Assembly: GCA_913053845.1 (NCBI GenBank)
Contig: CAJXGD010000026.1
Coordinates: forward strand, 1 to 33,253
Reading direction: 5' to 3'
Origin: an uncultured bacterium
GTDB lineage: Bacteria > Bipolaricaulota > Bipolaricaulia > RBG-16-55-9 > DRJF01
Length of the DNA: 33,253 nt
Shown: piece by piece, positions 1-33,253 of the stretch
Layout: each line of letters begins with the position of its first letter
Numbering within the stretch: the stretch's first letter is position 1
Notes under the pieces: model-generated
The model's input: only the letters and a program-made list of their open reading frames with translations
The model's database searches: none
What the model was told of the DNA's origin: nothing
Made by a program: the position numbers and the translations under genes

Positions 1-285
1 CCAGGGGTTGTTCGCTTTATCCCTCAGATGTTTGCCCGCATTCAGCGCCACACCGGCCGGCAGATATTGGTAAGCACGCACTCGAGCGATCTTCTCCAGG
101 ACGAGGGCATCGGGTTGGATGAGGTCCTGCTGCTAATTCCTGGCAAGGGGACCTCCCTCCAACCGGCAAGCAGCTTTACCGAGATAGAAACGCTGCTCAA
201 GAACGGTTTGAGCATTGCTGATGTGGTGATGCCCAGGACCCGCCCGGAGCAAGCTCAACAACTGGCTCTCTTTGGGGAGGAGTGA
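1..285 (+). CDS. AAA/ABC-type ATPase, C-terminal end (partial)
   Basis: The reading frame is open from the first base and ends at TGA 283-285, so only the last 94 residues are visible and the start lies outside the window. The segment holds an ILVSTHSSDLL stretch, the strand plus switch-histidine (H-loop) that closes the nucleotide site in SMC/RecF/OLD-type and AAA_21 ATPases. A short tail rich in E, Q and A follows. Walker A and B are not visible, so the family call rests on the H-loop and context. The stop overlaps the next gene's GTG start (GTGA), indicating translational coupling with a TOPRIM-like partner. ATPase plus small TOPRIM-like protein is a layout seen in OLD-like and other anti-phage or DNA-end systems. 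The defence role is inference. Confidence 0.75.
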   Translation, partial: PGVVRFIPQMFARIQRHTGRQILVSTHSSDLLQDEGIGLDEVLLLIPGKGTSLQPASSFTEIETLLKNGLSIADVVMPRTRPEQAQQLALFGEE

Positions 286-914
286 GAGAGATTTCAACGC
301 CTGACCCCGTTGTCATCGCAGGTGCTGTGGAAGGCGTGGTAGATGAAGCAGTGCTGCGCCGTTTACTCACTCAAGTGGGAGCGCTGGCAGGCCCAATCTA
401 TGGCAAGCAGGGTAAGCAACACCTCCGGCAGCGCCTCAACGGCTACAACCAGGCAGCAGGTTTTAGCCCTTGGGTCATCCTGATCGATCTCGATCAGGAT
501 GCCCCTTGTGCGCCGCCTCTGCGCGACTCCTGGTTGCCTACCCCAGCGCCCTATTTGTGTTTCCGCATTGCAGTCCATGAGGTCGAAGCTTGGCTGATGG
601 CGGATCGTGAACAGCTGGCTCGTTTTTTCAGCATAGCTCGTTCTCGCATCCCGCAGGACCCCGAGGCAGTGGATGATCCAAAGCGCACGATGGTCGAGCT
701 GGCCAAATACTCACGCCGACGAGCCGTTCGCGAGGACATGGTGCCGCGTCCGCAGAGCGGACGCGAGGTTGGGCCAGCCTACAGCGCAAGACTGATCGAA
801 TTCATAGAGGCTGCTAGCAGTGGCTGGAGACCGGATGTCGCGGCTAAGTCTTCCGATAGTTTGGCTCGCTGTCTGAGGTGTCTGGGATGGCTTTTTCAAC
901 TGAGCACTCGGTAA
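282..914 (+). CDS. DUF4276-like (TOPRIM-like) protein paired with ATPase
   Basis: A 210-residue protein starting at GTG 282, which overlaps the upstream stop. Conserved-looking acidic positions appear in the order expected of a TOPRIM-type fold: VEGVVDE near residue 20, a hydrophobic strand ending in DLDQD near residue 71, and an HEVEAWLMADR segment near residue 100. A later DPKRTMVELAK stretch and a GPAYS segment also match what I recall of DUF4276-type proteins that sit beside AAA ATPases. TOPRIM folds use such acidic residues to bind metal for strand cleavage, so it may be the nuclease half of the pair. Neither the cleavage activity nor the defence role can be proved from sequence. No signal peptide or membrane segment is seen. 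Confidence 0.65.
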   Translation: MREISTPDPVVIAGAVEGVVDEAVLRRLLTQVGALAGPIYGKQGKQHLRQRLNGYNQAAGFSPWVILIDLDQDAPCAPPLRDSWLPTPAPYLCFRIAVHEVEAWLMADREQLARFFSIARSRIPQDPEAVDDPKRTMVELAKYSRRRAVREDMVPRPQSGREVGPAYSARLIEFIEAASSGWRPDVAAKSSDSLARCLRCLGWLFQLSTR

Positions 915-953
915 GCCTAAACAAGATGGGAAAGCCGAGCTTGCGCGGTCATT

Positions 954-2180
954 TCATCGCTCGGTCACGTTTCCTGCGGATGATGCCTGACGGCGGTGAG
1001 CAGCAATGGCAGGAGGATGAAGACTAAGGCGCCGCTGCCCCCTGGTGGCCAAACTGTCGATCTGGCCAATGGCGAACTGGGCGATCTTTTCTGCATCGGC
1101 TTGGGTCACCTGCCCATCCCCGGTCACGTCACACGCATTTATCTGAGTGTCGGTCGCTTGGATGAATCTCAAGGCAATCTGAAGACAGATGCGAGCATCA
1201 ATCACATTGATCTGATCATCGGAGTTAGCGTCTCCATTGCCACCGCTGAGCTTAACAGAGGGCGGTAATGCAACATCATTGACGGTGATATTCACATTAT
1301 CACTGTCCGTGCCGCCTCGCCCATCGTCCACCGTCAGTTGGAAGGTCAAGAGAGCACCCCCGGGGCCGACTTGTGGCGCGGTAAAATTGGGATGCATCGT
1401 GTCGGCTCCTGAAAGAGTCACCGTAGATCCAAGGGTCTGAACCCAACTAAAGGAGAGTGGATCACCGTCGGGGTCAGCGCTGGCCGAGCCATCGAGCGTG
1501 ACTGCATCGCCCTCGCTGACCGTCTGATCTGGGCCGGTGCTGGCGGTGGGGGGCAAGTTGACTGTGGAATTCTGCGCTTTGGGCGTGCCGTTGAGGGGAG
1601 CCCCCTTGGCATCTAAGCCGTTCCTGTGTATGCCGTCGTTAGTGGCCCAATTCGCGTCCGTATCGGAAGCCAGGGCATCAATGCGCTCCATGGTTGATTT
1701 AGTAGCGTTGACACCTGCGGGCCAACTGCCGCCATTGCCGTTGGCAGTATCAATGACATTGTGGCTAGGATCCTCTAAACTAAGAGACTCTCCAGAATTA
1801 GACAGATTCCCGGTATATATGCAATCCGCGGTGATGTCACTGACGGTGGTGTCATCGGTTCGCTCGAGCAAGAAATGATCATTGGGGGCAATGAACACAT
1901 TATTACAATCTGTGGTGTTAAATATGAAAGTAGGTGAACCGTCTGTGGTGGACTTCAGCGTCCAGCCGGTAAGATCAACAGCTTGATTGGTCGTATTATA
2001 AAGTTCGATCCACTCGTCGCTGGGGCTGGCTGCCGTTCCCATCCAAGCGACCTCGTTGATCACGACCTCACCGCTGTTGGTCGCATAAGCCTCAGCAGAA
2101 CCGCCGATGGCCAGGAGGCCAGTCATGATAAGCACCAAGGAGATTCGCTGCCCGATAGTTCCTAACTTTATTGCAGCCAC
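954..2180 (-). CDS. Secreted lamin-tail, PKD and dockerin-type protein (likely frameshifted C-terminus)
   Basis: A 408-residue exported protein. Residues 1-33 are a signal peptide. Residues about 36-165 look like a lamin-tail domain (VVINEVAW, DEWIELYN, DLTGWTL). Residues about 210-302 are a PKD/Ig-like module (PPTAS, LDGSASADPDGD, LTVDDGRGG). Residues about 316-376 hold two dockerin-like calcium loops (GDANSDDQINVID and DVTGDGQVTQAD). The last ~30 residues are polar and basic and look unnatural. Another frame over the same bases encodes a Gly/Pro linker, a hydrophobic stretch and a short polar tail, ending at 965-967. This is probably the true membrane-anchoring end, so a one-base shift near 1040-1062 is suspected. 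The GTG start directly abuts a GGGAGG sequence, an abnormal spacing, so the start is uncertain. The partner and substrate are unknown. Confidence 0.75.
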   Translation of the reverse strand: MAAIKLGTIGQRISLVLIMTGLLAIGGSAEAYATNSGEVVINEVAWMGTAASPSDEWIELYNTTNQAVDLTGWTLKSTTDGSPTFIFNTTDCNNVFIAPNDHFLLERTDDTTVSDITADCIYTGNLSNSGESLSLEDPSHNVIDTANGNGGSWPAGVNATKSTMERIDALASDTDANWATNDGIHRNGLDAKGAPLNGTPKAQNSTVNLPPTASTGPDQTVSEGDAVTLDGSASADPDGDPLSFSWVQTLGSTVTLSGADTMHPNFTAPQVGPGGALLTFQLTVDDGRGGTDSDNVNITVNDVALPPSVKLSGGNGDANSDDQINVIDARICLQIALRFIQATDTQINACDVTGDGQVTQADAEKIAQFAIGQIDSLATRGQRRLSLHPPAIAAHRRQASSAGNVTER

Positions 2181-2204
2181 CTCCCTTGCAGGGCTTTCAT
2201 GAGG

Positions 2205-2234
2205 ATTCTAACCCCAATTAGCCCTGTCAGTCAA
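2205..2234 (-). promoter_or_regulatory. Sigma70-type promoter for the lamin-tail gene
   Basis: On the minus strand, TTGACT (2229-2234) is followed by an 18-base spacer and TAGAAT (2205-2210). The predicted transcript would begin near 2198, giving a leader of about 18 bases that contains the GGGAGG sequence. Confidence 0.6.
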
Positions 2235-2240
2235 GTACAA

Positions 2241-2258
2241 GGCTAGGACAATCTAGCC
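2241..2258 (-). terminator. Weak hairpin between two exported-protein genes
   Basis: A GGCTAG/CTAGCC inverted repeat (6-bp stem, 6-base loop) lies just after the stop of the 2264-2827 gene. Read on the minus strand, it is followed only by TTGT. It could terminate that transcript before the next promoter, but the T tract is poor. Confidence 0.3.
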
Positions 2259-2263
2259 GACTA

Positions 2264-2827
2264 TCACAACCGATAGATCAGCCCGAAGCTGAACTGGAAT
2301 GGCAGCTCGGCAGAGCCTATCTGCAATAGATTGCCTCCCAATTTCATCGGCACGATGGCCCTGAAGTCAACGAAGCCGTTGAGATTGAAGTGTTTTTCCG
2401 TCTGAAGCCCGATCACCCCGAAGAGCGGAAGTTGGAAGGCAAAGACGCTAGCACTGGATAGCTGTAAGAAACCCACACCGCCACCCAAATAAAGATCAAC
2501 TTGGCCTAGGTTATAACGGGCTAAAATCTCGGTATCAAACTGCAAGAGCCTCAGCGGCCCACCGCCGAAGAGGCCACCTAGCCGAAAGGAGAATCCCGGC
2601 GACATGGCGATCTGCAGCAAGCCCCCTTGCAGCCAAGCGGTCTCATGGATGAGTGGACCCCCAGACTGCACCAGATCGAACTGAAAGAGAGTCACCTGGC
2701 CGCCGGCCTTCAATTGGCCTGGGCCAGCCCAGGCGCGCTGCTGATAGGCCAGGAGCATCAGTACCAGTACTCCGATCGACAGCCATTTAGCGAAACCGAC
2801 AAATCGGTTGGCGGTTGCAGTCAACAT
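2264..2827 (-). CDS. Exported, probable beta-barrel outer-membrane-like protein of unknown function
   Basis: 187 residues. Residues 1-34 form a signal peptide (hydrophobic GVLVLMLLAY, then AWA|G). The mature part alternates hydrophobic and polar or Gly residues throughout (for example LYLGGGVGF, FSFRLGGLFGGG) and ends FSFGLIYRL. This pattern is typical of short amphipathic transmembrane beta strands rather than a soluble enzyme. I do not recognise the family. If it is a barrel, the organism has an outer membrane. The ATG lies 5 bases after a TAGAAT -10 box with no Shine-Dalgarno sequence, so the mRNA is probably leaderless. The gene is divergent from mutL with 18 bases between the two start codons. 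Confidence 0.7.
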   Translation of the reverse strand: MLTATANRFVGFAKWLSIGVLVLMLLAYQQRAWAGPGQLKAGGQVTLFQFDLVQSGGPLIHETAWLQGGLLQIAMSPGFSFRLGGLFGGGPLRLLQFDTEILARYNLGQVDLYLGGGVGFLQLSSASVFAFQLPLFGVIGLQTEKHFNLNGFVDFRAIVPMKLGGNLLQIGSAELPFQFSFGLIYRL

Positions 2828-2837
2828 GCGTTATTCT
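2808..2837 (+). promoter_or_regulatory. Candidate leaderless promoter of mutL
   Basis: TTGGCG (2808-2813), an 18-base spacer, then TATTCT (2832-2837), 8 bases before the mutL ATG. No Shine-Dalgarno sequence is visible between them. The hexamers are weaker than those of the opposing promoter. Confidence 0.4.
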
Positions 2838-2862
2838 AAACCAGAATGCCGATGGGAGTCAA
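2833..2862 (-). promoter_or_regulatory. Leaderless promoter of the exported protein, inside mutL's 5' end
   Basis: On the minus strand, TTGACT (2857-2862), 18 bases, then TAGAAT (2833-2838), with 5 bases to the ATG at 2827. Normal spacing puts the first transcribed base at the A of the ATG. The -35 box lies within codons 4-6 of mutL. Confidence 0.6.
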
Positions 2863-4642
2863 AGAGCTCGATCCGCATCTGGTGAATAAGATCGCCGCAG
2901 GCGAGGTGATCGAGCGGCCGGCCTCGGTGGTCAAAGAGCTGGTGGAAAACAGCCTGGATGCCGCGGCCACCTGGCTGGAGATCATCGTCCAAGGGGGTGG
3001 CACAGCGCAACTCTCCCTTGCCGACGACGGTCGGGGCATGGGCCGCGAGGACCTGTTGCTGAGCGTCCGTCGCCATACCACCAGCAAGATTACTTGTGAG
3101 GATGACCTGCAAAATATCCGCACCCTGGGCTTTCGCGGCGAGGCCCTGGCCAGCATCGTCGAGGTCTCCCGCACCACCCTGATCAGCCGGGATGAAAATA
3201 ACCCTCAGGCGACAGAGCTGGTGATCGAAGGCGGCACAGTGAAAACAATCCGCGCCGCCGGACGCGGCCGGGGTACCACGGTGAGCGTGCGCGACCTCTT
3301 CTTCAATACTCCCGCCCGGCTCAAGTTCCTCAAGAGCGACAAGACCGAATACTATCACATCCTGCGCACGATCAAGCGCTATGCCCTCTCCCATCCCCAA
3401 GTCGGCTTCCGCCTGATCCACGATGGGCGCAGCGCGCTGGACTCCCCGCAAAGCGGAGAGCTGCGCCAGACGATCGCCCATCTCTACAACGCGGAGTTGG
3501 CCGATCTGCTGCTAGCAGTCAGCAGCGAGGGCCAGATGATCCGGGTATCCGGCCTGGTCGGCCCACCGGAGCGGGCCAGGGCCAACCGCAGCGACCAGTA
3601 TCTCTTCGTCAACGGGCGCTACGTGCGCGACAGTGCCGTGCAGTATGCCGTCGCTCGTGCTTATCAGGGCTTGCTGGAGCGCGAGCGCTATCCGATCTTC
3701 TTTCTTTTCATAGAGATTGAGCCCCAAATGGTAGACGTGAACGTTCATCCCCAAAAGGAAGAGGTGCGCTTCACGAATGCCCGTTTGGTGCAGGCAGAGG
3801 TCAAACGGGCCGTCGAAGCGGCGCTGCTCTCCCGCCACCGGGTGGCCCAACTGCGCCAGCCGAGCGCGCCTCAGCCTCAGGAGAGGGCTACCCCTCTGCC
3901 GGCGGGAGATTCCTACAGCGCGGCGCGCCCTCGGCATCCCTCCGAATTGGATCTCAGACGCGAACTGCTCGGCAGCAGGCCAGGGGCCACCTCGGCTCCC
4001 CCTCAGCCTGAAACAGAACCAACTGAGACTGCCGGATCAGCCACGGAGCGGCAAGCTCCCTTTCGGGTTATCGGGCAGCTCCACGGGACCTATCTCATCG
4101 TGCAGACCGGCGAAGGGCTGGAGCTGATTGACCAGCACGTGGCCCACGAGCGGGTGCTCTATGAGCGCTACTTAGCCCAACTTGAGGCCGGCCAGGTGCC
4201 GCGCCAGCGGCTGCTCATCCCGCTGACCATCGAGCTGCCGCCCGATCAGGCTCAGCTATTAAACGAGCATTTGGAGTTACTGGAGCACCGGCTGGGCATC
4301 GGTCTAGAGCCTTTTGGCCATGGCTCTTTCATCCTGCGCGATTGGCCGGCTAGCCTGGCCGAGGAGCTGGGCAAAGAGGAGGCCCGCCAAGCGCTGGAGC
4401 GCATTCTGGATGCCTTGGCCCACGAGGAGCAGCCGGAGCTCAAAGAGTTGGCGGCGCGGCTGGCCGCGCATCGGGCCTGCGAGGCGGCCATCGTGAAAAA
4501 TACCCCGCTGAGCCCCGAGGCAGCGACCGCTCTGGTGGCCCAGCTCAAGCGCTGCCGCAATCCCTATCGCTGCCCCCACGGGCGGCCGATCATCCTGGCC
4601 TACTCACTGCACCAGTTGGAGCGGGCCTTCGGACGACGCTAG
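2846..4642 (+). CDS. mutL: DNA mismatch repair protein MutL (endonuclease type)
   Basis: A 598-residue GHKL ATPase that couples mismatch recognition by MutS to strand excision. The N-terminal ATPase shows ELVENSLDA (residues 31-39), DDGRGM, RHTTSKI and TLGFRGEAL. The central region has the VNVHPQKEEVRF signature of the family. The linker is rich in P, Q and E. The C-terminal domain carries the metal-binding endonuclease motif DQHVAHERVLYE (from residue 429, Val in place of the common Ala), ACEAAIVKN, and CPHGRP (576-581). It should therefore nick DNA itself, as in bacteria lacking MutH. No mutS is in the window. The ATG at 2846 lacks a Shine-Dalgarno sequence. The stop abuts the stop of the convergent downstream gene. 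Confidence 0.97.
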   Translation: MPMGVKELDPHLVNKIAAGEVIERPASVVKELVENSLDAAATWLEIIVQGGGTAQLSLADDGRGMGREDLLLSVRRHTTSKITCEDDLQNIRTLGFRGEALASIVEVSRTTLISRDENNPQATELVIEGGTVKTIRAAGRGRGTTVSVRDLFFNTPARLKFLKSDKTEYYHILRTIKRYALSHPQVGFRLIHDGRSALDSPQSGELRQTIAHLYNAELADLLLAVSSEGQMIRVSGLVGPPERARANRSDQYLFVNGRYVRDSAVQYAVARAYQGLLERERYPIFFLFIEIEPQMVDVNVHPQKEEVRFTNARLVQAEVKRAVEAALLSRHRVAQLRQPSAPQPQERATPLPAGDSYSAARPRHPSELDLRRELLGSRPGATSAPPQPETEPTETAGSATERQAPFRVIGQLHGTYLIVQTGEGLELIDQHVAHERVLYERYLAQLEAGQVPRQRLLIPLTIELPPDQAQLLNEHLELLEHRLGIGLEPFGHGSFILRDWPASLAEELGKEEARQALERILDALAHEEQPELKELAARLAAHRACEAAIVKNTPLSPEAATALVAQLKRCRNPYRCPHGRPIILAYSLHQLERAFGRR

Positions 4643-5179
4643 CTACCTAATAATCTGGCTCAGGATAAAGATGATCGCCGCGATCAGCAGTGCGGACAGG
4701 TAGGAGAAGCGCAGTCCTCCCAGACCGGCCCCCTTGAGCGGCGGCGCGACCACAATGAAATGCACCGTAGCGCTGACCGGTGGACTCAAGGGGTAATCGG
4801 CGCCGTCGCCCAGGGCCACGATGAGCGTATGTCGCCCCGGCTTGAGCCCTTTGAGCGTATAGCTGCTCTTGGCGGTGTGAAAGACCCCGGCTCCATTCGG
4901 ATAGGGCCGGTCGGTCGCCTGGGGCAGCGGTCGGTCCAGAAACAGATGATAGTAGGCCAGGCCGGGTGTGCGCTTACCATTGGCCTCTGCTATCTCGACC
5001 CCAGTCGCTTGTAGTTTGACGGTGACATCTGGACCGACCAATCGCTGGCCCTCACGAGGAGCCAGGATGGTCACGGTGATCGCCGGTTTGGTAGCTTGAG
5101 CTTGGAGCGTCGCGCCGGAGATGAGCAGAGTTAAGAGCAGCATCCCACCAAGAGAAACTGCTCTGCGCACTGGTCGCAT
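4643..5179 (-). CDS. Exported DUF4399-like protein with C-terminal membrane anchor
   Basis: 178 residues from the ATG at 5179, chosen because GGGAGGG lies 6 bases upstream. A longer frame from 5203 lacks such a site. The N-terminus is a signal peptide (RRAVS then GGMLLLTLLISG and ALQAQA-like cleavage region). The central domain has TILAPREGQRL, YYHLFLDRPLP, VFHTAKSSYTLKGLKPGRHTL and GDGADYPL. This resembles DUF4399-type extracytoplasmic beta domains, which carry an HHxLxxD and PGxHTL pattern. The C-terminus is a single hydrophobic helix (FSYLSALLIAAIIFILSQIIR region) with a short basic end. It is probably held on the outer face of the cytoplasmic membrane. Function unknown. Confidence 0.7.
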   Translation of the reverse strand: MRPVRRAVSLGGMLLLTLLISGATLQAQATKPAITVTILAPREGQRLVGPDVTVKLQATGVEIAEANGKRTPGLAYYHLFLDRPLPQATDRPYPNGAGVFHTAKSSYTLKGLKPGRHTLIVALGDGADYPLSPPVSATVHFIVVAPPLKGAGLGGLRFSYLSALLIAAIIFILSQIIR

Positions 5180-5223
5180 GGTGATCCCTCCCTTGAGTGC
5201 CACTTAGCAGAATTAGCAGGCGC

Positions 5224-5253
5224 AGTATAGCACAGGTATCGGGCGGCTAACAA
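5224..5253 (-). promoter_or_regulatory. Promoter for the DUF4399-like gene
   Basis: On the minus strand, TTGTTA (5248-5253), 18 bases, then TATACT (5224-5229) preceded by TGTGC, which supplies an extended -10. The leader is about 40 bases and includes a strong Shine-Dalgarno sequence. Confidence 0.6.
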
Positions 5254-5302
5254 TTCGATTTGTCATGGGTCAAGAGGAGGACAGCGCATCAGCTCTCACC
5301 CC

Positions 5303-5331
5303 TTGACTCGACGACAGAATTGTTGTATACT
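5303..5331 (+). promoter_or_regulatory. Strong sigma70-type promoter for the small-ORF/ATPase operon
   Basis: TTGACT (5303-5308), a 17-base spacer and TATACT (5326-5331). This is among the best consensus matches in the window. It lies 39 bases ahead of the first small ORF and points into the cluster ending at 7901. Confidence 0.65.
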
Positions 5332-5370
5332 GTTTCTGTTACTAACAATCTTGTCGTTGAAAGGAGCGAG

Positions 5371-5445
5371 ATGAAAGGACCACGGCCGGAGCAAATCCAG
5401 GGAAGCGTGCAGTTGCTCAGCAGGCATAATCCAGGAAGCGGGTGA
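5371..5445 (+). CDS. Small ORF, 24 codons, coupled to the next gene
   Basis: ATG 5371 is preceded by AAAGGAG with a 4-base gap, an excellent ribosome binding site. The product is 24 residues, basic and polar (begins MKGPRPEQIQ), with no membrane segment. Its TGA overlaps the GTG of the following membrane protein (GTGA), so translation is likely coupled. It may be a leader peptide whose reading controls the next gene, or a genuine microprotein. No family is recognised. Confidence 0.5.
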   Translation: MKGPRPEQIQGSVQLLSRHNPGSG

Positions 5446-5669
5446 TTTGCGTGCCAAAGCCTCCCGACTACAAGCGACGGGTAGTTAACGCATTGCTGAC
5501 GTACCTGGGTTTAATCATCATTGGAACCCTGCTTATGCAACTGCTTGTTATTTTTGACTTGAGGGAGTCACCATCTTGGCCGCAATTCTTAACTACGAGT
5601 GGAGCAGGAGGATTAGTCTGGGGAATCTTGAGGATTCTAGAGCGAATAGTCTCATCGAGGACTATGTAA
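5442..5669 (+). CDS. Small membrane protein, 75 aa, unknown function
   Basis: Starts at GTG 5442 inside the upstream stop; AGGAAG lies 3 bases away. A second in-frame GTG at 5451 is possible. The protein has a basic N-terminus (PDYKRR), one clear transmembrane helix (about residues 17-37, LLTYLGLIIIGTLLMQLLVIF region), a linker with two Trp-containing stretches, and a weaker second hydrophobic segment ending in basic residues. The bases are more AT-rich than the flanking chromosomal genes. Its position between two tiny ORFs and a large ATPase suggests a joint module. Function not recognised. Confidence 0.55.
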   Translation: MICVPKPPDYKRRVVNALLTYLGLIIIGTLLMQLLVIFDLRESPSWPQFLTTSGAGGLVWGILRILERIVSSRTM

Positions 5670-5670
5670 C

Positions 5671-5745
5671 ATGAGTAGATATGTGAAGTTACCACCAAGG
5701 TACTGCGCGATTGGTGGCGCAAATACCCCGCATTATAAGGAGTGA
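5671..5745 (+). CDS. Second small ORF, 24 codons, filling the gap before the ATPase
   Basis: ATG 5671 follows the previous stop by one base and TGA lies at 5743-5745, two bases before the ATPase ATG. The product begins MSRYVKLPPRY and is 24 residues, basic and soluble-looking. GAGG lies about 10 bases upstream, a weak site. It exactly fills the gap between two genes, which hints at translational coupling, but chance cannot be excluded at this length. Confidence 0.35.
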   Translation: MSRYVKLPPRYCAIGGANTPHYKE

Positions 5746-5747
5746 GC

Positions 5748-7901
5748 ATGGCTCAAGACTTGTTCAAATACCGACCTTCACTCTATTCGCCCCAAGCGCT
5801 GCAAGAGTCGCTCGTGGGCCGAGAGACTTTGCTCAAGCGACTGCTCCAGGCGATAGATCAGGGCCGTCGGCGTAAGGGCTTGCAGAACTTCCTCCTCATC
5901 GGACCGCGCGGCATCGGCAAGACCCATCTCCTCCTGCTCTTGCATCACAGCGTGCGAGGAACGCTGCGCTGGCAAGGCATCCCTGCTGACCTGCACCGCG
6001 ATTGGGTCTCGCTGCTCTTCCCGGAAGAATCCTACCGCATTAGCTCGCTGGCCGAGCTGCTCTTAGAAGCGCTGAATATGCTCCAAGCTGAGTCTCCGGA
6101 TGCTCAGCTCTTGGCTTTGCTACAACGCTGCAATCGGGTGATGATTCCCGGTGAGCCGGAGCGCGAGCTGTTGATCAACTATTTGGCCGAGCGAAAGAAG
6201 CATGATGGCAAACGGTTTCTGTTTCTGATTGATAATCTGCAAAACCTCCTGCGCAGCTTCACCGAGGAGGATCAAGGTCGCTTGCGAGACCTGCTGATGC
6301 GCGGAGATTGGCTGATGATCATCGGGGCTGCGCCAACCCTGTTTAAGGAAGTCCAAGATCATCAGTTGCCCTTCTACAATTTCTTTGAGGTCATTCGAAT
6401 TCCGGAGATTAAGCCTGCTGAAATCGAGACGCTTCTGAAGAGGCGGTTGAAGCTGGATGATCGAACCGAATTATTGAAGGACTTTGAATCGCGCCGTCCG
6501 CGCTTGCAAGCCATTCTCCACCTTACCGGGGGCAATCCTCGTCTGATCTTGAGCCTGTACCGGATCTTTGCTGAGGCGGAGATCGTCGAAGTGGAGCGGT
6601 CCTTTCTCGCGCTCTTAGATGACCTCACGCCGTACTTTCAGGACCGCATGAACGAGCTGGCCCCTCAGCAACGGAAAATCGTGGATGCGATCTCTTTGAT
6701 GGATGGTCCATCTACGCCCACCGAACTGGCCGGCGCGGCGCGGCTCAACGTGAACGCAGTGACCACACAGTTGCGGCGCTTGGAGAAGGAAGGCTACGTC
6801 AAATCGCACAAAGAGCGGGGTAAGAAAGCGACGCTTTACGACATCACCGAGCGGCTCTTTCGCCTGTGGCGACAGGTAAGCGTGGAAGCCGGAAGACGAA
6901 GACTGAGGGTCATCGTGAAGTTCCTTGAATCTTGGTTTACTCCACAAGAGTTGCTAAGGTACTCGGCACTAACACTCAGTGCAATGGAGCACGCCTTGTC
7001 TGCGGAAAAGTACGAGATGGTTAAAGCCCTAACCGAAAAACTCTATTACTATCAGGAAGCAATGCCATTGCCTGAAATCAGAGCTTCCCTCCACTTCACA
7101 CGAATTTACGGCTTGGAGAAAAGCGGAGATAAAGCGAGCAGCGATCAAGAGGTGCAACAATTATTTGCTGAAGCCAACTCGAAGGGAGATCAGGCTCTGC
7201 TTGCTAGGGCCTGGTGGGGAAAGGCGTTCGTACACCATGAGAGAGAAGATATACACGGGGAAATAGATGCCCTCTCCCAGTATTTGACATTCAACCCAGA
7301 CGATGCCAAGGCGCACTACAACTACGCCCTCTTATTGGTCGATCAAGACAGGGTCAAAGAAGCGGAAGAGCACTTACAGCAGGCTCTAAGGATCAATCCT
7401 CACCTGAGCGCAGTATGGGGTGCATTAGGTAGTCTCTACATGCAGATGGGCAAGTTCGCGTTGGCGCTCAAGAAGATCGAAAGAGTCTATCAACTGGCTC
7501 AAGAGCAGGAGAATAAAGAGCTAGTGGAGGCGGCAGCGATACTGGCTTTTTTCACACGCTTGATGCTCAGTTTTAAGAATGCCCAGCGCCACAACCTCAA
7601 ACAAGCAGCAAATCATCTGACCAAGGGATTGGCCTACCTGCCTGATATGCCATCAGATTCGGCCCAGAAGCCTCTAGGCCAGTATCTCAACGCCGTCCTC
7701 CAGTTCAGACAACCGGCCTTATTGGAGCAAGCCCTGGATCAGATTGAAGCGGCAGGTTCGGCGGATCTTAGCGAATTCGTCAAGCCCTATCGCGCTGCCC
7801 TGCGCTACCATCAGACGAAAGATAAGGCCATTCTGAACCGCTTGTTTCCCGAAATCCGTGAGATCGTCGAAGAGATGGTGCGACAACTGGAAGCGAGCTG
7901 A
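5748..7901 (+). CDS. AAA ATPase with winged-helix and TPR regions (STAND-like)
   Basis: 717 residues from ATG 5748, chosen because AAGGAG lies 5 bases upstream. An in-frame GTG at 5742 is less well placed. The N-terminus (VGRE near residue 23) leads into Walker A GPRGIGKT (52-59) and a Walker B-like FLFLIDNLQN (near 157), where Asn follows the Asp in place of the usual Glu. A winged-helix segment follows at about 297-365 (PTELAGAARLNVNAVTTQLRRLEKEGYV). The C-terminal half is helical, with tetratricopeptide-like repeats (DDAKAHYNYALLLVDQDR, AVWGALGSLYMQMGKF). This is the layout of signal-transduction NTPases that act as switches in transcription control or stress and defence. The trigger is unknown. 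The C-terminal third is AT-richer than the N-terminal part. Confidence 0.8.
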   Translation: MAQDLFKYRPSLYSPQALQESLVGRETLLKRLLQAIDQGRRRKGLQNFLLIGPRGIGKTHLLLLLHHSVRGTLRWQGIPADLHRDWVSLLFPEESYRISSLAELLLEALNMLQAESPDAQLLALLQRCNRVMIPGEPERELLINYLAERKKHDGKRFLFLIDNLQNLLRSFTEEDQGRLRDLLMRGDWLMIIGAAPTLFKEVQDHQLPFYNFFEVIRIPEIKPAEIETLLKRRLKLDDRTELLKDFESRRPRLQAILHLTGGNPRLILSLYRIFAEAEIVEVERSFLALLDDLTPYFQDRMNELAPQQRKIVDAISLMDGPSTPTELAGAARLNVNAVTTQLRRLEKEGYVKSHKERGKKATLYDITERLFRLWRQVSVEAGRRRLRVIVKFLESWFTPQELLRYSALTLSAMEHALSAEKYEMVKALTEKLYYYQEAMPLPEIRASLHFTRIYGLEKSGDKASSDQEVQQLFAEANSKGDQALLARAWWGKAFVHHEREDIHGEIDALSQYLTFNPDDAKAHYNYALLLVDQDRVKEAEEHLQQALRINPHLSAVWGALGSLYMQMGKFALALKKIERVYQLAQEQENKELVEAAAILAFFTRLMLSFKNAQRHNLKQAANHLTKGLAYLPDMPSDSAQKPLGQYLNAVLQFRQPALLEQALDQIEAAGSADLSEFVKPYRAALRYHQTKDKAILNRLFPEIREIVEEMVRQLEAS

Positions 7902-7952
7902 GGCAAGAGGAGATCATCCGCTATATCGAGGCGGATAAACCTCACCGCTAGT

Positions 7953-9659
7953 TTATCTGGGCGTAGCCCCGCCCGGCCCTTGGCCAGGCTGTAGATGCTC
8001 CAGGGCGATGATCCCTTGGGCGATCTTTTTGAAGATGGGCGCCGCTGTATCGCCGCCATAATAGTATCTGACCCGGGGGTCATTGAGCACCACCAGAATC
8101 AAGTACTGTGGCCGGTCGGCCGGGAAAAAACCCTCAAAGACCGCCGTATATCTGCCCTTAACGTATCCCCGGCCCGGCAGGGCCACCTGGCCGGTGCCTG
8201 ACTTGGCCGCAATGGCGAAGCCGGGGATCTTAGCCAGCACCCCAGTGCCCTCGCGCACCACCCGCTCCATCATCGCTACCAGCGCTTGCACCTGCGCCGG
8301 GGAGGCGATCTGGACCGGTGGCTTGGTGGGATGCGGCAAGGGGAGCTCTTGCCCGGAGGCATCTTTCAAGGTCAGCACCAGCCGAGGGGCACGCAGCAGC
8401 CCGCCGTCAGCCAGCATGGCCAAGCGCGAGGCCAACTGTAGGCCGGTCACCGAGACCGATTGACCGATGGCCGTGGCTCCCACCCCCAGCGCCGACCAGG
8501 TGGCTGGCGGTCGCAGTATACCTGGCACCTCGCCCGGCAGGCCGATCCCGGTCAGGCGACCAAAGCCCAGGCGCTGCAGGAAATCGCCCAGGCGCTTGGC
8601 TCCTAATCGCTGGGCTACCCGAATCATACCGGTATTGATCGAATGGGTGATAATATCACTCAGTGTGACCGAGCCGTAACTGAGGTGCTCTGCATTGTGA
8701 AAGGGATGTCCTCCAATGGTCACCGGATCGTTGCCGTTGAATTTCTCATTGAGCCTGACTGCTCCGGCCGAGAGCGCCGCCAGCATGGTGAAAGGCTTGA
8801 AGGCCGAGCCGGGCTCGAAAGGAGCGGTCAGGGCCAGATCTTTGCGCTCCAATGCGGAAGAGTGCCGGTAATCGTTGAGATCATAGGTCTTGTCCTGGGC
8901 CATCGCCAGCAGCTCACCGCTGCGCGGATCGAGCACCAGGGCCATGCCGGCGCGAGCGCGATATTGGCGCACCCCCTGCCCAATGGCCCGCTGGGCGATC
9001 TGCTGAATGCGGGCATCGAGCGTCAGATAGAGATCGAGGCCAGGCCGGCCCGGCCTCAGCACCTGCCGGGCCACCTCGAGGCCGCGCGCCCCGGCGGTGA
9101 TGAGCAGTTGCCGCTCGCTCCCGCGCAGCTCGGCATCGAAGGAGCGCTCGACCCCCTCCAACCCATGCCCGTCCACACCTACGAAGCCGATGACGTTGGA
9201 GGCCAGTCGGCCTTGGGGGTAAACCCGCTTCCAGCCATCCAGGAAGATCAAGCCCTGGATGCCGGCCTGCCGGACGGCCTGGCGCAGCGCCTGGGCTTTG
9301 CTCCAATCGAGTTGGCGGTCGATCCAGGTGAAATAGCTAGGCCGATAGATCAGCCGATCCAACCGCTCCGGCGAGAGCCCCAGTTGACGCTGCAAGATCC
9401 CTTTGAGCAGCTCCGGCTTGGTCATCTGATAGTTATCCAAAGCGATGGAGACCGCTGGCACATCAACAGCCAGCAGCAGACCATGGCGATCGTAGATGCG
9501 CCCGCGCCGCTCGGGCACGCTGAGCTTCCGCTGTTGGAACGACTGCGCTCGCGCCAGCCAGCGCGGATGCTCGATCACTTGCAGATCGAAGAGCTTGGCC
9601 GAGACGGTCAAGAGCAGCAGGACAATCAGGCCACTGGCCAACAACAGACGGCGTTTCAT
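7953..9659 (-). CDS. ftsI: Penicillin-binding protein 2 / FtsI-type transpeptidase
   Basis: A 568-residue class B penicillin-binding protein that cross-links septal peptidoglycan. One N-terminal membrane helix (about residues 4-20) is followed by the dimerisation/pedestal region (RRGRIYDRHG near 51). The transpeptidase domain has the three catalytic motifs in order: SAFK (S285, K288), SIN (340-342) and KSGT (486-489). No PASTA repeats are present, and the C-terminus is a short Gly/Pro-rich tail. The ATG overlaps the stop of the upstream ftsL-like gene by four bases. The pair stands apart from the usual cell-wall cluster: no rsmH, mraZ or mur genes flank it. Confidence 0.93.
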   Translation of the reverse strand: MKRRLLLASGLIVLLLLTVSAKLFDLQVIEHPRWLARAQSFQQRKLSVPERRGRIYDRHGLLLAVDVPAVSIALDNYQMTKPELLKGILQRQLGLSPERLDRLIYRPSYFTWIDRQLDWSKAQALRQAVRQAGIQGLIFLDGWKRVYPQGRLASNVIGFVGVDGHGLEGVERSFDAELRGSERQLLITAGARGLEVARQVLRPGRPGLDLYLTLDARIQQIAQRAIGQGVRQYRARAGMALVLDPRSGELLAMAQDKTYDLNDYRHSSALERKDLALTAPFEPGSAFKPFTMLAALSAGAVRLNEKFNGNDPVTIGGHPFHNAEHLSYGSVTLSDIITHSINTGMIRVAQRLGAKRLGDFLQRLGFGRLTGIGLPGEVPGILRPPATWSALGVGATAIGQSVSVTGLQLASRLAMLADGGLLRAPRLVLTLKDASGQELPLPHPTKPPVQIASPAQVQALVAMMERVVREGTGVLAKIPGFAIAAKSGTGQVALPGRGYVKGRYTAVFEGFFPADRPQYLILVVLNDPRVRYYYGGDTAAPIFKKIAQGIIALEHLQPGQGPGGATPR

Positions 9660-10099
9660 GGTATAGCTGCTCGGCAGTTCGATCCTTGTTGGGCCGACCG
9701 GCAGGGCAAAGCCCAGGAGAGCTCAGGGTTGGGCGGGGGGAGAAGCAGGAACTTGAGCGACGGATGGATCATACCCAGGCGCTTGCGGGCGAACTCCTCG
9801 ATGCGCTCCAGGGAGAAGGCGCGGTCTACTTGCACTTGCAGCAGGTCGCGCTGGTCCTGAAGCCGGGCGAGCGTCTGGCGGCCCTCCTGCCAGCGATTGA
9901 GCTGATAGACCAATTGCCAGGACTGCCAGAGGTAAAATAGCGCCAGCACGGTCACTAGCAGCAGCAGCCCCAGGCAGAGCGCGCGGCGCGGATTGAGAAA
10001 CAGCTCACCTCTAGGGGCGAGCCTCCGTTCGCTGTAGCGCCGGTGGGCGCCCTGGGGGTCTTCGATTCTCCAGTTTGGCGCATAGGCATTACGGGCCAT
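9656..10099 (-). CDS. ftsL: FtsL/DivIC-like septum protein
   Basis: 147 residues: a basic cytoplasmic N-terminus, one transmembrane helix (about 39-58), then a helical segment with coiled-coil character (LNRWQEGRQTLARLQDQRDLLQ) and the SLERIEEFARKRLGMIHP pattern typical of FtsL/DivIC proteins. These form a small bitopic complex (FtsL-FtsB type) that recruits and activates the septal synthase at the division site. FtsL diverges strongly, so the call depends on topology, coiled coil and tight coupling to ftsI (ATGA overlap). The C-terminal ~25 residues carry two Cys and are unusual. An AGGGG sequence sits 6 bases before the ATG. Confidence 0.8.
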   Translation of the reverse strand: MARNAYAPNWRIEDPQGAHRRYSERRLAPRGELFLNPRRALCLGLLLLVTVLALFYLWQSWQLVYQLNRWQEGRQTLARLQDQRDLLQVQVDRAFSLERIEEFARKRLGMIHPSLKFLLLPPPNPELSWALPCRSAQQGSNCRAAIP

Positions 10100-10112
10100 A
10101 GTGACCCCTGCT

Positions 10113-10189
10113 AGCCTAGCCTGGCTCCCCGACGCCGGGAAGGACAGCGGTCAGGCCTGCCGGGGAGATCGGTGGGGCGCTAGCTAGGC
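10113..10189. repeat. Nested inverted repeats between divergent ftsL and EamA genes
   Basis: An outer pair GCCTAGC/GCTAGGC near the ends encloses an inner pair CTCCCCG (10125-10131) and CGGGGAG (10161-10167). In either orientation this could fold as an interrupted hairpin in a 5' leader. No known riboswitch class is recognised. Confidence 0.3.
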
Positions 10190-10248
10190 GCACGAGATCT
10201 CGGTAAATTGGCCCCATTGGGGAGAAGCGAGAAGGGGGCTGGCTGCGG

Positions 10249-11121
10249 ATGAAACCTGCCTTATGGCAACTCTATCTGATCCTATCGTTGGCGATCGGGG
10301 TCATTTCCACTGCGGCGATACTGATCGTGCTGGCTGAGGCGCCGCCCCTGGCGATCGCCGCCTACCGCATGGCGCTGGCCAGCCTCCTGCTGCTGCCCTG
10401 GAGCTGGAAGACAGGTGGGGTCAAGGAGGCCTGGCGGCGGCTCTCGCGGCGGGATTGGGGGCTCTCCTTGCTAAGCGGCCTCTTTTTGGCACTGCACTTC
10501 TGGGCCTGGGTCAGCTCGCTGAAGTACACCTCGGTGGCCAGTGCGGTGATGCTGGTGACCACCAATCCGGTCTTCGTGGGCCTGGGCTCCCACTTTCTGC
10601 TGCGCGAGCGACTCAGGCGGCTGATGATCTGGGGTATCGGCCTCTCGGTGCTGGGCGGGCTGCTGATCGGCGCGGGCGACCTGCGGGCCGGGTCTGGTGA
10701 ACTCCTGGGCGATCTGCTCGCCTTGGCCGGGGCGCTCTGCTCATCGGCCTACTTTCTGATCGGGCGGCGGGTGCGCCAAGTGACCTCGCTGCTAAGCTAT
10801 ATCACCATAGTTTACGGGTTAGCTGCCTTGATCCTGATCGGCCTGGCGCTGGGGACGGGCACGGCGCTCTGGGGGTACTCGCCCCTGACCTACGGGGTGC
10901 TGTTAGCCTTGGCCTTGGGGCCACAACTGATCGGGCACACCGGCCTCAACTGGGCACTGGGTTATCTCTCGGCGCCGCTGATCGCGCTCTTCATCCTGGG
11001 TGAGCCGGTGGGCTCAACGGTGCTGGCCTATTTCGTCCTAGGGCAGGGGCTGAGCTGGTTTAAGCTGTTGGGCGGGGTGCTGATCATCGCCGGAATCTAT
11101 CTGGCGACGCGGGCACCTTGA
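10249..11121 (+). CDS. EamA-family (drug/metabolite) transporter
   Basis: 290 residues that are almost entirely hydrophobic, with about ten transmembrane helices arranged as two EamA halves (roughly 8-140 and 150-288). An RMALASLLLLPW stretch and an LFILGEPVGSTVLAYFVLGQGLS stretch near the C-terminus match DMT exporters (helices 3 and 9 region). Such proteins export amino acids, nucleobases or other small metabolites. The substrate cannot be read from sequence. AAGGGGG lies about 9 bases before the ATG. The gene is divergent from ftsL and followed at a distance by ogt, so it is probably monocistronic. Confidence 0.88.
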   Translation: MKPALWQLYLILSLAIGVISTAAILIVLAEAPPLAIAAYRMALASLLLLPWSWKTGGVKEAWRRLSRRDWGLSLLSGLFLALHFWAWVSSLKYTSVASAVMLVTTNPVFVGLGSHFLLRERLRRLMIWGIGLSVLGGLLIGAGDLRAGSGELLGDLLALAGALCSSAYFLIGRRVRQVTSLLSYITIVYGLAALILIGLALGTGTALWGYSPLTYGVLLALALGPQLIGHTGLNWALGYLSAPLIALFILGEPVGSTVLAYFVLGQGLSWFKLLGGVLIIAGIYLATRAP

Positions 11122-11152
11122 GACACAGGCTCGTCCTGAAGCTGAACCCTGC

Positions 11153-11182
11153 TCGACAATGACTACTTTTATTTGATATATT
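11153..11182 (+). promoter_or_regulatory. Promoter for ogt
   Basis: TCGACA (11153-11158), an 18-base spacer and TATATT (11177-11182), about 46 bases before the ogt ATG. GAGGAGG lies in the leader. Confidence 0.5.
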
Positions 11183-11228
11183 AGTCGCCTAGCAGCGACC
11201 GGCAGACTGAGAGAGGAGGCCCATAACT

Positions 11229-11765
11229 ATGACTGACGGAGAGTCGGTTTATTATATCTGTGCCGAACTGCCGCCGGGCCCAATGCTGATTGCCGCGACC
11301 GAGCGTGGCCTCTGTCGCTTGACGCTGCCCGGCGAGGATCAGGACGGTTTCTGGAGCTGGCTGAAGCGCCGCTGGCCCGCCGGCCGACTCTGCGATGACC
11401 CAGGCTACTTCCGCTCGGTCGTCGCCGCACTGGAAGCCTATTTCCAGGGCGAGCTACGCCGCTTCGACCTACGTCTTGACCTGTGCGCTACGCCCTTCCA
11501 GCGCCGCGTATTGCGAGAGATATCTGCCATACCCTACGGCGAGACCAGCAGTTACGGTCGCCTGGCGGCCCGGCTGGGCCAGCCCCACGCCGCCCGCGCA
11601 GTGGGTGCAGCCACCGGCTCGAATCCACTGCCCATCGTGATCCCCTGTCATCGGGTCATCGGAGCAGAGGGGCAACTGGTGGGCTACGGTGGCGGCCTGG
11701 CGCTCAAGGTCAAGCTGCTGCGACTGGAAGGTCATCGAATAGAGGGCAACAAGCTGATCAGCTAG
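11229..11765 (+). CDS. ogt: Methylated-DNA--protein-cysteine methyltransferase
   Basis: 178 residues. This suicide enzyme transfers the alkyl group of O6-alkylguanine (and O4-alkylthymine) in DNA to its own cysteine. The C-terminal domain carries TPFQRRVLREI (recognition helix region), IPYGETSSYG, ARAVGAATGSNP and the active-site PCHRV with C140, then GYGGGLALKVKLL with the binding loop. The N-terminal domain is the short, Ada-independent type. GAGGAGG lies upstream of the ATG. With mutL nearby it adds to alkylation-damage handling, but the two are not co-transcribed. Confidence 0.95.
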   Translation: MTDGESVYYICAELPPGPMLIAATERGLCRLTLPGEDQDGFWSWLKRRWPAGRLCDDPGYFRSVVAALEAYFQGELRRFDLRLDLCATPFQRRVLREISAIPYGETSSYGRLAARLGQPHAARAVGAATGSNPLPIVIPCHRVIGAEGQLVGYGGGLALKVKLLRLEGHRIEGNKLIS

Positions 11766-11861
11766 CGACGCAGCCCTGACCCTCCTGCCTTCCGGAGATA
11801 ACCAAGTTTCCCTCGCAATGAGACAGGTGTCCTTGGCTGGCTACAACTTCTAGTATCATCA

Positions 11862-11881
11862 TGTATCATACATTGATCATT
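11862..11881 (+). promoter_or_regulatory. TGTATCAT-N4-TGATCATT motif, copy 1
   Basis: A 20-base element whose two 8-base halves recur exactly, with the same 4-base gap, at the adenylate cyclase promoter (29800-29819, opposite strand). A TTGGCT lies upstream in both places. Here it precedes the structured element at 11958. Its function is unknown; it may be an operator or a shared promoter type. Confidence 0.4.
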
Positions 11882-11957
11882 CGAAGAACCAGTATGGAGA
11901 GGGGGGAGAAACCAGGTTGTGAAGCTTACGAATAAGACGACAACCTCCTTGAAGAGA

Positions 11958-12093
11958 GAAGAGCTTGGCCGTGGCAGGGCGGCCACCGAAGGTGGATAAC
12001 CTCCACCGGCTGCCAGGGTTTTGCCCACCGTGGGGTGGGATTTTTCCCCAGCAGCTTTGAGGACGCGGTTCGAATCCGTAGGCCAAGCTCTTC
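11958..12093 (+). ncRNA. Candidate structured RNA with tRNA-like features
   Basis: Within the 471-base gene-free gap 11766-12236, a perfect 13-bp pair, GAAGAGCTTGGCC (11958-11970) with GGCCAAGCTCTTC (12081-12093), closes a 136-base domain. Inside are a TGGCAGGGCGGC segment close to a tRNA D-arm box, a 5-bp stem with 7-base loop (GGTGG/CCACC, 11991-12007), further G/C hairpins, and a T-arm-like GGTTCGAATCC (12067-12077) placed just before the 3' strand of the closing helix, as in tRNA and tmRNA. No complete tRNA, tmRNA, SRP or RNase P pattern fits. The strand is uncertain: the T-arm favours plus, but a good promoter (12130-12158) would read the minus strand. Open frames here look like by-products of the folding sequence. 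Confidence 0.45.
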
Positions 12094-12100
12094 CACACTT

Positions 12101-12121
12101 TGCCGGCCGCTCCGGCCGGCA
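12101..12121. repeat. 8-bp perfect hairpin beside the structured element
   Basis: TGCCGGCC and GGCCGGCA flank the 5-base loop GCTCC. There is no real T tract on either side, so it is a poor intrinsic terminator. On the minus strand it would be the first hairpin of a transcript from the 12130-12158 promoter. Confidence 0.5.
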
Positions 12122-12129
12122 AGCACTTT

Positions 12130-12158
12130 AATATAGCACAACATCCCTCTTCAAACAA
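12130..12158 (-). promoter_or_regulatory. Minus-strand promoter reading into the structured element
   Basis: On the minus strand, TTGTTT (12153-12158), 17 bases, then TATATT (12130-12135) preceded by TGTGC (extended -10). It resembles the 5224-5253 promoter. Transcription would begin near 12123 and run into the hairpin and the 13-bp-closed domain. Confidence 0.45.
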
Positions 12159-12197
12159 GAGCCAGGTGTAATTGAGCCGGCAGCTAGGCTATCCGAT

Positions 12198-12227
12198 TTG
12201 CTCCGGCAGGCTGCGGCAAGCTAGAAT
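12198..12227 (+). promoter_or_regulatory. Candidate leaderless promoter of the fabF-like gene
   Basis: TTGCTC (12198-12203), an 18-base spacer and TAGAAT (12222-12227), only 9 bases before the ATG. No Shine-Dalgarno sequence intervenes. Confidence 0.45.
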
Positions 12228-12236
12228 ACCCCCATC

Positions 12237-13496
12237 ATGGTGGAGCGAAGGCATCAGGTAGTCATAACGGGAGTGGGAGCGTTGACGCCCTTAGGTATCG
12301 GGGTGAAACGCTTCTGGGCAGGGCTGCGGGCGGGCAGATCTGGCGTGCGGCGCGTAGATGATCTAGTGGAGCTGGAAGGCATCTACTCCAAGATCGGTGC
12401 ACCGGTGCCCGACTTCGACCCGCTCGACTATCTGGACCGCAAGCGGGTGCGTCACCTGGGCCGCTCGACCCAGTTGGCCCTGGCCGCGGCGACGCTAGCG
12501 CTGGCCGATGCCGGTCTGAAGCTGGAGGCGGAGCAGCGCGAGCGGATTGGGGTGATCATCGGCACCGGCATCGGCAATATCGAGTCCATCCTGGAGAACC
12601 ACCTCAAGCTACTTCAGCAGGGAGCGCGCCGGGTCAGCCCTTTCTTCATCACCACTTTCATGCCCAACGCTGCGCCTTCGGAGATCTCGCTGCAATGGGG
12701 GCTGGGCGGCCCCAACTATGGCATCGTCTCCGCCTGTGCCAGCTCCAGCCACGCCTTGGGCGCGGCCGCCGAGCTGATCCGCGAGGGGCGGACCGAGATC
12801 ATGATCACCGGGGGCACCGAATCGGTGATGATCGCCTTGGCCTATGCCGGCTTCGACCGTACCCAGGCGCTCTCGCGGCGCAATGACGCGCCGGAGCGGG
12901 CCTCGCGGCCTTTTGACGCCGAGCGCGATGGCTTCGTGATCGGGGAAGGCGCCGGGGTCTTGATCCTGGAGAGCCGCGAGCACGCCCAAGCGCGCGGGGC
13001 GCATTGTTATGCCGAGCTGGCCGGCTATGGCATGAGCGCCGACGCCCATCATGTCACCGCCCCGGACCCGGAGGGTCAAGGCGCCCGGCGGGCGATGGCC
13101 GCGGCCCTGCAACAGGCCAACCTGAGCACCGATCGAGTGGATTACATCAACGCCCACGGCACCTCGACACCCTTGGGAGATGCTTCGGAGACGGCGGCGA
13201 TCAAGACGCTCTTTGGCCGGCGCGCCTACGAGATCCCGGTCAGTTCGACCAAGTCTCAGATCGGCCATCTGATGGGCGGCTCCGGTGCGGTGGAGGCCAT
13301 CGCCACGCTGATGGCCTTCGAGGAGGGGCTCTTGCCGCCCACGATCAACTACGAGCATCCCGATCCTGAATGTGATCTGGATTACGTTCCCAATCAGGCC
13401 CGCCCGGCCCAGGTGCGGGTGGCGCTCTCCAACTCCTTTGGCTTCGGCGGCCATAACTGCGCGCTGGTCTTCTGCGACATCGGTACAAAACCCTGA
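12237..13496 (+). CDS. fabF: Beta-ketoacyl-ACP synthase II-type enzyme
   Basis: A 419-residue condensing enzyme that extends acyl-ACP with malonyl-ACP in fatty acid synthesis. The catalytic triad is intact: Cys167 in SACASS, His307 in [11 protein letters not shown], and His344 after STKSQIGH (Lys339). The C-terminal NSFGFGGHN is also present. Length and order match FabF. It stands alone, without acpP, fabD or fabG next to it, so a role as a dedicated ketosynthase of a specialised lipid or polyketide cannot be excluded, though nothing supports that here. The start lacks a Shine-Dalgarno sequence and sits 9 bases after a -10 box. Confidence 0.92.
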
Positions 13497-13509
13497 CCAG
13501 GTCAGTGAT

Positions 13510-14271
13510 TTAGCTCAACTGACCATAGTACATCCTGGTCGTGTACTCAAACCTCACCCGGCCATTGATTTCGTGGGCCTGGAAAACCTTCGAGAGTTCA
13601 GCCAGCATCGGTTCATAATCGGGATAACCCACCTCAGGCGTATAAGAGGACGACAGTAGCCGCCCCCGCACACCAGCATAGTCAAAGTCTTGCCGCTGGC
13701 TAAATGTCTCTGACTTGAACCCCTGTACTCCGTAGAAATCCGCCAGGGTAGCCTCGTCAACTTGTTTATGATTCACTTGGACATAGTCCGTAGCATATCG
13801 TTGGAGGAGTTGTTCATAAGCCATCAGGAAAGGTGTCGCTCGGTCCTCACGCTCATTCCAGACCAGCATCACCCAACCGGCTGGCCTGAGAATACGGCAG
13901 AATTCACTGCGAGCCTTTTGGCGATCAAACCAGTGAAAGGCTTGACCCGCCACAACAAAACCGACACTCTGATCGGCTAAAGTTGTGGCTTCTGCCCTGC
14001 CAGCTACACTGTGGAAGCCAGGATAATTCCGCAAGAGACGCTCACCGGCCGCTCGCATCTCGCGATTGGGTTCAACGGCAAACACCTGGTTGCCGCTTTG
14101 CAGGAATAGCTCGGTCAGCAGGCCGGTGCCAGAACCAATATCGGCGATCAGCGCGGCTGAGGCGAGTTGACATTCTTCTCGGAGAGTCGCGATCACCGCC
14201 GGTGGATAGTGGGGGCGATATTTGATGTAGTTCTCAACTCGGCTTGAAAAACGCAGTGTCGGGTCGGTCAT
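13510..14271 (-). CDS. Class I SAM-dependent methyltransferase
   Basis: 253 residues from ATG 14271, preferred over an in-frame TTG at 14289 because a TAGAGT -10 box ends 7 bases upstream. The N-terminus (FSSRVENYIKYRPHYP) and motif I (LIADIGSGTGLLTE), the acidic end of strand 2 (FAVEPNREM), the AEATTLADQSV stretch and QAFHWFD mark the methyltransferase_11/25 group related to trans-aconitate and ubiquinone/menaquinone-type methyltransferases. These act on small molecules in the cytosol; the substrate is unknown. It is convergent with the fabF-like gene and lies just downstream of the redox operon, but has its own promoter. Confidence 0.85.
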   Translation of the reverse strand: MTDPTLRFSSRVENYIKYRPHYPPAVIATLREECQLASAALIADIGSGTGLLTELFLQSGNQVFAVEPNREMRAAGERLLRNYPGFHSVAGRAEATTLADQSVGFVVAGQAFHWFDRQKARSEFCRILRPAGWVMLVWNEREDRATPFLMAYEQLLQRYATDYVQVNHKQVDEATLADFYGVQGFKSETFSQRQDFDYAGVRGRLLSSSYTPEVGYPDYEPMLAELSKVFQAHEINGRVRFEYTTRMYYGQLS

Positions 14272-14278
14272 AGCTGCA

Positions 14279-14307
14279 ACTCTAGCCAATATGGCTCAGT
14301 GGCTCAA
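14279..14307 (-). promoter_or_regulatory. Leaderless promoter of the methyltransferase gene
   Basis: On the minus strand, TTGAGC (14302-14307), 17 bases, then TAGAGT (14279-14284), with 7 bases to the ATG. The -35 box overlaps the stop codon of the cupredoxin-like gene. Confidence 0.55.
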
Positions 14308-14942
14308 CATCCAAGCTCACCCGCCGCTACCGTCATAATCCCTTTCATCCAACCCTGAGTGACCATGGGACCTCCCCAGCCACTCTCGCCGGTGCCGCAA
14401 GCTGCAAAGCACTGCCAGTAGTAGCTCCCCGCTCCGGGTGTGCGGAAGGCGAACTTGACGGTGGAAAGCGGAGGCAGGGGTACATTTAGGAGGTTTTTGG
14501 AATTCTGGCCGATGATTGTGAGGGTGTGAGCTACGCCATCGGCAGGGATCTCCGTGACGGTCTTCCCTTGTGTCTTGTCCACCATGCCATTGAGGGCTTT
14601 GATGACTGTGATGGTGCCGCCTTCGGTCCCCGCGACCTTGCTATAGCTGTCGGCGGCGAGGGGAGCCGGCCCGTCATCGAAGCAGCGGATCTGCACACGC
14701 AGCAACGTGTTCGCAGGGACGGTGAAGTTCGCCGGCACGAATTCAGGCCATCCCGCCTTGCCGTTCATCTTGCCCGTGAGGATGGACATGTAGAGATGCA
14801 CGTTGTTGGGTGCTGCCGCCTCTGCGGTCAGTGGTCTGGCCATCGAGACGACAAGCCCGCTCAAGGTGACCCCCCCTGCCAGCTTCAAGGCCGATCCCAA
14901 AGCCTGGCGACGCGTCATATTCTTCATGACTCCAGATGACAT
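14304..14942 (-). CDS. Tat-exported cupredoxin-like protein
   Basis: 212 residues from ATG 14942, placed 9 bases after GGGGAGGAG; an ATG at 14951 touches that site and is unlikely. A twin-arginine signal (TRRQALGS, Arg 11-12) and hydrophobic run lead to an Ala-rich cleavage area near 40-44. The mature beta domain has HTLTI (H139, a likely first copper ligand) and a C-terminal YYWQCFAACGTGESGWGGPM with C178, C182 and M193. The CxxxC plus Met recalls the CuA/cupredoxin ligand loop, but no His sits between the second Cys and the Met. Tat export fits a cofactor-loaded protein. It may carry electrons outside the membrane. It is the last gene of the minus-strand redox block, 80 bases after wrbA. 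Confidence 0.7.
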   Translation of the reverse strand: MSSGVMKNMTRRQALGSALKLAGGVTLSGLVVSMARPLTAEAAAPNNVHLYMSILTGKMNGKAGWPEFVPANFTVPANTLLRVQIRCFDDGPAPLAADSYSKVAGTEGGTITVIKALNGMVDKTQGKTVTEIPADGVAHTLTIIGQNSKNLLNVPLPPLSTVKFAFRTPGAGSYYWQCFAACGTGESGWGGPMVTQGWMKGIMTVAAGELGC

Positions 14943-15022
14943 ATACACCATCTCCTCCCCATCTTAAGTTAGTGAGAATTCGCCCTCTGAGCGTTGCTGG
15001 TCCCACACCGGGCATACACTGT

Positions 15023-15634
15023 TCAGCTCATCAGCTTCTTGGCAATCTTGGCGACGTGCTCGCCCTGGAAACGTGCGCCTGCCAGCTCATTTTCACTGGG
15101 GACACGACTCCCATCACCGCCGGCAATAGTAGAAGCACCGTAGGGGGAACAACCGCTGATCTCATCCATGGTCATCTGTCCCTGGAAGGTGTAAGGCAGG
15201 CCTACGATAACCATCCCATGATGAAGCAGCGTGGTGTGGAAGCTAAGGATGGTCGATTCCTGGCCGCCGTGCTGCGTGTTCGAGCTGGTGAACACGCTCC
15301 CCACCTTGCCAACCAGGGCACCTTTCATCCATAGCTGTCCGGTCGCATCGAGGAACTGCCGCATTTGCCCACACATGTTCCCAAATCGCGTGGGGGTGCC
15401 GAAGATGATCGCATCGGCTTCACCTAGGTGGTTCATCGCGCAGATTGGCACCTGAGTCTGCCGTTTCTGGGCCTCTACCGCACCCAGCTTCTCCAAAGCC
15501 GCATCAGGTAGCGTCTCTGGAACGCGTCGCAGTTGAACCTCAACGCCTGCAACCGACTGAGCACCCTCCTCCATCGCCTGTGCCAGTTGGTGGATGTGCC
15601 CATACATCGAATAGTAAGCTATCAGCACCTTCAT
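15023..15634 (-). CDS. wrbA: NAD(P)H:quinone oxidoreductase, WrbA type
   Basis: 203 residues, the usual WrbA length. A flavodoxin fold that binds FMN as a tetramer and reduces quinones by two electrons, avoiding semiquinone and superoxide. Visible signatures are the phosphate loop [12 protein letters not shown] (residues 7-18), [18 protein letters not shown] (near 79), [13 protein letters not shown] and the C-terminal [29 protein letters not shown] lies 7 bases before the ATG. It follows the GH15 gene by 33 bases on the same strand. The context of NADPH-producing and thiol-reducing enzymes fits an oxidative-stress role. Confidence 0.95.
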
Positions 15635-15667
15635 GGTGATCTCCTTTCCACTTGTTGGTCTAACGAC

Positions 15668-17560
15668 TCACGTCTTCGAGCTCAGCCCGCAAAGCTCCGG
15701 CCCCTTCGGGGTGCGCCCCTTGACCCGGCCCAGATAGAGCGCACTATTGATCAGGCCGATATGGCTGAAGCCCTGGGGGTAGTTTCCCAGTTGCTCTCGC
15801 AACACCGGATCGATCTCCTCGGCAAATAACCCCAAAGGGCTGCTGTAATCCAGCACACCGCTGAAGAGCTCCTCCGCTTGCTGGACCCGTCCTGAGAGGA
15901 CCAGCGCGTCCACCAGCCAAAAGGTGCAGAGCACAAAAGCCCCTTCACCTCCGGAAAGTCCATCGTCCTCCCGATAGCGATGAACCAGACCGTTGACCGT
16001 CAGCTCGTTAAGGGTCGTCTCGATCGTGCCCTGCACGCGTGGGTCCTGGTAGGGAAGCAGCCCCAGCTTGGGAATCAGCAGGCTGGTCGCGTCCAACGCT
16101 TCGGAATCGAACGATTGGACGAAACTGTTCAATTTCCGGCTGAACCCCCTCTCCAGAATGGTCCGCCGGATCGTCTCCCGCGTCGTCTCCCAACGGTCCG
16201 GCGGGGCTGCGAATCCCCGGCTCTGGGCCATCTTGAGCGCCCGATCCAGCGCCACCCAACACATCAGCTTGGAATAGGTAAAGTGCCGCGGTGCCCCGCG
16301 AACCTCCCAGATGCCGGCGTCTTTGGTGTCCCACACCTGGCAGACGTAGTCGGCAATCTGACAGATGAACTGCCAGTCGGCCGACGCGAGCTCCTCACCG
16401 TAGCGGGTGGTTTCGTAGAAGGCGTTGACCAGCTCGCCATAGATGTCCAACTGCTTTTGCTGGGCCGCTGCGTTGCCTATGCGCACCGGTGCCGAGTTCC
16501 GATAGCCGGATAGCTGATCGAGCTCCTGCTCCTCGAGGGCCAGATTGCCATGCAGGCCATACATGATTTGGATTTTGGAGGGGTCGCTGTACTGAGTGTG
16601 GGGAAGGTATAGCATTCTGAGCCAGCGAAAGTAGTTCTGTGCCTCCTGAACGTGACCCAGGTTGTAGAGCGCTTGCACCGTAAAAGAGGTATCCCGGATC
16701 CAAGCGTAGCGATAGTCCCAGTTGCGTACGCCACCGATCGCCTCGGGCAGCGAGGTGGTGGGTGCCGCAGCGATGGCACCGGTCTCCGGATGGGTCAGCA
16801 GCTTCAAGGCCAAGCCGGAGCGGACGACCTGCTCGTGCCACGGACCCTCGAAGATGCACTGGGATGGCTCACAGCGATGCACCCAGTTCAGCCAGTATTT
16901 TGACGTCTTCTCCAGCAGCGCTTCGCAGGCCTGAGCGCTCATCGCCCGCTGCTCACCGTAGGGCGGGACGAACCACTGGGCTGCTCCTTCGCCGTATTGT
17001 AGGACGAACCAGCGGCTCTCACCCTCGCTGAGCACCAGCTCACCCTGAGCCTGGCCATTCTCGATTTGCAGAGCACAGGGGGCCTGCAGGAAGAGACCCT
17101 GATCCTGCCATCCGGCAACGATTCCGCCTGCCAGCGATTCCAGGGTGGCCGAGGCGCGCGCGTAGTCAAAGCGAGGCTGAAAGAGGACCGTCAGTTCCAT
17201 CCTCCCCTGGCTGCAGGTCAGTTTCCTCAGCACGGCCCGGTGCTCACCCGGCGCAGCGCCTGGCTGGCCCATGATGGGCATAAAATCGGTCACGGTCACG
17301 CTCCCCGACGGCGCGTGAAAACTCGTGCGCAGGATATTGGTCCCTTCCAGATAAGCCTGCTGCGACTCAAAGCGTTCTTTCGGTCTGATCTGGAAATGTC
17401 CGCCCTTATGTAGGTCCAAAATAGCGGCGAAGACGCTGGAAGATTCCAGATGGGGAAAACAGAGCCAGTCTATCGAGCCATCCCGTCCCACCAGCGCGCA
17501 GGTCTCCAGATTGCCTATCAGACCATAATCGTTCAGTTTCTTGTAGCTTTCGTCGTTCAT
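15668..17560 (-). CDS. GH15 glycoside hydrolase (glucoamylase/trehalase type)
   Basis: A 630-residue cytosolic enzyme without signal peptide. The N-terminal trehalase-like beta domain shows YGLIGNLETCALVGRDGSIDWLCFP (residues 12-36). The (alpha/alpha)6 catalytic domain has GGVRNWDYRYAWIRD (near 276-290), WEVRG with E419 as likely general acid, and LFAEEIDP with E581 as likely base, followed by GNYPQGFSHIGLINSA. The family hydrolyses alpha-glucosidic bonds with inversion, releasing glucose from trehalose or alpha-glucan ends. Bacterial members with this N-terminal domain include acid trehalases. Its ATG overlaps the glucokinase stop (ATGA), so released glucose would be phosphorylated by a co-translated enzyme. 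Which substrate it uses is not decidable here. Confidence 0.9.
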   Translation of the reverse strand: MNDESYKKLNDYGLIGNLETCALVGRDGSIDWLCFPHLESSSVFAAILDLHKGGHFQIRPKERFESQQAYLEGTNILRTSFHAPSGSVTVTDFMPIMGQPGAAPGEHRAVLRKLTCSQGRMELTVLFQPRFDYARASATLESLAGGIVAGWQDQGLFLQAPCALQIENGQAQGELVLSEGESRWFVLQYGEGAAQWFVPPYGEQRAMSAQACEALLEKTSKYWLNWVHRCEPSQCIFEGPWHEQVVRSGLALKLLTHPETGAIAAAPTTSLPEAIGGVRNWDYRYAWIRDTSFTVQALYNLGHVQEAQNYFRWLRMLYLPHTQYSDPSKIQIMYGLHGNLALEEQELDQLSGYRNSAPVRIGNAAAQQKQLDIYGELVNAFYETTRYGEELASADWQFICQIADYVCQVWDTKDAGIWEVRGAPRHFTYSKLMCWVALDRALKMAQSRGFAAPPDRWETTRETIRRTILERGFSRKLNSFVQSFDSEALDATSLLIPKLGLLPYQDPRVQGTIETTLNELTVNGLVHRYREDDGLSGGEGAFVLCTFWLVDALVLSGRVQQAEELFSGVLDYSSPLGLFAEEIDPVLREQLGNYPQGFSHIGLINSALYLGRVKGRTPKGPELCGLSSKT

Positions 17561-18552
17561 GGATTTCCCTCCGGCAAGCTGAGCCGGGCATAGCGGGCCG
17601 CGCCGAGCAGGGCCGTCCGCGGATTGAGGATAACCCGCACCGGCATTTCAGCCAACAAGCTTTGCATACGTCCCTTGGCCACAAAGCGCTTCATGAAGCC
17701 CCCGCGGCGCAACGCTGGCAAGATCTTGGGGGCGATCCCACCGCCCAGAGTGATCCCACCGCAGGCCAAGGCCTTCAGTGCCAGATTACCGGCCTCTGCG
17801 CCGTAAAGCGCGACGAAGAGCTCCAGCGCCCGGCAGCAGAGCGGTGAGCGGTCCTCCAAAGCTAGCTCGGAGATGACTGCTGCCAGGTCGGTTCCGCGCA
17901 GCGCCTCGGCCAACCAGGCCGGCTCTTCGGCCCGATGAGTATCACGCAAGAAGCGATAGATATTCCCCAGACCAGGTCCGGAGACCAGGTGGTCCCAGCT
18001 CACATGGGGAGAGCTGGGCAGCAGGTACCTGAGCAACTCGATCTCTTCAGCGCTGCCTGGGGCAAAATCACAGTGACCACCCTCAGAGGCGGAGATGAGC
18101 GGCCGCCCAGCGCCACGAAAGATGATCGCTTCTCCCAGTCCCGTCCCGGCGGCGATGAGGGCCATGTTGCCCCGGCTATCCGCCAGTCCCTGATTAAGAG
18201 TACAAAAATCGCTCTCCGTCAAGACCGCTAAGCCATAGGCCGTCGCCTCCAGATCGTTGATCAAGGCTACGTTATCCAGGTCCAGCTCGCGCTGCAAGTC
18301 GCGCAGGTCCACGCTCCAAGGCAGATTGGGTCCCTGGCAGCGCCCATCCACCACCGGGCCGGCGATCCCCACGCAGGCGGCCAGGATCGGCAGGCCGTGG
18401 CTGTGGCAATAAGCACCAATAATGGCTTCCAGGCTGGGATAGTCGGCGCTGGCAAAGCGCTCCAGTTGTTCGGGCCTCAGCGGCGACGCGCGCTCCGGGT
18501 CAAAGAGGGCCAGATTGACCTTGGTTCCTCCCACATCGGCGGCTAAGATCAT
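17557..18552 (-). CDS. glk: Glucokinase
   Basis: 331 residues of the ASKHA-fold Glk family. It phosphorylates glucose with ATP to glucose 6-phosphate. Motifs in order: AADVGGTKVNLA (phosphate 1), INDLEATAYG with the sugar-binding Asn-Asp, AAGTGLGEA (phosphate 2), SEGGHCDFAP and a C-terminal TLGGGIAPKILP adenosine region. It has no ROK-type zinc signature, so it is the proteobacterial/cyanobacterial Glk type. It overlaps pgl upstream and GH15 downstream by four bases each, and supplies substrate for Zwf. Confidence 0.93.
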   Translation of the reverse strand: MILAADVGGTKVNLALFDPERASPLRPEQLERFASADYPSLEAIIGAYCHSHGLPILAACVGIAGPVVDGRCQGPNLPWSVDLRDLQRELDLDNVALINDLEATAYGLAVLTESDFCTLNQGLADSRGNMALIAAGTGLGEAIIFRGAGRPLISASEGGHCDFAPGSAEEIELLRYLLPSSPHVSWDHLVSGPGLGNIYRFLRDTHRAEEPAWLAEALRGTDLAAVISELALEDRSPLCCRALELFVALYGAEAGNLALKALACGGITLGGGIAPKILPALRRGGFMKRFVAKGRMQSLLAEMPVRVILNPRTALLGAARYARLSLPEGNP

Positions 18553-19310
18553 CGTCCCCCCTGAGCCCGCTGTAGACGTTCGGCCGCTGCTTCATCGAGG
18601 AACCAGCGCGGCTCACCCTCCGCGGGGCGAACTCGGCTTGCCGGAAGAGCAGATCCATTCTGCTCGAGCACCGCATGCAGCGCCGGCACCTTGACCTCGC
18701 CGGAGACCAGGAAGTAGATCGCTCTGGCGCTGTTGATCGCCAGGAAAGTAAGCGTGATCCGCTGGCGAATCTCATAGGCCGGTGGGGCGAGTACGGCTCG
18801 CACCCAACTCTCTTGCTCCTCTAAGACCGGATCGCCCGGAAAGAGCGAGGCGGTGTGACCATCGGCGCCCAGGCCCAGTAAAACCAGATCGAATGCAGGC
18901 CATGCGGCCTGCGGCCAGTGTGACCGGAGCAGTCGTTCATAGGCCGCTGCAGCCTCTCGCGGAGGCTCCAGCTCGGCGGGGATGCGATGGACGTTCTCCG
19001 CAGGCAGCGGGACGCGTGAGATCAAGGTCTCCTGGGCCAACTTGAAATTGCTCTGGGGCCGGTCAGGCGGGACGCAGCGCTCGTCGCCCCAGAAGAGATG
19101 TACCTGATGCCAAGCGATATTATCGCCATATTCGCCCGCCAGTAACTCATAGAGCCTGCGAGGCGTGCTCCCCCCGGCGAGCACTAGATCGAAGCGTCCC
19201 CGCTCGGTCACAGCAGTGCGAGCCAGCTGCACGAGGCGCTCGGCCGCCGCGCGGCTGAGCGCCTCCAGGTCCGAAAAAACCTCCACTTCGTCCTTTATGA
19301 GATCAGACAC
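18549..19310 (-). CDS. pgl: 6-phosphogluconolactonase
   Basis: A 253-residue member of the SOL/DevB family that hydrolyses 6-phosphogluconolactone to 6-phosphogluconate in the oxidative pentose phosphate pathway. [16 protein letters not shown] (near 42), the [18 protein letters not shown] block (near 71-88) and [16 protein letters not shown] (near 144) are the diagnostic motifs. Its start lies inside the zwf 3' end (16-base overlap) and its stop overlaps the glk start, so it is tightly coupled to both partners. Confidence 0.96.
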
Positions 19311-20767
19311 GGTTCTCCCTTGTGGGCCAGGAGTCGGGCGGCCTCCTCCGGTCCCCAGCTCCCGGCGGGGTAGGTACGCAGGGGCACTTTCCCCTCCAGC
19401 AGCGGCGCATAGAGCTTCCAGGAGGCTTCCACCTCGTCGGCATGGACGAAGAGGGTCTGATCGCCGCCGAGCACGTCGAGCAGTAGCGTCTGATAGGCGT
19501 CTGGCAGAGGGCCGAAGGCCTCCTTGTACTGGAAGCGCAATCGCTCGGTCTGCAAAGTGAAGGCCGCGCCGGGTGTCTTGACGTCAAAGCATAGCGTAAA
19601 ACCCTCGTCCGGCTGTAGGGTGATCAGCAGCACGTTGGAGCGCAGCTCACAGGCGTCAAAGGTCTGGAAGAGGCAGACAGGAGGCTGACGAAAGGTGACC
19701 GCGATCTGGGTCAGGTGGCGGGCGAGCCGCTTTCCGGTGCGCAGGTAGAAGGGAACGCCCTGCCAGCGCCAGTTGTCAACCTCCAACCGCAGTGCCACGT
19801 ATGTCTCGGTTTGGGAATCGGGGGCGACGCCGGGCTCTTCCCGGTAGCCGAGCACCTTTTCACCTTCGGTCTGGCCGGAGCTGTACTGCCCCAAGACGAC
19901 GTTCTCGGGACGGATGGGTGCCATAGAGCGCAAGACCTTGATCTTCTCGTAGCGGATGGCGTCCGCCTCGAAGGCAGCCGGCACGCCCATGGCCATCAGA
20001 GTCAACAGTTGGGTGAGGTGATTCTGCACCATGTCGCGCAAGGCACCCGCCCGTTCGTAGTAACCGGCACGCCGCTCGATCCCCAGCGTTTCGGCCACGG
20101 TAATCTGCACGCTCTCCACCCGGTCGCGGTTCCAGAGCGACTCGAAGAGGGCGTTGGCGAAGCGGAAGACAAGCAAGTTTTGCACCGTCTCTTTGCCCAG
20201 ATAGTGGTCGATGCGATAGACCTGCGATTCGTCAAAATAGCGATGGACCAGGCGATTGAGCTCTTGGGCCGAGGCCAGATCACGTCCGAAGGGTTTTTCG
20301 ATCACCAGCCGCGTCCAACCGGGGCCCTGATTCAGTCCGGCCCGTCCCAGACCTTCGATAGCACCAGGAAAGGCGACCGGCGGCAGGGCCAGATAAAAAA
20401 CCCGGTTGCCCGGCAGTCGCTGCTCGCGCTCCAAAGCTTCGATGCGCGCGGTCAGGGTCTGATAATTTTCTGCGCCTCCCTGGCCGCTCGGCTGGTAGTC
20501 GGTGATCGACTGATAGTGCAGACACCGGTTGCACCAACGCTCCAACGCCTCCGAAGCGAATCCGGTCTCCTGCAGCATCTCACGAGCCCTGGCACGAAAA
20601 CCTGAATCATTCAGGTCTGTGTGCCGAGCGACCCCCAGGACATGGTCCTCTGAGGTGAGCACCCCACTCTTGATTAACTGGCAGAGGGCCGGCAGCAGCT
20701 TGCGGTGCGTCAGGTCGCCGGTTGCGCCTAGAATGACAAAGAGGTGCGGTTCAACCTGTTCATTCAT
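19295..20767 (-). CDS. zwf: Glucose-6-phosphate 1-dehydrogenase
   Basis: 490 residues, the normal length. It oxidises glucose 6-phosphate to the lactone with reduction of NADP. The nucleotide fold begins with [18 protein letters not shown] (11-28). EKPFGRD lies at 157-163 and the substrate-binding RIDHYLGKE at 185-193. LRTGKRL near the C-terminal domain is also typical. The ATG overlaps the gnd stop by four bases. This is the committed NADPH-generating step of the operon. Confidence 0.97.
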
Positions 20768-21678
20768 GGTTTGTCCTCGTGTTTGACCGCATGACCGCCG
20801 AATTGCTGCCGCATGGCGGCCAGCAGCTTGTCACCGAACGACTCGGGGTCCCGTGAGCGCAGCCGCTCCAGCAGTGCGAGGGTGATCACCGGAGCCGGCA
20901 CATCGAGATCTATCGCCTCAAAAGCGGTCCAGCGCCCCTCACCGGAGTCAGCTACGTAGGGGGCGATGCCGCTCAAGTCCGGGTTTTCGCCCAAGGCGTT
21001 GGCGATCAGGTCCAGCAGCCAGGAGCGCACCACGCTGGAATAGCGCCAGATCTGGGCCACCTGCTCCAAATCGAGGCTGAACTCGCTCTTATGCTCCATG
21101 ATCGAGAACCCTTCGGCGTAGGCTTGCATCAGGCCATACTCGATCCCGTTATGGACCATCTTGACGAAGTGGCCCGCACCGCTCGGCCCCACATGTCCCC
21201 AGCCCCGGTCGGGTGCCGGAGCCAGCGTCTCGAAGATCGGTCTCAGCCGCCCGATGATAGAGTCCTCGCCGCCGACCATCAGGCTGTAGCCCTCTTTGAG
21301 CCCCCAGACGCCGCCGCTGGTGCCCACATCTACGTAGTGCAAGCCCTTGGCAGAGACTAAGGCAGCGCGGCGCAGCGTATCTTTATAATTGGAGTTACCT
21401 CCGTCTATGATCACGTCATCCGGGCGGAGCTGAGCCAGCAAACTCTCGATCGTCTGGTCCACCGGAGCGCCGGCGGGAACCATTAGCCAAATAGCTCGCG
21501 GGGGTGGGAGCTGCTCGATCAGCGCTGCCAGCGAGTCTGCGCCGGCCACCCCCGTTGCCACCGTGCGGGCTATCGCCTCGGTGCTCCGGTCATAACCGAC
21601 CACCCGGTGGCCGCCCTGGATCAGCCTTTCGGCCATATTGGCTCCCATACGTCCTAGTCCGATCATGCCCAGTTCCAT
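20764..21678 (-). CDS. gnd: 6-phosphogluconate dehydrogenase, short (YqeC/GndA-like) type
   Basis: 304 residues, the short decarboxylating class. The fold starts [15 protein letters not shown] (5-19), strand 2 ends VVGYDRST, then [22 protein letters not shown], and the catalytic [16 protein letters not shown]. The enzyme converts 6-phosphogluconate to ribulose 5-phosphate and CO2. The acidic Asp at the end of strand 2, in place of the Asn-Arg of classic NADP enzymes, suggests a preference for NAD (inference). AAGGAGG lies 8 bases before the ATG. The 85-base gap to the upstream trxB-like gene holds a palindromic element. Confidence 0.93.
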
Positions 21679-21728
21679 CGCTCATTCCTCCTTGTACTGC
21701 TTCGCGTTCATCATGTCGTGTGCATCGC

Positions 21729-21752
21729 AGGGGCGTATGGCCATACGCCCCT
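21729..21752. repeat. Palindromic repeat element, copy 1 (intergenic)
   Basis: A perfect 24-bp palindrome (AGGGGCGTATGG and its complement) lies between gnd and the thioredoxin-reductase gene, with AC/GC flanks that nearly extend it. Its outer arms (AGGGGC ... GCCCCTAC) match the element inside the transaldolase gene at 28089-28118, so both probably belong to one REP-like family. No T tract follows, so it is not a classic terminator. It could stabilise the mRNA in this gap. Confidence 0.7.
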
Positions 21753-21763
21753 ACGCATCTCTC

Positions 21764-22945
21764 TTAGAGTCCCTTGAGATATTCGCGGATCATCAGTGCG
21801 GCGGTGGCCCCTTCGCCCACAGCCGCAGCCGCCTGTTTGGTCGAGCCGCTGCGCAGGTCGCCAGCGGCAAACAGGCCGGGCAGGCTGGTCATCAGCTCGG
21901 CGGAAGTCACCACGAAGCCCCGTTCGTCCAGCTCGACCAGATCACTGACCAGTTCGTTGTTGGGGGCCATGCCGATGAAGACGAAGACCCCGTCGGGCCT
22001 GAGTTTTTCGCTTTGCTCCGTGCGACGGTCCTGAAGAACCAGCGCGGACAGTTTGCCATTGCTCTCGAAGGACTGCACGGCCACGTTGGTGCGCACGGTG
22101 ATCTGAGGGTGTTGATAGACTTTCTCCTGGATCAGCTTTTGCGCCGTGAGTTCCGGTTTATTTTGCAGTAAGGTGACCTGGGTGGCAAACTTGGTCAGGA
22201 AGAGGCTCTCCTCGCAAGCGCTGTTCCCGCCGCCGATTACGGCCACCGTCTTGCCCTTGTAGAACGCGCCGTCGCAGGTGGCACAGTAGTGAAGGTTGAT
22301 CCCGATCAGCTCCTCCTCGCCGGGCACCCCCAGCCGCCGATAGATCGAGCCGCTGGCCAGCAGGATTGCTCCGGCGCCGTATTGGCTGCCATCGGCGGTC
22401 TGAACCTTCAAGCCGGCCTTGCCCTGCACAACTTGACTGACCTGCTGCGCCTGCAGCAGCTCCGCGCCGAAGCGGCGCGCCTGCTGGGCGAAGCGCTCGG
22501 CCAGCTCCGCTCCCCGAATGCCGGCGGGGAAGCCGGGGAAATTTTCCAGTTTCTCGGTGATGCCGATCTGGCCCCCCAAGGCGGACTTTTCGATGACCAG
22601 CGTCTCCACACCCTCGCGGGCCAGATATAGGGCAGCGGTCAAGCCGGTAGGACCACCACCGATGATAATGCAATCATAATAAGGGCACTTTGCCCGAGTG
22701 CTCAGCCCTAGCTTGGCCGCCAGCTCGGCGTTGGAGGGCTCGACCAGCAGCGAGCCATCTTGAAAGAGGATCGTAGGCACCTTCTGGCGCCCCCGATTGA
22801 GCTCTTCCACCACTTTGGCCTCTTGCGGCCGGGCTTCGATGTCCACCCACCGATAAGGAATGCGCTGCTCGGCCAAAAACTTCTTGCTCCGCCGGCAGTC
22901 GGGGCACCAGGTGGTGCCGTAGACGACTATCTTGTTCTCACTCAT
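21764..22945 (-). CDS. Glutaredoxin-like domain fused to thioredoxin reductase
   Basis: 393 residues from ATG 22945, with AGGAG 7 bases upstream; a GTG one codon earlier is less well spaced. Residues 1-85 form a glutaredoxin/mycoredoxin-type domain with the redox motif CPDC (C14, C17) and KVPTILFQDG (cis-Pro). Residues from about 90 are a low-molecular-weight thioredoxin reductase: IIIGGGPTGLTAALYLAREG (FAD), CATCDG (C221, C224), VIGGGNSACEE (NAD(P)H) and the C-terminal FAAGDLRSGSTKQAA. The reductase would take NAD(P)H electrons and pass them to the attached domain, making a self-contained dithiol reductase. It lies 25 bases downstream of egtD in the same run. Confidence 0.92.
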   Translation of the reverse strand: MSENKIVVYGTTWCPDCRRSKKFLAEQRIPYRWVDIEARPQEAKVVEELNRGRQKVPTILFQDGSLLVEPSNAELAAKLGLSTRAKCPYYDCIIIGGGPTGLTAALYLAREGVETLVIEKSALGGQIGITEKLENFPGFPAGIRGAELAERFAQQARRFGAELLQAQQVSQVVQGKAGLKVQTADGSQYGAGAILLASGSIYRRLGVPGEEELIGINLHYCATCDGAFYKGKTVAVIGGGNSACEESLFLTKFATQVTLLQNKPELTAQKLIQEKVYQHPQITVRTNVAVQSFESNGKLSALVLQDRRTEQSEKLRPDGVFVFIGMAPNNELVSDLVELDERGFVVTSAELMTSLPGLFAAGDLRSGSTKQAAAAVGEGATAALMIREYLKGL

Positions 22946-22970
22946 CACCTTGCTCCTTGATCTTCAACTT

Positions 22971-23933
22971 TCACGCTCCCTGCACCCTGCAATAGAGTAT
23001 ACTGAACCAGCGCCGCTTGTCGAACCAGGCCTGCTCGATACTGAACCCTGCTGCCCCGGCCACCTCGGCGAACCGCTCCAGAGTGTATTTATATGAGCTC
23101 TCCGTCCAGATGCTCTCTCCCTGTTCAAAGTGAATGGTCATCCCGTTCAGATGAACACTCTGATCCTGCTGGCTCACCAGGTGCATCTCCACCCGGCGCT
23201 CGCGGGGATTATAGCAGGCGTAATGTTTGAATTGCTCCAGCTCGAAATCGGCTCCCAGCTCACGGTTGATCCGCCTGAGCAGATTGAGATTAAAAGCGGC
23301 GTTGACACCTTGGGAGTCGTTGTAGGCCCGATGCAGGATCGTGGGGTCCTTCACCAGATCTATTCCGATGAGCAGAGCGCCTCCGGGGCCACAGACCTTG
23401 GCGACCCGCTCCAGGAACTGCTCGGCCGGCAAGGGATCGAAGTTGCCGATCGTCGAGCCTGGATAGTAGGCCACCCGGCGGGTGGGGACCCGTTTGAAGG
23501 GCGGTAGCTCGAAAGCACCGGTGTAATCGGCGTGGATTGGGCGCACTTCCAGCTCAGGATAGTCTCTGGCCAGCTCCACCGCCGCCCGCAGCAGATGCTC
23601 TCTGGAGATATCAATCGGCAGATAAGCGGCCGGATCGCGCAGATGATCCAGCAGGAGACGTGCCTTGGCGCTGCTGCCCGAGCCGTAGTCGAGCAGCAGG
23701 ACGCCCGGTCCCAAGAGCTCCGCCATCTCCTCGATATGCGCGGCCATGATCTGCGCCTCGGTCCGCGTGGGATAATACTCTTCCAGAGTGCATATCTGCT
23801 CGAAAAGCTGCGAGCCCCGCTCGTCATATAAATACTTGGAGGGCAACTCCTTCTGCGAGCGCTTCAGGCCCTGGCAGACCTCCACCTGAAAGCGATCGGG
23901 GTCCGGACTGAGCTCATGTAGCTCGATCTTCAT
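22971..23933 (-). CDS. egtD: L-histidine N-alpha-methyltransferase EgtD
   Basis: 320 residues from ATG 23933, which overlaps the egtB stop (ATGA). The frame is open further upstream but only through egtB. EgtD adds three methyl groups to histidine to make hercynine, the first step of ergothioneine synthesis. Features: SKYLYDERGSQLFEQIC (32-48), EYYPTRTE, the SAM site LLDYGSGSSAKARLLLD (near 80-96), YYPGSTIGNFDP (near 156-167, with the Asn that contacts the histidine amino group in characterised enzymes), and the C-terminal SYKYTLERFAEVAGAAGF and WFDKRRWFSILY. Neighbouring EgtB supports this role over other members of the family. Confidence 0.93.
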   Translation of the reverse strand: MKIELHELSPDPDRFQVEVCQGLKRSQKELPSKYLYDERGSQLFEQICTLEEYYPTRTEAQIMAAHIEEMAELLGPGVLLLDYGSGSSAKARLLLDHLRDPAAYLPIDISREHLLRAAVELARDYPELEVRPIHADYTGAFELPPFKRVPTRRVAYYPGSTIGNFDPLPAEQFLERVAKVCGPGGALLIGIDLVKDPTILHRAYNDSQGVNAAFNLNLLRRINRELGADFELEQFKHYACYNPRERRVEMHLVSQQDQSVHLNGMTIHFEQGESIWTESSYKYTLERFAEVAGAAGFSIEQAWFDKRRWFSILYCRVQGA

Positions 23934-25225
23934 CGCCGGTCCCTGGCCAGGCGTAGGCCGCTGAACTCCAGGCGCACCTGGGGCGGATAGAAGTTGCGAT
24001 AGGTCGCCCTGATGTGCGCGCGAGGCGTCACGCAGGAGCCGCCGCGCAGCACGAACTGATTGCACATGAATTTGCCATTATACTCGCCGGCCGGGCCGGG
24101 AGGCGGCCGATAGCCAGGATAGGGCGAGTGGGGACTGGCAGTCCACTCCCACACGTCGCCGAAGAGCTGGAGCAAGCTACCAGGCTTCCCGGTCTCAGCG
24201 AGCGGCGCCGGGTGATAGAGCCCGCGCTCCAGCAGATTACCCTCGATAGGAACGTTCTGGGCGGCGACCTCCCATTCGGCCTCGGAGGGCAGCCGCGCGC
24301 CGGCCCAGCGGGCGTAGGCGTCGGCCTCAAAATAATTGATATGGCAGACCGGTGCGGCCGCCTCCAGCGGGCCCATCCCGGCGAGGGTCATCTCCCACCA
24401 GCTTCCCTCACGCTCTTGCCAGTAGAGCGGAGCTCGCCAACCCTCTTCACTGAGCGTATCCCAGCCCAAGTCCAGCCAGAACTCCGGTCGCCGATAGCCG
24501 CCGTCCTCGATGAACGCTTGGAACTCCCCGTTGGTTACCAGGCGCGAGGCCAATTGGAAAGCCTCCAGATATTGGCGATGGCGGGGCAGCTCATTGTCAT
24601 AGGCGAAATCCTCTCCCTCATGTCCGACCCAATGGAGCCCCTCCGGAAACACCACCCATTCCAAGGGCGGAATCTCTCGCTCAACATGGGCAGTAGGCGG
24701 CTCTTGCTCTAGATAAGCCGGCCGCAGCGGGTTGCTCCAGAACAGATGCTTGATGTCGCGCAGGATCGACTGCTGGTGCTGCTGCTCGTGCTGCAAGCCC
24801 AGCTCGATCAGCCGGTTATGCTCCGCGGTTTTCTCTAATAAGACCAGCATTTGTCGGTCAATCTGCTCCCGGTAGCGATAGACCTGCTCCAGGGAGGGCC
24901 GTGAGAGAATCCCGCGTAACCTCCGGTCGAACGGCCGGCCAACCGACCGATAGTAGGAGTTAAACAGTGCCAACAGCGCCGGGTTGAATGGCTTATAGCC
25001 GGGTAGCTTGTCCAGGATCAGCACCTCGAAGAACCAGGCGGTATGACCCAGATGCCACTTCACCGGACTGACTCCGGTGGGCCTGGATTGGGCCAGACAG
25101 TCTTCCGGTGAGAGTGGCCGAGCTAGTCGCTCGGTCTGCCGGCGTATTGCCAGGTAACGCTTGGCCAACGACTCGCTCAACCGGGGATACCTCCTCGCCT
25201 TATCATACTCGTCATGATCGCTCAT
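23930..25225 (-). CDS. egtB: Iron-dependent ergothioneine sulfoxide synthase EgtB
   Basis: 431 residues from ATG 25225, 14 bases inside the HAD gene's 3' end; an earlier in-frame ATG at 25285 would extend it deeper into that gene. The N-terminal DinB-like domain supplies the three-His iron site: WHLGHTAWFFE (H61) and HEQQHQQ (H146, H150). The C-terminal formylglycine-enzyme/sulfatase-modifying fold shows INYFEADAYARWAGARLPSEAEWE, GDVWEWT and VLRGGSCVTP. EgtB joins hercynine to a thiol using O2. No egtA (gamma-glutamylcysteine ligase) or egtC (amidase) is nearby, which hints that it may use cysteine directly, as described for Chloracidobacterium (inference). Confidence 0.93.
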   Translation of the reverse strand: MSDHDEYDKARRYPRLSESLAKRYLAIRRQTERLARPLSPEDCLAQSRPTGVSPVKWHLGHTAWFFEVLILDKLPGYKPFNPALLALFNSYYRSVGRPFDRRLRGILSRPSLEQVYRYREQIDRQMLVLLEKTAEHNRLIELGLQHEQQHQQSILRDIKHLFWSNPLRPAYLEQEPPTAHVEREIPPLEWVVFPEGLHWVGHEGEDFAYDNELPRHRQYLEAFQLASRLVTNGEFQAFIEDGGYRRPEFWLDLGWDTLSEEGWRAPLYWQEREGSWWEMTLAGMGPLEAAAPVCHINYFEADAYARWAGARLPSEAEWEVAAQNVPIEGNLLERGLYHPAPLAETGKPGSLLQLFGDVWEWTASPHSPYPGYRPPPGPAGEYNGKFMCNQFVLRGGSCVTPRAHIRATYRNFYPPQVRLEFSGLRLARDRR

Positions 25226-25949
25226 GGAGCAGCCGTTGGACAGTCTCTGCCAGTTGGGCCGGATCGTCCACGATCCAGCCTTCATCCAGCAACCTCCCTC
25301 GGTGCAGGGCCGCGCGGGTGAAATCTGTGGCTACAGCGATACAGCGCATCCCGGCGGCCAGTGCCGCCTGCACCCCGGCGGGCGAATCCTCGATCACCAG
25401 GCATTGGCCGGGTACAAGCTCCAGCTCCTCGGCCACCAGTTGATAGATCTCCGGATCGGGCTTGCCCTGCTCCACATCGTCGCGGGAGGCCACGACGTCG
25501 AAGGCATCGGTCAGGTGCAAGATCTGCAACACCCGCCGCACCTGGGGACAGTAAGACATGGTGGCTAAAGCGGTCTGACAACCGTTTTGCCGGGCTTTTT
25601 GGAGCAACTCGACGGTGTGCGGCCACTGGTTGGCGCGCAGGACCGCCGGATCGGCCAACATCTGTTGATAAATGCCCAGACGCACTTGGACGAGCGCCTG
25701 CCAGGGAGCGCTCACGCCAAACTCCTTCATGCGTGCGCCGGCCGCCTGAGTCAGTCCGAATTTTCTCATCAAGGTGATGGCCACCTCGCGGCGCGAGCGG
25801 CCGACGACCTCCTTAAAAGCCTCGATCACCTGTTCCAGCAAGAGCCCTTGGGAAGAGAGCTCCACCGCGGCGCGGGCGTAGGAGAGTGCTTTCAGCTTCT
25901 CTGTCTGGACCAGCGTGCCGTCCAGGTCGAAGATCATGGCGCGAATCAT
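25212..25949 (-). CDS. HAD-superfamily sugar-phosphatase-like hydrolase
   Basis: 245 residues of the beta-phosphoglucomutase/GS1-like HAD subfamily. Motif I is FDLDGTLV (D8 nucleophile, D10 acid/base), with a helical cap at about 18-85. Motif II is the LATMSY region, motif III GKPDPEIY, and motif IV VIEDSPAGVQAA. Such enzymes dephosphorylate or isomerise sugar phosphates. The start overlaps the tal-pgi stop (ATGA). The operon suggests a substrate among the pentose phosphate or trehalose intermediates, but the exact one cannot be told. Confidence 0.88.
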   Translation of the reverse strand: MIRAMIFDLDGTLVQTEKLKALSYARAAVELSSQGLLLEQVIEAFKEVVGRSRREVAITLMRKFGLTQAAGARMKEFGVSAPWQALVQVRLGIYQQMLADPAVLRANQWPHTVELLQKARQNGCQTALATMSYCPQVRRVLQILHLTDAFDVVASRDDVEQGKPDPEIYQLVAEELELVPGQCLVIEDSPAGVQAALAAGMRCIAVATDFTRAALHRGRLLDEGWIVDDPAQLAETVQRLLHERS

Positions 25950-28771
25950 GGTATAGCCTCCTCCAAGCGCTTCAGCCCGCCAATTATATCCTGACCCAGC
26001 TCGAAGCGAATCACCCGTCGCCCGGCGTCCAGCAGCGCCTGGCGGTCTCCCAACGATTGCGCGGCCTTGAGCAGGCCGAAGCTGAGCGACGAAGACGATG
26101 ACCCGGCCTCGTCAGGTATCGGCAAATCCTGTGGGCTCTGGGAGACTATCTGGATGAAGAGGCCCCTGCCCCCGTCGCCCTTATGCAACTGGCCGGTGGA
26201 GTGCAGGAAGCGCGGCCCGTAGCCCACCGTCGTGGCCAGCTTCAGCCGGTCGCGCAACTGGGTCCGTAATCGTTGCAGCGCGGCGCTGGTCTCCTCGGTT
26301 GGCTGAAGGTAGGCTTGCAGGGCAATATAATCACCCGGCTTGGCCCGCTCCAGAAAGGCGCTCAGTGCATCTTGTAGGCTAGCGACCCTCATGTCAGTGT
26401 ACACGCTGATCTCCCCAGCCTGCAGCGCGGGCGTTAGCGTGGGCAATGTGCCCTTTTCCTGATATGTTGCGACCATCTGACGGGCCAGCACCTTGGCCGC
26501 CTCCACGTTCGGTTGATCGAAAGGGTTGATCCCCAAGATGTGCCCGGCCACCGCTGTAGCCATCTCCCAGAGGAAGAACTGTCCACCCAGGTCATAGAGA
26601 TCGCGCAGATTGAGCCGCAGGACCGGCTGACCGGCCTGGATGAGGGCGCTCACGACCGCATCGTACGTCTCATCACCCTCCAGGCGCAGATAGACGAAGA
26701 GCCGGTCATCGCCATAGACGTCAGGCGCTCCCAGGGGCTCATCGGCTACCGGCAAGATGCCCTGGCCCTCCTTGCCGGTGCTCTCAGCGATCAACTGCTC
26801 CGCCCAGGCGCCGTATGCCGCTATCGGCGGCGAGGCGATCAGGGTCAGCTTGTCTCTCCCGCTCTTGTCCAGGGCGCCCAGCGCCACACCCAACCGCGCG
26901 CCGGCGTTGTCACCCTCGATGGGGCAGTTGCAAGCTTCGCAGTTGCAGGCGGCCGTCAGCGCCCGATCGAGCAATTTTTCCAGCTCGACGCCGACCAGCG
27001 CTGCCGGGACCAGCCCAAAATAAGAGAGCGCCGAGTAGCGCCCGCCGATATTGGGATCATTAAGAAATATCTCGCGAAACTTATAGCGCTCGGCCAGCTC
27101 GATCAGGGGACTGCCGGGATCGGTGATGGCGATGAAATGCTCGCCGGCCCGATCGGGGCCCAGAACCTCGGCCACCCGGTTATAAAAGAACTTGAAGAAC
27201 GAGAGAGTCTCTATCGTGGTGCCCGACTTGGTGGAGACGATGAACAGGGTTTTCTTCAAGTCCAACCGCTCGGCCTGGTCCAGAATAGCGCCGGGATCGG
27301 TGCTATCCAGCACGGCAAGATCCAGTCGGGGCGCGTCGCGTCGTGCTCTTGCCTCCGGCCCGAAGACCTGACTGAAAAGTTCCGGCGCCAGACTGGAGCC
27401 GCCCATGCCCAGCAGCAGCGCCTGGCCATAGCCGGCCTGATGAACCGCGCGGGCGAGCTGCTCGAGACGGGGCAACTGTGCGGCCATGGCTTGGGCGATA
27501 TTCAGCCAGCCGAGCCGATTGCTGATCTCGGCCGGCTCCGGCTTCCAGACGGTGTAATCATGAGCCCAGATGCGGCCTATCACCCGGTCGGCCTTCAGCC
27601 GGGCCAGGGCTCGGTCAAACACCCCTTGATCATTGCTGAGGCTGGCTTTGAGTGCTCGCCGACCCGATTGCAGCCAATGGCGTTTTCCCGCGATGCTGAC
27701 TCTGAGGCTCTCGAACGACTTGGCAAAGGACTCTACGCCTTGGGCTTGCAGCTCCTGAGTGATCTTCTCCAGATCAATGCCCAGCTCAGTCAACTGGGCC
27801 AAGCGGGCTTGGGCTTCGGTTAAACCTTGGGTGAGCGTCTCGCGCACCGTGCCGTGATCCAGAAAGGCGCTGAGCGTAGCCGGGGGAACGGTATTGACCG
27901 TGTCGGGGCCGATCAGTTGGTCCAGATAGAGCGTATCCGGATAGTCATGATTCTTGGTGCTGGTGCTGGCCCAGAGGGGCCGTTGCACCCGGGCGCCCTG
28001 GGCAGCGAGTCCCCCCCAACGTGAGCCGGAGAATATCTCTTGAAAGCGCCGATAGGCCAGCTTGACATTGGCAATGGCAATTTTCCCCTGTAGGGGCACG
28101 GCGCGCCGTGCCCCTACACCATCCAGAGCATCTAGAACCCGATCCACCGCCGTATCCACCCGGCTGACGAAAAACGAGGCCACCGAGGCGACCTGATGCA
28201 AATCGCCTCCGGCAGCGGCCAGCGCTGCCAGGCCATCCAGATAGGCCTGGGCGGCGGCCTCATACTGCTCCAGCGAAAAGATCAGGGTCACATTGACATT
28301 GATGCCCTCGCCGATCAGTTGGGCAATCGCCGGGATGCCCTCCGGCGTGGCCGGCACCTTAATCATCAGGTTAGGCCGATTCAGCGCTGCGAAGAGCCGT
28401 CGGGCTTCATCCAGAGTGCCGGCGGTGTCACGGGCCAGCTCCGGGCTGACCTCTAAACTCACGTAGCCATCGAGCTTATCTGTCACCTGATAGACCGGGA
28501 GTAGCAGGTCGGCCGCCTGGCCGATGTCCTCGAAGACCAAGGCTTCATATATCTCTTCCACCGACTTGCCGGCGGCGACGAGCCTTCGCAGCTCCTCGTC
28601 GTAGTCGGCGCTGCCGGCGATGGCTTTTTCCAAGATCGAGGGGTTGGAGGTCACCCCGCGCACTCCGAGCGCGATCAGCTTGGCCAGCTCTCCCGATGTT
28701 ATAAACGAGCGACGGATATAATCGTACCAGACCGCTTGGCCCAGTTGGGCCAAATCGTTCAAATTGGTCAT
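25946..28771 (-). CDS. tal-pgi: Bifunctional transaldolase / glucose-6-phosphate isomerase
   Basis: A 941-residue fusion. Residues 1-~365 are transaldolase: TSNPSILEKAI (41-51), Schiff-base Lys138 in NLMIKVPAT, and SFFVSRVD (199-206). Residues ~375-941 are phosphoglucose isomerase: MGGSSLAPELF, STKSGTTIETLSFF, and the signature DPNIGGRYSALSYFG. The enzyme would convert sedoheptulose 7-phosphate plus glyceraldehyde 3-phosphate to fructose 6-phosphate and isomerise that to glucose 6-phosphate, recycling carbon to Zwf. Similar fusions are known, for example in Gluconobacter. Residues about 217-228 are encoded by a palindromic repeat inserted in frame. GAGGAG lies 6 bases before the ATG. It is the first gene of the minus-strand run. 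Confidence 0.95.
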   Translation of the reverse strand: MTNLNDLAQLGQAVWYDYIRRSFITSGELAKLIALGVRGVTSNPSILEKAIAGSADYDEELRRLVAAGKSVEEIYEALVFEDIGQAADLLLPVYQVTDKLDGYVSLEVSPELARDTAGTLDEARRLFAALNRPNLMIKVPATPEGIPAIAQLIGEGINVNVTLIFSLEQYEAAAQAYLDGLAALAAAGGDLHQVASVASFFVSRVDTAVDRVLDALDGVGARRAVPLQGKIAIANVKLAYRRFQEIFSGSRWGGLAAQGARVQRPLWASTSTKNHDYPDTLYLDQLIGPDTVNTVPPATLSAFLDHGTVRETLTQGLTEAQARLAQLTELGIDLEKITQELQAQGVESFAKSFESLRVSIAGKRHWLQSGRRALKASLSNDQGVFDRALARLKADRVIGRIWAHDYTVWKPEPAEISNRLGWLNIAQAMAAQLPRLEQLARAVHQAGYGQALLLGMGGSSLAPELFSQVFGPEARARRDAPRLDLAVLDSTDPGAILDQAERLDLKKTLFIVSTKSGTTIETLSFFKFFYNRVAEVLGPDRAGEHFIAITDPGSPLIELAERYKFREIFLNDPNIGGRYSALSYFGLVPAALVGVELEKLLDRALTAACNCEACNCPIEGDNAGARLGVALGALDKSGRDKLTLIASPPIAAYGAWAEQLIAESTGKEGQGILPVADEPLGAPDVYGDDRLFVYLRLEGDETYDAVVSALIQAGQPVLRLNLRDLYDLGGQFFLWEMATAVAGHILGINPFDQPNVEAAKVLARQMVATYQEKGTLPTLTPALQAGEISVYTDMRVASLQDALSAFLERAKPGDYIALQAYLQPTEETSAALQRLRTQLRDRLKLATTVGYGPRFLHSTGQLHKGDGGRGLFIQIVSQSPQDLPIPDEAGSSSSSLSFGLLKAAQSLGDRQALLDAGRRVIRFELGQDIIGGLKRLEEAIP
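28089..28118. repeat. Palindromic element inserted in the transaldolase coding sequence, copy 2
   Basis: A perfect 30-bp palindrome, TGTAGGGGCACGGCG followed by its complement, read in frame as a Gly/Ala/Arg-rich peptide between DRVLDAL and GKIAIANVK of the transaldolase domain. The GTAGGGGC and GCCCCTAC arms match copy 1 at 21729. The rest of tal-pgi is undisturbed. Confidence 0.75.
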
Positions 28772-28831
28772 AGATATCTCCTCTTAGTCCTCAGCGTAAG
28801 CTACCATACTCCTATTGGGATGGGGAGAGCA

Positions 28832-28837
28832 ATTCTA
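28832..28837 (-). promoter_or_regulatory. Candidate -10 box for the tal-pgi operon
   Basis: On the minus strand a TAGAAT lies 60 bases upstream of the tal-pgi ATG. The -35 region 17-18 bases away is a poor match. This is the only reasonable -10 in the 173-base gap 28772-28944. Confidence 0.35.
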
Positions 28838-28859
28838 CACGCTCGGCGGGCCAAATTCC

Positions 28860-28873
28860 GTAAGCCGGCTTAC
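28860..28873. promoter_or_regulatory. 14-bp palindrome upstream of the operon promoter
   Basis: GTAAGCC/GGCTTAC is a perfect palindrome placed just upstream of where the -35 box of the tal-pgi promoter should be. Size and position fit a dimeric activator or repressor site. The regulator is unknown. Confidence 0.4.
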
Positions 28874-28944
28874 AGGAGCAGGGGCGCAGCATAAGCGGAT
28901 GAGACCAAATCTGTGTTGACAAACCCAGGGCGAATGCTTTGCCT

Positions 28945-29775
28945 CTAGCTGTTCTCTTCTTTCAGGCGTTGCTCCAGCGTTGCCAATGCCTGGTCAACCG
29001 TCGAATCCAGGGGGTAAGCCAGCGCTGCGATGGGCTGGAACTGGTAGAGATGCTGCAGCTCGGTGATGCCCTGCAAACGGCGAGGGCCTTGGTCGAGATA
29101 TTGGAAACCCTTGAGAGGACCGGCCAGATCCTTGATCACCTCGGAGGTGAAGATCTGTCCCCCTTGAGCTTGGTCCATGATGCGCTCGGCCAGATTGACC
29201 GTGCGCCCGATGAAATCCTGTCCCTCGTGAATCGGCTCGCCCGCGTGCAGCCCGATGCGCACCCGCAGGGGATCATCTGCCAACTGGCTTTGCATCTGGG
29301 CCGCGCAGAGGAGGGCCTGCTTGGCGCTGGAGAAGCTGACCATGAAGCCATCTCCCAACTGCTTGAGCAGCAGGCCACCGTGGCGCTCGGCCGAGCGCTG
29401 AACGATCCGCTGATGGTGCTGCAGCAACTGGTAGGCCGCCTGGTCACCCTGCTGCTCGACATGAGCAGTAAACCCCTCGATGTCACTGAAAAGAATCACG
29501 GCCACTCCCTGGGGCAGAGTCTGTTTTTGGATACACTGCAATTCTTGTGCTGAGAGACACTTTTGCAGTTCCAGAGCCTTTTGGGCCATACGACCTTCGC
29601 TCAATTGGGCGCGCAGCTCTCCCAGCTCGGCCTTGATCTGGCGCAACTCTTCTTTGCTGGAGTTACCGCCCCGCAACGCTTTGATGATTTCGGGTAGGGT
29701 CCCGCCAATGATGCCGGCGACCGATATGCCAAACACTAAGATCAGGATCCAGTACCACCATTGGCCCCAGGGCAT
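28945..29775 (-). CDS. Membrane-anchored class III adenylate cyclase
   Basis: 276 residues: one N-terminal membrane helix (about 7-25), a charged helical linker (about 40-85) likely to form a coiled coil, and a cyclase homology domain. Metal-binding aspartates are D98 (LFSDIEGFT) and D142 (LKQLGDGFMVSF). Lys138 and Thr192 occupy positions that favour ATP, and N194 and R198 (FIGRTVNLAERI) are the transition-state residues. It should make cAMP as a homodimer in the cytosol. The C-terminal tail after about 230 is helical. AAGGAGG lies 7 bases before the ATG. No Crp-like receptor is in the window. Confidence 0.9.
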   Translation of the reverse strand: MPWGQWWYWILILVFGISVAGIIGGTLPEIIKALRGGNSSKEELRQIKAELGELRAQLSEGRMAQKALELQKCLSAQELQCIQKQTLPQGVAVILFSDIEGFTAHVEQQGDQAAYQLLQHHQRIVQRSAERHGGLLLKQLGDGFMVSFSSAKQALLCAAQMQSQLADDPLRVRIGLHAGEPIHEGQDFIGRTVNLAERIMDQAQGGQIFTSEVIKDLAGPLKGFQYLDQGPRRLQGITELQHLYQFQPIAALAYPLDSTVDQALATLEQRLKEENS

Positions 29776-29799
29776 CAGCTAGCCTCCTTGTCAATAATC

Positions 29800-29819
29800 A
29801 ATGATCATCACATGATACA
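29800..29819 (-). promoter_or_regulatory. TGTATCAT-N4-TGATCATT motif, copy 2
   Basis: On the minus strand, the same bipartite 16-base sequence as at 11862-11881. Its first half contains the cyclase -10 box. A factor bound here would cover the transcription start. Confidence 0.4.
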
Positions 29820-29840
29820 CACTCTCCGGCCAAGAGCCAA
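29812..29840 (-). promoter_or_regulatory. Promoter of the adenylate cyclase gene
   Basis: On the minus strand, TTGGCT (29835-29840), 17 bases, then TATCAT (29812-29817), about 37 bases before the start codon. Confidence 0.5.
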
Positions 29841-29875
29841 CCGGTGCCCCCGCGGCCCGCAGCAACTCGCCAGCA

Positions 29876-29904
29876 TTGACCTTGAGCCCTGAATTCATTA
29901 GAAT
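29876..29904 (+). promoter_or_regulatory. Leaderless promoter of the MFS transporter gene
   Basis: TTGACC (29876-29881), 17 bases, then TAGAAT (29899-29904), with 6 bases to the GTG start. There is no Shine-Dalgarno sequence. Confidence 0.6.
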
Positions 29905-29910
29905 ATTCTG

Positions 29911-31203
29911 GTGACCGCCCTGCAAGATTATACCGCGCGGCTGAGCCATTTCAGTCGCAATGCCAAGCTCTATCTGCTCTCCAGCCTGATGGGCTCGCTG
30001 GCTTTTAGCATCTATGCGCTCTTCTTCAATCTTTATATTCTTAGTTTGGGTTATTCCCAGGCACTGGTAGGGATCTTGGCCGCCGTGCCCGCCCTGGTCA
30101 CCGCCGCTGTGGCGCTGCCCACCGGTTATCTGGGCGATCGGGTCGGCCATCGCCGCACCATGATCCTAGGCGCCCTGCTGGTGATCGTCGCCTTCTTGGG
30201 CATCCTGCTCTTCACCGGCGTCGCCGCGCTAATCTTGTTTACGGGGCTCTACGGGCTAGGCACGGCGCTGGAGCTTGTGATATCGGCACCGTTCATGGCA
30301 GAGAACAGCGGAGAGGATGAGCGCACCCATCTCTTCAGCGCCCAGTTTGCCCTGATGATGGGGGCGGGACTCTTCGGCTCGGCGCTCGGTGGAGTGCTGC
30401 CCGGCCTAATGCACCGCGCCTGGGGGGTGCCCTTCGGCAGCCCGCTGGCCTATCGGGGGACGCTATTGGTAGCCATGTTGCTTGCCACCTTGGCCCTCTG
30501 GCCGCTCTGGCGGCTGGCTCCTCCCCCGGCCGGTCGGCTGGTGGCGGCGCTCAGGCTGCGGCTGCGCACCCCAATAGGAAAGCTGGCCCGCCTGCTCCTG
30601 CCCAACATCCTGATCGCCCTGGGAGCAGGCCTCTTAATTCCCTTCCTGAACGTCTTCTTTCGCCTGCTCTTTCATATCTCCGACGCCCTGCTGGGCCTGC
30701 TCTTCGCCGGAGGTGCACTGGCTACGGCGATAGCCACGCTGAGCGTGCCGCTCTTGGCCCTGCGTCTGGGGCGGGTGCGCACCATAGTCTGGAGCCAACT
30801 GGCCTCGATACCTTTCATGCTGCTGATGGGTTTTGCTCCGCAACTTAGCTGGGCGGCCTTGGGGTATCTGCTGCGCGGGGTGCTGATGCCGATGACCGCT
30901 CCACTCTACTCACTCTTCATCATGGAGCATGTCGCCGCCCCCGAGCGGGCTACGGTCAACGGGCTCAGCGCTATGGGTTGGAATATCGCCTTTGGCCTGG
31001 GAGCCTGGCTCAGCGGCCTGATCCAGATTCGCTGGGGCTTTGGCCCACTCTTCCTGGCTACCACGGTCATCTATTTGCTCGGCACCCTGCTCATCCAGCT
31101 ATACTTTCCGGCGATCGAGCAGGGAGAGAGCCGCTCGGAGCACGCACTGGACGCTGCCCAGCCGCAGCAGGCCGGGGGCTCGGTGCCTACGCTGAGAGAT
31201 TAG
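29911..31203 (+). CDS. Major facilitator superfamily transporter
   Basis: A 430-residue membrane protein with about twelve hydrophobic helices in two six-helix halves separated by a basic loop near residue 200. The loop after helix 2 carries GYLGDRVGHRR (72-82), the MFS motif A that controls conformational change. A charged tail follows the last helix (after ~410). The start is GTG 29911, which coincides with the predicted transcription start. The substrate is unknown. It is convergent with the VanX-type gene and divergent from the cyclase. Confidence 0.9.
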   Translation: MTALQDYTARLSHFSRNAKLYLLSSLMGSLAFSIYALFFNLYILSLGYSQALVGILAAVPALVTAAVALPTGYLGDRVGHRRTMILGALLVIVAFLGILLFTGVAALILFTGLYGLGTALELVISAPFMAENSGEDERTHLFSAQFALMMGAGLFGSALGGVLPGLMHRAWGVPFGSPLAYRGTLLVAMLLATLALWPLWRLAPPPAGRLVAALRLRLRTPIGKLARLLLPNILIALGAGLLIPFLNVFFRLLFHISDALLGLLFAGGALATAIATLSVPLLALRLGRVRTIVWSQLASIPFMLLMGFAPQLSWAALGYLLRGVLMPMTAPLYSLFIMEHVAAPERATVNGLSAMGWNIAFGLGAWLSGLIQIRWGFGPLFLATTVIYLLGTLLIQLYFPAIEQGESRSEHALDAAQPQQAGGSVPTLRD

Positions 31204-31225
31204 CGTTGATACATCATCAATATAT

Positions 31226-31939
31226 CTATATCTCCGGAGGAGGAGCCAAGCCATAGCAGGCGACCTGACGCTCCAGTCGCCAGGCCCAGCAGGAGTCGCC
31301 ATAGGACCAGTGCCACCACTCACCGGCATAGTTGCTGAAGCCGGCCTCACCCATCACCGCGATGAGCAGGCGGCGGTTGACCCGCGCCTGGGGACTGATC
31401 CCCTCGGCCAGCGTCGCCGCGACCTGGCGAGCGTCCTTGCGTTCCGGCCCGTAAGGGGAGATCATATCCAGCTCTGCCCCGTCAGGGCCGCTGATGGTCA
31501 GGTCCACCGCGCCGCCGGTGGAGTGACCAGGTGGGGTGGGGATATCCGGCGGATGCACGAAACGATTGGTCTGGCGCACCAGGATATTATGCGGCCAATC
31601 CGGGTGCTCCTCACGCAGTTCCCCCATGACTTTTTGATAGATAGTCCGCTGATAATCAATGGTGCGATAGGCGCTCCAAATCAAAAAGCTGTGGCCGCTG
31701 GGGAGCAGTTCGATAGCTTGCTTGAGCATCTCGCTGACCGTCTGGCGCAGATAGAAGAGGCGTGGCTGGCCGAAAGAGTCCGGCTCTTGAGTGAAGTGCA
31801 GCTCCGGGCAGCAGCGGCGCAGGCTGACCAGCGGCTCGCCGTTGTCTTTCACTTTAATCCGATTGAGCTCGTGGATGGGCTCAACGATGGAGCTACGCTG
31901 CTGGGGCAACTGTCCGTTCCAAGGTATTCTGCTGTGCAT
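31226..31939 (-). CDS. D-alanyl-D-alanine dipeptidase (VanX/DdpX, M15D)
   Basis: A 237-residue zinc peptidase. SAYRT near R92 and the metal site GHSTGGAVDLT (H139, D146) followed by EWWHW (catalytic E207, zinc ligand H210) give the SxHxxGxAxD ... ExxxH layout of VanX enzymes. They split D-Ala-D-Ala, either for peptidoglycan turnover and scavenging or, with VanH and VanA, for glycopeptide resistance. No vanH, vanA or regulators are present, so a metabolic role is more likely. No signal peptide is evident, so it is cytosolic. The ATG lies 8 bases after a -10 box. Confidence 0.88.
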   Translation of the reverse strand: MHSRIPWNGQLPQQRSSIVEPIHELNRIKVKDNGEPLVSLRRCCPELHFTQEPDSFGQPRLFYLRQTVSEMLKQAIELLPSGHSFLIWSAYRTIDYQRTIYQKVMGELREEHPDWPHNILVRQTNRFVHPPDIPTPPGHSTGGAVDLTISGPDGAELDMISPYGPERKDARQVAATLAEGISPQARVNRRLLIAVMGEAGFSNYAGEWWHWSYGDSCWAWRLERQVACYGLAPPPEI

Positions 31940-31947
31940 GGGCGCAT

Positions 31948-31976
31948 ATTCTACCTCAAGCGGGCCGGCCGGTCCA
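31948..31976 (-). promoter_or_regulatory. Candidate leaderless promoter of the dipeptidase gene
   Basis: On the minus strand, TGGACC (31971-31976), 17 bases, then TAGAAT (31948-31953), with 8 bases to the ATG and no ribosome binding site. Confidence 0.45.
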
Positions 31977-32115
31977 GTTCAGCGCGGGCCGGATTTGGTA
32001 TGGCCTAGCTGAGCCTCCCTTTCGAGTACATTTCTTAGTTGAGGCAATTCGGATATTGACTTTCAGGACTAATTGATGTATTATGAAAATCATACCAAGG
32101 TTGGGCCAAGAGTAA

Positions 32116-32222
32116 TAGGTGGAAGAATTATCCGTCTAGCACAGTAAAGGCAGGGCTTAGACGGGAATATATATCTATATAACACGCAGAATGGTTGTTT
32201 AGGTGGAAAAACTTCCGCCTAA
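32116..32222. repeat. Related inverted-repeat motifs upstream of hicBA
   Basis: Three related sites lie in this AT-rich stretch: TAGGTGGAA...TCCGTCTA (32116-32138), an inverted half-site GCTTAGACGGGAA (32155-32167), and the best copy TTAGGTGGAA-AAAC-TTCCGCCTAA (32199-32222, one mismatch). The last overlaps the -35 and spacer of the hicBA promoter. They look like operator copies or integron-site-associated binding sequences. The remaining DNA from 32008 to 32115 shows no gene. Confidence 0.45.
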
Positions 32223-32233
32223 GGTGGTATAAT
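32204..32233 (+). promoter_or_regulatory. Promoter driving hicBA, just outside the cassette
   Basis: TGGAAA (32204-32209), 18 bases and a consensus TATAAT (32228-32233). It ends one base before the GTTAGGC core site, so the promoter belongs to the DNA upstream of the cassette junction. Confidence 0.55.
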
Positions 32234-32234
32234 G

Positions 32235-32241
32235 GTTAGGC
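32235..32241 (+). other. Integron-type core recombination site (GTTRRRY)
   Basis: GTTAGGC fits the GTTRRRY core used by integron integrases, with cleavage after the G. It is the exact complement of the first box of the attC at 32661, as expected when this is the start of the same cassette, and it lies 21 bases before hicB. Confidence 0.6.
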
Positions 32242-32262
32242 CATAGAAAATCAGGAGGAAAT

Positions 32263-32481
32263 ATGAAAGCTGAATTTACAGCAATTATCGAACCTGCTCC
32301 AGAAGGAGGATATTGGGCTATATGCCCGGAAGTACCGGGAGCAAATGGCCAGGGAGAAACGGTAGAGGAAGCAAAGGAGAGTTTAAGAGAAGCCATAGAA
32401 CTGATCTTGGAGGATCGCAGGGAAGATATCCTTCGAGGATTACCGAAAGATGTAATTCGCGACAAGGTTATTGTTGCATGA
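32263..32481 (+). CDS. hicB: HicB-type antitoxin
   Basis: 72 residues. The N-terminal HicB fold shows MKAEFTAIIEPAPEGGYWAICPEVPGANGQGETVEEA and a following helix ESLREAIELIL. This degraded RNase H-like domain binds and blocks HicA. The protein ends DKVIVA without a long C-terminal DNA-binding domain, so it is the short type. AGGAGG lies 5 bases before the ATG. Its TGA overlaps the hicA ATG. The antitoxin-first order ensures inhibitor is made before toxin. Confidence 0.93.
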   Translation: MKAEFTAIIEPAPEGGYWAICPEVPGANGQGETVEEAKESLREAIELILEDRREDILRGLPKDVIRDKVIVA

Positions 32482-32657
32482 AGCGAAGAGATTTGGAACG
32501 TAAGCTTCGGATAGCAGGATGTTATTTGAAAAGAGAAGGCAGGTCGCATTCTCTTTGGATCAACCCCAAGAATGGTGTGATCGAGGCAGTCCCTCGGCAC
32601 AAGGAAATCAAGGAGCCACTTGCAAGGAAAATCCTGAAAAACCTGAATGCTGAGTAA
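32478..32657 (+). CDS. hicA: HicA-type mRNA interferase toxin
   Basis: 59 residues from ATG 32478 (ATGA overlap with hicB). A small basic dsRNA-binding-like fold, with KRRDLERKLRIAGCYLKREG followed by the catalytic His24 in RSHSLW and a C-terminal PRHKEIKEPLARKILKNL helix. HicA cleaves mRNA and tmRNA and halts growth when freed from HicB. The length is normal for the family and the key His is intact, so the toxin should be active. The attC begins three bases after its stop. Confidence 0.92.
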   Translation: MKRRDLERKLRIAGCYLKREGRSHSLWINPKNGVIEAVPRHKEIKEPLARKILKNLNAE

Positions 32658-32660
32658 ATG

Positions 32661-32733
32661 GCCTAACAAGGCGCTTCACCTGACCGCTATTCCGCTGACG
32701 CTCCATAGCGGCAGGTGAGCTTGGACGTTATCC
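32661..32733 (+). other. attC site (59-base element) of the hicBA cassette
   Basis: 73 bases bounded by GCCTAAC (R'') and GTTATCC (R'). The inner arms pair as CACCTG-A-CCGCTAT with ATAGCGG-CAGGTG, leaving one unpaired A, the kind of extrahelical base that directs integrase to the bottom strand. AAGGCGCTT and GAGCTTGG extend the stem. This is the standard attC architecture. Confidence 0.82.
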
Positions 32734-32773
32734 GGATGCGGAACAGTAGCGAATAAATGACAGAGGTAAAGGC

Positions 32774-33253
32774 TTGAACGTAACCGATAGAGGCCAATAC
32801 TCAGCAGCGCCATCAGTGCTTGGTTACATATACCAAGTGCGCTATGCGCTGCTCGAGTCGCTTCGGCGTTTGCGAAAGGGGCAAGACTTCATCGTCGCGA
32901 TTGAAACCCTCGATGATGTCGTGTTCGAGCAAAATGGCGAAGCACCCGAATTGCTTCAGACAAAACATCATGTGAATAGTGCGACTGACTTGACGGACGG
33001 CTCCACTGATTTGTGGAAGACTTTGCGCATTTGGTGCGAAGGCATTCAGGACAATAGCACCCCCTCCGGAACCCTTTACTTCCTGGTCACGACAGCCGAA
33101 GCGGCCGACGGTCATGCCGCGCACTATTTGAAACCAGGCGAGAATCGAAATCCTGACACGGCAATGGAGCGATTGAACTCAACTGCCAAGTCATCCACAA
33201 ACCAAACAAACGCTCCAGCATATCAAGCATATCGCGGACGTAACTGTTTAGCC
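32774..33253 (+). CDS. DUF4297/Cap4-like nuclease-domain protein, N-terminal part (partial)
   Basis: The frame from TTG 32774 (GAGGT about 8 bases upstream) is open to the window end: 160 codons with no stop. It has GYIYQVRYALLESL near residue 22, then IVAIETLDDVVFE (acidic residues), ELLQTKHHVN (Gln-x-Lys), LTDGSTDLWKTLRIW, and a TLYFLVTTAEA strand. This E..DD..QxK order is that of PD-(D/E)xK-type nuclease domains such as DUF4297/Cap4 and of ABC-three-component defence proteins. It would cut double-stranded DNA once activated. It follows the attC directly and is probably the gene of the next cassette. The C-terminal sensor or effector part is outside the window, so the system type is open. 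No earlier start with a good site is seen. Confidence 0.65.
   Translation, partial: MNVTDRGQYSAAPSVLGYIYQVRYALLESLRRLRKGQDFIVAIETLDDVVFEQNGEAPELLQTKHHVNSATDLTDGSTDLWKTLRIWCEGIQDNSTPSGTLYFLVTTAEAADGHAAHYLKPGENRNPDTAMERLNSTAKSSTNQTNAPAYQAYRGRNCLA

What the first reader, a model, noticed from the sequence alone, without database searches (positions are those of the whole stretch)
11958..12093. Unidentified structured RNA closed by a 13-bp helix with a T-arm-like end
A perfect 13-bp closing helix, D-arm-like box, a 5-bp/7-base hairpin, several G/C stems and GGTTCGAATCC immediately before the closing strand make a tRNA/tmRNA-like topology of 136 bases that fits no class I know. It fills the only large gene-free gap in the window. 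A good promoter reads its minus strand, so which strand is transcribed is open.
Basis: partly seen in the sequence, partly recalled or inferred. Interest (0 to 1): 0.6.

Follow-up and report, generated by a model that had tools for sequence, protein, structure and literature searches.

The report
tRNA-like RNA with anti-Shine-Dalgarno loop
The gap holds a real, previously uncatalogued structured RNA, one of seven relatives in this bacterium's genome and part of a family found across its phylum, which displays a copy of the ribosome's mRNA-finding sequence (CCUCC) and so probably regulates the start of protein synthesis.

Summary
Window 11958-12093 (+) is one of seven copies in this Bipolaricaulota (Acetothermia/OP1) genome of a structured RNA that matches no Rfam family. 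All 19 genomes of the order carry it (3-11 copies each). A related, mostly single-copy tRNA-like RNA ('class C') was found in 56 of 100 genomes of the phylum.

Covariation is decisive: in 46 core arms 92% of cells pair and 154 cells have double changes (42±6.5 in shuffles). Wobble pairs (33 G-U against 3 A-C cells), terminators and promoters of several copies show that the + strand is the RNA.

The constant feature is a CCUCC identical to the 16S rRNA 3' tail: in the big arm's apical loop, in ACCUCCUU just 5' of the closing helix (as in the window), or both. CCUCCU is invariant in 18 aligned class C RNAs from seven families, beside D-, anticodon- and T-arm-like hairpins.

Best reading: a trans-acting RNA whose tRNA-like scaffold presents an anti-Shine-Dalgarno sequence to mRNA start regions. 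Family, structure and strand are shown; the pairing function is inferred. It is not a tRNA, tmRNA or RNase P RNA, and a mobile repeat is unlikely.

The parts
11943..11950 (+). ACCTCCTT, anti-Shine-Dalgarno-like motif just 5' of the closing helix; same as the 16S rRNA 3' tail
   Evidence: ACCTCCTT in this region in 34 of 75 copies against 0.05 in shuffles; 16S 3' end GCTGGATCACCTCCTTT
11958..11970 (+). P1 closing helix, 5' strand (GAAGAGCTTGGCC)
   Evidence: covariation of P1 in 14 copies
11971..11986 (+). P2, D-arm-like hairpin GTGGC-AGGGCG-GCCAC
   Evidence: fold; D-like hairpin covaries in class C relatives
11991..12007 (+). P3, 5-bp/7-base anticodon-arm-like hairpin GGTGG-ATAACCT-CCACC
   Evidence: the fold closes it by one further A-U pair; in class C the equivalent is GGG-UUUACAR-CCC; not kept as a 7-base loop in most window-like copies
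12008..12056 (+). P4, long core arm: outer stem 12008-12013/12051-12056, GGG 12016-12018/CCC 12047-12049, inner stem 12024-12029/12034-12039
   Evidence: 92.3% paired, 154 double-change cells in 46 copies; RNAalifold agrees
12019..12023 (+). 5' half of conserved U-rich internal loop (UUUUG)
   Evidence: nearly invariant in 46 copies
12040..12046 (+). 3' half of conserved U-rich internal loop (AUUUUUC)
   Evidence: nearly invariant in 46 copies
12065..12079 (+). P5, T-arm-like hairpin GCGG-TTCGAAT-CCGT
   Evidence: T-arm covaries in class C
12081..12093 (+). P1 closing helix, 3' strand (GGCCAAGCTCTTC)

Best explanation
The window holds a gene for a small structured non-coding RNA on the + strand, a member of a new RNA family of Bipolaricaulota. 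The family is related to a phylum-wide tRNA-like RNA and has multiplied in this order into several diverged classes. Shown: structure, homology, strand, copy number, and a nearly universal CCUCC identical to the 16S rRNA anti-Shine-Dalgarno tail. Inferred: the RNA acts in trans by pairing this CCUCC(UU) with Shine-Dalgarno sequences of mRNAs and so regulates translation initiation; the tRNA-like scaffold and closing helix stabilise it or dock it on the translation machinery; the diverged copies differ in expression or targets.
For: Homology: 7 copies in the own genome, 19/19 genomes of the order, 0/81 other-order genomes with the window-type model; the class C model hits 56/100 genomes of the phylum and the window itself at E 1.7e-11. 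Structure: 92.3% of cells paired against 68.9% in shuffles, 154 double-change cells against 41.7±6.5, same fold recovered unaided; class C covaries too. Strand: 33 G-U against 3 A-C cells in the core arm without its outermost pair; terminators only on + in the automated scan (3 against 0) and promoters into + in several copies. Anti-SD: ACCTCCTT 5' of the arm in 34/75 copies (shuffles 0.05; 0 in the farther 5' control), CCTCC in the apical loop in 41/75 (shuffles 8.3±2.6); 52 of 56 distinct loops have at least one of the two, and the sites tend to replace each other (Fisher p 0.011). The loop motif is predicted unpaired (0.84 against 0.41 for the whole RNA). CCUCCU is invariant in 18 class C RNAs of 7 families. 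The genome's 16S ends in ATCACCTCCTTT.
Against: No expression data. No mRNA target was sought; CCUCC alone could pair with most SD sequences, so specificity is unexplained. In the window copy the 5' CCUCC is predicted to be partly paired. Four of 56 distinct loops have neither site (one, L106, carries CCUCC across the loop boundary), some truncated copies (L027, L132) lack the arm, and second class C-like copies in one family (L225, L226) lack CCUCC. Some copies have good promoters into the - strand (L056, L003, L045, L049), and the overall promoter contrast is modest (mean score + 7.8, - 4.8, outward controls 6.0 and 6.4).
Confidence: 0.5

Rival explanations
1. Decoy of the 16S rRNA 3' tail: the RNA copies AUCACCUCCUU to bind and titrate a protein that recognises the 16S 3' end (such as Era, IF3 or a small-subunit protein), linking ribosome maturation or hibernation to RNA level. 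No mRNA pairing is involved.
For: Many window-like copies carry ATCACCTCCTT, 11 bases identical to the 16S end, beyond the 5-base core. The motif is set beside stable helices, as the 16S tail is. That Era binds this 16S stretch is from general knowledge.
Against: Class C and the loop-type copies keep only CCUCC(U) with variable neighbours (AACCUCCUU, GCCUCCUU, CCCUCCUG), which fits pairing better than protein recognition of a longer stretch.
Confidence: 0.2
2. The RNA works through its tRNA-like fold or U-rich loop as a protein-binding scaffold; CCUCC is conserved because it makes an intramolecular or intermolecular structural contact, for example with the invariant AGGG near the 3' end of class C.
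For: In class C both CCUCCU and the 3' GGGC(G/A)AGGGAAACC are invariant and partly complementary. The UUUUG/AUUUUU loop is nearly invariant in the order, like the U-rich loops of eukaryotic and viral ENE elements (general knowledge).
Against: Paralogues without GAGGGAAACC keep CCUCC. No covariation between the two stretches was seen. The U-rich loop is absent in one family while CCUCCU stays.
Confidence: 0.15
3. A palindromic mobile element (MITE- or ERIC-like): the 13-bp helix is a terminal inverted repeat and the copies are old insertions.
For: Several copies per genome, between genes of any orientation, with perfect inverted ends in many.
Against: Copies within a genome are few and strongly diverged, and several classes keep their place beside the same genes in different genera. 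Stems covary and wobbles follow one strand. Copies have their own promoters and terminators. Class C is mostly single copy across the phylum.
Confidence: 0.05
4. The minus strand is the transcript: an mRNA leader whose AAGGAGGT, seen on that strand, is a ribosome-binding site.
For: On the minus strand the flank reads AAGGAGGTGATG in several copies. Minus-strand folding is slightly better. A few copies have TTGACA/TATAAT promoters into the minus strand.
Against: 33 G-U against 3 A-C cells favour +. Terminators and minimal forms are on +. Downstream genes on the minus strand are absent in many copies, the window included.
Confidence: 0.05

Closest known systems
alpha-r14 ('cuckoo') RNAs of alpha-proteobacteria, for example NfeR1 (PMC10746234)
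   Same: Small RNAs with an ultraconserved anti-Shine-Dalgarno motif in unpaired regions while the stems vary in sequence.
   Different: alpha-r14 has three hairpins each with CCUCCUCCC. Here there is a closing helix, tRNA-like D-, anticodon- and T-arm-like hairpins, a U-rich internal loop and usually one or two CCUCC sites; other phylum; no sequence or Rfam match.
tRNA (Rfam RF00005)
   Same: D-like, anticodon-like (7-base loop with U at position 33) and T-arm (UUCGAAU) hairpins, with an acceptor-like stem beside the T-arm.
   Different: Not detected by Rfam or ARAGORN as a normal tRNA, extra closing helices, a giant variable arm, anticodon-like loop not kept in the window type, no CCA end.
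tmRNA (RF00023)
   Same: tRNA-like end on a longer RNA.
   Different: A separate ordinary tmRNA is present in these genomes; no tag reading frame was recognised here.
ENE elements (U-rich internal loop, triple helix)
   Same: Two U-rich strands flanked by G-C pairs.
   Different: No conserved A-rich partner was seen, bacterial, and the loop is missing in part of the family.

Membership tests
tRNA | Match to the tRNA covariance model or ARAGORN | tested here: not met
   None in the window; among class C loci only L213 is called, as 'tRNA-???' with anticodon cctc, and Rfam does not confirm it.
tRNA | T-arm and D-arm-like hairpins next to an acceptor-like stem | tested here: met
   In class C, with covariation of D- and T-arm; the acceptor-like pairs do not vary. 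In the window the acceptor is replaced by a 13-bp helix.
tRNA | CCA end and aminoacylation | not testable with these tools
   No CCA follows the acceptor-like stem; charging needs an experiment.
tmRNA | Match to RF00023 | tested here: not met
   No match in window or class C loci; a regular tmRNA lies elsewhere, in G000 at C3:4125-4498.
RNase P RNA | Match to RF00010 | tested here: not met
   No match at the element; regular RNase P RNA lies elsewhere in 12 of 13 genomes.
alpha-r14 / anti-SD small RNAs | Conserved anti-SD motif in unpaired regions | tested here: met
alpha-r14 / anti-SD small RNAs | Three-hairpin architecture with CCUCCUCCC in each | tested here: not met
   Different architecture.
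alpha-r14 / anti-SD small RNAs | Represses mRNAs by pairing with their SD | not testable with these tools
   Needs RNA and reporter experiments.
ENE triple-helix element | A-rich tract that enters the U-rich loop | tested here: inconclusive
   No conserved A tract was seen by eye in the element or near flanks; a partner in trans is not excluded.
MITE/ERIC-like repeat | Many near-identical copies with target duplications or empty sites | tested here: inconclusive
   3-11 strongly diverged copies per genome; target duplications and empty sites were not searched for.

The most novel reading that the evidence does not exclude
A tRNA-derived RNA that recognises whole translation start regions: its arm loop carries the 16S anti-SD (CCUCCU), and its anticodon-like loop reads start codons (CAU for AUG in one family; UAC, which by wobble could read GUG, in most others). 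It would mimic both the 16S tail and the initiator tRNA, a phylum-wide RNA regulator of initiation without counterpart elsewhere.
Probability: 0.1. Interest if true: 0.9.

Novelty: new variant of a known kind. Interest (0 to 1): 0.66.

Why it matters
Non-coding RNAs conserved across a whole phylum are rare, and known ones often prove central to translation or RNA processing. This one combines a tRNA-like core with an invariant copy of the ribosome's own mRNA-selecting sequence, in a little-studied bacterial phylum. If it pairs with Shine-Dalgarno sequences, it would be an independently evolved group of anti-SD RNAs beside the alpha-proteobacterial alpha-r14 RNAs, with a testable role in the control of initiation. 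It is also a ready new RNA-family entry.

Tried and rejected
tRNA, tmRNA and RNase P RNA: negative for the element, and tmRNA and RNase P RNA occur elsewhere in these genomes. Phage origin: the core pattern is absent from the viral contigs. Cis-acting leader: flanking genes lie in both orientations, including divergent and convergent pairs, with diverse functions. Minus-strand leader: AAGGAGGT on that strand looked like a ribosome-binding site, but no conserved reading frame was seen after it by eye, and wobbles favour +. Masking of the 5' CCUCC by 12055-12063 (CTTTGAGGA, 9 pairs with 11946-11954): found only in some window-like copies. ENE-like triple helix: no conserved A-rich partner seen. 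A first 16S pattern was too strict and found nothing. Papers: nothing on Bipolaricaulota non-coding RNA.

Full report
1. The observation. The sequence at 11958-12093 is as described: a perfect 13-bp closing helix, inner hairpins, and GCGG-TTCGAAT-CCGT directly before the closing strand. It folds much better than dinucleotide-preserving shuffles on both strands (z -5.1 and -7.1). ARAGORN and Rfam find nothing. The flanking genes encode an O6-methylguanine-DNA methyltransferase and a beta-ketoacyl synthase, both on +.

2. It is a family. A DNA search of the window's own genome found three diverged relatives (72-86% identity over parts). Of 60 genomes searched, 16 had matches. A covariance model (R1) built from 14 copies hit 19 of 19 genomes of the order, 1-8 places each, and none of 81 genomes of other orders in the class at E<=1e-4. 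An exact pattern of the core found 37 stretches in the collection of 84,980 species, all titled Candidatus Bipolaricaulota or Acetothermia. A model of the core arm alone (R2) gave 3-11 copies per genome of the order, 7 of them in the window's genome.

3. Structure. The best conserved part is the long arm (P4): outer stem, a bulged C and an A.A mismatch, GGG/CCC, a U-rich internal loop (UUUUG against AUUUUU), an inner stem that changes freely, and an apical loop. On 46 distinct arms aligned by sequence, 92.3% of cells pair (shuffles 68.9±1.2), 154 cells have changes on both sides (41.7±6.5), and slid controls fall to 34-56% paired. RNAalifold finds the same structure. GGG/CCC becomes GAG/CUC in several copies, and the G and A flanking the U loop become A and G in L036, L046 and L050. 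The 13-bp closing helix covaries too (15 double-change cells against 6.1±2.0).

4. Strand. G-U wobbles on one strand are A-C mismatches on the other. In the arm without its outermost pair there are 33 G-U and 3 A-C cells read as + (counted). In P1, scored without favouring either, there are 44 G-U and 29 A-C, a weaker bias. Copies of several classes have + promoters (TTGACA-17/18-TATAAT in L073, L077, L114; TATAAT closer upstream in L068, L088, L109, L079, L080) and + intrinsic terminators (L062, L103, L110 by scan; L079, L019, L068, L126 by eye). The minimal form (L068/L088, 88 nt) is promoter, P1, P4 and a U-run after P1. Some copies have good promoters into the minus strand, so antisense transcription there is not excluded.

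5. The anti-Shine-Dalgarno element. Just 5' of P1 most window-like copies carry ACCTCCTT (window 11943-11950), often as ATCACCTCCTT. Copies with a large apical loop mostly carry CCTCC in that loop. Of 75 arms, 34 have ACCTCCTT in the 90 nt 5' of the arm (0.05 expected from shuffles, 0 in the farther 5' stretch) and 41 have CCTCC in the loop (8.3±2.6 expected, maximum 17 in 2000 shuffles). Of 56 distinct loops only 4 have neither, and one of these (L106) has CCTCC across the stem-loop boundary; the two sites tend to replace each other (Fisher p 0.011). These copies are related by descent, so the counts are not independent. Caution: CCTCC is also frequent within 90 nt 3' (49/75), but ACCTCCT is rare there (6/75). 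Loop motifs are predicted unpaired (0.84 against 0.41 for the whole RNA); the 5' motif less clearly (0.49), and in the window it is partly paired. The genome's 16S rRNA ends GCTGGATCACCTCCTTT, and many genes in the window have SD-like sequences (19 of 30 in a rough count).

6. The phylum-wide relative. One class (class C) is single copy and longer by conservation (roughly 300-400 nt in this order), and in this order it lies downstream of a response-regulator gene in nine loci. A model of it (R3) hits 56 of 100 genomes of the phylum, in all nine families sampled, with E-values down to 1e-24 outside the order, and hits the window at 1.7e-11. Aligned copies from seven families keep AGUCC/GGGC (acceptor-like), a D-like hairpin whose loop holds GG in most, an anticodon-like hairpin GGG-UUUACAR-CCC (UUCAUAG in one family), an arm whose loop holds CCUCCU, and a T-arm with UUCGAAU. 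Covariation supports these helices (47 double-change cells against 18.7±3.4), except the acceptor-like pairs, which do not vary. The U-rich loop is absent in one family while CCUCCU stays, so the anti-SD loop is the more basic feature. R3 was built from RNAs with CCUCCU, which favours such hits, but the motif is 6 of 149 positions. Rfam gives nothing for class C. ARAGORN calls one copy (L213) a 'tRNA-???' with anticodon 'cctc'. There is no CCA end, so aminoacylation is unlikely (inference). That the window type descends from class C rather than sharing an ancestor with it is inferred from distribution.

7. How it probably works. Shown: a conserved, structured, multi-copy, + strand RNA that carries an anti-SD. 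Inferred: it pairs with mRNA Shine-Dalgarno sequences (-11 to -17 kcal/mol for perfect 8- to 11-base partners) and controls initiation, with the tRNA-like body as scaffold or ribosome-docking part. Precedent for the mode: alpha-r14 RNAs with an ultraconserved CCUCCUCCC in unpaired regions (PMC10746234), which have three hairpins and no tRNA-like core. Main rival: a decoy for a protein that binds the 16S 3' tail. No target was sought.

8. Novelty. No paper in the held library links Bipolaricaulota with non-coding RNA; the library is open-access only, so this is not proof. As a family it appears new; as a mode it is a new variant of a known kind (anti-SD RNAs), unless the anticodon-like loop also reads start codons.

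Noticed in passing
G000:C1:62669-62817 (L105, L147, L207): The class C copy in the window's own genome lies downstream of a response-regulator gene, as in other genera of the order; its anticodon-like loop differs (CCAACAG).
   Followed up: partly
L225, L226 (G050, G058): Second class C-like copies with T-arm and D-like hairpins but no CCUCC and a different acceptor (CACGUGCCC/GGGGCACGUG); possibly another paralogue family.
   Followed up: no
L027, L132 (G008, G010): Short variants with P1 and the T-arm-like hairpin but without the long arm.
   Followed up: no
L073, L077: Two copies lie convergent with the gene of RsmA/KsgA, the methylase of the 16S helix beside the anti-SD tail.
   Followed up: partly
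L056, L003, L045, L049: Good sigma-70-type promoters (TTGACA...) read into the minus strand of these copies, so antisense transcripts are possible.
   Followed up: partly
window 25946-28771 (-): A 941-aa open reading frame with a transaldolase domain followed by part of a phosphoglucose isomerase domain, apparently a fused carbohydrate enzyme.
   Followed up: partly
window 12100-12127: A strong GC palindrome (GCCGGCCGCTCCGGCCGGC) just 3' of the RNA without a clear U-run; may be a weak terminator.
   Followed up: no
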